From positions 1-64,000 of IMG/VR virus record IMGVR_UViG_3300020473_000024: a stretch of 64,000 bases of DNA; one strand, 5' to 3'. A program made the position numbers and the translations under genes. Within the stretch, counting starts at the first letter, position 1; each line of letters starts with the position of its first letter. Positions 1 through 64,000 of this stretch are shown one piece after another. The notes below the pieces were generated by a model. It was not told the origin of the DNA, ran no database searches, and saw only the letters and a list, made by a program, of their open reading frames with translations. Source of the DNA: a virus.

Positions 1-90
1 CCTGACGCATGGCAAACAACCTCTTTGTCCATCTCTCAAAGTGAGTTTGCTTCCTTTGCTGAAGGGAGAGTGGTTGTCGAGGAGGTGTAA
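1..90 (+). CDS. C-terminal end of a baseplate-type protein (partial)
   Basis: The reading frame is open from base 1 and ends at TAA 88-90; the visible C-terminus reads ...FASFAEGRVVVEEV. The stop overlaps the ATG of the next gene (TAATG), so the two are translationally coupled. In many myophages the gene before a DUF2612-like protein is a baseplate J-like protein, so that is the likely identity, but 29 residues are too few to prove it. Confidence 0.5.
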   Translation, partial: PDAWQTTSLSISQSEFASFAEGRVVVEEV

Positions 91-896
91 TGATACCTAC
101 AAAAAGAGACTTTTCCACAGACGCTTTAGACAAGCTTTTGTGGCAATTCCAAGATAAAAACACTATAGAGACCTTCCTTGAAGCTCTTTGTGATCAATTA
201 GGGATAGTCCAAGAGGATCTATTCAATATAGTTGAAAACTTTAGTATAGAGGATGGTTATGATTACTTGCTAGATATGGTGGGTAAGATTGTAGGAGCTA
301 AGAGACTGGGAAGACCAGATGAAGAGTATAGGGATGCTATTAAACTAAAGATCCTTTTCAACACTTCTAATGGTACTCCTAATAAAATCTTAGAGGCTCT
401 GGCAACCGCTACAACAGCGACAGAAGTGGATATGTGGGAACACTACCCTTTGGCTTGCACTTACTATACAAACGGGGATTCTGTTCCCTCTAACTTAGTT
501 AAAGCTATCAAGTCAGCCTCCCCAGCCACTTGTAACGTTGTGATATATACAGATCCAGAAGAAAACTCTCTAATTCCTTCGGAGTTGGACGTAGATCTAT
601 TGCTCCTTATTGATCATGAAGGGAATGAGTTCGTTACAAATAACGATGACAATATTGAAGCGGCTAACTTAAATTCAACTCTTAATGAAAACCCTGAGAG
701 AAGTATTCTAAGTGAGTATACTTACGGAGAAGGGAGTGGGGTAGACAGATCAACCAAAGATGGTTTAGGAATACTTGTGGAAGTGGCAAGAGAAGGAAGC
801 CAGTATTCACAAGAGCAATTACAATTAATAGGTTCATCTAATAACTGGTGGATAACGATGAACTACACAGTTCCAAATATGTTAAGTGGAGTATAA
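90..896 (+). CDS. DUF2612-like baseplate protein
   Basis: A 268-residue protein. The N-terminal half (residues 25-140) has the pattern of the DUF2612 phage family: acidic helices, then a Lys-rich helix, a GTPN turn and a Thr/Ala-rich helix before a MWEHYP segment. Members sit next to baseplate J-like proteins in contractile-tail phages and are thought to form part of the baseplate wedge or fibre connector. The position between a putative baseplate gene and the tailspike fits. The acidic C-terminal third is not recognised. It starts by TAATG overlap with the previous gene and its stop lies just before the tailspike start. Confidence 0.55.
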   Translation: MIPTKRDFSTDALDKLLWQFQDKNTIETFLEALCDQLGIVQEDLFNIVENFSIEDGYDYLLDMVGKIVGAKRLGRPDEEYRDAIKLKILFNTSNGTPNKILEALATATTATEVDMWEHYPLACTYYTNGDSVPSNLVKAIKSASPATCNVVIYTDPEENSLIPSELDVDLLLLIDHEGNEFVTNNDDNIEAANLNSTLNENPERSILSEYTYGEGSGVDRSTKDGLGILVEVAREGSQYSQEQLQLIGSSNNWWITMNYTVPNMLSGV

Positions 897-897
897 T

Positions 898-2811
898 ATG
901 ACAATAACAGATCAATTCCAACAAGCGGCAGATAAAGCCACTAATGCCAGTGAAATAGCTCACGATTGGGCGAACGGAGACGAGAACACAGAGATCCCTA
1001 CTGAGAGTGGCTCACTACCATCAATTAAGAAGTACATGAAAGACAATACTACAGATGTTTTCGCCCGTATGCCAATCACGGCTGATAGTCTTGTTGACTT
1101 GCTTAATATGCCATTTATCGACGGGCGCACTTATTCTAATAATGGTTTTTATCCAGACTCAGCAGTCGGTGGTGGAACATGGAAAGCTGTTTCGAATGCT
1201 GACTTAACTCAAAATAACGGTGGTACGTTTGTATCCGTTGCGGCATTGCAGGCGTGGTATGATGCCGCTGTTGCGGACGGGGGTGTTACTACTGCTAATT
1301 TGCAAGCTAATTTAAGTACGCTGTTCGCGGCTGGAACAGGTACGGGCGATGCTTTTGTTCGGGAAAAATCAGCAGAGGTAAAGGTTAGCCAGTACGGGGC
1401 TACTGGATCCAACCCTGAGTCGGACAAAATAGCTTGCATAGCCTGCGTAGCTTCAAAAAAAGATGTGCATTTCGATATAAAAGAAATAACCATTCCGACA
1501 TTATCAAATGGCGAGTCTCTTTTTCAGCTAGATAGCACTTATAAAAATATCAAGCACAGAGGTCCATGTAGATTTATAACTGATGGAGTTCTGGGTCGGT
1601 ATAACTTTTTGTACGAGCCAAAAGGCTGCGAAGATATAACTGTAGAAGATATACAAGGCGAGGATACGGTAAATAAATCGGAGGTAATGACTGCTCAGGG
1701 TGGGTTAGTGTTCTGCCGAGTTAATGATATTGCATCAGGAGACCGAGGATGTGTTCGTTTTCGCATGGTAAGACCAGCTATGTTTGGTGGAGGCGCTATT
1801 TTTCAGCCGATTGGCGCAACAAACGGAACAGACGCCCTAGAGTGCTCAATAATAGACGGGCACGCGGAAGATACGTATTACGCTATTAACTGCGCTGCAT
1901 CTGGCACTGGATTAAAAGCAAATATAAAATGCGTTAATGTTAAGAGGGCGTACTTTCCTTATGATGTTAGCAATCAAGATGTGATTATTGATTCCGAGAA
2001 TCCAGCATCATCTAACGCTCACTTTCTTTTTAAAACATACGACCCATTAAAGGGTCTTCGTGATATTACAGCTGTACTACGGATAAAAGGAGATACATCT
2101 GCTGGCTTAGGGCGGCTTGTTTTTGAGCATCAAGATGAGGCTACCGATAGTTCTATTATAGAAAACATAGATGTTACATTGTTTGATGAAAGGACGCTTG
2201 ATACAGAATCGGTATTTTTCCGCTCATACGCTAACCCAACCACGGTTAGGGCAGCAACTAATTGTGTATGGAGAAATATTACTATAAGGGGGTCTGCTAA
2301 TGGCTTGTACTTTTTCAGTAAGTCTACTAGACCTGTTGTCCTTGAATGGCTAGCAAGTGATCCAAAGGATGGCAGCTACGTAGGAGTTCAAGATCTTTTT
2401 TCATATAAAAAAATGTTTCTCAATAGCACATACTCAGAAGTGCTATTTAGGCAAGGCGTTGATTACTACACCAGCTTTGCAGAAGGTGTTAGTGGCACTG
2501 GATTAGATTACCTTTTCCCCTTGGGGAGAATGTTAAAAACAACCGCAGATACTAGCGTTACGGCTCGCTTTAAGTTAACCTTATTTCAGGGTTCTGAATC
2601 ATCAATGAGCAATCACACTTGTTATGAATTTGATGCGTTGTGTAGATATTCTGGCGGCACTGTTTCAATAACAAAAAGTGCTGACAGAAACCTTTTAAGT
2701 AATGCAACACCTATAACAGCAACAGTCACAGCATCTGGCGATGGGATAAGATTTCAGTCGCCTGTATTGGGTTCAAACCAGTTTCTTGTAATAACAGCGT
2801 TGCTTATGTAA
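898..2811 (+). CDS. Tailspike / receptor-binding protein, probable beta-helix
   Basis: I choose ATG 898 (MTITDQFQQ) because GGAG lies 7 bases upstream; a GTG at 886 in the same frame would sit inside the preceding gene. The N-terminal ~95 residues (GRTYSNNGFYP...VGGGTWKAV) resemble virion-anchoring domains of enterobacterial and vibrio tailspikes. From about residue 160 a VSQYGATGSNPESD segment, typical of the start of pectate-lyase-fold spikes, leads into a repetitive Ile/Val/Asp-rich region expected to form a right-handed beta-helix that binds or cleaves capsule or O-antigen. Codon use is richer in GC-ending and CGC/GCG codons than the neighbouring structural genes, suggesting module exchange. 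The enzymatic activity cannot be told from the sequence. Confidence 0.75.
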   Translation: MTITDQFQQAADKATNASEIAHDWANGDENTEIPTESGSLPSIKKYMKDNTTDVFARMPITADSLVDLLNMPFIDGRTYSNNGFYPDSAVGGGTWKAVSNADLTQNNGGTFVSVAALQAWYDAAVADGGVTTANLQANLSTLFAAGTGTGDAFVREKSAEVKVSQYGATGSNPESDKIACIACVASKKDVHFDIKEITIPTLSNGESLFQLDSTYKNIKHRGPCRFITDGVLGRYNFLYEPKGCEDITVEDIQGEDTVNKSEVMTAQGGLVFCRVNDIASGDRGCVRFRMVRPAMFGGGAIFQPIGATNGTDALECSIIDGHAEDTYYAINCAASGTGLKANIKCVNVKRAYFPYDVSNQDVIIDSENPASSNAHFLFKTYDPLKGLRDITAVLRIKGDTSAGLGRLVFEHQDEATDSSIIENIDVTLFDERTLDTESVFFRSYANPTTVRAATNCVWRNITIRGSANGLYFFSKSTRPVVLEWLASDPKDGSYVGVQDLFSYKKMFLNSTYSEVLFRQGVDYYTSFAEGVSGTGLDYLFPLGRMLKTTADTSVTARFKLTLFQGSESSMSNHTCYEFDALCRYSGGTVSITKSADRNLLSNATPITATVTASGDGIRFQSPVLGSNQFLVITALLM

Positions 2812-2988
2812 CATAAATTATAAGATCTAAACAGAGGAAACATAGTGTCAAAAATCTTTGCACTTTAGCACAAGAGCATAAACAAATGCAAACACTCTAC
2901 TTAGAGCGCGAGAAAAGAAAAGGTCTTTAGCCTTTGAATAATCCAAACCAGTAAGATACACACGTAGTCTTTTACAAAAAGGTGAGAA
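2812..2988 (+). other. Non-coding gap after the tailspike
   Basis: 177 bases with no convincing gene. Only very short open frames occur (for example 13 codons from 2887), none with a Shine-Dalgarno site. It may be scar sequence from tail-fibre module exchange. The ribosome binding site of the next gene (AGGTGAG) is at its end. Confidence 0.4.
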
Positions 2989-3474
2989 ATGATTGTAACA
3001 AAATACCCAGAGTGGGCTACTGAAGATACAGTAGATCCTACTACAGGGGCAGAAAATAAACTAGAGCCAATAGTAGAATTTAAGCTAGATGGCTTACAAA
3101 AAGGAGAGCCTTTACCAAGGGCTTTCCTTAATTACCAATTTAATCTAATTGACCAGTGGATAAAACAGTTAGATTCTTCTTTAAACTATAGTGTGGTTGC
3201 TCCCGATGGAGATACAACACCAGATGTTGAAGCATATTCAACCCTAGTGTTATCCAACACTAGTGCCACTACGATTACAGATTTCGATACTACTGAAGTA
3301 GAAAGGGAGTTGGTCGTTATAGCTACAAATAGCAATTCAACTATTGAAAATAACACTAACATATCTCTAGAAGGATCTACTAATCTAACTTTAAACACCA
3401 ACGATGTTATCACTCTAAGAAAAATAGAGAGCATAGGAGATGTCTGGATTGAAGTAAGTAGGAGTATCAAGTAA
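2989..3474 (+). CDS. Putative tail-fibre associated protein
   Basis: 161 residues. The N-terminal half (PEWATED...GEPLPRAFLNYQFNLIDQW) is a pattern found in short phage tail-appendage proteins, where it marks a conserved adaptor region. The C-terminal half is Thr/Asn/Ser-rich with alternating beta-strand character, typical of a fibre shaft. SD AGGTGAG precedes the ATG. The stop overlaps the next ATG. Function is inferred from composition and position. Confidence 0.5.
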   Translation: MIVTKYPEWATEDTVDPTTGAENKLEPIVEFKLDGLQKGEPLPRAFLNYQFNLIDQWIKQLDSSLNYSVVAPDGDTTPDVEAYSTLVLSNTSATTITDFDTTEVERELVVIATNSNSTIENNTNISLEGSTNLTLNTNDVITLRKIESIGDVWIEVSRSIK

Positions 3475-4388
3475 TGGCTAGAGTACAGGTACAAGATCTT
3501 AATGAAAAGTTGGAGTTAGCTGATATTGACTTCCTGCATATTAAGGACGGTGCTAGTGGTATTGACTATAAGTTTACTTTCAGTAATTTTGAATTACCCA
3601 CTACTAACCCTACTCGACAAACCGTGTCAAATTTAGGGAGTGTTGCTTTTGACAACTTAGTTCCTCTCGTCCGTGGGGGAACTGGATCTTCTACAGCGGC
3701 AGGAGCTAGGACAAACTTAGGGCTTGGCACTGCCGCTACAAAAGACTACGGAAGATCTCTTGGAAATCTAGTAGAGGTAGGCAGTTTTGGGTTAGGTTCA
3801 ACCTCAGACGGGGATAGTTTAAGTGGATCTATCGATTCTTCCTCTATCCCAGCAGGGGACTATAAGGTTTCCAGCAACTCTGGGGTATACCCAGTAGGAG
3901 TATCTACGTCTGGAGTGCTATCTGTTATTCGTTATAATGGAGATGTTATTGTACAAAAATATGCACCTAACAACAGTTTTAGACGATTTGAAAGAACTAT
4001 AGAGGGTGCGGTTGTAGGTGATTGGCGAGAGGTTGCTTTTGCAGGAGAAGATATCACGTTTAGAGATATCATTGGTAGGAATATTGATGCTACTGGATAT
4101 TTGCGTGGTTCAGACCCATCCCTGAAGTCCCGTAAACAAGTAGTGAGTGATATAACTCGTGAAGATTTAGACAGTATTGCTCTCTACTACTTCCGCTGGA
4201 AGGACATGCAAGAGGTTGATGAGTCTATCAGAGGCACTGAAGATATTGGTGTTATGGCTGATGAGGTACAGAGAATATTCCCAGAGTGTGTCACTGTGCG
4301 TAGTAATGGAACACTAGCTGTTGACTACGCTAAGTTCGCTACATGCTTCACTCTAGCAGATTACAAACTCAGGAGAGAGGGTAAATAA
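3474..4388 (+). CDS. Tail fibre with C-terminal S74 intramolecular chaperone
   Basis: 304 residues. Residues 60-90 carry the phage fibre motif LVRGGTGSSTAAGARTNLGL. The last ~92 residues form a peptidase S74 (endosialidase-type) domain: GSDPSLKSRK at 212-221, supplying the probable catalytic Ser213 and Lys218, followed by a YYFRW strand, an IGVMADEVQRIFPE segment and VDYAKF. S74 domains trimerise fibres and then cut themselves off, so the mature fibre probably ends near residue 212. Start and stop overlap the neighbours (TAATG), so production is coupled to the other fibre genes. Confidence 0.85.
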   Translation: MARVQVQDLNEKLELADIDFLHIKDGASGIDYKFTFSNFELPTTNPTRQTVSNLGSVAFDNLVPLVRGGTGSSTAAGARTNLGLGTAATKDYGRSLGNLVEVGSFGLGSTSDGDSLSGSIDSSSIPAGDYKVSSNSGVYPVGVSTSGVLSVIRYNGDVIVQKYAPNNSFRRFERTIEGAVVGDWREVAFAGEDITFRDIIGRNIDATGYLRGSDPSLKSRKQVVSDITREDLDSIALYYFRWKDMQEVDESIRGTEDIGVMADEVQRIFPECVTVRSNGTLAVDYAKFATCFTLADYKLRREGK

Positions 4389-5068
4389 TGGCAATAGGTA
4401 TTCAAACGAGTGTAAGCCCTTATGAAGACTTTGATGATCTGTTTGAGCAAAGGATTTCAGGAGACCCCACAGTAGCAACTACTGGTGTCCAGACCTCTGG
4501 AGGTAGTGATATAAGTAATAGATATGTTCCTCTATCTTTCGGGGGAACAGCTATTGCTAACGACACTGGTGTTCAAAACAGCGCTGGAGATGATTGTCGT
4601 GATTTGTTTGCTGGAATAGGTACAGTTACTAGGGTACAAGCCCCTTGGGATGGATTAGATTACAGTGTAAGCTCCTTAGAGTCTGGATCGTCTACTGCGA
4701 GAGCTATACTAACTTTTTCACTAAATAACGACAAGAGCTTTTTGTTTGATGACTCTGGTAGCTCAACAAACACTATTAGTGGCATTCCAGTGGCTACTGG
4801 GGATTGGCTTGATAGTGGGTCTGTTTCTAGTTATGAGGCGAGAGTAAGCCTAGTATTCGACATAAATAACGGAGGTCAGATAAACAATGAAATGTCCTCT
4901 TTTGTCAGCCTTGGGACGTCTAGATCCTTGGTGATTGACTGTGCTAACAACCTTGGTGTAACACAAAAAGCTGGTACTGCCACTGTAGAAGTAAGACGTT
5001 CTTCTGATAATCAAATTGTTTCGACCAGTACATTTAGTTTTGATGTTAGAGCCGAAGGAACTAGTTAA
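4388..5068 (+). CDS. Putative virion structural protein
   Basis: 226 residues, Ser/Thr/Gly-rich and predicted all-beta, with a repeated TGVQ(T/N)S phrase near residues 32-62. There is no signal peptide or membrane segment. Its place between the S74 fibre and the lysis genes, with TAATG coupling to the fibre, suggests a tail or fibre accessory protein. Not recognised as a named family. Confidence 0.45.
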   Translation: MAIGIQTSVSPYEDFDDLFEQRISGDPTVATTGVQTSGGSDISNRYVPLSFGGTAIANDTGVQNSAGDDCRDLFAGIGTVTRVQAPWDGLDYSVSSLESGSSTARAILTFSLNNDKSFLFDDSGSSTNTISGIPVATGDWLDSGSVSSYEARVSLVFDINNGGQINNEMSSFVSLGTSRSLVIDCANNLGVTQKAGTATVEVRRSSDNQIVSTSTFSFDVRAEGTS

Positions 5069-5089
5069 TATTAACATAAGAGGTGAATA

Positions 5090-5362
5090 ATGGTTAGTTG
5101 GTTATTATTTTTAATATTTGCTTTGCTTCAAGTGGCAGATGTACGCACCACTGATAAAGCGATCTTAGAGGGTGCTATCGAAGCTAACCCTGTTGTAAGA
5201 TGGGTCATGGACAAGCTAGGAGACAGGTGGTGGTTGGTTAAACTATTACCTCTGGCTGGTGGGGTGGTGTTATTAGCCCACCAAGCTTGGATGGCTCTCT
5301 TAGTTTTAAATGTAATTTTTGGTTTTGTTGTTTGGCACAACTACAAACTTGGGAGTAAGTAA
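5090..5362 (+). CDS. Small membrane protein, DUF5658-like
   Basis: 90 residues with an N-terminal hydrophobic helix (about 3-20) and two more (about 52-85). The pattern VADVRTTDKAIL..GAIEANPVVRW (an Asp-Thr helix followed by EANP) is typical of DUF5658 membrane proteins. SD AGAGGTG lies before the ATG. It opens the lysis block, so a holin-related or membrane-modifying role is possible, but this is inference from position. Confidence 0.5.
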   Translation: MVSWLLFLIFALLQVADVRTTDKAILEGAIEANPVVRWVMDKLGDRWWLVKLLPLAGGVVLLAHQAWMALLVLNVIFGFVVWHNYKLGSK

Positions 5363-5679
5363 TGTCAGCAGAGACAGGCATCTTAGCAATTTTAGTTAAG
5401 TACCTGTGGTGGGGAATAACTGCCGTTTTTGGGTTTTTATTCGCTTGGGTATTTAAGCGTATAAATGATACCTACACCAAACAGGAGACAGACGAGAGGA
5501 TCGAGTTAAGTCTCAAAGAGGTGTTAATGACAGTTAAATGGCATGGACAACAAATAGAGAAGCTAAATATCTTACTTGAGAAGATTGTCGATAAAGACAC
5601 TCAGGATGGTAAGGATATGGCGAGTCTGTCCCAGAAAGTAGATAATATTATCGAAAGGATGGATAGAGAGAGTCGCTAA
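5362..5679 (+). CDS. Membrane-anchored coiled-coil protein (possible holin/antiholin)
   Basis: 105 residues: one transmembrane helix (about 9-29), then a charged amphipathic helix to the C-terminus with heptad character. This single-TM plus coiled-coil plan resembles haemolysin XhlA-like or class III holin-associated proteins. TAATG overlaps link it to both neighbours in the lysis block. The role is inferred. Confidence 0.45.
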   Translation: MSAETGILAILVKYLWWGITAVFGFLFAWVFKRINDTYTKQETDERIELSLKEVLMTVKWHGQQIEKLNILLEKIVDKDTQDGKDMASLSQKVDNIIERMDRESR

Positions 5680-6269
5680 TGTTCACTCCTCTCTATTATA
5701 TTGTTGTGGGGTGTATCACCACCCTGCTTCAATTAAATTGGAAGAGAAGGATATACTCAGCTATGTTCTTCTTACTTCTGATATTTGCACCTAAACTAAG
5801 GGAATTATATGAAATAGACTACGAAACATTCTACTTATTATTATCTCTCGCTTGGATCTCTGTTGTCTTTATTCTAGAGAAAAATAGAGTGAGGTTATTC
5901 TTTTTCACCGCAGGAGTGGTGGTAGCCTCTCATTTTAGTGTAGATTTAATATTAAGAATTGGCAGTGTTGAGTTAGTTGTTTTTGGACTAATGTGGCACA
6001 CTTATATTGATAGGTGGGTCAGTAGAAATAAGGAGGGGATAAAGAGTGGGTCTTCTAAAGTATTGGAAATGGGGAGTAATGTTATTTTTGCTAACCGTAG
6101 CAGGAACACTATATTACTTGAACCAAAACCTCACCACCTCGTTGAACGAGAAAGAAAAACAGATCGTCAGATTAGAAGAATCGAACAAAAGCTTGCAGAG
6201 TACGATGAAGACGATGCAGGAGAGGTACGAGAATCAATCTCTGAGGCTAGAAAAACTCTCAGGGGATAG
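5679..6269 (+). CDS. Multi-pass membrane protein, C-terminus overlapping Rz
   Basis: 196 residues. The first ~120 contain four or five hydrophobic segments, separated by charged loops. The last 75 residues are hydrophilic and encoded by DNA that also encodes the N-terminus of the spanin Rz in the +1 frame (6046-6269). The long overlap leaves open whether the true end of this protein is fully used. Candidate holin or other lysis membrane protein; no family recognised. Confidence 0.5.
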   Translation: MFTPLYYIVVGCITTLLQLNWKRRIYSAMFFLLLIFAPKLRELYEIDYETFYLLLSLAWISVVFILEKNRVRLFFFTAGVVVASHFSVDLILRIGSVELVVFGLMWHTYIDRWVSRNKEGIKSGSSKVLEMGSNVIFANRSRNTILLEPKPHHLVERERKTDRQIRRIEQKLAEYDEDDAGEVRESISEARKTLRG

Positions 6270-6492
6270 TAGGGTACTACAAGAGACAAATAATCGTCTC
6301 AGGAATGAATTAGGAGGGTATAAAGACCGTGAAAAAGTTGTTCTTGCAAAGCCTGAGCTTATTGAGCGCAGGACTAATGATGCTGTTCATAAGCTCGTGC
6401 GCGAGTATGAGTGCTCCACCTCAACCACAGGTTGTGAAGGAAGTAATAGTGAAACCAGAGAGACCAGCAAAGATAAATCCAATAGAGATTGA
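6046..6492 (+). CDS. Rz: Rz-like inner-membrane spanin (i-spanin)
   Basis: 148 residues starting at GTG 6046, chosen because a strong SD (AGGAGG, 6031-6036) lies 9 bases upstream. One N-terminal transmembrane helix (about 8-26) is followed by a long coiled coil (about 30-95), the standard i-spanin design. With the o-spanin encoded in its 3' part it would fuse inner and outer membranes in the last step of lysis. It overlaps the upstream membrane gene by 224 bases and the o-spanin by 164, so part of the DNA is read in two frames at each end. Confidence 0.8.
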   Translation: MGLLKYWKWGVMLFLLTVAGTLYYLNQNLTTSLNEKEKQIVRLEESNKSLQSTMKTMQERYENQSLRLEKLSGDSRVLQETNNRLRNELGGYKDREKVVLAKPELIERRTNDAVHKLVREYECSTSTTGCEGSNSETRETSKDKSNRD

Positions 6493-6703
6493 TTACCTCA
6501 CAGTTACACAGGGTAATATGGAGGATAAGATCCTCACAGGGTCAGCCTATCAGTGCCTCTCTTGGTCAGATTATTTAACATTAGCACAATGGGAACAAGA
6601 GAAACTACGTTGGATAAGACAGACTAATTTAATATTAGACTACTATGAAAACAGGTTGAAGGAAATAGACAATGGAAAAGAAGCCTCTCCACCAGAAGAT
6701 TAA
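6329..6703 (+). CDS. Rz1: Rz1-like outer-membrane lipoprotein spanin (o-spanin)
   Basis: 124 residues from GTG 6329. The signal peptide ends in a lipobox (LFISSC, Cys24) and is followed by a proline-rich stretch (APPQP), both hallmarks of Rz1. Its 5' part is nested in Rz in another frame, as in lambda. It is longer than lambda Rz1 because of an extra ~80-residue helical region after the Pro-rich part, which reads without overlap from 6493. The acidic C-terminus overlaps the next gene by 32 bases. Confidence 0.8.
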   Translation: MKKLFLQSLSLLSAGLMMLFISSCASMSAPPQPQVVKEVIVKPERPAKINPIEIDYLTVTQGNMEDKILTGSAYQCLSWSDYLTLAQWEQEKLRWIRQTNLILDYYENRLKEIDNGKEASPPED

Positions 6704-6914
6704 GGACTACAGGGTAGTGAGTATACTTGCCCTTATCTTTATCTCTTACTTGCTGTATGAGGTTGTTCACTGGACTATGACATCAAATCCGACTGAGCTT
6801 GGTAGTGCGGTTGCAGTGTCAGGTATTATAGCTGGCTTGGTGGGCGCATGGAAGTTCACTCTGGAGTTTGCTAGATCCCGAAGTAATGATAATGGACAAT
6901 CAAGTAGCGAGTAA
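6672..6914 (+). CDS. Small two-helix membrane protein, holin candidate
   Basis: 80 residues with two hydrophobic helices (about 14-34 and 44-64), a basic N-terminus (MEKKPLHQKIKDYR) and a polar, Ser-rich C-terminus. This is the topology of class II holins. It is the last gene of the lysis block, directly followed by a terminator. No conserved holin motif is visible, so the assignment rests on topology and position. Confidence 0.5.
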   Translation: MEKKPLHQKIKDYRVVSILALIFISYLLYEVVHWTMTSNPTELGSAVAVSGIIAGLVGAWKFTLEFARSRSNDNGQSSSE

Positions 6915-6916
6915 AT

Positions 6917-6955
6917 AAAAAGCCCCAATCCGTTAGGAAAGGGGCTTTATTTTTA
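6917..6955 (+). terminator. Rho-independent terminator closing the structural/lysis operon
   Basis: AAAGCCCC (6919-6926) pairs with GGGGCTTT (6941-6948) around a 14-base loop, followed by a T-rich run. The complementary strand has A/T flanks on the other side, and a convergent minus-strand gene ends at 6953, so it may work in both directions. Confidence 0.85.
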
Positions 6956-7114
6956 TTCAATTTCTACGTTATCGGCAAATTCAACAATGAAAATGTAAGT
7001 AGACTCGCCAGTTTGTCTAACTGAGTCTAAACTCACTCTGCCCCCTTGCTCTTGATAAGTCAACAGCTTAGTTGCGAAGTCGTGCAAGGAATAACACTTA
7101 ATCAATTTTTCCAT
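6953..7114 (-). CDS. Hypothetical protein, 53 aa
   Basis: ATG at 7114 overlaps the stop of the upstream gene (TAATG). The protein starts MEKLIKCYSLHDFATKLL and ends FADNVEIE: one helix and two predicted strands, no metal-binding or membrane motifs. It is the last gene of the leftward operon and its stop touches the terminator. Function unknown. Confidence 0.6.
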   Translation of the reverse strand: MEKLIKCYSLHDFATKLLTYQEQGGRVSLDSVRQTGESTYIFIVEFADNVEIE

Positions 7115-7467
7115 TAAGCTTCAATCTCTCCTAATTTCTCATAAGCAGACTTTTTCAAATCCCCTTTATTAAGTGACCCGTCTAGCTCCACACCAATCTC
7201 GCTGAAAGCTTCTATGATGGTTGCTTTAGTGCCTCCCTCGATAATATCAATGTATTCTTCTCTATCAAATACACTTTCATCTGGTTCAGTGGTATACTCC
7301 TCTTGCTGAGGTGGTGTCTCTACCTCTTCTACAACACCATTTGTCTTAAAGATAACCAACCCACCATTAATCATAACGGTTTTTTCTAGAATGGTTTCTC
7401 CATTCGCCCCAGCTTCAGCGGCAAGACGCAAAGCGTCTGCCACTCCTTTTCCTTCATATTTCTTCAT
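7114..7467 (-). CDS. Hypothetical protein with SAP-like C-terminal helices
   Basis: 117 residues from ATG 7467, which has AAGGAG 5 bases upstream; a GTG two codons earlier overlaps the SD and is unlikely. A short beta-rich N-terminal half is followed by an acidic Pro/Glu linker and a C-terminal helical segment (SLNKGDLKKSAYEKLGE) resembling a SAP or Rho-N fold. A nucleic-acid role is possible but unproven. Confidence 0.5.
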   Translation of the reverse strand: MKKYEGKGVADALRLAAEAGANGETILEKTVMINGGLVIFKTNGVVEEVETPPQQEEYTTEPDESVFDREEYIDIIEGGTKATIIEAFSEIGVELDGSLNKGDLKKSAYEKLGEIEA

Positions 7468-7476
7468 AATCACTCC

Positions 7477-7545
7477 TTAAATATCTTGTGTACTTGTGTC
7501 ACACCCATTCTCTTGTGTGCCAAACCCCCAGTCTTCTTCATGCAC
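7477..7545 (-). CDS. Very small ORF, 22 aa
   Basis: GTG 7545 is preceded by a strong SD (AAAGGAGG, 8 bases upstream) and the frame runs 22 codons to TAA. It overlaps the end of the next upstream small gene by 8 bases. The peptide is acidic and polar. It may be a real microprotein or only a link in translational coupling. Confidence 0.35.
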   Translation of the reverse strand: MHEEDWGFGTQENGCDTSTQDI

Positions 7546-7648
7546 CTGTAAAACCTCCTTTATCGTGCTCGACTACGGGGTGATCTTCTTTAGAGATACC
7601 ATCTCCCCATCCTATTAAAATACCAAAAGCATACTGGTCAGTTTTCAT
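7538..7648 (-). CDS. Hypothetical small protein, 36 aa
   Basis: ATG 7648 has GGAGAC 4 bases upstream. The 36-residue product begins MKTDQYAFGILIGWGDGIS. It lies 9 bases downstream of nrdA in the same operon. The spacing and SD support translation; the function is unknown. Confidence 0.45.
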   Translation of the reverse strand: MKTDQYAFGILIGWGDGISKEDHPVVEHDKGGFTGA

Positions 7649-7657
7649 ATTGTCTCC

Positions 7658-9346
7658 TTATGCGTGGCAAGCAACACACTCGCCTTTACTGGCTTTTACA
7701 CCAGCTTGACTTCTCTGGTAATACAGGGTAGGAAGATTAGGATCTTCAATAAATTCCTGCGTTACCTCGCTAATCCACTCTTCTTCTTCATCCGCACCGA
7801 AGAAAAGGTTAAGAGATTGTGTCTGGCATAAATTAGGCTGTCTCTGAGAAGCGGCAGTGATGATCGACTTCTGATTTATCTCAAAAGCTGTCTTAAACAC
7901 CTCTTTCTCTTCTTCAGATAACCAGTCTACATGCTGTACACTTCCAGCTTTTTCTTCAATGTCTTTAAGAGTGGTTTCATTGTAAACACCTCTCTCCTTC
8001 ATAACTGACAAGAGGCTAGGGTTTATTCGTCTTACAGTGCCACCAGCGGTGGTCTGGGAGTAGACGTTCATTACAATAGGCTCTATGCCTTGGCTAATAC
8101 TACCCACTAGTAAGGATGTGCTCATGGTGGGAGCTACAGCTGTTCGGTGTGTGTTACGAACACCATATCCTTTACACCACTCTGGTTCACCCCATTCCTT
8201 AGCCATCCATTGTGAAGCTTTTAATGATTCTTGTCGGAGGTGATTAAACACTCTACCATTCCACATCATAGCCTCAAAGCTCTCAAACGGGATTCTGTGC
8301 TCTTGTAAGTAAGTGGCATAGCCTAGCACACCCAAACCGAGTGCTCGACCCTTCTCTGTAAATTTGACAGCTTTCTCCAGCCCTTTAATCTCTCTTGCTT
8401 GACGGATGAAATGCTCTGCAACACAGTCTAAGAAGACAGTGGCTACAAAAACAGCATCCGTATCTTTCCACTCATCCCAATGGAGTAGATTCATAGATGA
8501 AAGAACACAAGTGAAAGAATACTCTTCACTAGAGTGTAGTAATATTTCGGTACATAAGTTGCTTGACTTAACATCTAGTCCAAGATCCTTATACATCTGA
8601 GGTCTAGACTCAGCAACAGTCCAGTCTTTATAAAGATAACCTTTCCCAATAGTAGACCTGATAAAGATAACACGCTGGTAGCGTTTTAAAGCTTCCTTAT
8701 CACCCTTGTTTAACTTATTGATAAAGTCTTTTGTCAATATCCAACCAATGTTACAGTCATCGGGATAGTGAAATAGGTGATCAGCAATTTCCCAGAAATC
8801 TTTATGGTCAATCTCAATGTAGTTGGCAATAGCACCTCTCCGAGAAGACCCTTGAGAGATATTCTGAGCCATTGTAATGTAGTCTTTCAAAACAGGACGT
8901 GTACCACTAGCCTTTCCATCTACACCGAATTTACTACCTCTAGGACGAATATCCCCAAGATAAGCAGAAGTTCCGAAGCCATTCTTAGAGAGGACAGCAT
9001 TCTCTTTCAGGACATCGTAGAACTCATATACACTGTCACCTACATACGTACCAGAGCAACTTACAGGGCATCCTTTGTTAGTACCCATGTTAGATAGTAC
9101 GGGAGTGGCTGGACTAAGCCAACCTTTCCACATAATATCAAAGAACCTTGCCGCCCACTCCTCAGGGTTGTCGGTATAGCTTGCCGCTGTAGTAGCTACT
9201 GTAGTGTATCTGTCTAAAGCTGTCTCACCCTCAGTGAGGTATTTAGCTTTTAATAGTTGGTAGCCAGCCGTTGAATACCACTCAGGGAGAAGACCCTGCT
9301 CTTGTAACATCTTTCGTTCTTTAGATAAATCTTCATACGAACTCAT
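7658..9346 (-). CDS. nrdA: Ribonucleotide reductase class I, large subunit
   Basis: 562 residues; converts NDPs to dNDPs together with NrdB. The catalytic N-x-C-x-E triad is N263, C265, E267 (SSNLCTEI); the first redox cysteine is probably in GCPVSCSG (residues 92-99); the C-terminal shuttle pair is C557/C560 (ECVACHA). It is about 200 residues shorter than E. coli NrdA (761) and begins where the catalytic core begins, so the N-terminal ATP-cone that mediates dATP inhibition is missing. Loss of feedback control would suit a virus needing large dNTP pools. The start overlaps the nrdB stop, keeping the subunits coupled. Confidence 0.95.
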   Translation of the reverse strand: MSSYEDLSKERKMLQEQGLLPEWYSTAGYQLLKAKYLTEGETALDRYTTVATTAASYTDNPEEWAARFFDIMWKGWLSPATPVLSNMGTNKGCPVSCSGTYVGDSVYEFYDVLKENAVLSKNGFGTSAYLGDIRPRGSKFGVDGKASGTRPVLKDYITMAQNISQGSSRRGAIANYIEIDHKDFWEIADHLFHYPDDCNIGWILTKDFINKLNKGDKEALKRYQRVIFIRSTIGKGYLYKDWTVAESRPQMYKDLGLDVKSSNLCTEILLHSSEEYSFTCVLSSMNLLHWDEWKDTDAVFVATVFLDCVAEHFIRQAREIKGLEKAVKFTEKGRALGLGVLGYATYLQEHRIPFESFEAMMWNGRVFNHLRQESLKASQWMAKEWGEPEWCKGYGVRNTHRTAVAPTMSTSLLVGSISQGIEPIVMNVYSQTTAGGTVRRINPSLLSVMKERGVYNETTLKDIEEKAGSVQHVDWLSEEEKEVFKTAFEINQKSIITAASQRQPNLCQTQSLNLFFGADEEEEWISEVTQEFIEDPNLPTLYYQRSQAGVKASKGECVACHA

Positions 9347-10344
9347 TACTCAGAAGTCCTCCAAACAAATTTATTTTCATTATAATTACGAACATACTCA
9401 AAATTACCTGAGTTGAAGAAATCATGGAACTTATAAGCATTAATGTCATCGTAAAACCAATCTGCAATAGGGTTATATTTAGGCTTGTAAATCGCTGGCA
9501 ACCCTAAATTACCTAAGCAAAGATCAATACGATGCTGAACAAAATTGTCCATCTGCTTTTCGGTGATCCCAGAAATCTCTCCTTTTGAAAAGATTTTCTT
9601 TATAATCTCTTGCTCGTGCTCATATATCTTCCTAGCGCATTCTATGATGTAGTCTTCTGTCTCTCTCACCTCTTCAACAGTCATCCAACCAGAGCGCAGG
9701 ATCTCATCTTTCATTAGACGATAAACATAAGCACCATACTCACTGTGTAAATTCTCGTCTTTAACTGAGGCTGTTATGCCAGCATTAACGTTCTTAAGCA
9801 AGTCCTTGCCATTCACTTGGAAATGTCTTAAGAAGGCGAAGTTGCTGTATAGGATTGCGCCCTCCGTCATAGAAAACACCCCTAAGCTTACTAAAGGGTT
9901 TTTATCAGTGACAGCTTTTTCGATGAAATCAATCCTAGCTTTAAGAGCTGGATCATGTTGGTAGCTTGCGTAGTGCTCGTCTGTATTTAGCATTAACGCT
10001 TCGTCTAGTTTACTGTAAAAAACCGCGTGTACACCTAATTCTACATAACTAAACAAACTAGCCACTCGGATTAGTTCAGGGCGAGGACAGATCTTTTGAA
10101 ACTTACCTCCCCAATACTCTCCTCCTACAATAATTTCATAAAGAGTGAAGAGTTTTAACACCTCTTTTACACCATGACTTTCTGCCTCTGTCATATTAAC
10201 TAGCAAGTCTTGGACATCTTTAGATACTTCTACCTCTGAGGCTGTCCATAATATTTTCTGTTGTGCTTCCTCAAATTGGAACACCTCAGGGTAATCAAAT
10301 GTATACGTATCTTTTTTAGTTAAGATACGGGGTTTCTTTGCCAT
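9346..10344 (-). CDS. nrdB: Ribonucleotide reductase class I, small (radical) subunit
   Basis: 332 residues of ferritin-like fold. Probable metal ligands are one Glu of the YEIIVGGE segment (residues 69-76), E102 and H106 (ELGVH), E160 (SMTEGA), and E196/H199 (ENLH). The radical tyrosine is probably Y110 (HAVFY), four residues after the histidine as in E. coli. The first pair is spaced ExxxH rather than the E. coli ExxH, a possible lineage trait. Placed directly upstream of nrdA in the operon. Confidence 0.93.
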   Translation of the reverse strand: MAKKPRILTKKDTYTFDYPEVFQFEEAQQKILWTASEVEVSKDVQDLLVNMTEAESHGVKEVLKLFTLYEIIVGGEYWGGKFQKICPRPELIRVASLFSYVELGVHAVFYSKLDEALMLNTDEHYASYQHDPALKARIDFIEKAVTDKNPLVSLGVFSMTEGAILYSNFAFLRHFQVNGKDLLKNVNAGITASVKDENLHSEYGAYVYRLMKDEILRSGWMTVEEVRETEDYIIECARKIYEHEQEIIKKIFSKGEISGITEKQMDNFVQHRIDLCLGNLGLPAIYKPKYNPIADWFYDDINAYKFHDFFNSGNFEYVRNYNENKFVWRTSE

Positions 10345-10352
10345 ATTACTCC

Positions 10353-10706
10353 TTACAAACTATTCTGTGTTTTAAATAATTTCCACTCTCTGTCTTGTCT
10401 TTCCGACCCAAAAAAGCACAGAGCCTCTACAACTGGTTTGTTCTCTTTCTGTGTCGAGTAGGATAAACAGTTAGGGCGGTGGAGCACCACTTTTTCTTCT
10501 ACTTCTTTCTGTGTATTAACACCCATCTGCCAAAGCACTTTATAAATGAAGTCTTGAGGGAGGTTCTTAATAGCTTCCTCCGTGTCAGACTGACCATAGA
10601 AATTATATTCCTGTGCTTCTTCGCGTAAATTTTTGTTCTTTAAAATAAAGCCATACAAGTCTAAACAACTAATTGTACGAAATGATTCAAGCTCGTGAAA
10701 TGCCAT
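10353..10706 (-). CDS. Hypothetical protein, 117 aa
   Basis: Soluble, mixed alpha/beta protein with three cysteines (C14, C79, C97) that do not form a recognisable metal site. Its ATG overlaps the thyX stop (TAATG) and it lies 8 bases before nrdB, so it is co-expressed with dNTP-synthesis genes. Not recognised. Confidence 0.5.
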   Translation of the reverse strand: MAFHELESFRTISCLDLYGFILKNKNLREEAQEYNFYGQSDTEEAIKNLPQDFIYKVLWQMGVNTQKEVEEKVVLHRPNCLSYSTQKENKPVVEALCFFGSERQDREWKLFKTQNSL

Positions 10707-11581
10707 TATTGCTCCCCCATAAATTGTTTTTCATTACCCAATTCTAATGCTTTTCGGTATTGCCAGAACGTCTCTGTTACAAAATTACCCCCTGCTGTGT
10801 AGTCATACCAGTCTTTGTCATTAACAACCTTAGCGACATGCTCTGTAGGACTAAAATGAGGTGGATCTTTTTGGTATATGCCACGTAAAGGAAGATTCAA
10901 CATACCGTAGATTTTTAATGCTTTCTCTAAACTATCATCTAGCACACGATAACTAACCTGAGCGCAACAACTGGTAGAAACTTTAATAGCTTCCTGTAAA
11001 GTATAGAAAGGATCGTCAAAATCTACATAAGGCAAGTGATACTCCCCATAACATAGCTTTCTCGGTGAGCTTTGATCAATAGCCTTCTTCATACGCTCTG
11101 CAAGCAACTTAATCTCTGGTTGTGCATCTTTATGACACCTGAGCTTGAAAAAGCTCTCAAACCCTTCTCTCGTTGCTGTAACCACCCCTTTAGTCCACAT
11201 GAATGGCTCTAATAGACGGTTAACAATTTGTTTGTGATATCCCTGTCTATGTAGGATTTCAGCTCGCAGTGCCGCATCACTAGCAGATCCTAACCATTGG
11301 TACTCCCCTTGCCCGAAATCCTTATAGTTAGGAACTTCCTCCTCTGCTTGCATCCCACGTTGGTTCTTACCCCAATGCACTGGCATAGCTGGGTTTGTCC
11401 TCACTTGCTCAATCATTTTTTCAACTGGAACAGCACGAGAACTTTGGAAATTCCTTGAAAATACCCTGTGAGTATTAAACTCTGGCAAGACAAATCGGTG
11501 TAACTCTATTTCTAAAGTAATCAGCTCCTCACCATTCGGAGCTTTACTATGACAAATAACCTTTGCACTTGGTTTATCCAT
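10706..11581 (-). CDS. thyX: Flavin-dependent thymidylate synthase (ThyX-like)
   Basis: Makes dTMP from dUMP using FAD and methylene-THF. The signature RHRxxSxNExSxR appears as THRVFSRNFQSSR (about residues 38-50); the helical core contains the segments HKQIVNRLLEPF and YGEYHLP. I choose ATG 11581, which has GGGAGG just upstream, over a GTG one codon earlier. At 291 residues it is longer than bacterial ThyX (about 220-250), like other phage ThyX proteins. It overlaps the preceding thioredoxin-like gene by one base. Confidence 0.85.
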   Translation of the reverse strand: MDKPSAKVICHSKAPNGEELITLEIELHRFVLPEFNTHRVFSRNFQSSRAVPVEKMIEQVRTNPAMPVHWGKNQRGMQAEEEVPNYKDFGQGEYQWLGSASDAALRAEILHRQGYHKQIVNRLLEPFMWTKGVVTATREGFESFFKLRCHKDAQPEIKLLAERMKKAIDQSSPRKLCYGEYHLPYVDFDDPFYTLQEAIKVSTSCCAQVSYRVLDDSLEKALKIYGMLNLPLRGIYQKDPPHFSPTEHVAKVVNDKDWYDYTAGGNFVTETFWQYRKALELGNEKQFMGEQ

Positions 11582-11802
11582 CACACCTCCCTTAGATAAT
11601 TCTTAATAGTTTCAAGCCCTGTGATGACCTTGTACTCTGTTGTTACCAAACAAGGCACACCTCTTACTCTAAACTCTTGCACTTGGTCTGGGTGCAAATC
11701 AACATCCACCAACTCAACTTCAATGTTGTGTGCTTCAATCCACTTCTTAAGTTGTTTGCATGGATTACACCAAGACGCACTAAACAGTTTAGATTTCTGC
11801 AA
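11581..11802 (-). CDS. Thioredoxin/glutaredoxin-like protein
   Basis: 73 residues. The redox motif WCNPC (C12, C15) follows the first strand, and the cis-proline loop (VRGVPCLV) is present. Small phage redoxins of this kind usually reduce the phage ribonucleotide reductase, matching its place in the nrd operon. Its ATG lies within the end of the upstream gene (14-base overlap). Confidence 0.85.
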   Translation of the reverse strand: MQKSKLFSASWCNPCKQLKKWIEAHNIEVELVDVDLHPDQVQEFRVRGVPCLVTTEYKVITGLETIKNYLREV

Positions 11803-12388
11803 GTCTTTTCTCCTTATTTTTAATGTTTAAATGTGTTTCTAAGATTGGTTCGAGCTTAGGCTCTAGGTAAGTAAATGGCTTCTTGACTTTGTTATTCTCA
11901 TCAAGAAAAACAAGATAGTCTCCTAGCACAACACCTCTTACATCCATTCCACATTCTCGACCAATACGCTCTTCTTCTGTTGCAATCATCTGGTATAGAG
12001 AGCTTTCGTCATGCTTGTATGGAGCACGATTGATATTAACAAACTTAGTGTAGTTGCTCTCAATAACTTCCATAATAGCCTCAGTAATAACAGCGTGTCC
12101 CAGACTTCGGATACCGCTATTAACTAAAGATACTGCTTTTTGGCAAAGATTGTTGTCGGGATCAAGATGCTCTAGGTAAGCCGCAGTGAAAAAGATATCT
12201 GCAAAAGCGTCCAGCACCTCTAAGATATCTTCATCTTCAATAGCTTGGTGAAGCTCTTTAATTTCTTCTTTTACAATTTTTTCTTGGTCTTCGATAGAAG
12301 GGGGCGCACTTCGCGCAATTTGATTCCACTCCACTACTTGCCGAGAAGAATCGGGGAAAAGGATTTGGAAATTAATATTTCCTTGCAT
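11789..12388 (-). CDS. MazG-like NTP pyrophosphohydrolase
   Basis: 199 residues. The N-terminal half carries the all-alpha NTP-PPase motif EEIKELHQAI...EVLDAFADIFF (ExxE...ExxD, residues ~41-68), which binds Mg2+ and hydrolyses (d)NTPs to monophosphates. The C-terminal half includes a RGVVLGDYLVFLDENNKVKKP strand pair that extends the fold. Phage MazG proteins are thought to tune dNTP pools or alarmone level. It sits directly after the macro-domain gene. Confidence 0.8.
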   Translation of the reverse strand: MQGNINFQILFPDSSRQVVEWNQIARSAPPSIEDQEKIVKEEIKELHQAIEDEDILEVLDAFADIFFTAAYLEHLDPDNNLCQKAVSLVNSGIRSLGHAVITEAIMEVIESNYTKFVNINRAPYKHDESSLYQMIATEEERIGRECGMDVRGVVLGDYLVFLDENNKVKKPFTYLEPKLEPILETHLNIKNKEKRLAEI

Positions 12389-12400
12389 ACTACCTCCAGA

Positions 12401-12895
12401 TTATAATTTATACCAAACAAGGTTGAACTCATAAGATTCTACGATAGACTCTGTAATCATCCTCACCTCTTCCCAAACACCACCAGCTCTATCAGAGCCG
12501 ATTTTATATGGGAATCCTAGTGTGACATAAGAAGCACTTCCACGTTCTAGTAGGATGCGGTCTAAAGCCGCAGTTAAAGCTGAGACATAAGCTCCGTAGT
12601 GTAGTTGCCGACCATTCTGTTTAAACCACTCACCGTATATTCCATAGTATTCTTGCCCGTATAGGTTAAATACACCCGATCTTAGATATAGAGGTGCAAA
12701 ACTGAAAGTGCCAAGAGTATCTCCTTTTAAGGCTTTGTCCCACACTGTATCAGCTTCATAAGCTTCGGGAATACGTTCCCTCACTTCCTTTGCAATACCA
12801 CTACCAAAGTTGTTCTGGCAGTTGCAACAATGAAACATATAATCAACGTCACCATTCAAGAAAGCGTCTATTAAATTACCTTGAATTATTTTCAT
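12401..12895 (-). CDS. Macro-domain protein (ADP-ribose binding/processing)
   Basis: 164 residues from ATG 12895 (SD GGAGGCAGT). The macro fold is seen in MKIIQGNLID (first strand), HCCNCQNNFGSGIAKEVRERIPEA (the N-x(n)-G-x-GIA ADP-ribose loop) and a C-terminal LGFPYKIGSDRAGG loop. The layout is closest to Poa1p/DarG-type macro domains, which remove phosphate from ADP-ribose 1''-phosphate or ADP-ribose from modified targets. It is the first gene after a consensus promoter, so expression should be early and strong. It may reverse host ADP-ribosylation or process ADP-ribose; this is inference. Confidence 0.85.
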   Translation of the reverse strand: MKIIQGNLIDAFLNGDVDYMFHCCNCQNNFGSGIAKEVRERIPEAYEADTVWDKALKGDTLGTFSFAPLYLRSGVFNLYGQEYYGIYGEWFKQNGRQLHYGAYVSALTAALDRILLERGSASYVTLGFPYKIGSDRAGGVWEEVRMITESIVESYEFNLVWYKL

Positions 12896-12917
12896 ACTGC
12901 CTCCAAAGACGTATATA

Positions 12918-12946
12918 ATTATAGCATAAAGGGAGGGAGCTGTCAA
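12918..12946 (-). promoter_or_regulatory. Consensus sigma70 promoter with -35 in a hairpin loop
   Basis: TTGACA (12941-12946) and TATAAT (12918-12923) with a 17-base spacer, a perfect consensus on the minus strand. The -35 lies in the loop of a GGAGC...GCTCC stem at the end of the upstream gene, so the site may also end upstream transcription. It drives the macro/mazG/thyX/nrd operon. Confidence 0.9.
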
Positions 12947-12969
12947 GCTCCTCTCCTATTTCTTTAAGA

Positions 12970-14172
12970 TTATTCGTAGACAGTGATTGTCTTCTGTTGA
13001 GGAATTACTTCACGTAGGGTGTCTAAGATATAATCATACTCATGTCCGTGATAGCTGTAATAGCTGTATTCAGCGCGATAGATTTTATCACCTAAACGGA
13101 ATACACCGTAACAATACTCAGATCCACCTTCACCGCCACCTTCTTGCTCTAAGTGTTCATAACCACCTAGTTGTTCAAAGATCTCTTCCTCCTTTTGTCG
13201 TTTAGCATCCCAATAAGTATTGACTTCTTTGAGATAGTTAGGATCATCATAAGGGCGTCCACCCCGATCAGGGTATTTTAAACCCACTGAGTCGTCACTA
13301 GCGTCTAAACTGTCTCCCTCACACAATGAGTAAACTAGATCCTTCAAACCATCTCCCATCTCACTTTGGAGACCTAGCTCTAGTGCTTTCTCAAAAGGTG
13401 CTAAATCAACTTTGTTTGACATATTAAATTCCTCCATAATATTTTTAAAATAACTATATTCGGGCTTAATAAAATGTTCTAAGTTAAGAACGATAAACGA
13501 AGTAGCCCATCCCTTCGTCAAACTGGTAATGGTTTTCCGTAGAGACCACTGCCAAGCCCTCCACCAACAAATCTTGCCTTTGCTTGGTATCACCCAGCGC
13601 TCCATAGCAATCACTGTCATCTCCTCTCGGAACATCCTCACTTGTTGCTCAAAAGGAAGAGAATTAAATTTCTCTTTATCAACAAGAACATCTTCACCAT
13701 CCTTGAGTATCTTAGAGTACACTGGATCGTTAGGATATGAAACCACACTATGAAGCCAATCGTGGTCGTAAACGTAGGTTACGTTATCTGTAAAGAAATC
13801 CTCTTTGTTCTGCGACAGAGATAGGAAGTCTTTGTTCCCCAACTCTCCTCTCCAGTGCTGTACCAGAGCATCATATAAAGCTGGTATCAGCTTACAGCCT
13901 TTGCTCTGCATGAGAAGAGCATCTTGCTTGTGTTTCTCCCAAGCATGGTTATCCCAACCCGAGTGAGATAGTTTGATCGTGTAGAGAACATCAGGAGGTG
14001 CGTACCCATCAATATCAGGGATAAGTCTCATAACCTCATTAGGCAGGATATGTACATCTTCTCCATCTCCTTTCATGTAAATAGAGTTTTCTCCATGCCA
14101 CAAATCGAGGTCATTAGGATCACGCCAATCATCCCACCAGTATTTAGCCGCTGTGCTCCCTACAATAATCAT
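12970..14172 (-). CDS. Nucleotidyltransferase-fold-like phage protein, probable two-domain fusion
   Basis: 400 residues. The N-terminus (IIVGSTAAKYWW...DPNDLDLW) resembles the GS...DxD core of nucleotidyltransferase-fold proteins. Residues ~250-400 look like a separate module: an in-frame ATG at 13422 (MSNKVDL) has a strong SD (GGAGG, 6 bases upstream), and the last 50 residues resemble the C-terminus of the neighbouring 98-residue protein. So the gene may make a full-length protein and a 150-residue C-terminal product. Catalytic activity is unproven. Confidence 0.55.
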   Translation of the reverse strand: MIIVGSTAAKYWWDDWRDPNDLDLWHGENSIYMKGDGEDVHILPNEVMRLIPDIDGYAPPDVLYTIKLSHSGWDNHAWEKHKQDALLMQSKGCKLIPALYDALVQHWRGELGNKDFLSLSQNKEDFFTDNVTYVYDHDWLHSVVSYPNDPVYSKILKDGEDVLVDKEKFNSLPFEQQVRMFREEMTVIAMERWVIPSKGKICWWRAWQWSLRKTITSLTKGWATSFIVLNLEHFIKPEYSYFKNIMEEFNMSNKVDLAPFEKALELGLQSEMGDGLKDLVYSLCEGDSLDASDDSVGLKYPDRGGRPYDDPNYLKEVNTYWDAKRQKEEEIFEQLGGYEHLEQEGGGEGGSEYCYGVFRLGDKIYRAEYSYYSYHGHEYDYILDTLREVIPQQKTITVYE

Positions 14173-14465
14173 ACTGGGTCGTACACCATAACTTTTTTAG
14201 TGGTAGGTCTAACTTCCTTAACAGATCTTAGGTTTTTAGAAATACTATAGCTGTCGTATTCCCACACAACTTTATATGTTTTACCATCTGCTTCAAAAAC
14301 ACCCCACTCTAACTCCGTCCCTTCAATATGCCCTTTATCGAGGTGGTGGTAGTTCTCGATTGAATCCAACCACCAAGGTGACTCGCCCTCAGCCATACTG
14401 ATTAAAGTGGTGTCTATACGCTTACCACTATTTAAAGTTTCAATTAAAATATCTACAGTACCCAT
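14169..14465 (-). CDS. Hypothetical protein sharing a C-terminal module with its neighbour
   Basis: 98 residues. The second half (WGVFEADGKTYKVVWEYDSY...LRSVKEVRP...VMVYDPV) matches the end of the 400-residue protein downstream (YGVFRLGDKIYRAEYSYYSY...LREVIP...ITVYE), consistent with duplication of a small beta-rich domain. It overlaps both neighbours by 4-13 bases. Function unknown. Confidence 0.55.
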   Translation of the reverse strand: MGTVDILIETLNSGKRIDTTLISMAEGESPWWLDSIENYHHLDKGHIEGTELEWGVFEADGKTYKVVWEYDSYSISKNLRSVKEVRPTTKKVMVYDPV

Positions 14466-15103
14466 TCAACTACCTCCTTTCTGACTTTACTTAAGTATTC
14501 TTCTAATGTTACATCATCACCGTTCCAAATGTCAACTGTGTTTTGTAACAAACCATCTGGAAGGATCACCCGACTATCGATATCACCGTCACTACGCCCT
14601 AGTATCCGAATACCAAGTATATTTTCTTGCCCTAATTTATCAATAGCTGGGATAAGCTCTTCTACAAACCCAAAACTCCCGTCTAGGTACAATCCTCCTT
14701 CCTCTAGTTTGTGTGCTCTACGTAATCCAAAAACATCTTGTCCAAACATAGGTTTCATAACTAACTCTGAGGTGTAAATAATAGCCTCTCTTATAGTGAG
14801 AGGAAAGAAACCTTTCTGGACAGTAGCTCCTTGGTATTTTAAAACCCCAAGAAACTCTCTTAGTCGTGTCGCCTCTTGGTCTGTGATGTTAAATAAAGTG
14901 TTTGGAGTGCTCTTCCTAGATCTGTCTGAATAAATTTTCCAGTAAGTCTGTTCATCTACACCAAACAGAGCCATTGTAGCGGTGTGCAAGCTCTCCTTAC
15001 ATTCTGCTCTTTTGAAAGATAGCACAGTGAGTAGGTGGTCTATAGCTGTGTCTTTACCACAACCCTGTGCTCCTGAGAACACAATTAGCAGTGGATTAGT
15101 CAT
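14453..15103 (-). CDS. Deoxynucleoside monophosphate kinase-like P-loop protein
   Basis: 216 residues. A Walker A motif GAQGCGKDT (residues ~11-19) near the N-terminus, a region of helices with GFFPLTIREAI and a late strand ILGIRILGR fit the T4 gp1-like dNMP kinase family, which phosphorylates dNMPs with ATP. The location among dNTP genes supports it. An adenylate-kinase-like enzyme with other specificity is the main alternative. Confidence 0.7.
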   Translation of the reverse strand: MTNPLLIVFSGAQGCGKDTAIDHLLTVLSFKRAECKESLHTATMALFGVDEQTYWKIYSDRSRKSTPNTLFNITDQEATRLREFLGVLKYQGATVQKGFFPLTIREAIIYTSELVMKPMFGQDVFGLRRAHKLEEGGLYLDGSFGFVEELIPAIDKLGQENILGIRILGRSDGDIDSRVILPDGLLQNTVDIWNGDDVTLEEYLSKVRKEVVEWVL

Positions 15104-15296
15104 CCTTCTCCTCCAGCTTCATTAGGATATCATTACCAATAAAACTTAACCAAGTAAGAGTAATAGCAACTGCCCTATATTCGTCTTCTGGGAACAACCA
15201 AAATAAAGTTAGGAAAAACAATCCCCACCAAAAGTATTTAGTTTGTTTAGCGACCCGCTCTCCAAATAACTTCAAAAATAGCTTAAACTTATCCAT
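15096..15296 (-). CDS. Small membrane protein, 66 aa
   Basis: Two hydrophobic helices (about 21-35 and 41-57) flanked by a basic N-terminus and an acidic EEKDD end. It overlaps the dNMP kinase start by 8 bases. No family recognised. Confidence 0.55.
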   Translation of the reverse strand: MDKFKLFLKLFGERVAKQTKYFWWGLFFLTLFWLFPEDEYRAVAITLTWLSFIGNDILMKLEEKDD

Positions 15297-15408
15297 AAAT
15301 ATTCTCCTTTAGTTTTTGTAATGCTGTCCCATCATACTCCCCATCATTCCAGTATTGGAGGAAATAATATTCAGCTTCCCGTCTCACTTGGTGTAACTTC
15401 CCAGCCAT
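15289..15408 (-). CDS. Small ORF, 39 aa, without a clear ribosome binding site
   Basis: The peptide (MAGKLHQVRREAEYYFLQYW...LKENIYG) looks like real coding sequence and ends over the start of the next gene, but no SD precedes its ATG. It overlaps the 34-residue ORF upstream by 25 bases in another frame. The two may be pieces of one gene joined by a frameshift, or this ORF may be translated by re-initiation. Confidence 0.35.
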   Translation of the reverse strand: MAGKLHQVRREAEYYFLQYWNDGEYDGTALQKLKENIYG

Positions 15409-15488
15409 GTAGCAAAGACACGGTAGTAGGTATCCTCCTCATCAGAGATCTTTAACAACTCGTACATATCTGGTTTATATTCTGACAT
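15384..15488 (-). CDS. Small ORF, 34 aa, possibly truncated phage protein
   Basis: ATG 15488 overlaps the preceding stop (TAATG) and has GGAGGAG upstream. The product MSEYKPDMYELLKISDEEDTY followed by YRVFATWLGSY is like the start of a longer phage protein with a YRVFxTWxGxY motif. The frame closes at 34 residues, so it may be a decayed or frameshifted copy. Confidence 0.4.
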   Translation of the reverse strand: MSEYKPDMYELLKISDEEDTYYRVFATWLGSYTK

Positions 15489-15763
15489 TACTCCTCCAAC
15501 AATTTATTTCTTTCTATATCATTTAAAGATAGGTATTGATCTGGTGTAATACCATACCACTCACATACTCGGTTTGCAAGGCTATACCCAGCATACCTTT
15601 CTTTAATAAACACTCCTTCTTTAATCACCACATCAGATAATAACATAAGGGGATTAGATCTTACTTGACCTTCCTCTAGTGCTTTTTGTAGAAAAATCAG
15701 TTCACGATATAAATAGGTAGTAGTTCCTACAGTTAACTTTACGTGGTCTTGATAGTAGTTCAT
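15488..15763 (-). CDS. Hypothetical protein, 91 aa
   Basis: Alpha-helical soluble protein; a central LMLLSDVVIKEGVFIKER segment and a C-terminal ITPDQYLSLNDIERNKLL helix pair. It lies 4 bases from the HD-domain gene. Not recognised. Confidence 0.5.
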   Translation of the reverse strand: MNYYQDHVKLTVGTTTYLYRELIFLQKALEEGQVRSNPLMLLSDVVIKEGVFIKERYAGYSLANRVCEWYGITPDQYLSLNDIERNKLLEE

Positions 15764-15767
15764 TATA

Positions 15768-16277
15768 TCACTCTATAGTTAATTTAACTAGACCCTCAGA
15801 AAAAGCTAGGAAGAGGAGATCATATTGTTTCCGATATTTAGCAATCCTCCGACTATCTCCATTAACCATACTAAAACTTAAGTTTGAGATTGTGTCTGCT
15901 AGCTTAACTACAAGAGCTTTTTGGTCTGTTTTAATACGTTCAATGTACTCATTATAATCATACCCTTCTTCTTTTGTCACTAGTTGTACACTGGTTATAA
16001 CATCTTCTTCAAAACCTTTTGCTCGAAGAATATCCTCAGTGATATAAGTATCCTCAAGAATATCGTGAAGCCAAGCCACCTGTAGCATTTTAAATAGAGG
16101 TGTGGGGTCATAAGCAATAGAATCACTAAAGTGTTGATCAACCAATCGTTGAACAGTGCAGGCTACATCCGCTAGATGTTCCCCATACTCTAAGTTGCCA
16201 TACTCCTGACCTTGATGGGCTTCTAAAGCCAGCTCTTCAGCCATCTCTAAAGCTATGATTTCCTGTGCTAAATTCAT
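15768..16277 (-). CDS. HD-domain hydrolase resembling small alarmone hydrolases
   Basis: 169 residues from ATG 16277 (SD GGAGGG). The fold pattern of RelA/SpoT-type HD hydrolases is clear: ALEAHQGQEY (first helix), H34, LHDILEDT (H71-D72, E75-D76) and KLADTISNL (D about 135). These are the Mn2+-binding and catalytic positions of SpoT and MESH1/SAH enzymes, which remove the 3'-pyrophosphate of (p)ppGpp. No synthetase domain is present. It might lower alarmones during infection, or act on other nucleotides; the substrate is inferred. Confidence 0.8.
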   Translation of the reverse strand: MNLAQEIIALEMAEELALEAHQGQEYGNLEYGEHLADVACTVQRLVDQHFSDSIAYDPTPLFKMLQVAWLHDILEDTYITEDILRAKGFEEDVITSVQLVTKEEGYDYNEYIERIKTDQKALVVKLADTISNLSFSMVNGDSRRIAKYRKQYDLLFLAFSEGLVKLTIE

Positions 16278-16278
16278 A

Positions 16279-16599
16279 CTATCCCTCCATATCATTGTTA
16301 ATTAAACACCCATCGTACATATCTCCTAACTTTTTAGCACAAGGGATTGTCTCTGGGCTATCATCGATCCAAACATCAGCATCCCAGAAGTTCTCTTTTT
16401 GCTTACCACCTGTAAAAATGACATCAATCTTTAGGCTCTCTGCATCCAAAAGGATATCATCATTATACCCATCATTACGATCAGGGCGGTAAGTAACAAA
16501 CTTCACCGAATGCCCTCTATATTCACAGGCTGAGATAAACATCTTCCAAAGCTCTGGATCAGCTGTGAAGGTCTCATCGTAGTCTAGAGCTATCTTCAT
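16279..16599 (-). CDS. HAD-superfamily phosphatase-like protein
   Basis: 106 residues with motif I as DYDET (D6, D8), motif II in FVTYRP, and a C-terminal VWIDDSPE matching motif IV (DD). Short HAD proteins of this type occur in large phages and may be nucleotidases. It ends 2 bases before the HD-domain gene; both could dephosphorylate nucleotides. Substrate unknown. Confidence 0.7.
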   Translation of the reverse strand: MKIALDYDETFTADPELWKMFISACEYRGHSVKFVTYRPDRNDGYNDDILLDAESLKIDVIFTGGKQKENFWDADVWIDDSPETIPCAKKLGDMYDGCLINNDMEG

Positions 16600-16601
16600 A
16601 A

Positions 16602-16871
16602 CTACTCCTTGTCCAAATATTTCTCAGGGATAGCCACCATAACACAATTCTGATCACGAGGCAACTCTTTCTGACACTCTTCAATCGTAGGTGCTGTCTT
16701 ATTAATAAGCTGATCCTTACCTAGGTCGTAGTTCCCTGCTCCAAAACCTAGCATACCCCCGAAAACAAGCATAAGACCTAATATGAAAGTAGTTCCATTA
16801 TCCTCTACAGCAGAGACAAATAGAAAGAATAGTCCAATAACAATAACTGCGATACCAAAAACAACTAGCAT
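16602..16871 (-). CDS. Two-helix membrane protein
   Basis: 89 residues with hydrophobic helices at about 2-21 and 28-46, then a hydrophilic tail carrying two cysteines (C64, C76). Likely an inner-membrane protein with a periplasmic or cytoplasmic C-terminal tail. Not recognised. Confidence 0.55.
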   Translation of the reverse strand: MLVVFGIAVIVIGLFFLFVSAVEDNGTTFILGLMLVFGGMLGFGAGNYDLGKDQLINKTAPTIEECQKELPRDQNCVMVAIPEKYLDKE

Positions 16872-16882
16872 AGTAATCCTCC

Positions 16883-17113
16883 TTAACTAAAAGATTTTTC
16901 AATAATTCTAATCCGATCCTCTTCTTCCATAACATTAGAAAACGAGTCTGGTTTCTGTTTTGGAGTGGACATAAATTCTGTAATGCTACTGTATTTCATA
17001 CAATCTTCCCGTAGCTCTGTCAGGCAGTGGTTACAGATATAGCCGTGTTCACTTGAGTGGTGATCACACATAATATTTTCACAATCTTTTCTAAAGCATT
17101 CTTTAACAGCCAT
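16883..17113 (-). CDS. Cysteine-rich, zinc-binding-like small protein
   Basis: 76 residues with C6, C11, C16 and C27xxC30 plus several histidines (CDHHSSEHGYICNHC), a cross-braced zinc-finger pattern. The C-terminal half is polar and charged. Probably binds nucleic acid or protein; not further assignable. Confidence 0.5.
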   Translation of the reverse strand: MAVKECFRKDCENIMCDHHSSEHGYICNHCLTELREDCMKYSSITEFMSTPKQKPDSFSNVMEEEDRIRIIEKSFS

Positions 17114-17114
17114 A

Positions 17115-17372
17115 TCAACTCTCCTCTTTAACCACTTTTAATTTTCCACATTTAGCGCACTTATACACTATAACATGTTTTTGAACTAAATCAAAACCAT
17201 TCCATCCGTTAGGTCGGATACCTAGCTGTCTCATCTGCTCTAATCGGGATGGGACGACTACGTGTTTATCTAACTTCCATGCATGCCTACACTTCTCTAG
17301 GTAGTAGACGATGCCCCACCCAATAACTGCTACAAGAATGAAATATACAACCAACAATAAAATAAAATCCAT
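17115..17372 (-). CDS. Membrane-anchored protein with a C-terminal zinc ribbon
   Basis: 85 residues from ATG 17372 (SD GGAGGGGG). One transmembrane helix (about 2-24), a basic middle part, and CAKC near the end, probably half of a zinc site. It is the first gene downstream of the terminator/promoter element at 17393-17448. Confidence 0.5.
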   Translation of the reverse strand: MDFILLLVVYFILVAVIGWGIVYYLEKCRHAWKLDKHVVVPSRLEQMRQLGIRPNGWNGFDLVQKHVIVYKCAKCGKLKVVKEES

Positions 17373-17387
17373 ACCCCCTCCAGACAA

Positions 17388-17448
17388 TAAAAAAGCTGTG
17401 TACCAAATCAATGATACACAGCTTAATAGCTTATCTTGCGTTTGTCAA
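17388..17448 (-). promoter_or_regulatory. Composite terminator/promoter element (copy A)
   Basis: On the minus strand TTGACA (17443-17448) is followed by a 17-base spacer and TAAGCT (17420-17425), then a 10-bp hairpin (17393-17402 with 17415-17424) and a run of six T. The hairpin can end the exonuclease operon while the hexamers start the next transcript. The same design and closely matching hairpin sequence recur at 60083-60127. Confidence 0.7.
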
Positions 17449-17470
17449 GAAAAATCCTAGGTGTTTCTTA

Positions 17471-18433
17471 CTACTGCACATTCATCAGTAAGCTCTCTCG
17501 CTTCTCCTTTGTGAACCTATTTTTACGTGCTCTGTTATGTTTCCCACAATCCTGACATTGATATACATCAAACTCACTGACAGAGGTGTATGCTTTCTTA
17601 TCTGTTTCAACAAGACGCGGAGATCCACAGCAAACACAGCGAACATCTTGGTCTTTGTAGTATAGAGCCGCATTAGGATGGCGTCTATCATAAGCGCGTA
17701 ACTTCAAATATACAGCCTCCAACACTTCCACATCAACCACATTGTAATCGATCATTAGTTGCCACGCTTCCATATCCCCATCATAACAATCACGCCACAT
17801 CTTAGCTCCTGTGTGCGGTAGTTTCTGACCCACTTCTAAATAACGAGCAATAGTCTCTAGGCGGTTAGTCGGGAAACGGAAGTTAGCCTTAGCAATATTT
17901 AATGTGTCAATAAGTTTGGTCGGGGAGATTGGATCTAATCCGTGATATACAAACCGAGTATTAGCTGTCTTCCAATCAAATTTAATGTTGTGAGCAATAG
18001 CCCAATCACACTCGGATAGTAGTTTGTGCAGGTCTAGGCACAGCTGATAGTCGTCATAAGGATCTTCCTTGTAGCTGTCATAATGAGGTAAGCCGACACT
18101 GCTAATAGCATCTCCATTCAACCATTTAGCTGAATAAGACATAATAAAACTATTACGATATACAAAATCTTCTTGTATATTCTGTTTATACCTCCCGAAA
18201 CCCATATATAGTTCTGGAGCTGTCTCTAGGTCAAACAAAAGGATCTTAGCTCCTTCTTGTTGTTCCTCTACAGATTGTATAATATCTTCAGATAAATTAC
18301 CATGCTCCCGATAATATTTTAATACATCGTTAACTTGTGTTTTACCCATATTTAAAATGTCTGCAATCTGACGTCCAGACATCCCTTGATCACTCAAGCT
18401 GAGTGCCTTACTGTGCCAATCTTTATATCTCAT
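17471..18433 (-). CDS. HTH plus DEDD 3'-5' exonuclease-like protein with zinc ribbon
   Basis: 320 residues in three parts. An N-terminal helix-turn-helix (SGRQIADILNMGKTQVNDVL, about 19-38); an RNase H-like exonuclease core with LLFDLETAP (D-x-E, ~67), AHNIKFDWKTAN (~147) and YNVVDVEVLEAVY (third and fourth acidic residues); and a C-terminal zinc ribbon with two C-x2-C pairs (CVCC, CQDC). Probably a DNA-processing exonuclease targeted by its HTH or ribbon. It overlaps the preceding gene by one base. Confidence 0.75.
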   Translation of the reverse strand: MRYKDWHSKALSLSDQGMSGRQIADILNMGKTQVNDVLKYYREHGNLSEDIIQSVEEQQEGAKILLFDLETAPELYMGFGRYKQNIQEDFVYRNSFIMSYSAKWLNGDAISSVGLPHYDSYKEDPYDDYQLCLDLHKLLSECDWAIAHNIKFDWKTANTRFVYHGLDPISPTKLIDTLNIAKANFRFPTNRLETIARYLEVGQKLPHTGAKMWRDCYDGDMEAWQLMIDYNVVDVEVLEAVYLKLRAYDRRHPNAALYYKDQDVRCVCCGSPRLVETDKKAYTSVSEFDVYQCQDCGKHNRARKNRFTKEKRESLLMNVQ

Positions 18434-18678
18434 TACTTCTCCATCTTAACTGTTTCACCACAGAACACAATAGTAGATCCAGCATTCTCAGGTACTTTTA
18501 TACGAAGCTGATTACCAGCTGTATTACCCATCTGATTCCAGTGTTTATTCAAAAAACCACACTTACTAAGGCGCTCTTCCCTTGTCCACTGATTAAGCTC
18601 CTCTGTGGATTTGCACTCCTTGTAGCCCATCCCCATCTGGTATTTTAGTGCTCCTGCGCTTAACTTATCTTTGTGCAT
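18433..18678 (-). CDS. Hypothetical protein, 81 aa
   Basis: Basic, soluble protein (MHKDKLSAGALKYQMGMGY...) with an N-terminal helical part and a short beta C-terminus (TIVFCGETVKMEK). Its stop overlaps the exonuclease ATG by one base. Not recognised. Confidence 0.5.
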   Translation of the reverse strand: MHKDKLSAGALKYQMGMGYKECKSTEELNQWTREERLSKCGFLNKHWNQMGNTAGNQLRIKVPENAGSTIVFCGETVKMEK

Positions 18679-18682
18679 ACTC

Positions 18683-19237
18683 TCAACTATCTCCTAGTAA
18701 CTTCTTATAACAATCCCTTCGCTTGTCTTTATTAGAGATTTCATCTTCTTTAAAGCCAGCTCCTAACAGTTCCTCTTTTTGTTTTTTCACAGGCTGGTTG
18801 GTTTTGGCAATAACCTCTTTATCCAACTTAGCTTCTTCGAAAGAGAGTCCTGTCCTCTGGCTGTGTGTAATTATTGTGTGGCATCCTTTACACACAAGCT
18901 GTAGGTCTTCTTTTTCACAGGCTAAGAGTCTGATTACAAAACCTTCGATATCCTCAAAGTCTCGGAGGCTACCAGCCTCTATCTTATGATCTACTTGGAT
19001 ATCTTTCATGGGGAATGTATTACCACACACTTCACAGTCAGCTCCCCATATTTCTCTTTTACCTTTTTTAGCAGGGTTTTTTATCTTTCTTCTATTCTCC
19101 TTTAAGAACTCGATCTTGACAGGAGATTTGTTCCAACCTCTTCTTAACAACCCCCTGAGCCAAGTAAACCAAGCTGTCTTATTCTTCCATATATCGGGAA
19201 AACTAAGCCAAGGGGTTGGATAATTATTATCACTCAA
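18683..19237 (-). CDS. HNH endonuclease
   Basis: 184 residues from TTG 19237, chosen because AAGGAG lies about 7 bases upstream; an ATG at 19243 would touch the SD. The HNH core is visible: CEVC, then IQVDHKIEAG (catalytic DH), then LQLVCKGCHTIITHSQR. The two C-x2-C pairs hold structural zinc. It may be a free-standing homing endonuclease or a phage DNA-processing enzyme. It begins over the stop of the 58-residue gene. Confidence 0.8.
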   Translation of the reverse strand: MSDNNYPTPWLSFPDIWKNKTAWFTWLRGLLRRGWNKSPVKIEFLKENRRKIKNPAKKGKREIWGADCEVCGNTFPMKDIQVDHKIEAGSLRDFEDIEGFVIRLLACEKEDLQLVCKGCHTIITHSQRTGLSFEEAKLDKEVIAKTNQPVKKQKEELLGAGFKEDEISNKDKRRDCYKKLLGDS

Positions 19238-19406
19238 TAGCATCTCCTTCTGTGGATAAATGGACAGTAAAATCAATGGATTCAATATCTCCTTCTAACT
19301 CTACTACTAAATGACCTTCTTGGTTTAGCCATAAATCAGAAGCTTTAAATCCCCTTGCTCTAAGATACTTCAACAGCCAAGGGACTCTAACCTTATCTTC
19401 CTTCAT
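19230..19406 (-). CDS. Hypothetical small protein, 58 aa
   Basis: ATG 19406; product MKEDKVRVPWLLKYLRARGF... ending in an acidic HLSTEGDAIE. An N-terminal helix is followed by predicted strands (HLVVELEGDIESIDFTV). It overlaps the NADAR gene by 14 bases and the HNH gene by 8, so expression is coupled. Not recognised. Confidence 0.55.
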   Translation of the reverse strand: MKEDKVRVPWLLKYLRARGFKASDLWLNQEGHLVVELEGDIESIDFTVHLSTEGDAIE

Positions 19407-19836
19407 TCCTTATCTCCTCTCTGATCTGCATTATCAGTTTACCGAGATGGTTTTCTCCTTCACCTGTCCTAAGACAAACACCCCAGTAAATATCCCGCCA
19501 CCAATTACCCTCCTGTATATATTGGTCGCCCGTAGAAATAAGTTTATTCCTTAGAGAGGGGTTTAAAGGGGAGAACTTATAGCGTAACCCATACAACATA
19601 ACATCCTGTTTTATATCCTCCCAATCTTCCCTTAAAGTCAGACTTCTTCCATAAGACTTAAGACCTTTCAAGGGATGCAAACAAACCCCTACTCTTTCAG
19701 AATGATCTTTGGTTTTCATAGCCACATAGAAGTGCTCATTCGTAGGGAAAGAAAGACCTCCTGAAAATTTTAAAGGTCTTTCAAACAAAGCGAAGTTACT
19801 GAGCCAGTTATATTCGTCTCTAAACGTCTCTATCAT
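19393..19836 (-). CDS. NADAR (YbiA-like) ADP-ribosyl glycohydrolase family protein
   Basis: 147 residues from ATG 19836 (SD GGGAG). All hallmarks of the NADAR/DUF1768 family are present in order: IETFRDEYNWLSNFA, PTNEHFYVAMK (Glu-His), YGRSLTLREDWEDIKQDVM, KFSPLN..LRNKLISTG, EGNWWRDIYWGV and GENHLGKLIMQIR. NADAR proteins include YbiA, which hydrolyses riboflavin intermediates, and enzymes that remove ADP-ribose from guanosine in DNA as antitoxins to DarT toxins; phage NADARs acting against DarT have been reported. An anti-defence role is likely but inferred. Confidence 0.88.
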   Translation of the reverse strand: MIETFRDEYNWLSNFALFERPLKFSGGLSFPTNEHFYVAMKTKDHSERVGVCLHPLKGLKSYGRSLTLREDWEDIKQDVMLYGLRYKFSPLNPSLRNKLISTGDQYIQEGNWWRDIYWGVCLRTGEGENHLGKLIMQIREEIRNEGR

Positions 19837-20842
19837 ACTCCACTCCCAGATCTTTACACATACTCTCCAATGTGGTAGGATCGTTATAATCACGGTGCAT
19901 ATAAAGAAGTAGGAACATTTCAGAGGCAATATCGAAGTAGTCGGCTACGATCTCTTCTTCAGTATCCCAGTGATTATATGTTACAGGGCTTGGATACCAC
20001 TTCTTATGCATCTTTAAAACAAACTCTAGACAGTCTTTTTTAGTGGTGAGGGGGTCTAGGTCTTTCTTAGCTGTTTTCTCCCCATAACGAGCTTTACAGA
20101 GCTTCCTAGGCAGGATATTATCGGTTTTGTCTCCGATAAGCATTTGAAAGCATAGAGACTTAAAGCCCATAACCCTGATCTTACCTTCTCCATCCACCCA
20201 TATTTTCCCTACTCCTTGTGGGATTAAGTAAGGCTCATCTGCTTTATCCATGTCATAGATACCGCCCTCTGTCTGCCAAGCGTCCTTATCTATTGTAGAT
20301 TGAATAAATTCACCGCTAGAAGCTAAGATGGAAAGTAGGTCATCACCTTCAACTCCGTACTGAGATTCTGAGGGGTAGTATTTGTAGAGGTATTCTTTGA
20401 CTTCTTTGAGGTAGAGGGGGCGAATATCATCCTTTCTGTTACCCTTGTACTCAACTATTGTGGCAACTTTCTTTCTGAAGTTATCTTCACCATCAAACAC
20501 AAGGACAAACTCTTCTGCTTTACAGGCTTCCATTATCCCTTTTATTAATGATTTACATATCTGGTAGGCGTGTTCTACTGGCTCTACTTCACGATCATCT
20601 TCTATTTCAAATTCTTCTAGTCTAAAAGGCTCTTTACCCTGCTCCAGCCTTTCCTTGTTTGTGTCTGCTAACCATCCCCCAGCTTTCTTACTGTGATGTC
20701 CATAAAACTCGGTTCGATTATCAAACTCCTTTTGTCTTCCTGAGGGGATGTGGGTGACAACTATATATCGCCTTTCTATAGCTGAAGCCGCTTTGAATGA
20801 TATGATATCAGCGTCTATAGCTACTTTCTTCGGTAGGTTCAT
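19820..20842 (-). CDS. 5'-3' exonuclease / flap endonuclease (FEN-like)
   Basis: 340 residues with the acidic PIN/FEN clusters: AIDADIISF (D9, D11), LVFDGEDNFRK, GVEGDDLLS, and QMLIGDKTDNI (the H3TH region). The catalytic layout is close to T7 gp6 and related phage enzymes that degrade RNA primers or flaps. It lies in the replication operon upstream of NADAR, with a 17-base overlap. Confidence 0.85.
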   Translation of the reverse strand: MNLPKKVAIDADIISFKAASAIERRYIVVTHIPSGRQKEFDNRTEFYGHHSKKAGGWLADTNKERLEQGKEPFRLEEFEIEDDREVEPVEHAYQICKSLIKGIMEACKAEEFVLVFDGEDNFRKKVATIVEYKGNRKDDIRPLYLKEVKEYLYKYYPSESQYGVEGDDLLSILASSGEFIQSTIDKDAWQTEGGIYDMDKADEPYLIPQGVGKIWVDGEGKIRVMGFKSLCFQMLIGDKTDNILPRKLCKARYGEKTAKKDLDPLTTKKDCLEFVLKMHKKWYPSPVTYNHWDTEEEIVADYFDIASEMFLLLYMHRDYNDPTTLESMCKDLGVEYDRDV

Positions 20843-20862
20843 TACTTCTCCTGTAACGAAAG

Positions 20863-20881
20863 AAGGGGCAAGAAGCCCCTT
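20863..20881 (-). terminator. Hairpin, probable terminator or attenuator
   Basis: AAGGGGC (20863-20869) pairs with GCCCCTT (20875-20881) around a 5-base loop; on the minus strand it is followed by CTTTCG, a weak U run, and then the SD of the exonuclease gene. A second inverted repeat, CACACT/AGTGTG (20903-20916), lies just upstream. Confidence 0.6.
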
Positions 20882-20917
20882 TAATTAATCAAATTGTAGG
20901 TACACACTGTAGTGTGA

Positions 20918-21193
20918 TTATTCTTGCTCTTGTTCTTTTTTATTTTCTAAGATTTCTCGTGCATGTACTAAGGTCTCCGCTTCCTCATACTTGCGTTTAG
21001 TACTCTGTTCATCATAACAAGCCTTAGCAATCTTATTAAAATCACCAGCTGTGATGTTAAACTTCTGTTTAGCTACATCAGCAATATTTGATTGTAGATC
21101 CTTTAAGGCATCAATCTGAGTTTGAGCGTCTTTCCACTCTTTGATGTTCCCACGGAAACCTTCATCGTTTAAAATATACCCTTGAATATTCAT
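20918..21193 (-). CDS. Small acidic helical protein, distantly T4 DsbA-like
   Basis: 91 residues, mostly helical. The pattern of a helix with I..I...AK...ITAGDFNKIAKACYDEQ..., then an acidic helix EEAETLV recalls T4 DsbA, a double-strand DNA-binding protein that aids late transcription. The resemblance is by eye only. The ATG is 9 bases after the SPFH gene stop. Confidence 0.35.
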   Translation of the reverse strand: MNIQGYILNDEGFRGNIKEWKDAQTQIDALKDLQSNIADVAKQKFNITAGDFNKIAKACYDEQSTKRKYEEAETLVHAREILENKKEQEQE

Positions 21194-21201
21194 ATCTCTC
21201 C

Positions 21202-22595
21202 TTACTTCTGAATGCTAGCGTCAATTTGTAGGTCTTTAGCCGCTTTAGCTGTCATCAGTTGCATAAAGTTATCGACTGTACCTAGAGCATTACCAGCTGT
21301 GCTATCTCCACCTCCAGCAAACACAGTTTGTGGAACATTGATTTGAGAAGCCGCTGAAGCCCATTCTTTGTTAATAGCTACTAGAGCTTCAAGTTTCTGA
21401 GCCAAAGCACCATCAGCCTCTAAGATTACACGTTTCTCATAAGCTTGTGCGTCAGCCGCTACTTGTACTGCTTGTGCATCAATGCGAGCTTTATCTAGAT
21501 TAATCTCAGAGGTTTGTTTAGCAATCTGAGCTTCTTCACGCTGACGTTCTGCTTCGATAAGAGCCAGCTGTTTGCTTGTCTCAGCATTAGTGGTTTTTTC
21601 AATCTGCTCCACTTCTGCTTTAGCTTGACGTTTAGCAATTTCTGTTTTACCAGCTTGAATAGCTAACAGACGTTGTTCTTCTTGCTCTTTACGCTCTTCA
21701 CGAGCTACGATACGACGACTAGCGGCATCTTTACGAGCTTGGATTTGTTGCTCAAACTTATCATCTGGGTCTAAGTCTTCTAAGATTGCACTACCTACTT
21801 TGATACCAAACTGCATAAAATCATGCTGTTCACGAATAGGCATACCATTCTTACCTAACACCTTCTGCATAACAATAACTTCTTGGCTAGTGTCACCTAC
21901 ACTTGAAGTATTTTCAGCACCTTCCGAGTTATTTGCTGTAGCATCGGAAGACACAACACCAGTGTTAATACGCTTCTTAACTTGCTCTACAACAGCACGA
22001 CCTTGTGCGATAGTATCACGGAAATCGGTCTTAAAGTTATCTCGTTCACCACCAGCATAGTATTCTTCCATCGTGTACATGTTAGCAACGCTGTCCATTG
22101 AAGCCACTACAGCTGGTTTCAGTAGTGCAGATACAAGACGCTCAGGACTACGATACATACGAGCCATTTCTAAGAAAGCTTCTTCCTCCTGAGGGATCTC
22201 AAAACGAGTGACTTGCTTGATATGCCCTGTCCAGTTGTCTGCCATACGGACTTTGTGTGGCGCTGATACGCTACTACCATCTGCCTGTGGGTTGTTTGTA
22301 TTAGAAACTGTAATAGCCCAAGGGTATTGATTACTGTAACCAAAACCTTCAAAATACCAACCTGTAGTACAAACAGCTTTCTCACTTCCGAAAACAGTCC
22401 GAACGTGTTGACAGTTACCACCATCGTTGTACTGAAAAGCACCACCTAGTAGCATCACTGCGGATAGAATAGAGGCGATAGAAATACCAACACTCTTAAT
22501 CTTTCGTTCAATACTATTAGCTTCTGTTTTAACAAAGAAGCCTACTGCGACTGAAACTAGAAGTAACAGAACACCCAAAATACCTAAAAACATAA
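21202..22595 (-). CDS. SPFH/prohibitin-like membrane protein
   Basis: 464 residues from ATG 22595 (SD GGAGG). Two N-terminal hydrophobic helices (about 2-20 and 37-53) are followed by a band-7/SPFH-like beta domain (to ~190) and a long Ala/Glu/Lys/Gln-rich coiled coil (~270-400), then a hydrophobic AAKAAKDLQ end. This is the flotillin/HflK/stomatin plan; such proteins form ring or cage assemblies in the membrane. Cellular roles include shielding FtsH and organising membrane domains. A phage copy may change host membrane or proteolysis; its role is not known. Confidence 0.85.
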
Positions 22596-22659
22596 TATCC
22601 TCCATTTTGTATAAGGGGGCTTAACAGCCCCAATAAATTCTTTTAAAATCAACTACTTA

Positions 22660-23265
22660 TCAGAAGGGAATGTCATCATCAAAGTCGCTATCTTGGTCTG
22701 GCTGATTGTTCTGACTAGCCTGAGGGCTACTACTCTGTTGCTGTTGTTGCTGTTGCTGTGGAGCTTGCTCCTGACTACTGAATAGCTCTGGAAGGGCTTC
22801 TTTACCACCAGAGGCATACTTAAATAACACTTCCTCAGCGATTTTCACAGTGTCCTTTGCCAGATCTTCTGGTTTAGCTGTTTTCTTAGCTACTGCCGCC
22901 ACTAACGTTGCCGCATAGCCCATACAGCTTTGGCGCATAATCTGATCCTGATTACCACCTGACTTGCCTTGGTAGCCACCGCCTTTGCCGCCTTTGTTAC
23001 CACCCCGACCTTGATAACCGCCACCGTTTCCACCAGCTTGTTTTTTCTGGACAAGCTCTGGATTGCCTACTAGGTTGCTCCAATCATCAGGGTTATAAGT
23101 GAGTTTGATTGTATCGCCATTGTCAAAGGTTTTTGGTTTTTGCTTAATACCTAAGCTGATATTATTGTGCCAGTTGCCACTATCATCTTTAATATTGAGT
23201 TTATAAAAACCTTGTGGGTTCGGCTCTAATTTAAATACCTGACCCGTTACTGTTACATTTGCCAT
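22660..23265 (-). CDS. ssb: Single-stranded DNA-binding protein
   Basis: 201 residues. A short OB-fold-like N-terminus (~1-72), a Gly/Lys-rich linker (~75-105), a helical middle, then a Gln-rich stretch including eight consecutive Gln, and an acidic tail ending DSDFDDDIPF. The last six residues match the tip of bacterial SSB, which recruits host repair and replication proteins, so this phage SSB may call in the same partners. It lies between the polymerase and the SPFH gene in the replication operon. Confidence 0.85.
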   Translation of the reverse strand: MANVTVTGQVFKLEPNPQGFYKLNIKDDSGNWHNNISLGIKQKPKTFDNGDTIKLTYNPDDWSNLVGNPELVQKKQAGGNGGGYQGRGGNKGGKGGGYQGKSGGNQDQIMRQSCMGYAATLVAAVAKKTAKPEDLAKDTVKIAEEVLFKYASGGKEALPELFSSQEQAPQQQQQQQQSSSPQASQNNQPDQDSDFDDDIPF

Positions 23266-23270
23266 ACTGA

Positions 23271-23429
23271 TTACTCTCCTTTCTCTTCTTCACGTTTCGT
23301 TTTGTTGTAAGGTCGTTTATAATTACCTCCCTTACCCTTGCCACTGTTGTTAGGATTGCCCCAACGATGAGATAAGAATACTTCTAGGAAGTCCTTTTCT
23401 CGCTGTTTCTTAGTGCTTGTATATGTCAT
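23271..23429 (-). CDS. Small basic protein, 52 aa
   Basis: ATG 23429 has GGAGG upstream. The product starts MTYTSTKKQREKDFLEVF and has a Gly/Lys-rich, strongly basic second half (NNSGKGKGG..KRPYNKTKR), suggesting nucleic-acid binding. It is the first gene after the promoter at 23462-23489 and lies 5 bases before ssb. Confidence 0.6.
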   Translation of the reverse strand: MTYTSTKKQREKDFLEVFLSHRWGNPNNSGKGKGGNYKRPYNKTKREEEKGE

Positions 23430-23461
23430 TATACCTCCTCTGCTTCAATAAAGTGACAGGT

Positions 23462-23489
23462 AGTATACCACACAATAAACTCCTGTCAA
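23462..23489 (-). promoter_or_regulatory. Sigma70-type promoter for the ssb/SPFH operon
   Basis: TTGACA (23484-23489), 16-base spacer, TATACT (23462-23467) on the minus strand, right after the end of the polymerase gene. It gives ssb and downstream genes their own transcription start. Confidence 0.85.
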
Positions 23490-23503
23490 CCCCTATTTAT
23501 AAA

Positions 23504-24353
23504 TTAATGGCACTGCGCCCAGTTGCGCCCCAGCTGGTAGCCAGCGGTGAGGTCAACACGTAAGTTATAGAACTTACCTCCTTCTTCGATAGACTTAACT
23601 GCTAACTCTCCAGCTCTGCTGTAGCCACACCACCAAACTCCGTTGGCGTGTCCGATATCACTAAACACCTTCCCTGTAGATTCCTCCATCTGAGCCTTCC
23701 ACTCCTCAGCTTCTTCCTCAGACTTGAATGACTTAATCTTAACGTTACGGGTGTGCTCTTCCATCTGACTTTCATCATGGTAAAATATGATAGCCTCAGC
23801 TTCAAGGTTTTCATCTCTCACCCAACGATCCCAGTAGACAGCGGCACGTTTCATACAGATAACGCCAGCTGATTGGAATAAAGTATTTACTAGGCTGTGT
23901 CTAGAACGAGCCATAAGCTTTCTTCCATCAACACCCACTATAAACTTCTTATCGTTGTCTGTCCAGTGTTTTTCTAATGCTTTCTTTAAAAGAGCAAGAG
24001 GCTTAGAAGCTTCCCAAAATGCGTTGAATACACGTTGAGCATGATCCAAACTCCATCCCATTTGTTTAGCAATCTTAGGTGGTTGAGCACCATAAGAGGA
24101 GCTATACTTTAATACTTTAGCACTATCCCGATCCACCCCCATTTTTTCAGCATTAACAGAATGTATGTCGTGTGGCTTAGGAGATACCAGTGCTTTGGCA
24201 TACTCCTTCCCGTTGTAAGGAAGACAATAGTGAGCCTCTACACGAGCTTCCAAACCATCAGCATCACAACCTATCTGAACACTACCTTTTGGAACACAGA
24301 ACATGCTCCTCATAGGCTCTCCATACAAACTCGTAACACGGGGGATATTTGCA
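23504..24353 (-). CDS. DNA polymerase I-like, exon 2 (polymerase palm and fingers)
   Basis: Exon 2 of the family A DNA polymerase; spliced to exon 1 at 25575 the total is exactly 825 codons. It carries motif A (IGCDADGLEARVEAHY), motif B (RDSAKVLKYSSSYG) and motif C (IIFYHDESQ with the catalytic HDE). Without splicing an isolated ATG at 24328 could start a 274-residue piece, but no SD precedes it, so splicing is needed for a complete enzyme. The predicted joint reads ...HRVVANIPRVTSLYGE..., which fits T7-like polymerases. Confidence 0.9.
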
Positions 24354-24361
24354 CTTTATAT

Positions 24362-25261
24362 TCACTCAAAGTCGCTAGCTTTGAGCCGTTCTCGTAAGCA
24401 AGAATGAAAGTATCTCCGAGTTGTTATCTCTTGTATCTTAAGTTCTTTAGAGATGTCTCCAAGAGATTTACCCTCTAGGAACATCCTTACTATAATACAA
24501 CCCAGTTCATCTTTTGTATAACCCAGATCAGTTGCTACTAGAAACCTTCTATTACCTTTGTCTAGATAACATCCTAACAACCTTCTAGCAGAGAAGTAGC
24601 CAATATTCATGGTCTTAGATATCTTCGTTAAAGTAGCACCTAAGGCATACATCTTTCTAACAACATAAGGATCTGTGTTATTGATCTCTTGATTGAATAG
24701 AGACATGTCTTGTTTGCTTATGTAGACTTTTGCAAAATGCCTGTGTCTACCAAGATCCCTAGATATTTTTGCGAAAGAGTACCCCTTTAGTGACTGCTTG
24801 TAAATAAACTCTGCAAGAAAAGAGGAATCTTTAAACCCTAGCGACTCTGCTGTCCTGTCCCTTTTTGAAGAGGAACTCTTACAGTTGGCGACATCTTTCA
24901 ATGTCTCTCCATACCTGTTAACAACCTTGTCTTGCGCCATTGTGTGCAAAGATTGATTACAGAGATTATAGTAGAGAGGGTTATTTGCGGCATCAACTTG
25001 CTCCAACAACTCCACTTCTTTTTTGGCAACAGCTTCTCTACTACCTTTAAAGAGGACTTCAACAGAGAATCTATCTCCTCTAGAGAAATCTTTAAAATAC
25101 TGGACACTGGCAGAGCTAGACCAATATTCTTTATCCTCTCTGTTACACCAAATAATCTCCTCTCCCTCGATAGAGACAATATCACATTCTTGTTTCATAC
25201 CTATGTAATATTTAGGTTTCGCGTCTTCTCTTTTATTAACTAATCTGTATACAATATTCAT
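24362..25261 (-). CDS. GIY-YIG-type homing endonuclease inside the intron
   Basis: 299 residues. The nuclease domain has VYRL (4-7), YYIG (18-21), a Glu-containing helix (REAVAKKEVELLEQ) and a YYNLCNQ asparagine motif, as in Seg/I-TevI-like enzymes. The rest holds three helix-turn-helix-like repeats (YSFAKISRDLG, LTKISKTMNIG, KSLGDISKELKI), probably for reading the target DNA. The stop lies 8 bases before the 3' splice site, so the gene is wholly intronic. It would cut intronless polymerase genes and spread the intron. Confidence 0.82.
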   Translation of the reverse strand: MNIVYRLVNKREDAKPKYYIGMKQECDIVSIEGEEIIWCNREDKEYWSSSASVQYFKDFSRGDRFSVEVLFKGSREAVAKKEVELLEQVDAANNPLYYNLCNQSLHTMAQDKVVNRYGETLKDVANCKSSSSKRDRTAESLGFKDSSFLAEFIYKQSLKGYSFAKISRDLGRHRHFAKVYISKQDMSLFNQEINNTDPYVVRKMYALGATLTKISKTMNIGYFSARRLLGCYLDKGNRRFLVATDLGYTKDELGCIIVRMFLEGKSLGDISKELKIQEITTRRYFHSCLRERLKASDFE

Positions 25262-25340
25262 TCTTGCTCCTAACTGCTTACAGTTTCCTGTAAGAATAGA
25301 CTATATCTTTGGTATATTAATAATAAACCGACTTACTATT

Positions 25341-25369
25341 ATTATACCACAGCCTGTTTCGATTGTCAA
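25341..25369 (-). promoter_or_regulatory. Consensus sigma70 promoter inside the intron
   Basis: TTGACA (25364-25369), 17-base spacer, TATAAT (25341-25346) on the minus strand. It sits between the 5' intron RNA core and the endonuclease start, so the endonuclease can be made from its own transcript independent of the polymerase mRNA. Confidence 0.9.
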
Positions 25370-25574
25370 TGTTCTATAAGAACAGGAGCTTACAATCTAC
25401 GCCTTACGGCTAGTCGTTGAACCTTCTCCTATTCGGAGCTTGGCGGCTGATCACCCAATCTTCTACATTTTCAGACATTCACGCCTAGGCTTATTTCATC
25501 CTTACGTTGTAGTTGTAGAAGCTCTAAGGGCTTCCCAGCAATTAAAGCTGTTTTTTACGTGAGGCTAGCAATTA

Positions 25575-27199
25575 ACCACACGGTGTTGGAAACGCGATGT
25601 GTTGCACCCGCATGTATCCGCTGACGTAGGCAATCTACCATCATACTCCAGACGTGGATGGGCTAGGAAGCCTGTTCCATTAGGACTTAGTATGCTATTG
25701 CGTCTATGGCGGTAAGTCAACCAATGAACAATATCCTTGACATAAGCATATCTCTTACCCAACAACTCCAAGTTAGGGCAAAGCTTCTCCTTGTCGTCTC
25801 CATCAGTGTAAATAGGCTGTGTAATAACCTTAAGGGGTCGAGAGAGATCGTGGTTTATCAGCTTATCTCTCATCTCCGCAATAGAGTTGACTTTTAAATG
25901 TTCTAATCGGAAAGGCTCTAGAGGACTATCTTTTGTCTCATCTATGTACCTCTCACAACTCTCTAGGAACTTAACACGGTCTAGTTTACGTTTCTTGCTG
26001 TCAAGAGTCAGGTCTTTATCTTTAAACGCAATAGGATTCCACCCCTGCCCTACAAGGTAAGATTTAATATCCCCTTGGTTAGCCAAGCGCATAGGCTCAG
26101 TCATAGGAGGCATTTTCTTATCCTTAAGATCCTTTAAAGCCTGTTCCATCATCTCAGGGGGTAGAGGTTGCATTTCACCTTTCTCCCTGCTCTTCCTAAT
26201 AAAATCTGGCATGTCCTCTGGGTCAGTGATACCAGCTTGTTCACAGTATCTCTCCCCAGCCTTACTAATCGATCCATCTTGTTTAAAAGCTGTCTTAGGA
26301 GGAGCTTTAAACTTAAGTACCTCGTTGTCCACAGGATACCCCAACTTCTCCAACCACGACCAACCATGACTACTAATCTCCCCATTGTCGGTGAAAGGTT
26401 TAGCAGGATAACTAGGCTGTCTACTAGGAGGTAGTGGTCTAGGAGGTAATTTAGGCTCTACAACAGACTCTAATCGTTCCATTTCAGCATTAAGCCACTC
26501 CAAGTTTTCTTTGGCTAGCTGTTGGTCAAAAAAGAAGCCCTTTTCCTCACTACGTGATACTATCTCAGCAATAGCTTTTTCAACCCAATAGGCTTGATCC
26601 CAGTTCCAATTACCTTTCTCTTGGATGAGGTATTGGTAGACTTTCTCGTTTACTTCCACATCTCGAATACAATATTCGAGCATTTCAGGGTGGTATACAG
26701 CAAACTCAGCACCCTTGGGGTCACTGGGTGACACTAATCCCAACTCTTCGGCTTTAGCTCTCCAGTCAATCTTAGGCAATCCTAAAATCTTACCAAAGTC
26801 GTCTATTGAGTGACCCAACCTATCTGGGTTCAATGTTTTAGACAGCACAAGGGTGTCTTCAATAAAACAAGGCGATCCCTCTATTGTGTCCTCTAATGAC
26901 CAATTATTAGCCTCAGCCTCTTTAGGATCACAGGTATCGGCTACTGTGAAACTAATGCCTAGTAGCTTACTACAAGCTCTTAAGTCATAGTTAATTATGT
27001 TGTGACCTATTAGGACAGAACACTTCTTCAAAAACTTGCTGAACATATTCAAAGGGAACTCACACTCAGGGTGATCCCCGAATGTGAAGATCTCCTTCGT
27101 ATCAATATCTTTAGCAACAATACAGTGTATTTCTGTAATAGGATCTTCAACGTTAAGTAAGCCATTACCTTCTATATCAAATACGGCTCTTCTTCCCAT
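25575..27199 (-). CDS. DNA polymerase I-like, exon 1 (3'-5' exonuclease and thumb)
   Basis: Start ATG 27199 has AAGGAG upstream. Exon 1 encodes 541 full codons plus two bases. The proofreading exonuclease motifs are FDIEGNGLL (D8, E10), IGHNIINYDLRA and YCIRDVEVNEKVY; the T7-type exonuclease and thumb follow, with a Pro-rich insertion (LPPRPLPPSRQP). The last residues, TSRFQHRVV, precede the intron; unspliced, the frame stops at 25565 just inside the intron. Its start lies 11 bases from the primase-helicase stop. Confidence 0.9.
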
Positions 27200-27209
27200 C
27201 TCAATCTCC

Positions 27210-28847
27210 TTAAAAATCTGCTTCTGCATTCTCAAGCAAACCTGTTGTATCATTCATCTGGAATATATCAGCTATTCCTAGATAACCCCAAGGTCTGTTT
27301 TTAAGAACACTCCATCTCACTCTACCACGGCTCTTGTCTGGCATGATCTCAGGCTCTAGACCTAGTACAATCCACGATAATTGCTCCAGACCTGAAGCTC
27401 CTTTAAGATCTTCTTTTCTAACATTAACCCAGAAAGGCTCATTCTCCTTACCCTTTGGTGGTCTGAAGTCTTGAACAATATTTCGGTTAAGGTGGCTTAC
27501 AGCTATAATCCCTAGGTCATGTGATGCCACATAAGCCGCAAGCTCTACCATCGTTTTCTCTAGAGCGCTACGCTCATCGTTAGTGCCAAGTCCTGTCACT
27601 AGCATAGAGAGGTGGTCTAGGATTATGAAGTCAACATTATAAAGGTAGTGGAAGTTATTAATCTTCTTCATCAAATCTTCTAGAGGAATGCTTCCAAAAT
27701 GATCCAAGAATACAAACTTATCTTCGTCTCTACACCAATCATAAGCCTCTTTAAGCCGTTCATCATCAGCAAAGCTTTTAGGATCTTTCTTAAAGTGGTT
27801 GTAATTGACTTCTAGGTAACGAGCACCCATCCTCTGTAGTGTTTCGTCAGTCTCTTCCTCTAAGAAAATCATCCCCACCTTATGACCTTGCTCCGCTAAA
27901 TGGTAGGCTATCTCAGCTGTAGTGGTTGACTTGCCAGCACCAGAAGGAGCTGTAATAACTGTCAACTCTCTTACACGGAAGCCGTGGATCTTCTCCATAA
28001 GCCGAGGAAATGTAGGAACATAAACACCCTCTTCTCTTTTCCGTGTAAATGCCTCAAAACCAATATCTGAGGCTGTTACTACCTTATCGGCTTGGTACTT
28101 AACCCAACCAAAAGAAAGCATCTTTGTGAGCTTTTCACTGCCTTCTTCGAGGTAAACATCGTTAGGATCTTTCTGGTTAGATTTAGTCCAATCTAAAACA
28201 ACAACATCACTAGATAGGAGACTTGAGGCAACATTATCAGTACACTCCTTACCTCGGACAATGTGCTTTTTCTTCTCTCGCTCTGTTGCGGAGTCATTAT
28301 CAAAAGCTAGACGAATTTCTCCAAATTTAGATATGAAGTCCCCGTTAGCATGGATAGAATCAACTGCATTAGCCGCCCCACAATTTAATCCAACAACGTA
28401 AGGTCTCATCCCTACATATTTAGAAGTTGAATCAGCCCACTCAGCTAAAGCTTGGTAGGAGATAAGGGTGTCTTCCTCTCCTTCTACAATAATCACATTC
28501 TTCATAGGTCTGTCGTTTGTTTCAGCTAGTTGCTGACCAAACAGCTTACAGTTTACACCCACCTTACCTATAGCTGTGATATAATATCTATCCGATTTCT
28601 CTAGTGTAAGATCTTTTTTCTTCCAACCAGACAGCTTATTCTTCTGATCGTAGTAGGGGAAGTATATTGCCTGTGGTGTCTCTCCATCCTCGGAGGATAC
28701 AGACATTCTTACATTAAATTTGGTCGTTGTTTCTTTTGAAATACCTCGGTGGGTGAGGTCTGCGATAGGTAGTTTAGATACACTTTCTACGGTTTCTTTA
28801 GTTCTTGTCACTTTTACACTGCTTCCTTTATTCTTGAAGTACCCCAT
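27210..28847 (-). CDS. Primase-helicase (T7 gp4-like, without zinc finger)
   Basis: 545 residues. The N-terminal part has a TOPRIM-like domain (VEGEEDTLISYQ ~121 and AFDNDSATE), the C-terminal part a DnaB-like RecA ATPase with Walker A APSGAGKST (~301) and Walker B FIILDHLSM. No CxxC zinc-binding domain is present at the N-terminus, so primer synthesis or recognition may rely on another protein. It is next to the polymerase, forming the replisome core, and overlaps the 49-residue gene by 20 bases. Confidence 0.9.
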   Translation of the reverse strand: MGYFKNKGSSVKVTRTKETVESVSKLPIADLTHRGISKETTTKFNVRMSVSSEDGETPQAIYFPYYDQKNKLSGWKKKDLTLEKSDRYYITAIGKVGVNCKLFGQQLAETNDRPMKNVIIVEGEEDTLISYQALAEWADSTSKYVGMRPYVVGLNCGAANAVDSIHANGDFISKFGEIRLAFDNDSATEREKKKHIVRGKECTDNVASSLLSSDVVVLDWTKSNQKDPNDVYLEEGSEKLTKMLSFGWVKYQADKVVTASDIGFEAFTRKREEGVYVPTFPRLMEKIHGFRVRELTVITAPSGAGKSTTTAEIAYHLAEQGHKVGMIFLEEETDETLQRMGARYLEVNYNHFKKDPKSFADDERLKEAYDWCRDEDKFVFLDHFGSIPLEDLMKKINNFHYLYNVDFIILDHLSMLVTGLGTNDERSALEKTMVELAAYVASHDLGIIAVSHLNRNIVQDFRPPKGKENEPFWVNVRKEDLKGASGLEQLSWIVLGLEPEIMPDKSRGRVRWSVLKNRPWGYLGIADIFQMNDTTGLLENAEADF

Positions 28848-28977
28848 GTTTCTCTTTAAGCTCCTTATTGATCTCAGCCAACTCTTCTAGCGTCCTCATC
28901 TTTTCTTTTTCAATAATACGGAGATAGTCAGAGAGAACATCCTTTCTGTATTGCAACTCTTTCTTTTTGTTGTGCAT
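28828..28977 (-). CDS. Small coiled-coil protein, 49 aa
   Basis: ATG 28977 overlaps the previous stop (TAATG). The product MHNKKKELQYRKDVLSDYL... is a single charged amphipathic helix with heptad spacing. It overlaps the primase-helicase start. Possibly a replisome accessory; unknown. Confidence 0.55.
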   Translation of the reverse strand: MHNKKKELQYRKDVLSDYLRIIEKEKMRTLEELAEINKELKEKHGVLQE

Positions 28978-29285
28978 TAGCCATCCTCACAAAAGTAGCT
29001 TGAGTAGTCCATCTCTTCAGCGATAAGTCGCTCTATTTCCTGTTGGTCTTCAACACAAAGTAGTGAGTAAAATGTATCCTCTTCCCATTCGGAGAAGTCC
29101 AGTTGTGTGTCATCCTCTCGCTCGACCATAGCACTGATAAAGTCGAAGGTGATAGAACTCTCTGTCTTTAACGTTAATGTTGACTCATCAACAATAGCTG
29201 GATCAAACGAGGTTACAACAACCTCTATTTCAATACTAGAAAAGCCCTCAGTTGAAGGGCTTCCTAATTCTAAATCTAACTTCAT
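28977..29285 (-). CDS. Hypothetical acidic protein, 102 aa
   Basis: Very acidic protein: N-terminal beta-rich segment (SSIEIEVVVTSFDP), Thr/Leu-rich strands, then an acidic helix ending EEMDYSSYFCEDG. No motif recognised. It lies 8 bases from its upstream neighbour. Confidence 0.5.
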   Translation of the reverse strand: MKLDLELGSPSTEGFSSIEIEVVVTSFDPAIVDESTLTLKTESSITFDFISAMVEREDDTQLDFSEWEEDTFYSLLCVEDQQEIERLIAEEMDYSSYFCEDG

Positions 29286-29293
29286 AAAACTCC

Positions 29294-29680
29294 TTACTTT
29301 TCAAAACTGTGAATTAGTTCAGCTTTCTCTTTAAAGTCTTCATTAACTTCCCTTACATCTGCTCTAATGTAGACATAGAGTTTACAAAACCGTTCTGCTA
29401 ATTCTTTCTCCATATCTTCACTGTAGGAAATAGGAGTAAGGGCGTACTTACCTTTACTAACATTAACCAAGACAGCCTTACCCTTATAAAAGTAGAGATC
29501 ATATCTATCCTTACTCTCCTCTTTTTGCTTAGGAGTTATCTCCGCTATCTCTTCATCGCTTAGATTCAGGTTTACAATCTCCCCTGAACTATCACGAGCC
29601 TCCACCTTGTAGTAGGTGAGTCCATCTTTTTCGTAAAGTGTCTTTATAATCTTTACAAACGTATATTCACTTTCTTTCAT
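29294..29680 (-). CDS. Hypothetical protein, 128 aa
   Basis: ATG 29680 has GGGAGA upstream. Mixed alpha/beta soluble protein with YTFVKIIKTLYEKDGLTYYK strands and a C-terminal charged helix. It overlaps the preceding membrane-protein gene by 14 bases. Not recognised. Confidence 0.5.
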   Translation of the reverse strand: MKESEYTFVKIIKTLYEKDGLTYYKVEARDSSGEIVNLNLSDEEIAEITPKQKEESKDRYDLYFYKGKAVLVNVSKGKYALTPISYSEDMEKELAERFCKLYVYIRADVREVNEDFKEKAELIHSFEK

Positions 29681-29951
29681 CGTCTTCTCCCGAACATTGA
29701 TCAATAGAATAAACACTTTCTTTTAGCTTTGTCCTTATGGTGGGAATGGCGTCTAGCTTGATCATCTCCCATTCGCTAGAATAGCCATCGATATCTCGCT
29801 CGATAACCACCTCTGCTCCTTCAAAATCAGTAATGTTAACATAGACGGATGCCTCTGTCAACCAGATCTTTTCAATATACACAAAAGCGCCTAACACACC
29901 TAACGAGAATACGCCTAGTGTGTATAACACCCAGCTAAATAACTTTTCCAC
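29667..29951 (-). CDS. Single-pass membrane protein, 94 aa
   Basis: GTG 29951 is chosen because AAGGAG lies 7 bases upstream. An N-terminal hydrophobic helix (about 4-25) is followed by a soluble domain of short strands (VYVNITDFEGAEVVIER). Probably a type II inner-membrane protein with a periplasmic domain. Unknown function. Confidence 0.55.
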   Translation of the reverse strand: MEKLFSWVLYTLGVFSLGVLGAFVYIEKIWLTEASVYVNITDFEGAEVVIERDIDGYSSEWEMIKLDAIPTIRTKLKESVYSIDQCSGEDDERK

Positions 29952-30117
29952 GGCACTTCTCCTTATCAAGAGCGTCTGATAAAAGGTCTACTTGCTCCTG
30001 AAGGATTTCTTTCTCGTGCTCAGACCAAGCCAGCTCTTCTTGTAAGCGAGAAATAGTCTCATCTTTGTTCTGAAGAATATCAACATACAGTTGTGTTAGA
30101 TCAAAATATCTAGACAT
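29935..30117 (-). CDS. Small coiled-coil protein, 60 aa
   Basis: ATG 30117 (SD GGAGGAG). The product is a long charged helix with Leu heptads (ISRLQEELAWSEHEKEILQEQVDLLSDALD). It overlaps the next gene by 17 bases. Unknown. Confidence 0.55.
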   Translation of the reverse strand: MSRYFDLTQLYVDILQNKDETISRLQEELAWSEHEKEILQEQVDLLSDALDKEKCRGKVI

Positions 30118-30187
30118 AACTCCTCCTATTTGTTTATAGCCCACCCTACATCGAGCCTAGGGTAGGTGAATGTCGTCAACAAACCAT

Positions 30188-30216
30188 AGTGTACAGAAAT
30201 GCTATAATAAATGCAA
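30188..30216 (-). promoter_or_regulatory. Probable sigma70-type promoter
   Basis: TTGCAT (30211-30216), 17-base spacer, TACACT (30188-30193) on the minus strand. It lies in a ~137-base gap between the coiled-coil gene (start 30117) and the accessory block. A GC-rich inverted repeat (around 30142-30168) lies between the promoter and the gene, perhaps an attenuator. Confidence 0.6.
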
Positions 30217-30253
30217 CATAATAAAAGAATCTTTTTAATAATCACTCACCATC

Positions 30254-30679
30254 CTAATCGTTGCGGATTTTGTTGGCGTAATCGATTAAGTCCTCGTAGT
30301 CAACAAGCTCCTTGTATTTGTATACATTACTATGACTCTCAAGGTCTTGCTCGTACTTTAATTCTTCTGCCGCTTTTTCAATCACCTTGGCATCATGCTC
30401 GGCTAGGCTGGTTTTTGGTAGGGACACTAAGTACTCACATACGAATGTACTAAATTTAGTAGCTGAACTATCCCCGTACCACATTTCATTACGTATTTTG
30501 TTAAAAACTACCGCCAACTCATCACGCTCGCGTTCTAACTCAGTGAGTTTACTCACTACCTCTGCATTTTTTCGCTCAAGGTCTGCGGTGCGTTGTTGGA
30601 GTTCGACTAGACGATTGGCTACATCGTGCTCGCAGTTAATACGCAACTCATTTATCAATTCTTCCATTGTGTTAGTCAT
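30254..30679 (-). CDS. Ea22-like accessory protein
   Basis: 141 residues: N-terminal coiled coil (LVELQQRTADLERKNAEVVSKLTELERERDEL) followed by a helical region. This plan is typical of Ea22-like proteins from lambdoid phages and prophages, of unknown function. It is the last gene of a block (30254-33277) whose genes share an AGGAGAACAC leader. Confidence 0.55.
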   Translation of the reverse strand: MTNTMEELINELRINCEHDVANRLVELQQRTADLERKNAEVVSKLTELERERDELAVVFNKIRNEMWYGDSSATKFSTFVCEYLVSLPKTSLAEHDAKVIEKAAEELKYEQDLESHSNVYKYKELVDYEDLIDYANKIRND

Positions 30680-30848
30680 TGGTGTTCTCCTGATTTTTTA
30701 TCTTGCATATCTCTAAAGCTGTCTGGTAGTCGTTTAGAGTCATATATGTAGCGCCTAACTTGTTGTCGTAGATAACCAAATCGTCACAAACACAAGTTTC
30801 AGGATGGCAGGAGCAATTATTACCCTTAACTTCGTACCTTTCACTCAT
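30672..30848 (-). CDS. Small cysteine-containing protein, 58 aa
   Basis: ATG 30848; MSERYEVKGNNCSCHPETCVCDD. The Cys/His cluster (C12, C14, H15, C19, C21) may hold a zinc ion. It overlaps both neighbours by 8 bases. The downstream gene's SD (AGGAGAACACC) lies in its 3' end. Confidence 0.6.
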   Translation of the reverse strand: MSERYEVKGNNCSCHPETCVCDDLVIYDNKLGATYMTLNDYQTALEICKIKNQENTND

Positions 30849-31110
30849 CATCTTGCTCCTTTAGGGTATTCTTGCCCAAAATTTCATCTTTCTCAAGTTG
30901 TCTTATCGCGGTGTCAATAACACTCAACACTTGAGGTCTATAATGTATTTTTGTTAAGTATTTTACTTTTTGTCTTAACTCCTGCACAGCATCAATACGC
31001 GCTTGCTTGATTGCGGCTAGGTGGTCTTTTAGTTCTACCATTTCTTTAACCCAATCGGCATCAACATCATGCGTCATAATAGCTACTGTATGCGTCTTAA
31101 TCTTGCTCAT
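30841..31110 (-). CDS. Hypothetical helical protein, 89 aa
   Basis: ATG 31110 is preceded by GGAGAACACCA, the shared leader of this block. Largely helical (WVKEMVELKDHLAAIKQARIDAVQELRQKVKYL), soluble. Unknown; typical of prophage accessory genes. Confidence 0.55.
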   Translation of the reverse strand: MSKIKTHTVAIMTHDVDADWVKEMVELKDHLAAIKQARIDAVQELRQKVKYLTKIHYRPQVLSVIDTAIRQLEKDEILGKNTLKEQDDE

Positions 31111-31255
31111 TGGTGTTCTCCATAATCCTGATACAATCATCTAACGCTTTGTTGTATAATTTATCCCCATGCCAAACAGGATTTTTAATGCGTAGCTTGT
31201 TTATCTTCCGTTTGTAGACAAACTTGTAAACTTGTAGCAAAGTCCAGTTAATCAT
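31097..31255 (-). CDS. Small basic protein, 52 aa
   Basis: ATG 31255 follows AAGGAGAACACTG. The peptide is rich in Lys/Arg and aromatic residues (INWTLLQVYKFVYKRKINKLRIK). Overlaps its neighbours by 8-14 bases. Unknown. Confidence 0.5.
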   Translation of the reverse strand: MINWTLLQVYKFVYKRKINKLRIKNPVWHGDKLYNKALDDCIRIMENTNEQD

Positions 31256-31586
31256 CAGTGTTCTCCTTTGGTTCGCTCGGATCACTATCTCCACAGTTTA
31301 TACAACAATAACCTCTATTATATAAATGTCCACACTTCCTACATTGATTCGGGTCTGTGTATGCACAGCCTAATTGCGCGAGTTGATCCAATTCCGCAAC
31401 AAGCTCACGCAAGGCGAGGATTTCTTTTAGGTCGTCAACGTTGTGCATATCACGAACCAAATCATAGTCATGTACCATAGGCTTTTGTCTTCCATCACCA
31501 CAATAGTTTAAATTGGGTGATTCGTTGCACCATTCATAAGCACCATCAATAATCTGGCGTAGTTGTTCATCACTAAATTTACCCAT
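31248..31586 (-). CDS. Protein with C-terminal zinc ribbon
   Basis: 112 residues. A helical N-terminal part resembling other phage accessory proteins (AYEWCNES...LNYCGDGRQKPMVHDYDLVRDM is a commonly seen type) is followed by CRKCGHLYNRGYCCINCGD, a four-Cys zinc ribbon (C-x2-C...C-x2-C). Probably a nucleic-acid or protein-binding adaptor. Confidence 0.6.
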   Translation of the reverse strand: MGKFSDEQLRQIIDGAYEWCNESPNLNYCGDGRQKPMVHDYDLVRDMHNVDDLKEILALRELVAELDQLAQLGCAYTDPNQCRKCGHLYNRGYCCINCGDSDPSEPKENTDD

Positions 31587-31779
31587 CTTCTACTTCCTCC
31601 AGTTCAACACAGCTATGCTTAAAGAAAATGTCCCAATACCCATCTCTATCTTTACAGACAACACAACTTTCGTCAACCCCATCCACTTCCATATAACCAG
31701 AAGCTAAGTAGAAGGATTTACGATCCTCTATCACTTCAGTTGGAGTGAAGACGTGATTTTTAATGACAAGCTGTTGCAC
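31579..31779 (-). CDS. Hypothetical protein, 66 aa
   Basis: Small beta-rich protein (QLVIKNHVFTPTEVIEDRKSF, then a C-x2-C and an aromatic strand GYWDIFF). One base overlap upstream (ATG within the preceding stop region). Unknown. Confidence 0.5.
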   Translation of the reverse strand: MQQLVIKNHVFTPTEVIEDRKSFYLASGYMEVDGVDESCVVCKDRDGYWDIFFKHSCVELEEVEDG

Positions 31780-32063
31780 TACAGTGTTCCTTGCATACTA
31801 ATCTCGGTAGAGTTTACGATACGTGCAAATGTAGCTTCATTCACCCACGTATTAAGTCGAGTGCCAGAGGGTGTTGTAAACACAATACTGTATTTCTTGC
31901 GATTCAAACCCATAATAAGTAGTATAATACACGCTGGGTAGAACAGGATTACCCACAACCCCCAGTACACCCAATGAGGGTAGTGGTTGGAACTTTCAAT
32001 CATGGCTACCTGTTGAGATAGATCCACTTCGTATGAATTATCATCTAAATCTTTAATTTGCAT
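31779..32063 (-). CDS. Single-pass membrane protein, 94 aa
   Basis: A central hydrophobic helix (about 30-52: HWVYWGLWVILFYPACIILLIMG) separates two soluble parts; the C-terminal part has strands typical of a small PH-like domain (YSIVFTTPSGTRLNTW). Unknown prophage-type membrane protein. Confidence 0.5.
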   Translation of the reverse strand: MQIKDLDDNSYEVDLSQQVAMIESSNHYPHWVYWGLWVILFYPACIILLIMGLNRKKYSIVFTTPSGTRLNTWVNEATFARIVNSTEISMQGTL

Positions 32064-32071
32064 AAGTCCTC

Positions 32072-32314
32072 CTAAAATTCTTCATCTTTTTCAGTGTACT
32101 TGCTCTCAACGTGTTTGTCAAGATACTCTGTAATTATTTTTGCTGACTCGCTATCCCCAAGCATAGCTCGAAGGAGGTGCTTGGATAAGTAGTCACTTTC
32201 CATAATCCGTTGCAGAAGAGGGATGCAAATATCCACCTCATCCATAACACCTTGGGAGGTGTTAGCCTCTCCATAGTTTAAAATATCAGATTTTATCTCC
32301 TTTAGCCGACTCAT
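32072..32314 (-). CDS. Hypothetical protein, 80 aa
   Basis: ATG 32314 is preceded by GAGGTG; an earlier GTG is less likely. Helical and acidic. It overlaps the preceding gene by 29 bases. Unknown. Confidence 0.5.
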   Translation of the reverse strand: MSRLKEIKSDILNYGEANTSQGVMDEVDICIPLLQRIMESDYLSKHLLRAMLGDSESAKIITEYLDKHVESKYTEKDEEF

Positions 32315-32549
32315 TGTTATCACCTCGCTTCATAAATTCCTCCAATGTCTTAAAAGCTTTCTTCCTACTCGTATCCCTCGGCTGTCTCTTCCAAGCATTG
32401 TATTGTTCTAATGTTACACCATTTTCTGAGGCATATTCCACAATATCATGCCACTGCTTTTGGGCTTCAACAGCGCCCCCATTATCAATGTGGAGGGAAT
32501 ATGTAGCCATCATCCTCTGGATCTGTCTCATAACATGTGTGCTGTGCAT
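32286..32549 (-). CDS. Hypothetical protein, 87 aa
   Basis: Helical, basic at the C-terminus (KRQPRDTSRKKAFKTLEEF). Begins within the end of the 249-residue gene (22-base overlap) and overlaps the next gene. Unknown accessory protein. Confidence 0.5.
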   Translation of the reverse strand: MHSTHVMRQIQRMMATYSLHIDNGGAVEAQKQWHDIVEYASENGVTLEQYNAWKRQPRDTSRKKAFKTLEEFMKRGDNNESAKGDKI

Positions 32550-33277
32550 TCATCCTCCTTCATCACCAAGCCATCTTTTAGTAACTGCTTCGCCAATGTT
32601 TTGTAAGTGTATTTGTCAAGAACCTGAGTATTTGCATTTCGTAGAGAGTTTTCAATCTTCTCAAGCAACTCATCTTCTTCGGTGCGGAGTGGACGAAATG
32701 ATTCAGCAAGCCCACTATCGTACTCCAGTTCTGAATAATCCTTATCTCGATATATAGCTCGACAAAGAGCCTCATCATGTCCGACAATAACAACAGGGGC
32801 ACCTGTATTCTTGCACTCAACCGTCGCCCCAACAGGCGGCAACTCACCGCGATTAAACCAATCTCCGTCTGGTTCTTTCGGCTTGTATCGATGGTCGGTA
32901 ATGCGGAAGATTTTGACATCATCCCAACACCAATATCCTACTTCACGAGAACCACAAATTGCCCACCTATCAGTCGAGTAGCAAAACACCGCGACCACCA
33001 AGTAATCAGGCAAATCAGGCTCTTCGCCATTAACCTGATAGTCAACACCCCACTTATAGCCGTTGCACCACCCTAGCTCTTTGGCTACTTGTTCAAATTC
33101 GGTGCGGGTGCAAAAGGTATCACCGCGATTATAAGCTGAACTGGCTTTTTGCGTCCAGTTATATTTACCGCTGTCACTTTTCCATAGGAAATCAAACCCA
33201 CGAATATCAAGATCCGCGTTGCTAGCCAACCCCTTCAAATCCTCAACCGCCTTCTCAATCTTTTCTCGTTCAGTCAT
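32528..33277 (-). CDS. Accessory phage protein with PPVG-type module
   Basis: 249 residues, Trp/Cys/Asp-rich. The region GELPPVGATVECKNTGAPVVIVGHDEALCRAIYRDKDYSELEYDSGLAESFRPLRTEEDELLEKI is a short beta module seen in other prophage proteins, also present in the plus-strand gene at 39925 (KPPVGEICEAYVDDEWQQVKIIQHDG). Start follows AAGGAGAACACA, the shared leader. Function unknown. Confidence 0.55.
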   Translation of the reverse strand: MTEREKIEKAVEDLKGLASNADLDIRGFDFLWKSDSGKYNWTQKASSAYNRGDTFCTRTEFEQVAKELGWCNGYKWGVDYQVNGEEPDLPDYLVVAVFCYSTDRWAICGSREVGYWCWDDVKIFRITDHRYKPKEPDGDWFNRGELPPVGATVECKNTGAPVVIVGHDEALCRAIYRDKDYSELEYDSGLAESFRPLRTEEDELLEKIENSLRNANTQVLDKYTYKTLAKQLLKDGLVMKEDECTAHML

Positions 33278-33287
33278 TGTGTTCTCC

Positions 33288-33668
33288 TTATAACACCAAT
33301 TTACTCATTTCTGAGACAATAAACCACTTAGGTGCTACTAAGATCTGTAACCACTCAATATTAGTGATAACAATAGTAAGTCCTAAACCTATCGCCACTG
33401 CCGAAGCAAGGTTAGCCCCTAGCATATCGTCTGAGCAGTATTCTTCATGCCAACCACCTTTCTTCCAACATTTCCGTAAAATAACTCCACCCACTATAAA
33501 GAAAGGGAGAGATAAAAGGGATAGTAGCAAACTCTCTAGCATAAACCAAGTCATAGCTTGTTGCACAACGTCTGGGATCTGTTCAACAGCCATATCTCCT
33601 GCTTTTCCCAGTCCTTCGATGATCTTTGTTAAGAATTGGTTTAAAGCTTCTTGTAATTTTTCGTTCAT
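33288..33668 (-). CDS. Multi-pass membrane protein, holin-like
   Basis: 126 residues. An amphipathic N-terminal helix (LQEALNQFLTKIIEGLGKAGDMAVEQIPDVVQQAMTW) leads into hydrophobic helices at about 42-64 and 86-103. This layout is seen in small phage proteins annotated as holins. It is far from the endolysin and spanin genes, so the lysis role is uncertain. Confidence 0.45.
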   Translation of the reverse strand: MNEKLQEALNQFLTKIIEGLGKAGDMAVEQIPDVVQQAMTWFMLESLLLSLLSLPFFIVGGVILRKCWKKGGWHEEYCSDDMLGANLASAVAIGLGLTIVITNIEWLQILVAPKWFIVSEMSKLVL

Positions 33669-33677
33669 AAGTCCTCC

Positions 33678-34124
33678 TTAAAAATGGTATTCAAACTCAT
33701 CTTGTAGATCTTGGTTATAAAAATTAGTTAGATCGGATCTAACTTCATTAGGATCGTAGATAGGGAGAGGGTAATCTCCCTCTCCTGTCTGGAACTGTTT
33801 TAAGTAGTTTACCATATTACAATATTGATCTTCGTTGGTTACAAACATCCTGCTGAAATCATCTCCCTCTCTTCCAGCATTTTGAATAGCCATAACGGGG
33901 ATACCTTCGAACCACACTGTAGCTAATATCCAAACCCGTCTACCATCGTAACAATGGTTTTTAATATAGCGAATCTCTACCTTTTTGTTAGGGTCTTCGT
34001 AAACTTCCCACTCGTAAGGGTCAAAACTATCGGGAAGGTAGCTGTAGCCATGCCCCGTGAGTACGGTGAAGTGGTGATCAATCTCTTTAGGTGGCATCTC
34101 GTACAATTCGTTAAGTGTATTCAT
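33678..34124 (-). CDS. Hypothetical protein, 148 aa
   Basis: ATG 34124 (MNTLNELYEMP) is chosen; AGGAG lies about 9 bases upstream. Mixed alpha/beta, aromatic- and Asp-rich soluble protein (GHGYSYLPDSFDPYEWEVYED, then a strand pair VWILATVWFEGIPVMAI). It is the first gene after the leftward promoter at 34172-34199. Not recognised. Confidence 0.55.
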   Translation of the reverse strand: MNTLNELYEMPPKEIDHHFTVLTGHGYSYLPDSFDPYEWEVYEDPNKKVEIRYIKNHCYDGRRVWILATVWFEGIPVMAIQNAGREGDDFSRMFVTNEDQYCNMVNYLKQFQTGEGDYPLPIYDPNEVRSDLTNFYNQDLQDEFEYHF

Positions 34125-34171
34125 AACACAATCTCCTGTATAATAAATAATCAATATGTCAATTTGCAACA

Positions 34172-34199
34172 ATAATACCACACCCTCTCAGCCTGTCAA
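34172..34199 (-). promoter_or_regulatory. Leftward sigma70-type promoter
   Basis: TTGACA (34194-34199), 16-base spacer, TATTAT (34172-34177) on the minus strand. It faces away from the rightward promoter at 34223-34250, forming a divergent control region for the two large early operons. Confidence 0.8.
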
Positions 34200-34222
34200 G
34201 TAAAATTTTATAATAAATATTG

Positions 34223-34250
34223 TTGACAATGTTCTCCTAGTGAGTATTAT
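34223..34250 (+). promoter_or_regulatory. Rightward sigma70-type promoter
   Basis: TTGACA (34223-34228), 16-base spacer, TATTAT (34245-34250). The transcript would start near 34257 and begin with the SD of the 81-residue gene at 34287. Confidence 0.8.
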
Positions 34251-34286
34251 ATACCTCTCGATTGTGAGACAACTTAGGAGATGTAC

Positions 34287-34532
34287 ATGACTGAACAAAA
34301 ACTACAAACAATTCTATTAGCTATCCAGTGTGTTGGAGAAGGGAAAGACTTACAAGAACATATCGAACAAGTATTGGACAAACACACTGATCCAGAAGAT
34401 GTAGCTGAACTGATTAATTATGTAAAACCTAAACTAGAACAAAACTTACCATTTATGATCCATCATTACTGGTCTGTTGTTTACAACACAGCTGTTGTTT
34501 GGAGAATCGAAAACTCCTCAAACCAATTCTAA
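34287..34532 (+). CDS. Hypothetical protein, first gene of rightward operon
   Basis: 81 residues from ATG 34287, 8 bases after AGGAG; an ATG at 34281 would touch the SD. Helical protein (EQKLQTILLAIQCVGEGKDLQEHIEQVLD). It is first in the transcript from the strong promoter 34223, suggesting an early host-takeover protein, but the sequence alone does not show its function. Confidence 0.6.
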   Translation: MTEQKLQTILLAIQCVGEGKDLQEHIEQVLDKHTDPEDVAELINYVKPKLEQNLPFMIHHYWSVVYNTAVVWRIENSSNQF

Positions 34533-34542
34533 GACGTTTTCT

Positions 34543-34575
34543 CCCCTCACCCTAAGCCAACACACAGGGTGGGGG
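34543..34575 (+). terminator. GC-rich hairpin after the first rightward gene
   Basis: CCCCTCACCCT (34543-34553) pairs with AGGGTGGGGG (34566-34575) with one bulged T. No long T run follows, so it may stall or protect RNA rather than end transcription. A second inverted repeat, AACACC...GGTGTT, lies about 35 bases downstream. Confidence 0.5.
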
Positions 34576-34686
34576 TGGATATCCTCACCACAAGCTTGTT
34601 TAACACCTTAAAATTAACTTAATGGTGTTCTGTTTGGGTAGAAAAACAAAACTAGATCCAGACAGAAAAATTATTAGAAAAAGATC

Positions 34687-34715
34687 TTGACATAAGGATC
34701 ATTTTCTGATACCCT
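34687..34715 (+). promoter_or_regulatory. Probable sigma70 promoter with weak -10
   Basis: TTGACA (34687-34692), 17-base spacer, TACCCT (34710-34715). It lies ahead of an alternating TA tract and an unusually pyrimidine-rich leader before the membrane-protein gene at 34829. Confidence 0.6.
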
Positions 34716-34721
34716 ATTAAT

Positions 34722-34828
34722 TATATATTATATATATATATATATATTAGATCTTTCTTTTTCTTTTATTTATTTTCTTTTTGGTACTTTTTCTTTGTTT
34801 GTTTTTCTTTTTCTTTCTAGGAGGATTT
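34722..34828 (+). repeat. (TA)n tract followed by a U-rich 5' leader
   Basis: About 27 bases of alternating TA (34722-34748), then ~70 bases nearly free of purines made of TTTCTTT-like words (34750-34820) up to the SD GGAGG. Part of the intergenic stretch 34533-34828, which holds no gene. It would be an unstructured U-rich leader on the mRNA. Confidence 0.7.
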
Positions 34829-35176
34829 ATGAGTAATATTTTAAAGGCTATCTACCCACCTTTGTTGATAGCTACATTTTTCTTAGTGATGTCTTGTTTT
34901 CACTTAATATTCCTGTTTGGTTATTTTGTGATGGTGCTTGACATCTCTGCTAGATCTAAAGAATACACCTACTTGACAAGGACAGGTGATGTACGCTATG
35001 CTAAAAGAAAGATGAGAGCCAGCTGGTGTGGTAGAACAGCGGCAGTAGCGGCTATTCCAGAGATGCGTGAGTGGTATTATCAGAAGGGTTATCGGTGGTG
35101 GCACATCCTCCCTGAAGGATTCCCTTTGGTGTTCCTAAAACCAGCTTTCTGGAAAACTGTGATTGGGATTAAGTAG
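34829..35176 (+). CDS. Membrane protein, 115 aa
   Basis: ATG 34829 is preceded by AGGAGG. Hydrophobic segments at about 8-36 form one or two helices, followed by a basic soluble domain (TGDVRYAKRKMRASW..RTAAVAAI). Unknown. Confidence 0.55.
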   Translation: MSNILKAIYPPLLIATFFLVMSCFHLIFLFGYFVMVLDISARSKEYTYLTRTGDVRYAKRKMRASWCGRTAAVAAIPEMREWYYQKGYRWWHILPEGFPLVFLKPAFWKTVIGIK

Positions 35177-35187
35177 GAGATATAATT

Positions 35188-35958
35188 ATGCAATATAGTG
35201 GTATAAAAATTCATGTACCAACACCAGAAATCAGCGAGTTGGTGCAACAGAAGTTGTTTGAGGAAGGGTGTCGGTGGTACACTGGAGGCGGTGTGAAACA
35301 TACTTGCTCACATTATCTAATTGTTGATAGTTCTTACACCATCTTTCATTGTGGTGATGACAGGGAGTTTTTTCTTAATAAATCAGAAGAAAAGCAAGTA
35401 CACTACCTTCAAGTGTTGACAGGAGATGACGCTGGAGAATTGTTTACCTATGTAGGTGAGGGTAGGGTTTACTATTATCTAGGCGACTATGCTTATTGGG
35501 TAGGTGGAGGAGAACTTAGAAACACTCACTGGGGCGGCATCCATCGTTTCAGTCAGGTAGAGGCATATCTAATAGATGTTAACGAAAACAGAATAACTGA
35601 GGAGGATAGTTGTATGGGAAGTGAGGTTAATGAAATGCCTGAATTAGAGGCTGGTAAACATGTTGTTAAAATTAGATATAGTTACGAAGATGACGGTAGA
35701 TTTTACTTGGTATTAGAGAACAAAATGGGACAACTTTATGGTAAAGTAATTAATTCTCAGGAGGACTGGACAAGTAATCTTTTTGGTAATGGTTTAATTC
35801 TAGAAGTTCATTCACTGCCCTTATCAGGCTATAATTCTTTCAAGCCAAACAGTTATAACGAATCCACCCTAATCTGGCAACGAAATCCTAATGCAAAGCG
35901 TAAGGCTGAGATTGAGAAACAGATCGAGGAATTACAGAAAGAATTGGAGAGTTTATGA
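35188..35958 (+). CDS. Hypothetical phage protein with C-terminal coiled coil
   Basis: 256 residues. The N-terminus (MQYSGIKIHVPTPEISELVQ..LFEEGCRWYTGG) follows a pattern common in small phage proteins; the middle is beta-rich with YYYLGDYAYWVGGG; the last 25 residues form a charged helix (AKRKAEIEKQIEELQKELESL). The stop overlaps the helicase start by 4 bases (ATGA). Function unknown. Confidence 0.5.
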   Translation: MQYSGIKIHVPTPEISELVQQKLFEEGCRWYTGGGVKHTCSHYLIVDSSYTIFHCGDDREFFLNKSEEKQVHYLQVLTGDDAGELFTYVGEGRVYYYLGDYAYWVGGGELRNTHWGGIHRFSQVEAYLIDVNENRITEEDSCMGSEVNEMPELEAGKHVVKIRYSYEDDGRFYLVLENKMGQLYGKVINSQEDWTSNLFGNGLILEVHSLPLSGYNSFKPNSYNESTLIWQRNPNAKRKAEIEKQIEELQKELESL

Positions 35959-37622
35959 GTGAGTTGATTAATCCTTTCGAGTACCCACCTACAGCACAAC
36001 AAATCGATTGTGTTAATAAGGTGCTGGGTAATCGAGTGGTAAAAATAGACGCGATCGCTGGTTCTGGAAAAACTAGCTCCCTTGAGTTGGTTGCTCATAA
36101 CTTAAAACAAAAGAGTCTCTACCTTACATTCTCCAAAGTTTTGGTTGAAGAGGCTAAAGATAGATTCCCACCTTGGGTGGAGTGCCGTACTATTCACTCT
36201 TTAGCTTTTCGGGCTGAGGGGAGGTTCTATTCTCATAAGCTTAATCGTCCTGACGGGAAGTATAAAAATGTTGCCGCTACAGGCAAGGAGATTGCTGATT
36301 TCTTTAAAATGCGCCCTGTCATGGTGGAAGAAGGGATCATTCTGAGCACAGCGTGGTTAGGTCTTATGGTGAAAAAGACTCTTGCTAAATATGAAGCGAG
36401 TGCTGATGAGTACATCTTAGATAAACACCTCCCTAAAAAGGATATTCAGGATAAGCTCAATACAGTGAAAGCGAAGGTTAAAAATAAAGAGAGTTTGGAT
36501 ATCTTTACAAAGATACATGACGGTATTTTGAAGTATGCTGGACAGTTATGGGAGGAGCGTATAAATCCTGATAGTGACGTGCTTATCACGCATGACACTT
36601 ACGTTAAGATGTTTGCTCTAACACAACCTTATCTAGATTATGATGTTATTTACATTGATGAGGCTCAGGATGTGTCTGAGGTTATGCTGTCTATCGTCAA
36701 GAATCAAGATCATGCTAAACTGGTCTTTGTAGGAGATAGAGACCAGAACATCTACTCTTGGAGGCATAGTATTAATGCTATGGCTGAAGTGGATTGTGTT
36801 CATGGGGAACTCACACAGTCATTCCGATATGGCAAAGAACTTGCTGATATTGCCAGTAAAATTCTCGGTGGTAGAGAAGTGAAAGGGTTTGATAAGGTAG
36901 ACACTAAAGTTGATTTTAGTGGCTTGATTAAGAACGATAAGTACACCAAAATCTTTAGAACCAATGGTGCTCTTCTATCTTCGGCTCTAAAGCTAATCCA
37001 AGAAGGAAAGCGTTTGAACATAGAAACAGACCTCGGTGAGTTTATCGTTATGTTGAAGTCGGCTAAGGCTTTATTCAAAGGAAAGCTCAATCAAGTTAAA
37101 CATGAGGAGATCCTGCCTTATTTGAGCTGGGCTGAGTTTGTAGAAGAGGCTGAAAATGATCCCTCGCTAGAGCGTATTGCGTCTATTGTTGAAGCCAACA
37201 AAGCAGACCACTACTTAGCTGTCCTCCGTAAACATAAGAATGTCACAAATCCTGACATTATTTTTGTAACAGCGCACAAAGCAAAAGGGCGAGAGTTTTC
37301 CAACGTCATACTAGCAGAAGATTTTAACGATGGGTATGAGGATGGTGTTTATAAGGGCTTATCTGAGGAAGAGAAACGTCTACTCTACGTAGCGGCAACA
37401 CGCGCCATTGATAATCTTGAGTACAATGAAGCTGTGGCTAACATCATAGCTGGTATTGAGACAGAGGCTAGTAAAATGTCTCATAATACGCTTCCCGTAG
37501 GTATTACAGTAACGCCAGTGAGTAATTATGACTGGAATCCTTTTAAACTACCTCATCCTAAGGGTGAGATGGCTCAGGATGCTATGGAGAGAGCTTTTTC
37601 GGAAGAAGAATCATTTTTATAA
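35955..37622 (+). CDS. Superfamily 1 DNA helicase (UvrD/Fbh1-like)
   Basis: 555 residues. SF1A motifs in order: I AIAGSGKT (~33-40), II YIDEAQDV, III VGDRDQNIYSWRHS, IV-V TAHKAKGREFSNVI, VI RLLYVAATRA. This set marks a 3'-5' helicase of the UvrD/Rep group, nearest to Fbh1-like forms; a T4 Dda-type role at phage forks or in recombination is likely. Residues 105-215 carry the 1B/2B insertion. Coupled to the preceding gene by ATGA. Confidence 0.9.
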   Translation: MSELINPFEYPPTAQQIDCVNKVLGNRVVKIDAIAGSGKTSSLELVAHNLKQKSLYLTFSKVLVEEAKDRFPPWVECRTIHSLAFRAEGRFYSHKLNRPDGKYKNVAATGKEIADFFKMRPVMVEEGIILSTAWLGLMVKKTLAKYEASADEYILDKHLPKKDIQDKLNTVKAKVKNKESLDIFTKIHDGILKYAGQLWEERINPDSDVLITHDTYVKMFALTQPYLDYDVIYIDEAQDVSEVMLSIVKNQDHAKLVFVGDRDQNIYSWRHSINAMAEVDCVHGELTQSFRYGKELADIASKILGGREVKGFDKVDTKVDFSGLIKNDKYTKIFRTNGALLSSALKLIQEGKRLNIETDLGEFIVMLKSAKALFKGKLNQVKHEEILPYLSWAEFVEEAENDPSLERIASIVEANKADHYLAVLRKHKNVTNPDIIFVTAHKAKGREFSNVILAEDFNDGYEDGVYKGLSEEEKRLLYVAATRAIDNLEYNEAVANIIAGIETEASKMSHNTLPVGITVTPVSNYDWNPFKLPHPKGEMAQDAMERAFSEEESFL

Positions 37623-37651
37623 CCCTGCACATAATCTTAGGTAGGTGTTTT

Positions 37652-37852
37652 ATGAAAATTATAGATGTTCTTTTAGCTGTGTTCTTTGGTCTTGATGGTG
37701 CAGAAGATGTGGTAACTGCATTGGAATCAGATCCAACCACTGCTTTCATTGATAATAATGTTAATTTATGTGAAAATATTCAAATAGATCTTGACACCGA
37801 GTGTTTGTTTGAATATGATAACTACTCTATTAACTGTGAGGAGGAATTATGA
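37652..37852 (+). CDS. Hypothetical acidic protein, 66 aa
   Basis: A short hydrophobic start (IIDVLLAVFFGL) is followed by an acidic polar tail (NVNLCENIQIDLDTECLFEYD). Possibly membrane-associated. Stop overlaps the next ATG by 4 bases. Unknown. Confidence 0.5.
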   Translation: MKIIDVLLAVFFGLDGAEDVVTALESDPTTAFIDNNVNLCENIQIDLDTECLFEYDNYSINCEEEL

Positions 37853-38298
37853 GCGATAATACAATTATGTTAATTTTTATAGGGATTTGGGCTGTTAACT
37901 TCCTAATCCCTACTCTAGTGTTTTTAGGAGAAGCTTGGATCAGTTACACTTTCCGAAAAGAAAAAGGAGATCTGTTTACTAAGATCCAGAAATTAAAATA
38001 TAACTTTGTGAGACCGAGGTTTTTTGATAAAGGGGATGCAGGGTTTAGCTGGTTTTTGTTTGACGGAGTTCTAGGCGTTATCTTAATGGCGTTTGCAGGG
38101 GGTATTACAGCAAAAGCTGGTTTCGGATGGATTCTTGTGATAGTTATGCTTGTTGGTATTATCTATATCCCACGCTTTTTGGTTGACATCACTAAATCTC
38201 TTGCCTATAATCGTAAGACAGGCGAGGCTGAACGCCTAGACAAGTTACAGAAAGAGATTGAAGAAATTAAGGCTCGACAAAATGAACGGAGTTATTAA
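37849..38298 (+). CDS. Multi-pass membrane protein, 149 aa
   Basis: Hydrophobic helices at about 7-29, 66-87 and 92-112, with a basic loop (YTFRKEKGDLFTKIQKLK) and a charged C-terminal helix (EAERLDKLQKEIEEIKARQNE). Unknown. Confidence 0.55.
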   Translation: MSDNTIMLIFIGIWAVNFLIPTLVFLGEAWISYTFRKEKGDLFTKIQKLKYNFVRPRFFDKGDAGFSWFLFDGVLGVILMAFAGGITAKAGFGWILVIVMLVGIIYIPRFLVDITKSLAYNRKTGEAERLDKLQKEIEEIKARQNERSY

Positions 38299-38437
38299 AA
38301 CTAGTTTAGCATTTCTTGGAGGAGCTGTTGTGATATACAGCTTCTATTTATTCTTTAAAATTGTATTGCCTTTCTTACTAATCACTGGTACAGTGGGGTT
38401 GATTGGCTACACGTATTTCAAATACTGGAGGAAATAA
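38282..38437 (+). CDS. Small two-helix membrane protein, 51 aa
   Basis: ATG 38282 lies within the end of the previous gene. The product MNGVIKTSLAFLGGAVVIYS... has two hydrophobic helices and a basic end (YTYFKYWRK), a holin-like plan. The next gene starts one base after its stop. Unknown. Confidence 0.55.
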   Translation: MNGVIKTSLAFLGGAVVIYSFYLFFKIVLPFLLITGTVGLIGYTYFKYWRK

Positions 38438-38438
38438 T

Positions 38439-39749
38439 ATGGAACTTAAGATGGGAGATTTTATTCGTACATACAAGAAGAGTTACGAAGAAGTGGAGAG
38501 CTTCTGGAAAGCTATTCAAGAAGCTGGTTGTGAGCGAGGTGAAGGGATGGAAGAACTTGAATACTTCGATGATTATGGAGACATCCTCGTATGGGATGAC
38601 GATAATACAACCTATTTTATTGATCAAGACTGTAGAACAGGTCATCGTTATCGTGATGTAACAGATGAGTTCTTTTCAGAAGAAAATACCACCAACTCTG
38701 ACCATGAGGACATGCGTGTAGTGGTTTACTACACAGATGGGTCTAGCTACACTAACAAGCAAGTGGAAGAGGTAGACGTAGACCAGAGTAAGATGTTTAT
38801 TAAAATCGCTCCTCAGGGATCTCTTCTAAGCACTGAGAAACTAGAGGCTGGTGTACAGCTACACAAAAGCATTCAAGAGCTGAGTAAGACTGTTGAGATT
38901 GACTTAGAACATGTTGCTGGTTACTGCGTTATGCGTAAGAAGAGTAAAAATGACATGTGGGCTAAATCCTTCTTTCCATTAAAACCTACTTTCAGTGTAG
39001 AGGCTAGTGTATCTGGTTTGAAAGAGAATAAAGACAAACCTTATATGTTCACTGGGCTTAACAGTGTTTTAGGATTTCCTAAACACGAGCTTCAAGTAAT
39101 TGGTTCTGGTGGAGAAGGGAAGAGTCTTATTGATGAAGCCCTTCTATTAGAAGGTGTGGCTTTCCAAACTTTGATGGATTTAATCAGCAACCCTTCCAAT
39201 TCTACGGGAGCTGGATCTGGATTTAGCCCTAACCTTACGTTAGATAACTATGTTCCAAAGGAAGAGGACATTGTTATTAACGATAAGCTAACTATGGTTG
39301 AATATAAAAAGTGGTGGAAGGTTTGCTTGGATAACGGGTTCACACCAATGTTTAATGAAATCCCTTCTACTAAGAAAAAGTTTGAGGTTACTTGCCTGAG
39401 AGGAGGTAAGATCATGAGTTCAGAGATGAGATATCATACCACCCATCGTGATGTAACACATCTGTTTACAGGGGATTCTGGAGAGGTAGGCACAGATGAA
39501 GGTGTAAAAGCAACAGCTGGTTACACTTTGGCTGATGGCTCAGATAGTGGTGAGTATTATATCGGTGATAAGTTTATTGTCATTGATTCCAGCACCTTCA
39601 GCCTACAAAGTGTTGTCTCTTTATATGGAGATGATAGATCTAGTTGTCCTTTATTCAAACTAGAGGAAGGTCATACAGACCACGACTGTTGTAATGGAGA
39701 TTTAGGGGCTTATGAAGCATGGGAAAACCTAATCCCTCTCACAAAGTAA
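38439..39749 (+). CDS. Hypothetical phage protein with repeated beta modules
   Basis: 436 residues from ATG 38439 (SD GGAGG). Acidic, mixed protein: an N-terminal DUF-like part (FIRTYKKSYEEVESFWKAIQEAG...WDDDNTTYFID), a central 140-290 segment, and a C-terminal module (GEYYIGDKFIVIDSSTFSLQSVVSLYGDDRSSCPLFKLEEG) that recurs in many phage hypothetical proteins. It is followed by a terminator/promoter element. Unknown function. Confidence 0.5.
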   Translation: MELKMGDFIRTYKKSYEEVESFWKAIQEAGCERGEGMEELEYFDDYGDILVWDDDNTTYFIDQDCRTGHRYRDVTDEFFSEENTTNSDHEDMRVVVYYTDGSSYTNKQVEEVDVDQSKMFIKIAPQGSLLSTEKLEAGVQLHKSIQELSKTVEIDLEHVAGYCVMRKKSKNDMWAKSFFPLKPTFSVEASVSGLKENKDKPYMFTGLNSVLGFPKHELQVIGSGGEGKSLIDEALLLEGVAFQTLMDLISNPSNSTGAGSGFSPNLTLDNYVPKEEDIVINDKLTMVEYKKWWKVCLDNGFTPMFNEIPSTKKKFEVTCLRGGKIMSSEMRYHTTHRDVTHLFTGDSGEVGTDEGVKATAGYTLADGSDSGEYYIGDKFIVIDSSTFSLQSVVSLYGDDRSSCPLFKLEEGHTDHDCCNGDLGAYEAWENLIPLTK

Positions 39750-39765
39750 ATAAGATCTAAATAAT

Positions 39766-39807
39766 AAGCTCATGTCTCTTGACATGGGCTTTTTCTTTAT
39801 GTATGCT
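39766..39807 (+). promoter_or_regulatory. Composite terminator/promoter element
   Basis: AAGCTCATGT (39766-39775) pairs with ACATGGGCTT (39782-39791) followed by a T run: a terminator. Within its loop and right arm TTGACA (39779-39784), then 17 bases and TATGCT (39802-39807), forms a promoter. Upstream transcription ends as the next unit begins. Confidence 0.8.
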
Positions 39808-39837
39808 TTGTGTATATTAATCATCTAGGAGAATACA

Positions 39838-39909
39838 ATGATACAATTTAGTAAAAGATTTTTACCATCTGAAGATATGTTTGTCAAACAGAGTGTTGGG
39901 ATTAAATAA
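39838..39909 (+). CDS. Very small ORF, 23 aa
   Basis: ATG 39838 with AGGAG 7 bases upstream; MIQFSKRFLPSEDMF followed by VKQSVGIK. It is the first reading frame from the promoter at 39779-39807, 15 bases before the next gene, and could be a leader peptide. Confidence 0.4.
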   Translation: MIQFSKRFLPSEDMFVKQSVGIK

Positions 39910-39924
39910 TCAGAGGAATAAACT

Positions 39925-40398
39925 ATGAAAGAATATAGTTATGAGATGAGTAAGTATTTACCTGACGATTGTATTATTCGAGCATATTATTCGTCACAGA
40001 TTAATACGAATAAAAAGATAGGAAAGGCTAAAGACTTAGTACGTTGCGGATTAACTTCGTTCAAGATAGTAGATGACAGATTCTCCAACTATAGCAGAGA
40101 TACAGGTGAATCTTGGTATGACAACTTTGAAAAACCTCCTGTCGGGGAAATCTGTGAAGCGTATGTTGATGATGAATGGCAACAGGTTAAAATCATCCAG
40201 CACGATGGTGAGAATGTTGTATTCTCAGTTGACGGTAGAGATGGTGTTGAGTACAGAACATTGGGTTCATTGTTGTTATATCGTCCTGAATCTAAGGATC
40301 TATTTACAAGTTTGCACGATATGTTGGGACAAGAAGGTGTTGAAAATGTGGACATATTGGCTAACAAGATCAACAAGTTGGTCAAGCGGTATTATTAA
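39925..40398 (+). CDS. Hypothetical protein with PPVG-type module
   Basis: 157 residues. The segment FEKPPVGEICEAYVDDEWQQ..VKIIQHDGENVVFSVDG resembles the PPVG module of the minus-strand gene at 32528-33277. N-terminal part basic. SD AGAGGAA. Unknown. Confidence 0.5.
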   Translation: MKEYSYEMSKYLPDDCIIRAYYSSQINTNKKIGKAKDLVRCGLTSFKIVDDRFSNYSRDTGESWYDNFEKPPVGEICEAYVDDEWQQVKIIQHDGENVVFSVDGRDGVEYRTLGSLLLYRPESKDLFTSLHDMLGQEGVENVDILANKINKLVKRYY

Positions 40399-40430
40399 GG
40401 AAAAATTACTCTAACTGTGGGAGGTAGTAT

Positions 40431-40652
40431 ATGACTAAAGTGATCAAAGTAGACTTTTTAAACAAATGTAGAGAAGGAGAATATGAGTATTCCCGTTATC
40501 TCTGCCACGTATGTGACAATCGCTATGAATATGACAGTCGTACCGACAAACCAGAGGATAAGATGCCCTACGTTAAGGTGCAACTACCTAAGCTGGGTAA
40601 GACAGTTAATATTTGTAAGTGCTGTGCTAACACACTCCACAGTTTATTCTAA
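40431..40652 (+). CDS. Small zinc-finger-like protein
   Basis: 73 residues with CHVC (25-28) and CKCC (62-65) separated by a 33-residue basic/aromatic stretch, a four-cysteine zinc site. SD GGGAGG. It closes its transcription unit before the terminator at 40664. Confidence 0.55.
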   Translation: MTKVIKVDFLNKCREGEYEYSRYLCHVCDNRYEYDSRTDKPEDKMPYVKVQLPKLGKTVNICKCCANTLHSLF

Positions 40653-40663
40653 CATCCTTTTAC

Positions 40664-40695
40664 AAAGCCCTCTGAATTATCCAAGAGGGCTTTTT
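40664..40695 (+). terminator. Rho-independent terminator
   Basis: AAAGCCCTC (40664-40672) pairs with GAGGGCTTT (40685-40693), followed by TTTTT-rich sequence. Confidence 0.9.
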
Positions 40696-41146
40696 AGATC
40701 CAATTCGATTTCTCATTTCAAATAACCTCAAAAATATATAGAAATTTTAGATCTAAACGGTTTTTTCATTTCAAAAAATTTCAAATTTTTATAGAATTTT
40801 CGCATCATTTGGTAAAAATGATCGAGGGGGGAGAGGGTGTAATGTTATAATGTAACGATCTAGAAATTACAGGCAGGGGTGGTGTTTATCTTCTACGGGA
40901 TTCAGTAGCCTTAACCTTCTATAAACAATTATAGAAAACATGGAACACAAAAGCAAGCCCTTTTTAAAATAAATTTTAAATTATTTTTGGTACAATAATT
41001 GCTACGCATACGCGCGTTAAACAAAGGGTATATATATTCCTAAAAGGAATATGTTTATAACAAATAAAATTAAAATTATTGCTTGATCTTTTCTGTGGGG
41101 TTGCTATTCTTTCGGACGTGTTCAACAAAACGTGAATAGGTGACTT
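40696..41146 (+). other. AT-rich intergenic region with degenerate repeats
   Basis: No gene in this ~450-base gap. It holds two degenerate ~50-base repeats (about 40708-40756 and 40760-40806) sharing TTTC(T/A)CATTTCAAA and a TATAGAA(T)TTT word, a short G run, an inverted repeat TATTCC...GGAATA (about 41036-41052) and the promoter at 41083. It may be a control or origin-like region. Confidence 0.5.
41083..41110 (+). promoter_or_regulatory. Sigma70-type promoter
   Basis: TTGATC (41083-41088), 16-base spacer, TATTCT (41105-41110), about 37 bases before the start of the gene at 41147. Confidence 0.65.
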
Positions 41147-41455
41147 ATGAAAACACACAAGAATAAGCAAGGCTTCACAGTTGTATCAGACGGACGTAGC
41201 AAGAGAGCAGGACGACCCCCTACAAAGTCTGAAGCGGCTTTACGCCACGTTAAGAAAATGTACGCTAACAAAGAATTTACAAGTGAAGATTTTATAAAGT
41301 CTTACCGCTTGCAACTACAGCAAGGGAAGACGCCTATTAATGTTCAAGCAGGAATGCTACTACGTAGCCTTGCCAAACGTGGGGATCTTGTCTGTCTAGG
41401 TATTAAAGAAACAACTAAACGCGGTAACAATCCAAAAATCTATAAATTAACTTAA
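41147..41455 (+). CDS. Winged-helix-like DNA-binding protein
   Basis: 102 residues. A basic N-terminus with an AT-hook-like RAGRPPT is followed by a helical domain (FTSEDFIKSYRLQLQQGKTPINVQAGMLLRSLAKRGDLVCLG) and a basic strand RGNNPKIYKL, typical of a winged helix wing. SD AGGTGA. It is preceded by its own promoter; likely a small regulator. Confidence 0.55.
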   Translation: MKTHKNKQGFTVVSDGRSKRAGRPPTKSEAALRHVKKMYANKEFTSEDFIKSYRLQLQQGKTPINVQAGMLLRSLAKRGDLVCLGIKETTKRGNNPKIYKLT

Positions 41456-41462
41456 TTGTAGG

Positions 41463-41491
41463 TTGACAGCATAACGTTGTATCGCTACGCT
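41463..41491 (+). promoter_or_regulatory. Sigma70-type promoter
   Basis: TTGACA (41463-41468), 17-base spacer, TACGCT (41486-41491), starting a unit at gene 41523. Confidence 0.75.
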
Positions 41492-41522
41492 CTCACAATA
41501 ATTTTAATTGAATAGGTGATTT

Positions 41523-41843
41523 ATGAATAACTTAAACATCAGTACGGGTGAAGTTAGTTTCTACGGTTTCATGTGCGGCTATCTCGACCGCACCGAAAAC
41601 AGCGACACAGATCAAAGTGTAGAAATATATCACGATGGTTTATTTCATGTGCGTATGTTTGATAATAAAGCGCCCAATGCTGGACGTGGCAAGGGTTTTA
41701 ACGCTGGGTTGGACTGTGGCGCGTTTTGGCTATCATTCGAGCGTCTAACCGATGCGCGAAAACTATATCGAAAACTACGTACTTGCGTTAAACGTAACAA
41801 TGATTATACTAGTATTTTAGCGTTTGATAACGGGGAGGTATAA
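41523..41843 (+). CDS. Hypothetical protein, 106 aa
   Basis: Mixed alpha/beta protein with a GFNAGLDCGAFWLSFERLTDARKLYRKLR core. SD AGGTGA and a codon use richer in CGC/CGT than the early genes on its left. Resembles small plasmid-borne proteins in character; unknown. Confidence 0.5.
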   Translation: MNNLNISTGEVSFYGFMCGYLDRTENSDTDQSVEIYHDGLFHVRMFDNKAPNAGRGKGFNAGLDCGAFWLSFERLTDARKLYRKLRTCVKRNNDYTSILAFDNGEV

Positions 41844-41847
41844 GACA

Positions 41848-42219
41848 ATGATGACGTTACAAGAGGCTTACACAAAACAATCTGAGCTAGAAGATCAGAT
41901 CAAAGAGTTACAATCAGATCTATCTGATATGAAAAACAACCCTCAACTGTGGTGGGATCTAGATGGTCAATATAATGATATGCTAGATGATTGTCATGAT
42001 CCTGTAGAAATAGCAGGTATTGAATTTTCACCAAGCCAGATTTTAGCAGAGTGTGATCCGACTGCTTACCGTTGTTGTTTTTCAGACTATTGTTCCGACT
42101 ATGACGTATATTCAATGCCTGAGTATCAAGATCGTGAAAGTGAACTAGAAGATCTAGAATCCGAGCTAGAAGAGCTAGAAGAAGAGATCGACGAACTAGA
42201 ATCTGAAGAAGAGGCATAA
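41848..42219 (+). CDS. Acidic coiled-coil protein
   Basis: 123 residues from ATG 41848 (SD GGGGAGG). Two heptad-rich helices (SELEDQIKELQSDLSDM near the N-terminus; ESELEDLESELEELEEEIDEL at the C-terminus) flank a small Cys/Asp-rich middle. Could bridge partners or mimic DNA by its charge; unknown. Confidence 0.55.
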   Translation: MMTLQEAYTKQSELEDQIKELQSDLSDMKNNPQLWWDLDGQYNDMLDDCHDPVEIAGIEFSPSQILAECDPTAYRCCFSDYCSDYDVYSMPEYQDRESELEDLESELEELEEEIDELESEEEA

Positions 42220-42224
42220 CAACT

Positions 42225-42386
42225 ATGATGTACACTAAAAACCAGATCATCTCTATTGGTGGGATAGAGTTTAAAATAATTGGTTTTGTAAATAGCCATA
42301 CACTAGAGGTGGTTAGCACTGATCCAGTACCTAAGGGATTTAAACCTAAGCCTCAAACTATAGATATAAGTCAGATCGATAAGTAG
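42225..42386 (+). CDS. Small hypothetical protein, 53 aa
   Basis: ATG 42225, five bases after the previous stop; MMYTKNQIISIGGIEFKIIGF... a small all-beta protein. Followed by the terminator/promoter at 42395. Unknown. Confidence 0.5.
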   Translation: MMYTKNQIISIGGIEFKIIGFVNSHTLEVVSTDPVPKGFKPKPQTIDISQIDK

Positions 42387-42394
42387 TTTTAATA

Positions 42395-42430
42395 AAAGGG
42401 TTTGACAGGCTCAAGCCCTTTGTTTAAGAT
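42395..42430 (+). promoter_or_regulatory. Composite terminator/promoter element
   Basis: An 11-bp stem (42395-42405 with 42411-42421, one G-T pair) around CAGGC; TTGACA (42402-42407), 17-base spacer, TAAGAT (42425-42430). It can end the upstream unit and start the next at 42471. Confidence 0.75.
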
Positions 42431-42470
42431 TATTTTAGTATTAAGGTAAACAACCAATAAAGGTGACATT

Positions 42471-42884
42471 ATGAACAAGCAAGATCAGCAAGTGCAGGAT
42501 TATTTGGATAAAATAGGGGTAAAATTCACTTGTGTTTATCAAGGACAGATTATAAAACACGACTGGAACGATCAAAAAGTCAACAGTTATAGGGTGACAT
42601 TCGGTGAATATTTTTATTCATTCTATCAAGGGTTAGGGATAAAAGAAGAGCCAACAGCGGCTAGTGTCCTGTATTGTCTACTATTTGATATTCTTATCGC
42701 TGATTACTCAGTACAGGAATACTTAGATGAGTTTGAAGGCGTAGACGAATACGATCTAACAGTAGCAAGGCAAGAAGAGATAAAAGCATTGATTGAACAA
42801 TGCGGGGACTACCGACTATGTTTAACTGACACTTTCACAACTGATCAGATCGATTATCTACGTGAATTATTAGAGGACTATTAA
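42471..42884 (+). CDS. Hypothetical protein, 137 aa
   Basis: Helical, acidic soluble protein with a DYLDKIGVKFTCVYQGQ start and a long helical C-terminal half. SD AGGTGA. Similar in type to small plasmid genes; unknown. Confidence 0.5.
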   Translation: MNKQDQQVQDYLDKIGVKFTCVYQGQIIKHDWNDQKVNSYRVTFGEYFYSFYQGLGIKEEPTAASVLYCLLFDILIADYSVQEYLDEFEGVDEYDLTVARQEEIKALIEQCGDYRLCLTDTFTTDQIDYLRELLEDY

Positions 42885-42885
42885 G

Positions 42886-43164
42886 ATGCAAATAACACAG
42901 ATGATTAACAGCAACGGCAATCCAGCGGCTAACCAATTTGTAATAAATACGGATAAAGGGCAATACTTTCAAAGCTATGACACGTTAATAGCTTTTAAGC
43001 CTCGCACAGGTGACACGCCTATTATTACAAGCAGTTGGGATCATTCAGCTTCAACACTGAAGCATTTAAAGCTATTTCTAGGAACTAGCTTAAGTAAGAA
43101 GGAATTACAAAAGCGGATTAAATCAGGCGCTTTAATTCTCGACAATGATCTTAAGGTGGAATAA
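42886..43164 (+). CDS. Small plasmid-type protein, 92 aa
   Basis: A NGNPAANQFVINTDKGQYFQSYDTLIAF core followed by a helical C-terminus (LKHLKLFLGTSLSKKELQKRI). The pattern resembles a family of small proteins on plasmids and phages (DUF8033-like, by eye). Starts two bases after the upstream stop; stop overlaps the next ATG. Unknown. Confidence 0.5.
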   Translation: MQITQMINSNGNPAANQFVINTDKGQYFQSYDTLIAFKPRTGDTPIITSSWDHSASTLKHLKLFLGTSLSKKELQKRIKSGALILDNDLKVE

Positions 43165-43421
43165 TGTTTAATTTATTCAAAAGTAAGCCAAATACTAGCC
43201 AAGTAGAACGCAAGTTACAGAGTCAAGAACTCATGCGTAGTAAGCTAGCTATAACACTAATTGAGCTTGAAGCGGTTGCCAGTAATGATCTAATTGATGA
43301 TCTGATGAAGTGTTTAGACATTGTTGGTAATAGCAAGCTGAAACACGGATCTTTTATTTGTGGCGGTTATAATATCGTTGTAAATGAAAATTCAATCAAT
43401 ATCGTTAAAATGACAAATTAG
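43164..43421 (+). CDS. Hypothetical protein, 85 aa
   Basis: MFNLFKSKPNTSQVERKLQSQE start, helical middle, beta C-terminus (KHGSFICGGYNIVVNENSINIV). Coupled by TAATG to the gene before. Unknown. Confidence 0.5.
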   Translation: MFNLFKSKPNTSQVERKLQSQELMRSKLAITLIELEAVASNDLIDDLMKCLDIVGNSKLKHGSFICGGYNIVVNENSINIVKMTN

Positions 43422-43430
43422 GGTGATACA

Positions 43431-43550
43431 ATGAAAAGAGAAATTTTACACGGTAAAAACTCACGCTTAAGCAAAGCAGAGCGCAAGCGCATCAAACAAC
43501 TACGCCAGCAACGCCAAGCCCCACGGGGTAAACAATGGCAAACTCAATAA
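43431..43550 (+). CDS. Very basic small protein, 39 aa
   Basis: ATG 43431 follows GGTGATAC. The product has 13 Lys/Arg in 39 residues (MKREILHGKNSRLSKAERKR..), probably nucleic-acid binding. Ends 16 bases before a terminator. Confidence 0.55.
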   Translation: MKREILHGKNSRLSKAERKRIKQLRQQRQAPRGKQWQTQ

Positions 43551-43565
43551 TATATGTATATATAT

Positions 43566-43588
43566 AAGCCCCTTAATTGGGGCTTTTT
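43566..43588 (+). terminator. Rho-independent terminator
   Basis: AAGCCCC (43566-43572) pairs with GGGGCTT, loop TTAATT, followed by T residues. Closes the 42471-43550 unit. Confidence 0.9.
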
Positions 43589-43676
43589 AGTGCCTACCAG
43601 CTTATATTCCTTTTTAATATAAATACCCCAAAATATAAACTAAAATAGTCTTATACAGGGGTTGACAAATTCAGCA

Positions 43677-43705
43677 TTGAGAGATCTCCCCCTACCCTAT
43701 ACAAT
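43677..43705 (+). promoter_or_regulatory. Sigma70-type promoter
   Basis: TTGAGA (43677-43682), 17-base spacer, TACAAT (43700-43705). Confidence 0.6.
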
Positions 43706-43826
43706 GCCCCCACTAAAGATTAAAACCGCTTAGAATGCGTTTGAGAGCGTTTTAGAGCTATATTAGTAAAAGTTATAAAAATAACCGGTTTATTCTTTTT
43801 AATTTTAAAATAATTGCATTATCCCC

Positions 43827-43855
43827 TTGCATTATTCGATCACCCTACCTATACT
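43827..43855 (+). promoter_or_regulatory. Sigma70-type promoter
   Basis: TTGCAT (43827-43832), 17-base spacer, TATACT (43850-43855), 35 bases ahead of the gene at 43891. Confidence 0.75.
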
Positions 43856-43890
43856 TAGCCTACATTCATTAAATAAGTAAGGTAAACATC

Positions 43891-44181
43891 ATGGCTAAAG
43901 CAATACAGGCTCATTTCGGGACAGTTTCTAACGGACTAGGCGTTGAATGGGCTCTACGTGCGGATGGACAATGGTTTTCACGTTATCAAAACAACACACC
44001 GTATGGTGTACAATGGAGCAAATGGGCAAAGGATGATCCAACGTGGGAAACTGGCGGAACTAACGCTTATTCAGGTGAACGGTTTGAATATGACGAGCCT
44101 CGGATTGCTTGCGGCTTTTCTTCACCGTGCGAGCGTATAGACGATGATTTAATCCCGCGTTGGAGATTGCCTAACGATTGA
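43891..44181 (+). CDS. Hypothetical protein, 96 aa, single-gene unit
   Basis: Trp-rich (8 Trp) small protein: MAKAIQAHFGTVSNGLG..WALRADGQWFSRYQ..YGVQWSKW. Own promoter and own terminator; GC-richer codon use than the neighbouring gap. Probably an acquired accessory gene. Unknown. Confidence 0.55.
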   Translation: MAKAIQAHFGTVSNGLGVEWALRADGQWFSRYQNNTPYGVQWSKWAKDDPTWETGGTNAYSGERFEYDEPRIACGFSSPCERIDDDLIPRWRLPND

Positions 44182-44219
44182 TAACAATCCAACCGATTAG
44201 ACATAACATCAAATCACAG

Positions 44220-44240
44220 GGGCGCATTAAGCGCCCTTTG
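44220..44240 (+). terminator. Rho-independent terminator
   Basis: GGGCGC (44220-44225) pairs with GCGCCC (44231-44236), loop ATTAA, then TTTG. Ends the 43891 gene. A second hairpin, AGCCCTT/AAGGGCT followed by TTATTTTT (44315-44338), lies 80 bases further. Confidence 0.8.
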
Positions 44241-44314
44241 TCGTTGGTGAAGCGAAAGAAAAACAAAAAGAATAAGCGCAACCAATATCACTCCATGTCT
44301 TTATAGCCTCTCAT

Positions 44315-44338
44315 AGCCCTTCTAAGGGCTTTATTTTT
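44315..44338 (+). terminator. Second rho-independent terminator
   Basis: AGCCCTT (44315-44321), two-base loop, AAGGGCT (44324-44330), then a T-rich run. A back-up terminator before the gene-free region. Confidence 0.75.
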
Positions 44339-44533
44339 GTGTCCTAGTGCAATCATATAGCCTACTCATTTTACGCCTAGATAATGCGATTCTGTTGATT
44401 AAATAGGCGTAAAATATATATATATACATATGTTATAGGCTTTATGTGAGAGATACTGAGGACTACGGGCGAATGTATGTCGAACAATTCTTTAATATTA
44501 AAATAATTCTAGTAAGTTTAAGATTAAAGAAAG

Positions 44534-44549
44534 TGTTCCACATGGAACA
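44534..44549. other. parS-like inverted repeat
   Basis: TGTTCCACATGGAACA: 7-base arms TGTTCCA/TGGAACA around CA. It differs from the ParB-binding form TGTTCCACGTGGAACA at one central base. It lies in the AT-rich gene-free region. No parA or parB gene is seen here, so any partner would be from the host or elsewhere in the genome. Confidence 0.5.
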
Positions 44550-44815
44550 TTCTTTTAATATTAAATCAATCAATATATTTAATATTAATCGATAAAATAA
44601 GTTAGCCGATATGACCACCACAAGTGGGAATTTGTGCTAACAGTTGGTTAAATTGACTAATTTAATCAGAGCAAAACAAGCGAATAATTGAGCCTTGATT
44701 GCGTATAATAAGCATTATGTTAAATTTAATATTAAAGCCTTGATATTTTGGAATTATTGAGGTTTGACGCAGGACAGAAGGGGACTGTGTTAAACACCTC
44801 CCACGCCCCTACCTA

Positions 44816-44890
44816 GATATTTATTTCTCAAGGAGGAGATATTTATTTCTCAAGGAGGAGATATTTATTTCTCAAGGAGGAGATATTTTT
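44816..44890 (+). repeat. Three tandem copies of a 22-bp repeat containing a Shine-Dalgarno core
   Basis: Exact units at 44816-44837, 44838-44859 and 44860-44881, plus a partial fourth. Each has AAGGAGGA, a perfect SD, but no start codon follows at a working distance. Each unit also has GAGATATTTATTTCTC, able to fold into a small hairpin. Confidence 0.85.
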
Positions 44891-45069
44891 ACAAAGAGAG
44901 GATAAGCTCTAGGAGAGCCTATAACAGCTCGGATATTTTAGGATAGGTGGTAGGAGGATATTTTAATATTAAGCTCTTAGGGAGCTGTACAGAGCATCTG
45001 AGGTGAATATCTTAGGGTATGTGTTGGTTTGTTTGTAGAAGAGGGGAATAAAACAGGAAAAACAGGGAT

Positions 45070-45135
45070 ATTCTGTAAACAGAATGAGGGATATTTTGGT
45101 ATGTGATATTTTAGTGGAGCGCCATGTATCATGGC
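45070..45135. repeat. Perfect inverted repeats
   Basis: ATTCTGTAAACAGAAT (45070-45085) and GCCATGTATCATGGC (45121-45135) are perfect inverted repeats. A third, CACTGTTAAGAACAGTG, lies at about 45197-45213. They may be protein-binding sites or RNA hairpins that end leftward transcription. Confidence 0.6.
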
Positions 45136-45241
45136 TACTCCAGAGAATATAGAGTCCCTGATATTTCAGTGTTTGTTTTTACTTCTGTTTTCACTGTTAA
45201 GAACAGTGGTTTGTATTGGTATTTCCGATTATAACATTTTA

Positions 45242-45385
45242 TTAACAATTAAAGAAAACACGACACTTACAATTTTTACATGTCTTCATAGATTTACTAT
45301 CTTCTTTTGTTAAAGATTTTATCTTCCCAGAGGGTTTTAACTCCTCTTTTGTTTGTGGTGTAAGACAGCGGTAGCAGATTAACAT
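45242..45385 (-). CDS. Small zinc-finger-like protein, 47 aa
   Basis: ATG 45385 follows GAGGAG. MLICYRCLTPQTKEEL...CKNCKCRVFFNC: C4xxC7 at the start and CxxC near the end form a four-cysteine zinc site with a basic linker. Last gene of the right-hand leftward operon. Overlaps the SD/stop of its neighbour closely (one base between genes). Confidence 0.6.
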   Translation of the reverse strand: MLICYRCLTPQTKEELKPSGKIKSLTKEDSKSMKTCKNCKCRVFFNC

Positions 45386-45386
45386 A

Positions 45387-45548
45387 TCAACTCTCCTCTA
45401 TCAACTCATATACTCTGTCTAGCACTTCCTGATTATCCTCTTGCTCATCCAAAGAAACACCTTCTATCCAGCTCCACTCAATCCCACCTCCCCCAATTTT
45501 AAGGAAGTGGTGTTGTAGGATGTGTTTTAATATATCTGTGTCTGTCAT
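45387..45548 (-). CDS. Hypothetical protein, 53 aa
   Basis: ATG 45548 with AAGGAG upstream; MTDTDILKHILQHHFLKIGG... an acidic helical protein. Unknown. Confidence 0.55.
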   Translation of the reverse strand: MTDTDILKHILQHHFLKIGGGGIEWSWIEGVSLDEQEDNQEVLDRVYELIEES

Positions 45549-45559
45549 GTTTATTCTCC

Positions 45560-45850
45560 TTAAAACAGTTTAATACTATCAGCCAATCGTTTAAGTTGGT
45601 CTTCCCCTTGTGTATAGAATCTCTGTTTAATCAGATAGCACAACTCAATCTCATCTTCTGGAGATAACCCCTCAAACACCTTCTTTGGATATAAATGTTC
45701 TCCTTTGTTGTCAATGAGGGCAACAATACCGTCAGGGAGGCAAGGATTCTCCAATGAATATCGTTCATAAGTATTATCACGATCTATCGAAGTTAGCTTC
45801 TCTACAATTGTGTCAGGATGATTTATCAGACGTATTAAATGTTCTCTCAT
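45560..45850 (-). CDS. Hypothetical protein, 96 aa
   Basis: Soluble alpha/beta protein (IRLINHPDTIVEKLTSIDRD, PDGIVALIDNKGEHLYPKK, then a helical end). Unknown. The 70-base gap upstream holds a perfect palindrome ATATTGACAATAT (45897-45909). Confidence 0.5.
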   Translation of the reverse strand: MREHLIRLINHPDTIVEKLTSIDRDNTYERYSLENPCLPDGIVALIDNKGEHLYPKKVFEGLSPEDEIELCYLIKQRFYTQGEDQLKRLADSIKLF

Positions 45851-45920
45851 AATTATTTATATCCTTTTATAATGTTAATTCACATTGTTGTGTTGATATA
45901 TTGACAATATAGTGTTTATT

Positions 45921-46214
45921 TCACCAGTTATATTTAACCCAGTTTTTACACCAACCATCAGAATCGGTTATTACAGACAGGGTTAGACAGCTCCTCGCTA
46001 CATTCCCATACCCTGCTTCACCAACATCTCCTACTCTTCTATTCAGGTAAGCATAACCTTCGTACAAGTCAGAGTTTTCCACTTCTTTCATTTTCATAGA
46101 TGACTCAGTTAATTTAACACAAGCAACAACATCTTGTCTAGACTTATCTCCAATCTGCCTCGCATGATGACATGTCAGGCATCTTTGATTAACAGGGTTA
46201 TGCTTCATAATCAT
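45921..46214 (-). CDS. Small cysteine-rich protein
   Basis: 97 residues with CLTCHHA, a further Cys, and GWCKNW at the end: a C-x2-C...C...C pattern typical of a small zinc-binding fold found in phage and prophage proteins. ATG overlaps the previous stop by 4 bases. Unknown function. Confidence 0.55.
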   Translation of the reverse strand: MIMKHNPVNQRCLTCHHARQIGDKSRQDVVACVKLTESSMKMKEVENSDLYEGYAYLNRRVGDVGEAGYGNVARSCLTLSVITDSDGWCKNWVKYNW

Positions 46215-46387
46215 TGTCCCCGACCAATTTTAGCTTCAAACTCTTGTTGAGTATCTTTTACATAAACCCAATCCCCGTTTGAAAAGTGAATCTTACTACT
46301 ATCCTCGTTAATTAAGATCAAAGTTACCCCTTTGGTGTTAACCAAAGCTTTTGTCCCACTATCTCGCATAGTTAATTCTATAAACAC
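46211..46387 (-). CDS. FlbD-like small protein, 58 aa
   Basis: GTG 46387 is preceded by TTAGGAGG. MFIELTMRDSGTKALVNTKG, then VTLILINE, IHFSNGDWVYVKDTQQEFEAKI: the short beta-barrel plan of FlbD-like proteins (ELT.rdG..valN...I..I......I.F.nG....VkE). Found in other phages; function unclear. Confidence 0.6.
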   Translation of the reverse strand: MFIELTMRDSGTKALVNTKGVTLILINEDSSKIHFSNGDWVYVKDTQQEFEAKIGRGQ

Positions 46388-46396
46388 TATTACCTC

Positions 46397-46630
46397 CTAA
46401 TAAAATGTATTTCTCTGGTTATCCCACATAGGGTTAGAATAAGGATAGACCTGTGGATTGATCATAGGACTAGCTTCTCTTGTTCGCTTTAAATCATCAA
46501 CACCCTTCTTATCTTTTCCTGCTCCATTAAAAGAAGAGAGGAGTGCTACGGCTTCATCCAAACTCTCACACTCCACTGTCATTTCTTTTGATACATCTCC
46601 TGCATATTCGCTAATAGTTAACTTAATCAT
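46397..46630 (-). CDS. Hypothetical protein with beta-beta-alpha start
   Basis: 77 residues; MIKLTISEYAGDVSKEMTVE.. then a helix and a Pro/Tyr/Asn-rich tail. Its first 35 residues resemble those of the protein at 46874-47230 (MKITLTSDLGDGYVDSIEIQ..). Stop/ATG overlap with the gene upstream. Unknown. Confidence 0.5.
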   Translation of the reverse strand: MIKLTISEYAGDVSKEMTVECESLDEAVALLSSFNGAGKDKKGVDDLKRTREASPMINPQVYPYSNPMWDNQRNTFY

Positions 46631-46842
46631 AACGTAAATTCCTCCATTCGTCTAAGTGCTTTCTCTACACGTTCTTTCTGTTCCTCATAAGTTAGTTCGC
46701 CATTCCCTTCTCTATGTGCTCTACTCCAGTTACAGATAAGATTAACAGCTTCCTGCATCTTAGGATTGTTGCATGTAATAGAATACATTTGTATTGTGTG
46801 GAAGAAACCATGTATGATATTTAATTGCTCTCTTTCAGTCAT
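46627..46842 (-). CDS. Hypothetical helical protein, 71 aa
   Basis: All-helical, charged (TEREQLNIIHGFFHTIQMYS..YEEQKERVEKALRRMEEF). Four-base overlap with the next gene. Unknown. Confidence 0.5.
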   Translation of the reverse strand: MTEREQLNIIHGFFHTIQMYSITCNNPKMQEAVNLICNWSRAHREGNGELTYEEQKERVEKALRRMEEFTL

Positions 46843-46873
46843 TATAACTCCTCTGGTTGTTTGAATAAAGGTG

Positions 46874-47230
46874 TTAAGATCCTCTCGATGCTATTTCTGT
46901 GAATTGTGAAGGAGAGTTGTACGTGTAGCCTTCTTCGAAATAGCGCATCGCACAGTCACTCCCGTAACTATATTTTTCGTCATCATACCAAACTTTAGAT
47001 CCGTAGTGAGTCTCGCCATAGTATTTAGCCCAGTCGGGTGCTCCACTCCAATCAACCAGAGAATGTGACTGAGCTTTTTGATTAGGTATATTGATTAGCT
47101 CTTCCTTATTGCGTTTTTCGTTATTAAAGAACGCATCTGTCAAAGCCAACACTTCTGCTAGCGTAGCATCTTGAATTTCGATGCTGTCAACATACCCATC
47201 ACCTAAATCACTTGTTAATGTAATTTTCAT
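46874..47230 (-). CDS. Hypothetical protein, 118 aa
   Basis: N-terminal beta-beta-alpha module shared with the 46397 protein, then a Tyr/Trp/Ser-rich C-terminal half (WAKYYGETHYGSKVWYDDEKYSYGSD). Four bases from the next gene. Unknown. Confidence 0.5.
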   Translation of the reverse strand: MKITLTSDLGDGYVDSIEIQDATLAEVLALTDAFFNNEKRNKEELINIPNQKAQSHSLVDWSGAPDWAKYYGETHYGSKVWYDDEKYSYGSDCAMRYFEEGYTYNSPSQFTEIASRGS

Positions 47231-47234
47231 AATG

Positions 47235-47774
47235 TTATTCTCCCAGTTGCTTCTTAATTTGTTCAGCCTGTTCTGGCGTTACTTCTAGTGTTAGCGTCAC
47301 TTTCTCAGGCTTACGTTCAAATAATACAGTTCCATCACGATCGATAACTTTCATTATATCCCACTCTGATTGATTGAAGTGGGTTAAGTCATCTTCGATT
47401 TCGCACAGCTTGAAGCGAGTAAACAAGCTGAAATCTCTTGAGCCTAGTACATCACCCATGAGTTTACGACTAATCCGAGAATTACGGTGATGCAATCTTA
47501 CGCCATCCCATTTGCGCTTCTTCAAATCACTCTTACTAAATTGCTTTTGTGCCATTCCAATCTTCTCCTTAAATTGTTGCTTGGTGAGCTTAACCGAATT
47601 AGTATTCTCACAATAACAAGTCCAGAAATAACCAAGCGCTGGGCTATATTTTAAGTATGTATCACTACTAGCCCACTCATACTGGATGTCACTTACAGAA
47701 TAATTCTCCCAGATATAGTCCAGCATTTCTTGATCAAAATCATCTGTGTAAAAACTTTCATTAAAGTGATTCAT
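47235..47774 (-). CDS. Hypothetical protein, 179 aa
   Basis: Aromatic- and charge-rich N-terminal half, a basic middle (KRKWDGVRLHHRNSRISRK), and a C-terminal VTLTLEVTPEQAEQIKKQL segment. Not recognised. Confidence 0.5.
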   Translation of the reverse strand: MNHFNESFYTDDFDQEMLDYIWENYSVSDIQYEWASSDTYLKYSPALGYFWTCYCENTNSVKLTKQQFKEKIGMAQKQFSKSDLKKRKWDGVRLHHRNSRISRKLMGDVLGSRDFSLFTRFKLCEIEDDLTHFNQSEWDIMKVIDRDGTVLFERKPEKVTLTLEVTPEQAEQIKKQLGE

Positions 47775-47783
47775 AATTTCTCC

Positions 47784-47909
47784 TTATTCATTAGACATAA
47801 CCCACTGTTGCCACAGCAAGACTAACAGAATCACACCACAAAGTAAAGACATTTTGATAAGTGGTATGAGAAAAATCTGGATAGCTAAATATAATACATA
47901 TTCTGTCAT
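47784..47909 (-). CDS. Small membrane peptide, 41 aa
   Basis: ATG 47909 with GAGG upstream; MTEYVLYLAIQIFLIPLIKM... is almost entirely one or two hydrophobic helices. Lies between the RF-like gene and the 179-residue gene, 2 bases after the RF-like stop. Confidence 0.55.
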   Translation of the reverse strand: MTEYVLYLAIQIFLIPLIKMSLLCGVILLVLLWQQWVMSNE

Positions 47910-47911
47910 AC

Positions 47912-48163
47912 TTACCTCTTAGTTCCACATGTATCCGCTAATTTCCTATAGTGTGTTAATAACTCCTCTTCCAACCTTTTCATAGCAACAGCTTTATTTC
48001 TGTGCTGACTACGACTACTATCTTCTTTTACCTCTATCCCTGTCGGTATGTGGATGATATGAACTCCTTTTGCCATGTGAAAACCAAAAGAGCCAGAATA
48101 GAGTGCCCTCCTGTCATAGGAGAATATTCTAATATCATCTATGTTTATGACTGACTCAGACAT
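47912..48163 (-). CDS. Release-factor-like (RF-1 domain) protein lacking GGQ
   Basis: 83 residues. The second strand and helix of the RF-1 domain are plain: VHIIHIPTGIEV.....RSQHRNKAVAMKRLEEEL matches the region after the catalytic loop of class I release factors, ArfB and PrfH. At the GGQ position the protein reads SGSFGFHMAKG, so the catalytic Gly-Gly-Gln is missing. It should not cut peptidyl-tRNA but may bind the ribosomal A/P site region. SD GAGG; overlaps the next gene by 19 bases. Confidence 0.8.
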   Translation of the reverse strand: MSESVINIDDIRIFSYDRRALYSGSFGFHMAKGVHIIHIPTGIEVKEDSSRSQHRNKAVAMKRLEEELLTHYRKLADTCGTKR

Positions 48164-48477
48164 AATAACCTCTTCTGTTCTTTAATAGCCTCTTCTTCTC
48201 GAACATCTGTTTTGTCTGTATACTGGATATATGCCAACCTACTATCTCCATGTCCACAACAAGCATTCATTATCTCTTTATCTCCATCATTAACAAGAGT
48301 GCCTAAACAGCCATCATGCCCTTCTGGTGTTGGAAACTTTAGACATTCTCTACAGCGTAACCGTTGACCACCGCTGGCTAATAAAGGAGTCCATAACTTC
48401 TCACCTGTCTCTGTTAGTATCCAATACCCATCTTCATAGTGGATAGGATGCCCTAATGTGAACGCTCTCACTGTCAT
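48145..48477 (-). CDS. Cysteine-rich zinc-binding-like phage protein
   Basis: 110 residues from ATG 48477 (SD AAGGAG; an upstream GTG overlaps the SD). CRECLKF....DGCLGTL....NACCGHGD..LAYIQY is a pattern common to a family of small phage proteins with a Cys/His metal site. Function unknown. Confidence 0.6.
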   Translation of the reverse strand: MTVRAFTLGHPIHYEDGYWILTETGEKLWTPLLASGGQRLRCRECLKFPTPEGHDGCLGTLVNDGDKEIMNACCGHGDSRLAYIQYTDKTDVREEEAIKEQKRLLCLSQS

Positions 48478-48479
48478 AA

Positions 48480-48692
48480 TCACTCCTTACTAAAATTGCT
48501 TTTTAGAACCCATTCTCCATTGTTCATATTAAACTTCATACCTGTGCTTGGGTCAATAGCAGACCATGAGAGATTGCCTCCTAGAGTTTCTAAATATTGT
48601 AGCAGTCCTTCGGCTTCTTCTGCTGTAACTCTCTCTGCTGTCAACCTCATTGGCTTATACACGAATAGCGTTATATTCATACTACTCACCAT
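48480..48692 (-). CDS. Hypothetical protein, 70 aa
   Basis: ATG 48692 begins one base after the Dam-like gene; a second ATG at 48680 is an alternative. Small alpha/beta protein (NITLFVYKPMRLTAERVTAEEAEGLLQYLE). Unknown. Confidence 0.5.
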   Translation of the reverse strand: MVSSMNITLFVYKPMRLTAERVTAEEAEGLLQYLETLGGNLSWSAIDPSTGMKFNMNNGEWVLKSNFSKE

Positions 48693-48693
48693 C

Positions 48694-49431
48694 CTACTGT
48701 CTATAGTCGGTTAGTGTAAACAGCTTTTCAGTCGCTTTCTTAGCACCTGTATTTTTGGTTAGGCTGGAGTTAACATCTTTCTCCCACACACATACAAAAT
48801 CATCGGGTGCATTATATTCACTGACAAATATTGTGTGACCTTCTGCGTGTTTTTCTCGACACCACTGCCAGAACTCATCATGGTTGAATTTGGTTCTAGC
48901 TTCTCTATACTCTTTCGTTCCGTAGTACGGAATATCACAATACACTAAACTATTTGGTGGTAACTCTAAGTCTAAATAATTACTATGGCAGAATTTAACC
49001 CCCTGTAAATTGACAGATTGTTTAACTACATTTTTATAAGCTTCGTTAGGATAATCTCTAACTTTACCTTGCTTAGTTGTAACAACACCAGCGTAACCAC
49101 CGTCAAAAAATCTACCATTGTAGCTACCATTCACACCAATATAGCCAGTCAGGTACGGTTCTGATATATCACCTTTATAGTACATCTGTCTATGTTTATC
49201 ATAAGTCGGTTTATCTATATGTTCTGGTGGAATCCACCCCTTAGATAACGCATCAAGCATAGCGATAACATAGTAATTGATATCAGCCCCAATCCGCTTA
49301 CCTTCAACCTTGTCAATGACGTTCGCACCACCAACAAACGGCTCAACGTACCACTGGTCAGGCTTCCGATCTTTTAAAATAATCGGCAAAATGTGTTTTG
49401 CGTGTCTAGATTTACTCCCCATGTATTTCAT
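48694..49431 (-). CDS. dam: Dam-type (D12 class) DNA adenine methyltransferase
   Basis: 245 residues from ATG 49431 (GGTGAA upstream). MKYMGSKSRHAKHILP, then VEPFVGGANV (SAM-binding FxGxG) and VYCDIPYYGT, the catalytic (D/N)PPY motif with Ile in place of the first Pro. D12-class enzymes methylate N6-adenine, usually in GATC. It may protect phage DNA from host restriction or alter transcription. The specificity is not shown by sequence. Confidence 0.85.
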   Translation of the reverse strand: MKYMGSKSRHAKHILPIILKDRKPDQWYVEPFVGGANVIDKVEGKRIGADINYYVIAMLDALSKGWIPPEHIDKPTYDKHRQMYYKGDISEPYLTGYIGVNGSYNGRFFDGGYAGVVTTKQGKVRDYPNEAYKNVVKQSVNLQGVKFCHSNYLDLELPPNSLVYCDIPYYGTKEYREARTKFNHDEFWQWCREKHAEGHTIFVSEYNAPDDFVCVWEKDVNSSLTKNTGAKKATEKLFTLTDYRQ

Positions 49432-49432
49432 A

Positions 49433-49834
49433 TTATTCACCATACTTCTGTTTTAGTCGTTCGTATTGTTCGCGTTCGTATTGTTCACGCTTTTGTTTAT
49501 ATTCTTCCTCACGCTTTAGCATAAGTTGTTCTTTTGACTTGCGTTCTTCTTCGTGTTCCCGTTTCTTTTCTTGGTAATACGATTCCATAGCTTCTTCTGA
49601 AACTAGGTGTTCAATAGGGATCATAATCGTTTGACTCTCGCCCTCATACCAAGGCTCTGAAAAATATGCACCAAATTCATAATCACCACACTCTGGATCA
49701 ATATCGGAATCTGGGTACATAAATTCGTAATTATTCAATTTGGGGTATATATCTTTAATACGTTTAGCTAAACGCTCCCCACGTTCACTGATTACGGTTA
49801 ATTGCTGTTTAAGTAATTCTGTATCAATATTCAT
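49433..49834 (-). CDS. Hypothetical coiled-coil protein, 133 aa
   Basis: ATG 49834 with ATGGAGG upstream. N-terminal globular part, then a long charged helix (EKKREHEEERKSKEQLMLKREEEYKQKREQYEREQYERL). Unknown; the helix suggests oligomerisation. Confidence 0.55.
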   Translation of the reverse strand: MNIDTELLKQQLTVISERGERLAKRIKDIYPKLNNYEFMYPDSDIDPECGDYEFGAYFSEPWYEGESQTIMIPIEHLVSEEAMESYYQEKKREHEEERKSKEQLMLKREEEYKQKREQYEREQYERLKQKYGE

Positions 49835-49913
49835 TTTATTCCTCCATATCAACAATAACTCTGTCTGGAACTCCCTTCAAAGTCTCCCTAATATCCTCAT
49901 AAATCCCACCCTC

Positions 49914-50144
49914 TCACATCTCTAACCTGCATTGAAAGTCTCCGTGACGTTTTAACTGCTCAACAGTTCTATATCCGCTTTGAACCCAAGAGCACCCGCC
50001 CCATACAGGATCTTTTTGCCAGATAAATAAACTTTCATTAAAATACTTACCATCAGCATAGTAGACTACTTTATCGGGTACATTGTCCCAACGTCTCGAT
50101 TCTTCGTACTCTTTAGACGCTTGGAATAATTCTCTAAGCCCCAT
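49914..50144 (-). CDS. Hypothetical protein with possible UGA readthrough extension
   Basis: 76 residues from ATG 50144 (SD AAGGAG), ending at TGA 49914-49916. After the TGA the same frame stays open for 25 more sensible codons (EGGIYEDIRETLKGVPDR...VIVDMEE) to TAA 49836-49838, exactly before the next gene's start. The extension may be made by stop-codon readthrough or be a remnant of the original C-terminus after a point mutation. Confidence 0.5.
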   Translation of the reverse strand: MGLRELFQASKEYEESRRWDNVPDKVVYYADGKYFNESLFIWQKDPVWGGCSWVQSGYRTVEQLKRHGDFQCRLEM

Positions 50145-50646
50145 TATCAATCTCCTTGATTAATTTTTCAATAAACCTTTTCCTCTCTTCGTATAGGTGT
50201 AGGTTGTTTTCTTCCTCTACAGCCTTTACCAACAAACCTAAATCTATGTTGTTATATCTCAAAGCGGATAATGCCGCTATTGCTTCATTGGCTGTTGAGG
50301 CTAGCCAGTTCTTTTCTTCTTCTTGGAGCAAATCTTTGAAGTAGCTATAAACCTCCTCCTCTTCACTCTCTAAAATATGGACAGGTATTTTCAGACTAGC
50401 CTCTTCAGTAAAGTCCTCCCACGGCATGGTGTAAACCCAATCAGCTACAATAATACCACCATCTTCTTGATCTGGATAAAACTCAAAACTAAGTGATCCG
50501 TTAATGAAAGCGTAACAGTCAAACCCAGATAAATATAAGTCAGTGTCTTGTTGTACCTGTCTTAGTATATCCCCGACTTCATTAATTTTGTATACAATAT
50601 CTTCTTTACACTTTGCATAAGATTTTAATGTTTCTCTGATATTCAT
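50134..50646 (-). CDS. Hypothetical protein, 170 aa
   Basis: ATG 50646 (GAGG upstream) chosen over an in-frame TTG. Mixed soluble protein: helical start (IRETLKSYAKCKEDIVYKINEVGDIL), beta middle (YAFINGSLSFEFYP...GGIIVADWVYT), helical acidic end. Overlaps the next gene by 11 bases. Unknown. Confidence 0.5.
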   Translation of the reverse strand: MNIRETLKSYAKCKEDIVYKINEVGDILRQVQQDTDLYLSGFDCYAFINGSLSFEFYPDQEDGGIIVADWVYTMPWEDFTEEASLKIPVHILESEEEEVYSYFKDLLQEEEKNWLASTANEAIAALSALRYNNIDLGLLVKAVEEENNLHLYEERKRFIEKLIKEIDNGA

Positions 50647-50653
50647 ATTAACC

Positions 50654-50929
50654 TCACTCAATATTGATTAGGTCTTTTTTAAGAAACTTACCAACCCTAC
50701 TACTTTTAAGTTTAGCTCCTCCTTCCTCCCACACCCAAAATAGGCAATACATTATACCGAACCACACTAGAGCCAAAAGAGGTGTAACAAAACATATAGT
50801 TAGGTATACTACCTCCAATACATTGATAGATAATTTATCATGGTTATTCCAGAAAGATAATTTCCAACCAATATAAAAAACACAGGTTATATTTAATAAA
50901 ATCCACAACACCAAGAAAAACTTTAACAT
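50654..50929 (-). CDS. Membrane protein, 91 aa
   Basis: Hydrophobic helices at about 2-22 and 43-70, with a basic C-terminus (GAKLKSSRVGKFLKKDL). Seven bases overlap with the ligase gene. Unknown. Confidence 0.55.
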   Translation of the reverse strand: MLKFFLVLWILLNITCVFYIGWKLSFWNNHDKLSINVLEVVYLTICFVTPLLALVWFGIMYCLFWVWEEGGAKLKSSRVGKFLKKDLINIE

Positions 50930-52302
50930 ATCTCCTCCATCTTATCAGCTGATTCCTTGTCGAATCTAAAGTATTTAAAGATAGGGAAATGCAAACTATA
51001 CTTAGGCTCACCTTCTTTAGCATTTTTATTAGAAGATACGCCATTACATTCCCCTGCTACAATCATTCCTTCTAGCTCGCCCTTTTCAGCCATAACCATT
51101 AACAACTCTCTATCATGTTCATGTCTTTCATCTAAAGGGATTCTTAGCTTTGTTTTAGCATCAGTATCCTTATCTTTAAATCCAGAGCCACAGTCAGTTC
51201 GTAGCATACCACACTCGCTCTCTAGAATCAACCCTCCTAACTTATTAGGATTTTTCTTATGAGGATAGTAGCCTACAACACGTAGTGCGAAATCAATCAC
51301 AGCTTTAAATTTAACTTGGTGTTTACTCCGTGTGTCCTCCCAAGGAGCATTTGAGTTTTTAAGAACAATACCTTCAAACCCTTCATCAATGTAAGAGATA
51401 GATAACTCTTTTGCTTCTTCAATACTGCTTACTTCGTGGGTCTCAATACTAGAGATAGAATCACTGCCTATAGAACTCACAATACTTTGTGACAAAGCAA
51501 ATCGCTCGTGATAAGGAACTCCCGAAAAACCTCTGAAGTAGTCTTCATAGTCGATAGCATCCCATACAACAAACTGGATGTTCTTTTCCTCTTCTTCTGA
51601 TAGAGTGCCTTTTAAAGCCTTACCTACAATACCATTACCTGTCTGACGGATCTCTTCTCTATCTCCATCTACATAAATAAGCTCTCCATCAATTACAGTA
51701 TCTGTCCCTATCATACTTAGTTGTTTGCATAAGCTAGGCAGTTCAAACACATTGGCATTCCTACTATAAATGGTCACTTCTCCATCTTTAATCACAGCAA
51801 TACCTCTTACACCGTCAGCTTTCTTCTGTGCAATAGCTGGAAATTTAATATTCTTGATATTAGCTGGTTTACTAGGTCTGGCTAACATTTTAGGAATAGT
51901 CGAAATACAGCCCTCCCAAACACTGTTTGCTGTGCTTTCACTACAACCCACCTCTAAGTCTCTTAGGAGCACACGTCTGTACACTTCCTTATCTTCTAAG
52001 GAGAGTTGGCTAAATACCACTTCTACAAAGTCCGAGGCGGCATGACCTCGTAACTTTTGTTCACACAATACCTTGTTGGTTTCCTTAAGGGCTTCCTCTA
52101 GAGAAATACTACCACTTTGCGGTGTCGGGGAAAGCCAGTCTTGGTTTATTTTTCTAATGTTAAAAGTGTAGCTCACCTTGTCATAAGCCATCTGGAAAAC
52201 AAGCTTAAGAGTATAGTTATGTTTATTGCTATTCAAAATAGCTTCTTTTTCAGTCTTTTTAGTGGTAGCGCTAAGTTTATTTAATACATCTAATGTGTTC
52301 AT
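50923..52302 (-). CDS. ATP-dependent DNA ligase
   Basis: 459 residues. Motif I KADGVRG (AMP-accepting Lys, ~159), motif III VIDGELIY, motif IV EGIVLKN, and motif V VKFKAVIDF are in place, with an N-terminal helical domain and a C-terminal OB region. T4-ligase-like size (T4: 487). It seals nicks in phage DNA replication and repair. Confidence 0.9.
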   Translation of the reverse strand: MNTLDVLNKLSATTKKTEKEAILNSNKHNYTLKLVFQMAYDKVSYTFNIRKINQDWLSPTPQSGSISLEEALKETNKVLCEQKLRGHAASDFVEVVFSQLSLEDKEVYRRVLLRDLEVGCSESTANSVWEGCISTIPKMLARPSKPANIKNIKFPAIAQKKADGVRGIAVIKDGEVTIYSRNANVFELPSLCKQLSMIGTDTVIDGELIYVDGDREEIRQTGNGIVGKALKGTLSEEEEKNIQFVVWDAIDYEDYFRGFSGVPYHERFALSQSIVSSIGSDSISSIETHEVSSIEEAKELSISYIDEGFEGIVLKNSNAPWEDTRSKHQVKFKAVIDFALRVVGYYPHKKNPNKLGGLILESECGMLRTDCGSGFKDKDTDAKTKLRIPLDERHEHDRELLMVMAEKGELEGMIVAGECNGVSSNKNAKEGEPKYSLHFPIFKYFRFDKESADKMEEIC

Positions 52303-52583
52303 TTACTCTCCTTCCAATTAAGGTATAGCTCTTCAAATTCATCGAAAGATACTAAGCTCTTCCTGTCTCTAGAATCCATATATTCTGTCTGACAGTAAAA
52401 GTATGTTTTCCCAGCTTTACCACTCAGGTTAATGTTTGTAACGTAATAAGGTCTCCATCCTCGAATAGGCTTAGGGCTGAAAGCCTCTAAACCCATATCA
52501 TCAAACATCTCCCTTACTTGGGTAATTTGTTTTTGCTCTAAAGGCGCTAAATCTATAGCTACTTTGTGGTTAAATGTTGCCAT
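52299..52583 (-). CDS. Hypothetical protein, 94 aa
   Basis: ATG 52583 (SD AAGGAG). A KVAIDLAPLEQKQITQVREMFDDMG start and a Tyr/Arg-rich C-terminal half (TYFYCQTEYMDSRDRKSL). Overlaps the ligase ATG by 4 bases. Unknown. Confidence 0.5.
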   Translation of the reverse strand: MATFNHKVAIDLAPLEQKQITQVREMFDDMGLEAFSPKPIRGWRPYYVTNINLSGKAGKTYFYCQTEYMDSRDRKSLVSFDEFEELYLNWKESK

Positions 52584-53118
52584 ACTGCTCCTTAGCATTA
52601 TAAAATCTTGGAAAAGCTATACCAGTGCCGTAGGTGTAAAGGATTCCCGATGGTGTTTCTCTAAACCCATAGCTCCCTAGCTCAATACCGCAAGGGGTTT
52701 CTAAATCAATCCCTTCTAGTGTATCTACTAGTCTAGTACCTCTCACACCTAACTGAGACATAACTCTCTGGGCTATAAGAGCCATCTGCTCTGGATTTTT
52801 TTCACTTAAAACGCTGATAATCTCTAGTTTTAGAAATACCAAGCAAGAATCTTTATTGAGCAAAGGCTCAGGGCGGTAGCAAGGAGCTAAGGACTGGTAG
52901 TTACCAAAACCAAGCTGGTCTTCTTCTAACATCTGGATAAAGCTCTGCTCTGAGCTGGCACAATAGACTAATTCAGGGGAGTGGTGTAGATCAGGAATAC
53001 CTTCTGGCTTGGTATGTTCAGAATATTTTTTCTTTATCACATGGGGAACGTCCACAGGGACAAAACCCTCTAATTGGTAAAGCTCTTTAGCTCTACATAA
53101 GTCTTCTAAGCCTATCAT
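52570..53118 (-). CDS. Class II aminoacyl-tRNA synthetase-like fold protein (small)
   Basis: 182 residues. SEQSFIQMLEEDQLGFGNYQSLAPCYRPEP, then FLKLEI, matches class II motif 2 (cfRxE...FxxxE), and GIELGSYGFRET...LYTYGTGIAFPRF resembles motif 3 (GxGIxxxR). Motif 1 and any anticodon domain are absent; at this size it would be a bare, perhaps inactive, catalytic core like HisZ or EpmA-type paralogs. The assignment is by eye. It starts 4 bases within the previous stop. Confidence 0.5.
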   Translation of the reverse strand: MIGLEDLCRAKELYQLEGFVPVDVPHVIKKKYSEHTKPEGIPDLHHSPELVYCASSEQSFIQMLEEDQLGFGNYQSLAPCYRPEPLLNKDSCLVFLKLEIISVLSEKNPEQMALIAQRVMSQLGVRGTRLVDTLEGIDLETPCGIELGSYGFRETPSGILYTYGTGIAFPRFYNAKEQYGNI

Positions 53119-53363
53119 TGTCTCACTCCACTTTTAAAAGCTCTTTTGGTGATATCGCTCATAAGCTGTAAGTCCTCTAGCTCCATATTAAAATTATTTT
53201 GGACATAGCTCTCTACAGCACCTAACAGATCAGATAGCTCAACTAGTTCCATGACTTTACTACCTTGGGAATGAGCATCTAACCACTCTTTATACTCTTC
53301 TATGATTTTACTAGGCTCTCCTAACTCACCTTTCGGTATGTTTGTTAAATGATACCCAGCCAT
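53115..53363 (-). CDS. MazG-like/NTP-PPase-like small protein
   Basis: 82 residues; EPSKIIEEYKEWLDA...KVMELVELSDLLGAVESYV contains an E-x-x-E...E-x-x-D helix pair as in all-alpha NTP pyrophosphohydrolases. Short version common in phages. A second one after 11789-12388. Start overlaps its neighbour by 4 bases. Confidence 0.6.
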   Translation of the reverse strand: MAGYHLTNIPKGELGEPSKIIEEYKEWLDAHSQGSKVMELVELSDLLGAVESYVQNNFNMELEDLQLMSDITKRAFKSGVRQ

Positions 53364-53364
53364 A

Positions 53365-53568
53365 TTACCTCCTATCGATTTTATCTTTCATAAAGGTATC
53401 TGTTAATCGGATAATTAGATATACCACAGCTAACCATACCATGTGGAATGGGAATAAAATAAATAGAGGTATTTGCCTAATCTCAGGGAAATCAGAATAC
53501 TTTAGTTCCCAGACAATAACGAAAAACCCTGCGATTAAATAAGCTAACAAAAGTATGTACTCAATCAT
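53365..53568 (-). CDS. Two-helix membrane protein, 67 aa
   Basis: ATG 53568 with AAGGAGG upstream. Hydrophobic helices at about 3-20 and 31-55 with a short charged loop between. One base after the MazG-like gene. Unknown. Confidence 0.55.
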   Translation of the reverse strand: MIEYILLLAYLIAGFFVIVWELKYSDFPEIRQIPLFILFPFHMVWLAVVYLIIRLTDTFMKDKIDRR

Positions 53569-53755
53569 CCTTCCTCCTTGGTGAAAACACCAGCTGACAA
53601 TCTTTTTCTTCAACGACTAAAGACTGGCACTCATTGTCTAACAATGGTTGGCAAACAAGCTTATCTTTAGCACTTTGTGTTACAACAGCATAACGGAGGG
53701 GCGAATCAAGCCCCTCCTTGTTAATGTACACTAATGAGTTCTTAGGATATGCCAT
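53561..53755 (-). CDS. Hypothetical protein, 64 aa
   Basis: ATG 53755 (GGGGGT upstream, within the end of the NAMPT-like gene). MAYPKNSLVYINKEGLDSPLRYAVVTQ.. a small beta protein with a Cys-containing end. Eight bases overlap with the next gene. Unknown. Confidence 0.55.
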   Translation of the reverse strand: MAYPKNSLVYINKEGLDSPLRYAVVTQSAKDKLVCQPLLDNECQSLVVEEKDCQLVFSPRRKDD

Positions 53756-53756
53756 A

Positions 53757-55388
53757 TTACCCCCAAAGACGTTCTCGAATCTCTTGGAAAGATTGTGTGT
53801 TAAAAAGCTCCCCATCTTTAAAGACTGTCTTCAGAAGCCCTTGTTGCTCTTGCTCTCGTGTTTGTTGATCGAAAAGGGCAATATTCCCATTCTCGTCATA
53901 ATCTACACGGAGTAAACCTTTAGCAGACTTTTTAGTACCATCGTCTGTAGCAGGATCTTTAAACAGCTCGTGGGATTGTCCATTCACCTCTGCGTAGGTT
54001 GCCTTTACTGCCATACCAAGAGTATCACGGGTCATGTACTGCATCGTAAAACTACCCACACCAAACACTACATTTGTAGAGGCAAAGCCTTTATCGGCTA
54101 ATCGCTCACAAATCTGCTGGATACGTTCATAGTTCATACTATCCCCGTAGATAAGACCTACACGCTCGTGCAGTACACGATAGCCTTGCTCAGTCTCAGT
54201 ACCACCGAAGATGTCCCACAACACTTCGATTGCACCTTTCACTTCGTGCTCTGCTAACTCTTTTCCAAGAACAGCCTTACCTCTGAAGTTGTTAAGTTCA
54301 AACCACTGTCCGTCTATCTTCACAGCCTCAGGCATCTTAAGAACGTTATTATTGTAGTGATACAAAGCCAAGTCTGCTTCAGTAAATTCCTTGTCACTTG
54401 TTGTGTAGCCAGTAACAATCTTAACAGGATCACCACTATCGGGACGAAATACTGTCTTAGCAATACCCAACTCATTTGGAATACGGTTAAGGATATCCTG
54501 TTTCAATTCAACTACATACTCAGTTAATACCTTCCAAAAATCAAAAGTGTCTGAGATAACTGATACAATACCCGTAGGGTAGTCTTCTGTAATCCACTTA
54601 CGCAACATTTCCAGTTCGCCTCGTACAGCAATACCTGTTGAAGCTAGACTGTGTTCACTCGCTGGAACAGAGGTTGAAATAAATTCATTACTCCAGTGTG
54701 ATTTATAGTAGTTAGCAATAAACTGATTAGCTGGAACTGTGTCACTACCATTACTAGATAGTAAGAATGCACTACTACTCTTAGCGGAATCTTGACGGTT
54801 AGACATCCCACGGAAGCTAAAGTCGTGTAGCTGAAACTCTGTACCGTCAGTAGAGCCTGTTGTGTGAACAGCACACTTATTAACAAGCTTACGGTAGTAC
54901 CAGATTAAGGTTGCTACCGTCTGTGCTTTCCAAGTCTCACAGCTCATAATAGTTTCGACAAAGTTGGTCAACCAAGCGAACTGTGGGATAGTGTTCTGAA
55001 TTGTGTAAGTAGGCACTTTAATAGGTACTACCATACCTTCTGGTAAAGCCTTAACTTCCAAAGGTAGATAACCTAGGCGGTGTAGCTCTCGGAAGTGTTC
55101 TGTCTTCTCGTAAGGCATACCATAAACGTCTTTGTAAAAACCTTGCAAGTATCCTACAGCACTATCTTCAGGCATATTGAAGAAAGTGACTGACATTTCT
55201 GTTAGGAAAAAATCAATAAGCGTGTGTTGCAAGCCGTACACAACGTAGACACCTTCTTTCTCTATCTCTGGGATAGGTAGCCACTTCTCACTACGAGGGG
55301 TCATGTTAGAATAGATCAAGGTTGTTCCATTCTCCATAAAACCTTTATGAGATAGTTTGTAGCTGTCGGTTTGAATCATACCGTTCAT
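53757..55388 (-). CDS. Nicotinamide phosphoribosyltransferase-like protein (NAMPT/Namat)
   Basis: 543 residues from ATG 55388 (SD GGAGGAG). NAMPT landmarks: HDFSFRGMSNRQ, VPASEHS, SVISDTFDFW, FRPDSGDP, IYGDSMNYERI, FGVGSFTMQ. NAMPT makes NMN from nicotinamide and PRPP. In phage NARP1 operons a relative (Namat) instead joins nicotinamide to ADP-ribose pyrophosphate, giving NAD+ directly. The adjacent PRPP-synthetase-like gene makes the NARP1 reading likely; the two cannot be told apart by eye. Confidence 0.9.
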   Translation of the reverse strand: MNGMIQTDSYKLSHKGFMENGTTLIYSNMTPRSEKWLPIPEIEKEGVYVVYGLQHTLIDFFLTEMSVTFFNMPEDSAVGYLQGFYKDVYGMPYEKTEHFRELHRLGYLPLEVKALPEGMVVPIKVPTYTIQNTIPQFAWLTNFVETIMSCETWKAQTVATLIWYYRKLVNKCAVHTTGSTDGTEFQLHDFSFRGMSNRQDSAKSSSAFLLSSNGSDTVPANQFIANYYKSHWSNEFISTSVPASEHSLASTGIAVRGELEMLRKWITEDYPTGIVSVISDTFDFWKVLTEYVVELKQDILNRIPNELGIAKTVFRPDSGDPVKIVTGYTTSDKEFTEADLALYHYNNNVLKMPEAVKIDGQWFELNNFRGKAVLGKELAEHEVKGAIEVLWDIFGGTETEQGYRVLHERVGLIYGDSMNYERIQQICERLADKGFASTNVVFGVGSFTMQYMTRDTLGMAVKATYAEVNGQSHELFKDPATDDGTKKSAKGLLRVDYDENGNIALFDQQTREQEQQGLLKTVFKDGELFNTQSFQEIRERLWG

Positions 55389-55389
55389 G

Positions 55390-56259
55390 TTATTCTCCTC
55401 CATTAAAATCATCGATATCTTTTAGGCTAATATAATTAGCCACTGTTTGTTCACAATATATATTGTCTACCAAACCTTTGAAGATGTCAAGACCTTTTGA
55501 AAAGATTCCGTGTGTTACGTATAAAGAAACAGAGTTAGCTCCAGCCTCTTTAAGGGCTTCAGCACATTTCAAAAAGGTCATACCTCCATCACAGATATCA
55601 TCGGTAATCAAAATATCTTTCCCCAATACAATCTCAGGACTCTCAAGCTTGAATCCAGTGATCCAGCCCGTAGAAACATCCCGTTCTTTCTCACAAAAAG
55701 TAACAGGCACTTGGAACACAAAACCGTTCTGAAGTGTTTTATCTACAGCTCCTTTATCTGGTGCTACAAACAAACAACTTTCTTTTTTAATCAAGTCAGA
55801 AAGACTTTCATTTCTACGGCAAGTATTAAGTAGACAGTCATATTGGCTAATCTCCTCAATCATATTCCTGACCATCACATCTTCTTTAACCACATCGCTA
55901 TGAAGATCTTTGCACAGTATTTTATCAAAACTCGTTGTCCAAAGACACTGAATAAACACTTGTAAAGGGGCTACCATCCCTTCTTCAAAAGGTCGATCTG
56001 CCCTAGCATGAGGAAAGTAAGGTAGGTTAAGCTTTCGCTCCACAGTGGAAGATATATTAGCCTTTACAAGAATTTCATCTACCACTTCGATTATATTGGA
56101 GTAGCTTGCTACTGGTGTATCTGGGGAGATGGTGAGGCAAACATAATTCTCCAGATTTTCTAAAGCTTCCTTATCGATCTGGATATTAAAACCACCGTCA
56201 CTGAACTCTATAAATTTAGTGGAGATTTCTTTATTATCCCCTATAACCTGAATAGTCAT
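55390..56259 (-). CDS. PRPP-synthetase-like protein (Prs or Adps)
   Basis: 289 residues. ISPDTPVAS..NIIEVVDEILVK and LPYFPHARADRPF (the KRMDR-like active site region), then ILITDDICDGGMTF, the PRPP-binding loop (usually VDDxxxTGGT). Phage relatives called Adps pyrophosphorylate ADP-ribose to ADPR-PP, the first step of NARP1. Directly upstream of the NAMPT-like g​ene with a one-base gap and overlapping the SLOG gene by ATGA. Confidence 0.88.
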   Translation of the reverse strand: MTIQVIGDNKEISTKFIEFSDGGFNIQIDKEALENLENYVCLTISPDTPVASYSNIIEVVDEILVKANISSTVERKLNLPYFPHARADRPFEEGMVAPLQVFIQCLWTTSFDKILCKDLHSDVVKEDVMVRNMIEEISQYDCLLNTCRRNESLSDLIKKESCLFVAPDKGAVDKTLQNGFVFQVPVTFCEKERDVSTGWITGFKLESPEIVLGKDILITDDICDGGMTFLKCAEALKEAGANSVSLYVTHGIFSKGLDIFKGLVDNIYCEQTVANYISLKDIDDFNGGE

Positions 56260-56792
56260 ACATCCTCCAATTTGAGTTTCTTAATAACCTCTTCTCTTTG
56301 CCAAGGCAGATACAAATTATACCAAGGCACTGAATATTGTTTAGCTAGTTGAACAGCTGTATTAGTTCCACCCTCTACTCCATCTTTAGTGGGAGGAGAC
56401 CAGCATATTAACACACGAGAAGGTGTTTGTAAATCATCTCCTAGCACTTGGTAGACATTACGAGCGTGAAACTTTAAAAAAGTTCCCTTTAAATTATCCC
56501 CTAAAGGGTGTACGCTCCTAGCAATATAGATAGCTTCTTCGTAGTTATCGAAAGTAGAAGGATCTACATGGAATCTATCTACACTGAAGCCATTAAAACC
56601 TACCCAAGGGAGGTAAGACCTAAAACTTTGCTCAGATATACCACCTTCTTCGAAAGCTAAGTCGCTCCCATCAGCGCTACCGCTTCTACCCTTATAGCCC
56701 CATCGAGCAAGCTGTACAGCTATCTTTGTTTGTAATTCCATGATCTCTGGTGGAGTTTTTCTACTGCCTACTCCAGTGTAAAATAAATCCAT
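56256..56792 (-). CDS. SLOG-family (DprA/LOG-like Rossmann) protein
   Basis: 178 residues from ATG 56792 (SD AGGAGG). LFYTGVGSRKTPPEIMELQ and YKGRSGSADGSDLAFEEGG are the first strand-loop and the G(S/A)xGxD loop of the SLOG/DprA-like fold; later VLICWSPPTKDGVEGGTNTAV is the typical GGT loop. SLOG domains bind nucleotides or ADP-ribose-type ligands. Its place as first gene of an NAD+-rebuilding operon suggests it binds or processes a related nucleotide. Confidence 0.75.
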   Translation of the reverse strand: MDLFYTGVGSRKTPPEIMELQTKIAVQLARWGYKGRSGSADGSDLAFEEGGISEQSFRSYLPWVGFNGFSVDRFHVDPSTFDNYEEAIYIARSVHPLGDNLKGTFLKFHARNVYQVLGDDLQTPSRVLICWSPPTKDGVEGGTNTAVQLAKQYSVPWYNLYLPWQREEVIKKLKLEDV

Positions 56793-56800
56793 ACCACCTC

Positions 56801-57391
56801 CTAAACTATCCACATCAACCTAGAGGTAAGCCCCATGTTATTCTGGTCAAATTCAAACCAGCTGTAGGCAACACTGTTTGCTGTCGGCTCTAAACTTATA
56901 TCACCACTTTCGTCAATAACCCCTTTAGGGCAACTGACTCTGAACCCGAACTGATACATGGACTTAAGATCCCACTCTTTAGAGTCAAATTTACTAGCCC
57001 TTCCATTACTCTCTATTGTGGTCATCCTATTAAACATAAGTAGATTTGAGCACAAGCTAAGGGCTTTGTCCACAAACTCTTTCGTTAGCTTAAAAGGTGG
57101 GTTAAAGATAATGCACTCAACATCCTCTGGTATATCTTCCAATTCCAGAAAATTCGTCACCTTATCCAGCTTACCTGTATAATCTACCAAATCATACCTG
57201 TACACTTTCTTCCCTTTACTCTCTAAGAAATCGGAGATAGCTCCCAGACCATCACAAGGGTCTAGAAAGACATCAAACTGGTCTATAACTGATCGGTATT
57301 GTTCGTAGAAGGATTCTAAAGCAACAGGAGGGGTGATATAAAGATCGTCCCCTCCTTTGCTCACATCCCTCTTTGTGTTAGGGCTTGCCAT
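56801..57391 (-). CDS. SAM-dependent methyltransferase (NPPF type)
   Basis: 196 residues. FLDPCDGLGAI is a SAM-binding motif I and IIFNPPFKL is the catalytic NPP(F/Y) motif of N6-adenine or N4-cytosine methyltransferases. No target-recognition domain is evident. With the D12 enzyme at 48694 it gives the phage two DNA methyltransferases. The SD (GGAGG) is unusually far upstream (12 bases). Confidence 0.75.
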   Translation of the reverse strand: MASPNTKRDVSKGGDDLYITPPVALESFYEQYRSVIDQFDVFLDPCDGLGAISDFLESKGKKVYRYDLVDYTGKLDKVTNFLELEDIPEDVECIIFNPPFKLTKEFVDKALSLCSNLLMFNRMTTIESNGRASKFDSKEWDLKSMYQFGFRVSCPKGVIDESGDISLEPTANSVAYSWFEFDQNNMGLTSRLMWIV

Positions 57392-57804
57392 TAGTGGAGC
57401 TGACCTCCTCCATTACCGTTAGGCGTGATGGCTTGCTCCAACTCTGCCAGAAGGTCATCAATAGGCGACTTAATAGCCTCCACTTGAGCGTTAGCTTCAG
57501 ATGTTAAATCAATAGCGTAGTCAAGCTTCTTCGCAGGATCAGTAAGATCTAGCGCGAGTGTGCAGTTAATTACAACAACACCCTCCTCCACATCTTCTTC
57601 AATAACATCGAAAATGAAGTGAATACCCCGAAAGTAAGGCAAGCTCTCACTTTGTTGAAGAGTGTCTTTAGCTACGCTTTCAACCACCTCGGTGAGTTCA
57701 GAGAAGCTCACAGGGCGCTGTGACTCAGTGCGGTTGGAGTTGATTACTTCAACAGCCTTCTGGACTGAACGGCGATCATATACTACTAAAAATTTCTTAA
57801 ACAT
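57391..57804 (-). CDS. Hypothetical protein, 137 aa
   Basis: Mixed soluble protein; N-terminal VVYDRRSVQKAVEVIN segment, beta middle (HFIFDVIEEDVEEGVVVINCTL), acidic helical C-terminus ending NGNGGGQLH. ATG is 9 bases after the PNK stop. Overlaps the methyltransferase by one base. Unknown. Confidence 0.5.
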   Translation of the reverse strand: MFKKFLVVYDRRSVQKAVEVINSNRTESQRPVSFSELTEVVESVAKDTLQQSESLPYFRGIHFIFDVIEEDVEEGVVVINCTLALDLTDPAKKLDYAIDLTSEANAQVEAIKSPIDDLLAELEQAITPNGNGGGQLH

Positions 57805-57813
57805 AATATCTCC

Positions 57814-58758
57814 TTAAAATTCTACGTTATATTTACCTACTTGGATAATATTCGGGATATCCAATAAATCCCACATGCGAACAACCTGAGGTCGATCATC
57901 AAACAAAGCAATAACATTATACTTGCCACGAACTTGGTTGTCAAATAATTCATACTTAATAATGTCATCTTTTCGACTGTCTTTGGGAGATCGTTGGTAA
58001 AGATCCCATTTAATACCCAGCCGAGCTAAATCGTCTGTGATAATGTTGTCCTCAATCCACTGTGCAGAGGAATCGTAGCAGACTCCATCCCTGCCAGAAA
58101 AGAATGTAATATGTCCCGTCTTAAGTGCTAGAGCACTCACCATATCGATGACCTCTTGGCGGGGCTTATCTAAATGAACTTTATCCCAATCAAAAGGTTT
58201 CCGAACACCAGTCATATCCGCAACAGTGCCATCTAAGTCCACGATGATAGTATCCTCTAGGAATAGACAATCTTCGTAGGGCTTGATTTTATTTCCACCA
58301 ATAGTACCAAATTGTTGCATAAAACGCTTGTATTGACTCCAAAGAAGACTTTCTGGTAAACCGCCCTCACGCTGTGCATTCCGTTTGACAAGTGTTTCCC
58401 AGCTTTCTTGGAAATATTTATACTCCACTTCATAGCCGTTCTCTTCAGCCCAACTCTCCCATTTACCTCGGATGGCTGGGCTGAGGTTCGTGTCAGAAAT
58501 AATAATGTTATGCTGTAGTACAGAGGCATCAAAAGCCTTTTGATCGACCACTTTTGTAACACGTTTTTCATTACTATTGTTGAACTTGTACTTTGTCCAA
58601 TCCCGAACACCATTGTTAAACAAAGCAAAGCGAATATCATCACGGTTGAGATTGACCCACTTAGGGTCTCCTTGCAGGGCTTGTTCTAAGATATACTCTT
58701 CAGCCCATTTTGTCTTACCAGAGCTGGACGCTCCTACAGTCATAATTAATTTAAGCAT
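57814..58758 (-). CDS. pseT: Polynucleotide kinase-3'-phosphatase (T4 PseT-like)
   Basis: 314 residues with both T4 Pnkp domains. Kinase: Walker A GASSSGKT (9-16) and a DTNLSP lid region. Phosphatase: HAD motif DLDGTVAD (~174-181), FFSGRDG, and a final DDRP motif. It would heal 5'-OH and 2',3'-cyclic phosphate ends for the ligase encoded upstream; the two genes overlap as TAATG. T4 Pnkp is 301 residues. Confidence 0.92.
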   Translation of the reverse strand: MLKLIMTVGASSSGKTKWAEEYILEQALQGDPKWVNLNRDDIRFALFNNGVRDWTKYKFNNSNEKRVTKVVDQKAFDASVLQHNIIISDTNLSPAIRGKWESWAEENGYEVEYKYFQESWETLVKRNAQREGGLPESLLWSQYKRFMQQFGTIGGNKIKPYEDCLFLEDTIIVDLDGTVADMTGVRKPFDWDKVHLDKPRQEVIDMVSALALKTGHITFFSGRDGVCYDSSAQWIEDNIITDDLARLGIKWDLYQRSPKDSRKDDIIKYELFDNQVRGKYNVIALFDDRPQVVRMWDLLDIPNIIQVGKYNVEF

Positions 58759-60053
58759 TAACTAGAATCCTCCATATCAACGTTGTTTTCTCTATAAATG
58801 CCCTCCAAAATTTTAAAAGGGATAGACTTATTCTTATAGAACTTCGGCACTAACGTCTCTCCATCTACACGAATCACAACACCCTCGCTAATGTGGGATG
58901 GGTCTCGATAGTCCTCACAAAGGTTATCTTCACGCTCTGTTAATACGTCTACCACATTCATTAAACTGTCAGAGTCTCCTCGGTAAACAAAAGGCTCTAC
59001 TAGATCAAGAGTAGATTCAATACCACGGTCTTCACACCAACGTTTGAATTGACTTTGTGTTAAATCAATTTCTGTGCCATCGATGGACGTGATTGTCACA
59101 CGATAAGCATAAAACTTATACTCATCTGGGAGGCAGTTATAAGTGTAAGTAATCTCTTTACCATACTTCTTAGTGAACTGCTTATCCTTTAGTTTAGTTA
59201 CGTCATGCGTACCCATAATAGGTTTACCATTAGCAAAGCCTACAATCTCTCCATACACAGTAACACCTCGGTTAAGGAAGGGTTTTAGTTGCTCTAAAAT
59301 CTCAAAGCGGAAGCCTTCATTACCGTGAAATCCTTCTTTATCTTTTTGAGAATTTTTAAGAACAACCCTGCGTGTCCCTGCTACATAATCCCACTCCTGA
59401 GTCTCGAAAATAGGAACAACCTTATTTACAAGACGTTTCCACCAAGGTAATTCTTTCTCAACTAAGGTGTGGCTATAACGAGCCGATGTTCCATGACCTT
59501 TTGCTTGAATACTAATAATAGAGCCAGCTGGAATGCGATCAACATGATACTTGAATTGATCAGTATCAACGTGTTGATGAAATAAAGGTGTTTCTTGCTT
59601 CTTACGCGCTTTTGTCCTTTGATTTGCTTGGGCTTTTTTAGTGCGAGGGTTGATATACTTCTGAGCAATAGGCACTCCATTTAGTTCTTCAAACATCATG
59701 CCTAACTCTAACTTACTGATATCATACCCTGTAAAATGGAAGGACTCTAACCCAGCAAAGTAACCACACGACTTAACACCTAAGAAAGGTTGTGCGCGTA
59801 CCCTGCGGTTATCTTCAAAGAATCCCTTAGCCTTTGGGTTTTTGTTGTTTTCACTGTTACGATACAGCCCATTATCACTAACATAATCGTGAGATAGTTG
59901 AGTCTCAGCTGGGAAGTACACACCTAAGTCTCCCTCTTTAGCTGTCTTGGATACGATAACAGGCTCACCAAGTACATAAGCTACTTGGATGTTATCTGCT
60001 TTTTCAATCTGTTCTGTTTTTGCAATCTTAGCAATAATACCACAGTAGTTCAT
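58758..60053 (-). CDS. RNA ligase (Rnl5/DraRnl-like, with N-terminal OB domain)
   Basis: 431 residues from ATG 60053 (SD AGGAGG). Nucleotidyl motif I is AKGHGTS (Lys185); motif III GEIVGF, motif IV EGVVIR, motif V KFYKNK follow. The N-terminal ~110 residues (GVYFPAETQLS...GVKSCGYFAGLE) match the OB-like domain of the DRB0094 family of RNA-repair ligases. It is paired with Pnkp, so the two can heal and seal broken RNA. It is the first gene after the terminator/promoter element at 60083. Confidence 0.88.
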   Translation of the reverse strand: MNYCGIIAKIAKTEQIEKADNIQVAYVLGEPVIVSKTAKEGDLGVYFPAETQLSHDYVSDNGLYRNSENNKNPKAKGFFEDNRRVRAQPFLGVKSCGYFAGLESFHFTGYDISKLELGMMFEELNGVPIAQKYINPRTKKAQANQRTKARKKQETPLFHQHVDTDQFKYHVDRIPAGSIISIQAKGHGTSARYSHTLVEKELPWWKRLVNKVVPIFETQEWDYVAGTRRVVLKNSQKDKEGFHGNEGFRFEILEQLKPFLNRGVTVYGEIVGFANGKPIMGTHDVTKLKDKQFTKKYGKEITYTYNCLPDEYKFYAYRVTITSIDGTEIDLTQSQFKRWCEDRGIESTLDLVEPFVYRGDSDSLMNVVDVLTEREDNLCEDYRDPSHISEGVVIRVDGETLVPKFYKNKSIPFKILEGIYRENNVDMEDSS

Positions 60054-60077
60054 TAAAATACCTCCTAAATTTAGACA

Positions 60078-60127
60078 ATAAAAAGCCATGTACCCAAAAG
60101 GATACACGGCTTAACTAGGATTGTCAA
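60078..60127 (-). promoter_or_regulatory. Composite terminator/promoter element (copy B)
   Basis: Minus strand: TTGACA (60122-60127, overlapping the clpP-like stop), 17 bases, TATCCT (60099-60104); a 10-bp hairpin (60083-60092 with 60103-60112) and a T run. The hairpin sequence closely matches copy A at 17393-17424, including the bases around the loop and the flanking ATTGTCT. Confidence 0.75.
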
Positions 60128-60729
60128 CTATTATTTTCTTTTAATTCCTCAGAATCAGATTCTTCTAAGGAGTTCAGCTTATTACGCTTCTCAAGCCTTT
60201 CAACGATTTCCTCAGCGTCCATCCACATATCATGTCCATCTAACACTTTGTCAATCTCTTCTAGTGTTAAAAAGTTATGGTAGTAGTCAAGGTAGCATTT
60301 ACGTAAGTGTTTACGAGAGAAGTCTACTTGTTTATTTAGTTTAGCGCTACTATCTAAGACTCCATAAGTGCTCTCATGTATCATAAGAGAGCTATTAGGG
60401 GCTATAACATGCTGATCTGCCTGTAAGAATAAAGCCCCTGCCGCAGAATAAGCATTACCTTCTAAATATCCTACTGTGGTTGCCTCTGTACCCCGTATGT
60501 TATTAATTAATTGGATAAGAGTATCTAAACGACCTCCTCCAGAGTTGATGTGCATCTTAATAACATCGTTAGGGGTGGCATTTCGATAAATAGTGAAGTC
60601 TTCTCTGTATTCAGAAGGACTTCCTATATCCCCGTCATACTCAACACTGTAAAGGAAAGCATAAGGCGTTTTATTGATTCTTTTAGCCTCTTGTACGCCT
60701 AAGGATAAAATATCCTCCAATTCTTCCAT
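60124..60729 (-). CDS. ClpP-like serine protease
   Basis: 201 residues. The active serine is S95 (GNAYSAAG) and histidine H118 (LMIHEST), with the ClpP-fold INSGGGRLDT loop. It is a ClpP/S14-type protease; in phages such enzymes often act in head maturation, but here it lies in the early right-hand operon with PhoH and RNA-repair genes, so it may modify host proteolysis instead. Confidence 0.85.
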   Translation of the reverse strand: MEELEDILSLGVQEAKRINKTPYAFLYSVEYDGDIGSPSEYREDFTIYRNATPNDVIKMHINSGGGRLDTLIQLINNIRGTEATTVGYLEGNAYSAAGALFLQADQHVIAPNSSLMIHESTYGVLDSSAKLNKQVDFSRKHLRKCYLDYYHNFLTLEEIDKVLDGHDMWMDAEEIVERLEKRNKLNSLEESDSEELKENNS

Positions 60730-61487
60730 CAGTCCTCCATATAAATATCTGTTATAAACTTAGATAAATCACTACGCATGTTATGACTACTATCCATTTC
60801 AATATAACCCACTGTGTCTCTATATTTACTGAACCTCACACCGTGGTCTTCGTAAGTCACCCTATGCACTAAGTCAGCAAGACCATCTTTTCTGTGTGAT
60901 ACTGAGTACCTTTGTCGAGAATCACCAACAACAACAACCTTACTACCAACACCAGCCCTTTCCATACATAGCTTGAGAGTTTGAGGAGACATTGTTTGTG
61001 CCTCTTCGATTATAATAAGTGTGTCATCTATCGTGCTACCTAAGAGGTAGTTCGGGACGTCTATTACTATGTTAAAGTTAGACATATCATTTTCCAACTT
61101 GTTTGCTGGCATAAACTGAAGGAACAGTTTTTTCATACTTTCAATATGAGCTGTAAGTTTATCTTTTTTATCCCCTGACAAGAACCCAATCTTATCGTCC
61201 CCAGCTTCGGTAGGGTTCTTAATAAGCATCACCTTTCTATAAACCCCTTCCTTATAATCACACAGGGCTTTATAGATAACCGTACTACTTTTACCACAAC
61301 CACTAGGGGCATTAACTATAACAAGCTCTTTATCATTGATAGCTTCCACAATATCTTGTTGCCGACCTTCAGGGCAATACCAAGATAAATCCCAACCTGT
61401 GTTCTTACTTAAGTCTCTCAACTGACCCTCTGCCTCTTTTCTCTTTTGAGTTCTTTTCCTATTTCTACCACCGCTAGGTTTACCCAT
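60729..61487 (-). CDS. phoH: PhoH-like ATPase
   Basis: 252 residues. Walker A APSGCGKSS (~60-68), Walker B LIIIEEAQTM, and VVVGDSRQRY fit the PhoH P-loop family. PhoH proteins are linked to phosphate starvation and RNA metabolism; bacterial PhoH2 is an RNA helicase/RNase fused to a PIN domain, which is absent here. Common in large phages. Coupled to the ClpP-like gene by a one-base overlap. Confidence 0.85.
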   Translation of the reverse strand: MGKPSGGRNRKRTQKRKEAEGQLRDLSKNTGWDLSWYCPEGRQQDIVEAINDKELVIVNAPSGCGKSSTVIYKALCDYKEGVYRKVMLIKNPTEAGDDKIGFLSGDKKDKLTAHIESMKKLFLQFMPANKLENDMSNFNIVIDVPNYLLGSTIDDTLIIIEEAQTMSPQTLKLCMERAGVGSKVVVVGDSRQRYSVSHRKDGLADLVHRVTYEDHGVRFSKYRDTVGYIEMDSSHNMRSDLSKFITDIYMED

Positions 61488-61494
61488 AAGTCTC

Positions 61495-62070
61495 CTAAAT
61501 ATCTAAGAAAGTAGTGCGTTTACGCAACCAACCATATAAGAAGTGTTCATTTTTCTGATTATCTTCTACCAGACTTAAATAATACTCACCCTGTACAGAG
61601 TTTAACAGGTTAAATAAGATCTTCTCTCCTTCTTGGCTACCTCTTGATTCCAAGAAGTAAGTAAGGGATGCTTTTGTTCGACTCCCCATAACACCATCTA
61701 CAACAATATCGGGATAGTCTCTCTCCTGTCTGTTAAGACCATTTAAACACCTTTGGAGCATCTTAACAGCTGTAGGTGTCCCACAGTTAACCCCAGTATC
61801 AAATACTTCTTTAGTAATAAGTCGAGAGTGAGGGAGGAGTAGGTCGAGATTAGGTTTATAAAAATAAACAGATACATAAATATCTCTAGCTGTAGATAAA
61901 GGCAAATCTTTCATACGCCCTGTGTAACCATACTGCCTTGCGGTTCTTTCGGTTATACCATACTTCGTAGCCCCTCCTGAATCTAAGGGGTCATTAGAAT
62001 ACAAGCCCTCTTTGTCGATAGTTTCATTTACGAAAAGTTGGACAAACTTAGGGGAACTTTTATAAGACAT
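61495..62070 (-). CDS. GH108 endolysin (muramidase) with PG-binding domain
   Basis: 191 residues from ATG 62070 (SD AGGAG). KEGLYSNDPLDSGGATKYGIT carries the catalytic Glu21 of glycosyl hydrolase 108; the C-terminal half (VVDGVMGSRTKASL..) matches the peptidoglycan-binding-3 domain. No signal peptide, so it needs a holin. It is 55 kb from the spanins and possible holins at 5-6.9 kb. The open frame extends upstream into tRNA-Lys but the SD fixes the start. Confidence 0.88.
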   Translation of the reverse strand: MSYKSSPKFVQLFVNETIDKEGLYSNDPLDSGGATKYGITERTARQYGYTGRMKDLPLSTARDIYVSVYFYKPNLDLLLPHSRLITKEVFDTGVNCGTPTAVKMLQRCLNGLNRQERDYPDIVVDGVMGSRTKASLTYFLESRGSQEGEKILFNLLNSVQGEYYLSLVEDNQKNEHFLYGWLRKRTTFLDI

Positions 62071-62116
62071 ATCTTCTCCTGTGAGGTGGATTATACCAGT
62101 ATAAGTATAAGAAGAG

Positions 62117-62193
62117 TGGTGGGTCGAGAGGGATTTGAACCCCCGATCCACTCGTTAAAAGCGAGTTGCCTTACCAGACTTGGCTATCGACCC
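62117..62193 (-). tRNA. tRNA-Lys (UUU)
   Basis: 77 bases with encoded CCA. Acceptor GGGTCGA/TCGACCC, anticodon loop CTTTTAA (anticodon TTT), T loop TTCAAAT. tRNA-Lys(UUU) is the target of PrrC and PARIS-type anticodon nucleases, so a phage copy could restore translation. Confidence 0.95.
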
Positions 62194-62198
62194 TGATT

Positions 62199-62273
62199 TG
62201 GAGCTTGCTGGGGGTTACGATCCCCCGACCTCTGCTTGGAAGGCAGATATTTTACCAATTAAACTAAGCAAGC
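62199..62273 (-). tRNA. tRNA-Gly (UCC)
   Basis: 75 bases with CCA. Acceptor GCTTGCT/AGCAAGC, anticodon loop CTTCCAA (TCC). The T loop is ATCGTAA: positions 54 and 58 are A and T instead of the usual T and A. Confidence 0.9.
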
Positions 62274-62278
62274 CAATG

Positions 62279-62355
62279 TGGTGCGCCAAGGCGGTTATGA
62301 TCCGCTCCTACTCCTAGTTATGAGCTAGTTGCTTTCCCGATTAAGCTATTGGCGC
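62279..62355 (-). tRNA. tRNA-Met or tRNA-Ile2 (CAU)
   Basis: 77 bases with CCA. Acceptor GCGCCAA/TTGGCGC, anticodon loop CTCATAA. No initiator features (no C1:A72, no three G-C pairs), so it is elongator Met or, if lysidine-modified, Ile(AUA). T loop ATCATAA with the same A54/T58 swap; one mismatch (A-G) closes the anticodon stem. Confidence 0.88.
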
Positions 62356-62360
62356 GAAAA

Positions 62361-62436
62361 TGGTAGTGGTGGCAGGAATCGAACCTGCGACACGTAGATT
62401 ATCGGTCTACTGTTCTACCAGCTGAACTACACCACT
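62361..62436 (-). tRNA. tRNA-Ile (GAU)
   Basis: 76 bases with CCA. Acceptor AGTGGTG/CACCACT, anticodon loop CCGATAA (GAT), T loop TTCGATT. Confidence 0.95.
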
Positions 62437-62440
62437 GGAT

Positions 62441-62517
62441 TGGCTGAGGTGGAGGGATTCGAACCCCCGACCATCTGCTTAGAAGGCAGATGCTCTATCC
62501 AACTGAGCTACACCCCA
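62441..62517 (-). tRNA. tRNA-Arg (UCU)
   Basis: 77 bases with CCA. Acceptor TGGGGTG/CACCTCA (one G-T pair), anticodon loop CTTCTAA (TCT), T loop TTCGAAT. Its first base is directly after the stop codon of the Ro-like gene. Confidence 0.95.
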
Positions 62518-63927
62518 TTAAACTAAAAATACTGGATCATACCGAGAATCTAGAACAGTTTCGTACATGATATCCAAAGGACTCACCACCTTAGAAGATA
62601 ACACTGATCTCATAATAGATGGGCTAAATCCACTTACTAAAGCTGTACCATTATCTTGCTTCTGGACAGGGTAGTTCTCTTGTCGAGAGCAGACATTCCA
62701 GAAAATTAAGTCAGGTCTTTTATAACCAGCTTTCTCAAACATCTTATCAATAGTGGCGAAGTTAGTCATCCCACCACAAGCACAATCAAATTCCATGTCA
62801 CTGATGATCATAATCTTATTAGGAAGTTCACTTTGGTCTAAACCATGCTTTACAGCCGATTCCAGTACAAGTTGAAATACAGCGATCAAGTTTGTATTGA
62901 AACCCCAATCCGAGTTGTATAGAGATCGAAGTTTACTATATAGCTTATCTCCTTTAACATTCTGTAAAGAAGGTCTTTCAGAGAAAGTAATAAACTTATT
63001 GTTAAACTTACCTTCGATACGTTCTGATAGATAAAGACCTAAGCTAACAGCAACATCCATAGCCGTTGTACTACCACTAACTTTGATGTGCATACTCCCA
63101 GAGGTGTCAACCACAGGAAGAATGCTAAAACTCTCTCCTTCAAAGTAATCTGGAAGGGCTTCCCACTGTTCGTTCGCGGCTGTTGTATTACCACCTTCTC
63201 GCATACTTTTAATAATATCGTAAGGATATACCGCCCCAGCGTTAATCTTAGCCTCACCTTTACTAAGCTTATCTAAGTAGCTTCTGTAACGATTCTCATC
63301 ATTACGTAAGAAAGATTTTTGATATCGAGCCGAAGCTACTGAAGGTACATGCTCATAGTTGATCTTGTCAAACTCTTTAGCACACATTTTTTGTTCCACA
63401 GTATCGCTCAAGCTAGACAGCATCTTACGGTACTCTTTTGAGCGAAGCCCCATGTGTTTACGTAGCAGTACAGCATAATCTCGTTTAGCTGACTTCTCAC
63501 GAGGACACCATTTAGCGGCTAGCGCACTACCTTCTTTAAGCTTTGAGGCATAAAAAGAAAGCATAGCCTCTTCTAAATCCGTACCAACAAACGTAAACAG
63601 ATTATCATAGCGAGTCAACTCAACAACCTTGTCAAAAAGTTCTGTAGTGTTAAGGTCTTCTGTCAACTCTGGTAGAAGTTTAACAAGGTCTTTAAAAATT
63701 TGTCTTTCACCAGCTCCTTGGCGCACATCACCAGCCCATAAAAGAATACGGGTGGCTAATCCTTTATCCTCATTCCAAGCTCGTACAAACTTGTGATCGA
63801 TATTCTTACCGCGAGAAGCCCCGATAGTAGCGAATAGATCTAAATTAGCGTCTAAGCTCGAAGAATTAGTGATAGCCCCGTTTTCAGTACGAGACATACC
63901 TGTTTGCATAGCATCAAATAATTCCAT
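62518..63927 (-). CDS. Ro60/TROVE-family RNA-binding protein
   Basis: 469 residues from ATG 63927, chosen because AGGAGG lies 4 bases upstream; an in-frame ATG at 63990 would add 21 residues. The N-terminal TROVE HEAT-repeat region (ANLDLFATIGASRG, WAGDVRQGAGERQIFKDL, MSFYASKL..AAKWCPREKS) is followed by a vWA domain with the MIDAS motif DTSGSM and a later ISDMEFD. Ro proteins bind misfolded RNA and Y RNAs, some of which mimic tRNA. The stop codon touches tRNA-Arg, so the mRNA and tRNA array share one transcript. Confidence 0.92.
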   Translation of the reverse strand: MELFDAMQTGMSRTENGAITNSSSLDANLDLFATIGASRGKNIDHKFVRAWNEDKGLATRILLWAGDVRQGAGERQIFKDLVKLLPELTEDLNTTELFDKVVELTRYDNLFTFVGTDLEEAMLSFYASKLKEGSALAAKWCPREKSAKRDYAVLLRKHMGLRSKEYRKMLSSLSDTVEQKMCAKEFDKINYEHVPSVASARYQKSFLRNDENRYRSYLDKLSKGEAKINAGAVYPYDIIKSMREGGNTTAANEQWEALPDYFEGESFSILPVVDTSGSMHIKVSGSTTAMDVAVSLGLYLSERIEGKFNNKFITFSERPSLQNVKGDKLYSKLRSLYNSDWGFNTNLIAVFQLVLESAVKHGLDQSELPNKIMIISDMEFDCACGGMTNFATIDKMFEKAGYKRPDLIFWNVCSRQENYPVQKQDNGTALVSGFSPSIMRSVLSSKVVSPLDIMYETVLDSRYDPVFLV

Positions 63928-64000
63928 AAATCCTCCTAAATTCTGAATGTGTTTTGCTTCCATATCGCGGATTTGTTTTGCTGTATACATTCATCCAATT

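What the first reader, a model, noticed from the sequence alone, without database searches (positions are those of the whole stretch)
12918..12946. Terminator hairpins that hold the -35 hexamer: a recurring control element
At least three sites (12918-12946, 39766-39807, 42395-42430) put TTGACA in the loop or arm of a hairpin at the end of one gene, with a 17-base spacer to a -10 element for the next. Two others (17388-17448 and 60078-60127) put the -10 at the hairpin arm. Ending and starting transcription in about 40-60 bases is a compact solution, and might let the two compete: RNA polymerase reading through could occlude the promoter.
Basis: partly seen in the sequence, partly recalled or inferred. 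Interest (0 to 1): 0.7.

Follow-up and report, generated by a model that had tools for sequence, protein, structure and literature searches.

The report
Overlapping terminators and promoters in phages
At several short gene junctions this phage packs the stop signal for one gene group and the start signal for the next into the same 40-60 bases, so that a new transcript begins too late to contain its own stop signal; unrelated phages do the same, and it looks like economical packing rather than a new kind of switch.

Summary
All five named sites carry TTGACA, exactly 17 bases, then a TANNNT -10, overlapping an RNA hairpin stronger than its shuffles. A sixth lies outside the window (record 78645-78703). 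TTGACA-N16-18-TANNNT occurs 21 times in the window against 3.5 expected. The headline site is a perfect consensus promoter, but its sense U-tract is weak, so it is the least certain terminator. "A recurring control element" is not supported: the register differs from site to site, an exact TTGACA hairpin loop is not enriched, and random placement in gaps of 70-98 bases already predicts 5.4 of 6 overlaps. Best reading: compact overlap of an intrinsic terminator and a host sigma70-type promoter. Starting at the predicted start site removes the hairpin at five of six own sites (weakened at the sixth), so the terminator acts on upstream transcripts only. The arrangement recurs in unrelated phages (22/140 such promoters against 65/1374 decoys); between PAK_P3 and KPP10/Epa24 the stem changes but still pairs around an unchanged TTGACA. 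Occlusion remains possible: lambda tR1/PRE is a precedent. I found no description of this layout in the open library, which lacks most subscription journals.

The parts
12918..12946 (-). Site 1 promoter: TTGACA (12946-12941), 17-base spacer, TATAAT (12923-12918)
   Evidence: 12/12 consensus, TG before the -10
12932..12956 (-). Site 1 hairpin GGAG-A-GGAGC-TTGACA-GCTCC-CTCC; the first T and last A of TTGACA pair, TGAC is the loop; weak sense U-tract
   Evidence: RNAfold -16.6 kcal/mol for 12918-12970, z -2.98; sense tail CTTTATGC below the scan threshold
39766..39791 (+). Site 2 terminator hairpin AAGCTCATGTC-TCTT-GACATGGGCTT followed by TTTCTTT
   Evidence: -15.9 kcal/mol, z -4.6 for the folded stretch
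39779..39807 (+). Site 2 promoter TTGACA-17-TATGCT; GACA lies in the 3' arm
42395..42421 (+). Site 3 terminator hairpin AAAGGGTTTGA-CAGGC-TCAAGCCCTTT followed by GTTTAAG
   Evidence: z -5.2
42402..42430 (+). Site 3 promoter TTGACA-17-TAAGAT; TTGA lies in the 5' arm
17420..17448 (-). Site 4 promoter TTGACA-17-TAAGCT
17393..17424 (-). Site 4 terminator hairpin AAGCTGTGTATC-ATTGATTT-GGTACACAGCTT followed by TTTTATTGTC; the predicted start site falls inside it
   Evidence: -18.7 kcal/mol; 0.0 when folded from the predicted start site; z -5.4
60099..60127 (-). Site 5 promoter TTGACA-17-TATCCT; the -35 holds the TGA stop (60126-60124) of the upstream gene
60083..60112 (-). Site 5 terminator hairpin AAGCCGTGTATCC-TTTT-GGGTACATGGCTT followed by TTTATTGTC
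   Evidence: -20.3 kcal/mol; 0.0 from the predicted start site; z -5.4

Best explanation
At these junctions an intrinsic terminator for the upstream gene group and a host sigma70-type promoter for the downstream gene group share the same 40-60 bases, because the gaps are only 70-98 bases long. RNA polymerase arriving from upstream transcribes the whole hairpin and tends to stop at the U-tract, which lies in or just past the promoter. RNA polymerase that starts at the promoter begins at or beyond the hairpin's 5' arm, so its RNA lacks the full hairpin and runs on. The terminator therefore insulates the new unit from read-through without stopping the new unit's own transcript. Shown: the promoter and hairpin sequences, their overlap, the loss of the hairpin when folding from the predicted start site (five of six own sites, with -11.2 instead of -19.1 kcal/mol left at the sixth), recurrence in other phages, and stem changes that keep pairing around an unchanged TTGACA in relatives of PAK_P3. 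Inferred: that host RNA polymerase starts and stops there in infected cells, and that packing rather than regulation is the reason for the overlap.
For: TTGACA-N16-18-TANNNT 21 against 3.5 in the window; 18 non-coding in the record against 0.39 per permuted hexamer. Five hairpins in the window and one outside it fold below their shuffles, and five of the six are among the top-scoring intergenic hairpins. In 13 phages, 22 of 140 such promoters overlap a strong sense terminator against 65 of 1374 decoys (odds ratio 3.75, p 5e-6); without this phage p is 2e-4. Folding from the predicted start site removes the hairpin at 19 of 22 listed sites and weakens it at three: record 78645, Ab5 74139, M1 69969. 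No strong terminator starts 41-150 bases downstream of 367 promoters, against 10 for 562 decoys (p 0.008). Gap simulation gives 5.4 of 6 overlaps by packing alone. PAK_P3 has AGCCCCAGGAC-TTGACA-GTCCTGGGGCT, annotated as a terminator by its depositors; in KPP10/Epa24 one pair changes on both sides (A-U to C-G) and two go to G-U, with all 11 pairs, TTGACA and TATCTT kept. Acinetobacter phages Ab5 and Ab3-TPeters have rebuilt arms around the same TTGACA. No sigma region 4 domain in the record (control rang), which fits use of host sigma70.
Against: No transcript data exist for this phage and I found no close relative, so the six sites have no conservation test of their own. Site 1 has a weak sense U-tract. 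Hairpins begin only 8-16 bases after the upstream stop codon at sites 1, 2, 3 and 5, where ribosomes can suppress termination (PMC4824070). Folding from the predicted start site still leaves -11.2 kcal/mol at record 78645. The PAK_P3 comparison rests on two sequence types and did not beat shuffling (266 of 500). The decoy tests treat sites and phages as independent.
Confidence: 0.72

Rival explanations
1. Regulatory coupling by pause-enhanced occlusion: RNA polymerase pausing or terminating at the U-tract sits over the -35 to -10 region, so an active upstream unit represses the downstream promoter until upstream transcription falls.
For: Geometry: the U-tract lies in or next to the promoter at all six sites. 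[quoted passage not shown]
Against: Occlusion needs a high flux or a long pause (PMC6593788). The register is not conserved between sites. Phage 186 lacks the effect at the comparable promoter. Packing alone explains the overlap.
Confidence: 0.18
2. Polymerase relay: RNA polymerase that has released its RNA at the terminator stays on the DNA and restarts at the promoter it is sitting on, so upstream transcription feeds the next unit.
For: Single-molecule work shows post-termination RNA polymerase diffusing on DNA and reinitiating at nearby promoters in 37-55% of terminations, depending on sigma, with an effect expected to depend on terminator-promoter distance (PMC6978380). Here that distance is near zero.
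Against: No data for this element; recycling works over long distances too, so zero distance may add nothing; needs sigma retention or rebinding.
Confidence: 0.1
3. One partner is spurious: at some sites the hairpin is not an effective terminator (site 1 above all) or the TTGACA/TANNNT pair is not an active promoter.
For: Site 1's sense tail CTTTATGC is weak and its antisense tail better; the -10s at sites 3, 4 and 5 are off consensus (TAAGAT, TAAGCT, TATCCT); many weak promoter-like matches occur by chance.
Against: All have exact TTGACA with exactly 17 bases; the class is about six-fold over shuffles; folding z-scores for the six stretches run from -3.0 to -5.4.
Confidence: 0.2
4. Hairpin promoters read as single-stranded DNA by a phage-carried RNA polymerase, as in N4.
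For: Hairpins lie at the promoters.
Against: The hexamers are host sigma70 consensus with 16-18 spacing; hairpin register varies; my gene calls contain no N4-size virion polymerase (longest 776 codons). The Pfam search for single-subunit RNA polymerase was empty but its control did not ring either, so that part is inconclusive.
Confidence: 0.02

Closest known systems
E. coli ampC/frd overlap (described in PMC6045580, citing Grundstrom and Jaurin 1982)
   Same: Upstream terminator and downstream promoter share DNA at an operon junction.
   Different: There the terminator serves as an attenuator of ampC, i.e. it lies in the new transcript; here the 5' arm starts upstream of the predicted start site, so the new RNA escapes it.
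Lambda tR1 over PRE (described in PMC6593788)
   Same: A phage terminator overlies a promoter, and polymerase pausing at it can occlude that promoter.
   Different: Lambda PRE is a convergent, CII-activated promoter; here terminator and promoter point the same way and the promoters resemble unactivated sigma70 sites.
PAK_P3 terminator 72359-72384 and its relatives
   Same: TTGACA at the hairpin tip, 17-base spacer, -10 just after the U-tract, short gap between co-directional genes.
   Different: Unrelated sequence; annotated only as a terminator, the promoter not noted; longer, stronger stem than site 1.
Bidirectional intrinsic terminators of phages (e.g. pf16, PMC5587285)
   Same: One palindrome used for two purposes.
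   Different: There two terminators face each other; here a terminator and a promoter read the same way.

Membership tests
Intrinsic (Rho-independent) terminator | Stable, partly GC-rich RNA hairpin directly followed by a U-tract | tested here: met
   Sites 2, 4, 5 and record 78676 met clearly; site 3 has UUUGUUU; site 1's hairpin is met but its U-tract is weak
Intrinsic (Rho-independent) terminator | RNA 3' ends at the U-tract in vivo or in vitro | not testable with these tools
   no transcript data for this phage
Host sigma70-type promoter | TTGACA-like and TATAAT-like hexamers 16-18 bases apart | tested here: met
   exact TTGACA with 17 bases at five sites and 16 at the sixth; all -10s fit TANNNT, from 3 matches of 6 (TAAGCT) to 6 of 6
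Host sigma70-type promoter | 5'-triphosphate RNA ends 6-8 bases past the -10 | not testable with these tools
   no transcript data for this phage
ampC/frd-type terminator-attenuator | Whole terminator downstream of the start site so that it attenuates the downstream gene | tested here: not met
   5' arm begins upstream of the predicted start site at all six sites; hairpin lost in the new RNA at five and weakened at the sixth
A single recurring element with the -35 in the loop | Conserved register of hairpin to hexamer, and TTGACA enriched as the loop | tested here: not met
   start offsets -47 to +4; exact TTGACA hexaloop 1 of 240, not above other hexamers
Pause-enhanced occlusion (lambda tR1/PRE) | Upstream polymerase pausing over the promoter lowers its output | not testable with these tools
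   geometry compatible only

The most novel reading that the evidence does not exclude
Embedded promoters are a relay device: polymerase that terminates at the hairpin stays on the DNA and restarts at once from the promoter beneath it, so that transcription is handed from one phage gene group to the next with a set ratio; many tailed phages have arrived at this independently.
Probability: 0.1. Interest if true: 0.7.

Novelty: new variant of a known kind. Interest (0 to 1): 0.36.

Why it matters
The Felix O1 genome paper says it is not known how transcription gets past its many terminators, by read-through or by secondary promoters downstream (PMC3185647). Promoters embedded in terminators are a concrete answer for some junctions. 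They also give natural, co-directional test cases for pause-enhanced occlusion, of which PMC6593788 says no example beyond lambda tR1/PRE was known, and for reinitiation after termination, in phages that can be grown. In practice, genome annotation that labels such a site only as a terminator, as in PAK_P3, will miss a promoter. If it is only packing it is still a useful annotation rule, but not a new mechanism.

Tried and rejected
Close relatives of the phage: none by megablast in the phage collection; protein searches found only distant relatives or none, so the six sites could not be tested for conservation. The exact site 1 pattern is absent from IMG/VR. The junction homologous to site 1 in L006 has a different hairpin and no TTGACA promoter. 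TTGACA as a favoured hairpin loop: rejected. A conserved hairpin register: rejected. DNA hairpin promoters of the N4 kind: disfavoured by size and hexamers; the family search for single-subunit polymerase is inconclusive. With a looser promoter score, enrichment over decoys in 13 phages is only modest, because many weak matches are false; T4, SPO1 and KLEP7 show none with exact hexamers. The Felix O1 case at 79299 overlaps an annotated gene and I do not rely on it.

Full report
What was checked. The window is the first 64,000 bases of an 85,011-base virus record with genes of a lytic tailed phage: ribonucleotide reductase, DNA polymerase, primase/helicase, nicotinamide phosphoribosyltransferase, DNA ligase. 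The nearest named phages share only about 45-52% protein identity: KLEP7, Plateaulakevirus 2L372X, Vibrio K354. My own gene calls give 142 genes.

The sites. Each has TTGACA, exactly 17 bases, then TANNNT, and each overlaps a hairpin folding more stably than its shuffles (z -3.0 to -5.4). A sixth lies outside the window on the same record: TTGACA-16-TATAAT at 78645-78672, with hairpin AGGCACATTCC-TTCACT-GGAGTGTGCCT at 78676-78703 followed by TTATTTTT. Site 5 is the most compact: its -35 holds the TGA stop codon of the upstream gene. Site 1, the headline, is a perfect 12/12 promoter, but its hairpin is followed in the sense direction only by CTTTATGC and did not pass my terminator threshold; the antisense side has a better tail.

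Chance. TTGACA-N16-18-TANNNT occurs 21 times in the window against 3.5 in shuffles, with no shuffle reaching 21. In the non-coding part of the record there are 18, against 0.39 per permuted hexamer. Five of the 18 overlap a strong sense terminator, about five times the decoy rate (p 0.01). So promoters, hairpins and overlap are all beyond chance.

Packing. Overlap beyond chance does not mean overlap was selected. Placing a promoter and a hairpin at random in gaps of the six observed lengths (70-98 bases, with room for a ribosome site; for site 2 the gap is counted to a predicted 24-codon frame at 39838) gives 5.4 overlaps out of 6. The register is scattered: the hairpin start runs from -47 to +4 relative to the -10 end. 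An exact TTGACA hairpin loop is not enriched over other hexamers of the same letters. These three results argue against one dedicated element.

Consequence of the overlap. With the start taken 7 bases past the -10, the new transcript starts beyond the hairpin (sites 1, 2, 3) or inside it (sites 4, 5, record 78645). Folding from that point leaves 0 kcal/mol at the first five and -11.2 instead of -19.1 at the sixth. The same holds for most of 16 sites in other phages. In 13 phages no strong sense terminator starts 41-150 bases downstream of 367 promoters, against 10 for 562 decoys. The terminator can therefore act on RNA from upstream while the new unit's RNA escapes it. This is an inference from sequence.

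Other phages. With one pipeline across 13 phages, 22 of 140 exact-hexamer promoters overlap a strong sense terminator, against 65 of 1374 decoys (p 5e-6); without this phage p is 2e-4. Best cases: Acinetobacter phage Ab5 (5 of 9 promoters) and Pseudomonas phage PAK_P3, where AGCCCCAGGAC-TTGACA-GTCCTGGGGCT-TTGTCG-TATCTT lies between two co-directional genes and is annotated as a terminator only. In KPP10 and Epa24 the stem reads AGCCCCGGGCC/GGTCTGGGGCT: one pair changed on both sides, two became G-U, all 11 still pair, and TTGACA, spacing and TATCTT are unchanged. Only two sequence types were available, so this is suggestive; the shuffle control did not separate (266 of 500). In Acinetobacter phages the arms around TTGACA differ between Ab5 and Ab3-TPeters while pairing, U-tract and promoter persist. 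T4, SPO1 and KLEP7 show none with exact hexamers, so the layout is common but not universal.

How it probably works. Best reading: packing, with the start site placed so that the new RNA escapes the terminator. Regulation on top of this is possible. Terminating polymerase must sit over the promoter, and lambda tR1/PRE shows that this can occlude; the paper describing it says no other example was known (PMC6593788). Polymerase released at a terminator can also restart nearby (37-55% in vitro, PMC6978380), which would make the element a relay. Sequence cannot choose between these. At sites 1, 3 and 5 the hairpin begins 8-13 bases past the upstream stop codon, a distance at which ribosomes strongly reduce termination in E. 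coli (PMC4824070), so read-through may depend on upstream translation.

Relation to known things. Shared terminator and promoter DNA is known from ampC/frd, but there the terminator serves as an attenuator within the new transcript. I found no paper describing phage promoters embedded in terminators so that the 5' arm precedes the start site; the library holds only open-licence papers, so this is weak evidence of novelty. The Felix O1 authors state as unknown how transcription passes their many terminators, a question this layout partly answers.

Verdict. The interpretation as a recurring control element is not supported in its strong form; occlusion is open. Interest is modest: a real, widespread, apparently unnamed packing habit that offers good test cases for two debated mechanisms.

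Noticed in passing
12911-12956: Site 1's -10 lies in TATAATTATA, readable both ways; a plus-strand TTCATA-17-TATAAT (12891-12919) would send an antisense RNA straight into hairpin 12932-12956, whose plus-strand tail (TATTTCTTT) is the better U-tract. The hairpin may mainly stop antisense transcription.
   Followed up: partly
L002:10616-10659 (record 74515-74558): Strong hairpin AATATAAGGAGAGGAGGGATGGGATAAGCCCTCCCTCCTATATT followed by TTTAATG, just after a gene of the structural operon; its 5' arm holds AAGGAG, GGAGG and a three-codon frame ATG GGA TAA, and the U-tract runs into the predicted start codon at 74563.
   Followed up: no
23454-23489 (- strand): Promoter TTGACA-16-TATACT flanked by the inverted repeat TGACAGG-N21-CCTGTCA, which looks like an operator.
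   Followed up: no
17393-17424 and 60083-60112 (- strand): The terminators of sites 4 and 5 look like copies of each other (GTGTATC ... GGTACA ... GCTTTTT(T)ATTGTCT), yet their -10 elements sit at different registers.
   Followed up: no
39838-39909 (+ strand): A short frame (23 codons plus stop) with an upstream AGGAGA follows site 2 directly and would be the first gene of its unit.
   Followed up: no
23462, 25341, 34172 (- strand) and record 64734, 65929: Five TTGACA promoters share TGTGG directly before the -10 (TATACT, TATAAT, TATTAT, TAAAAT, TAATAT): an extended -10 with an unusually constant base context, possibly a promoter subclass.
   Followed up: no
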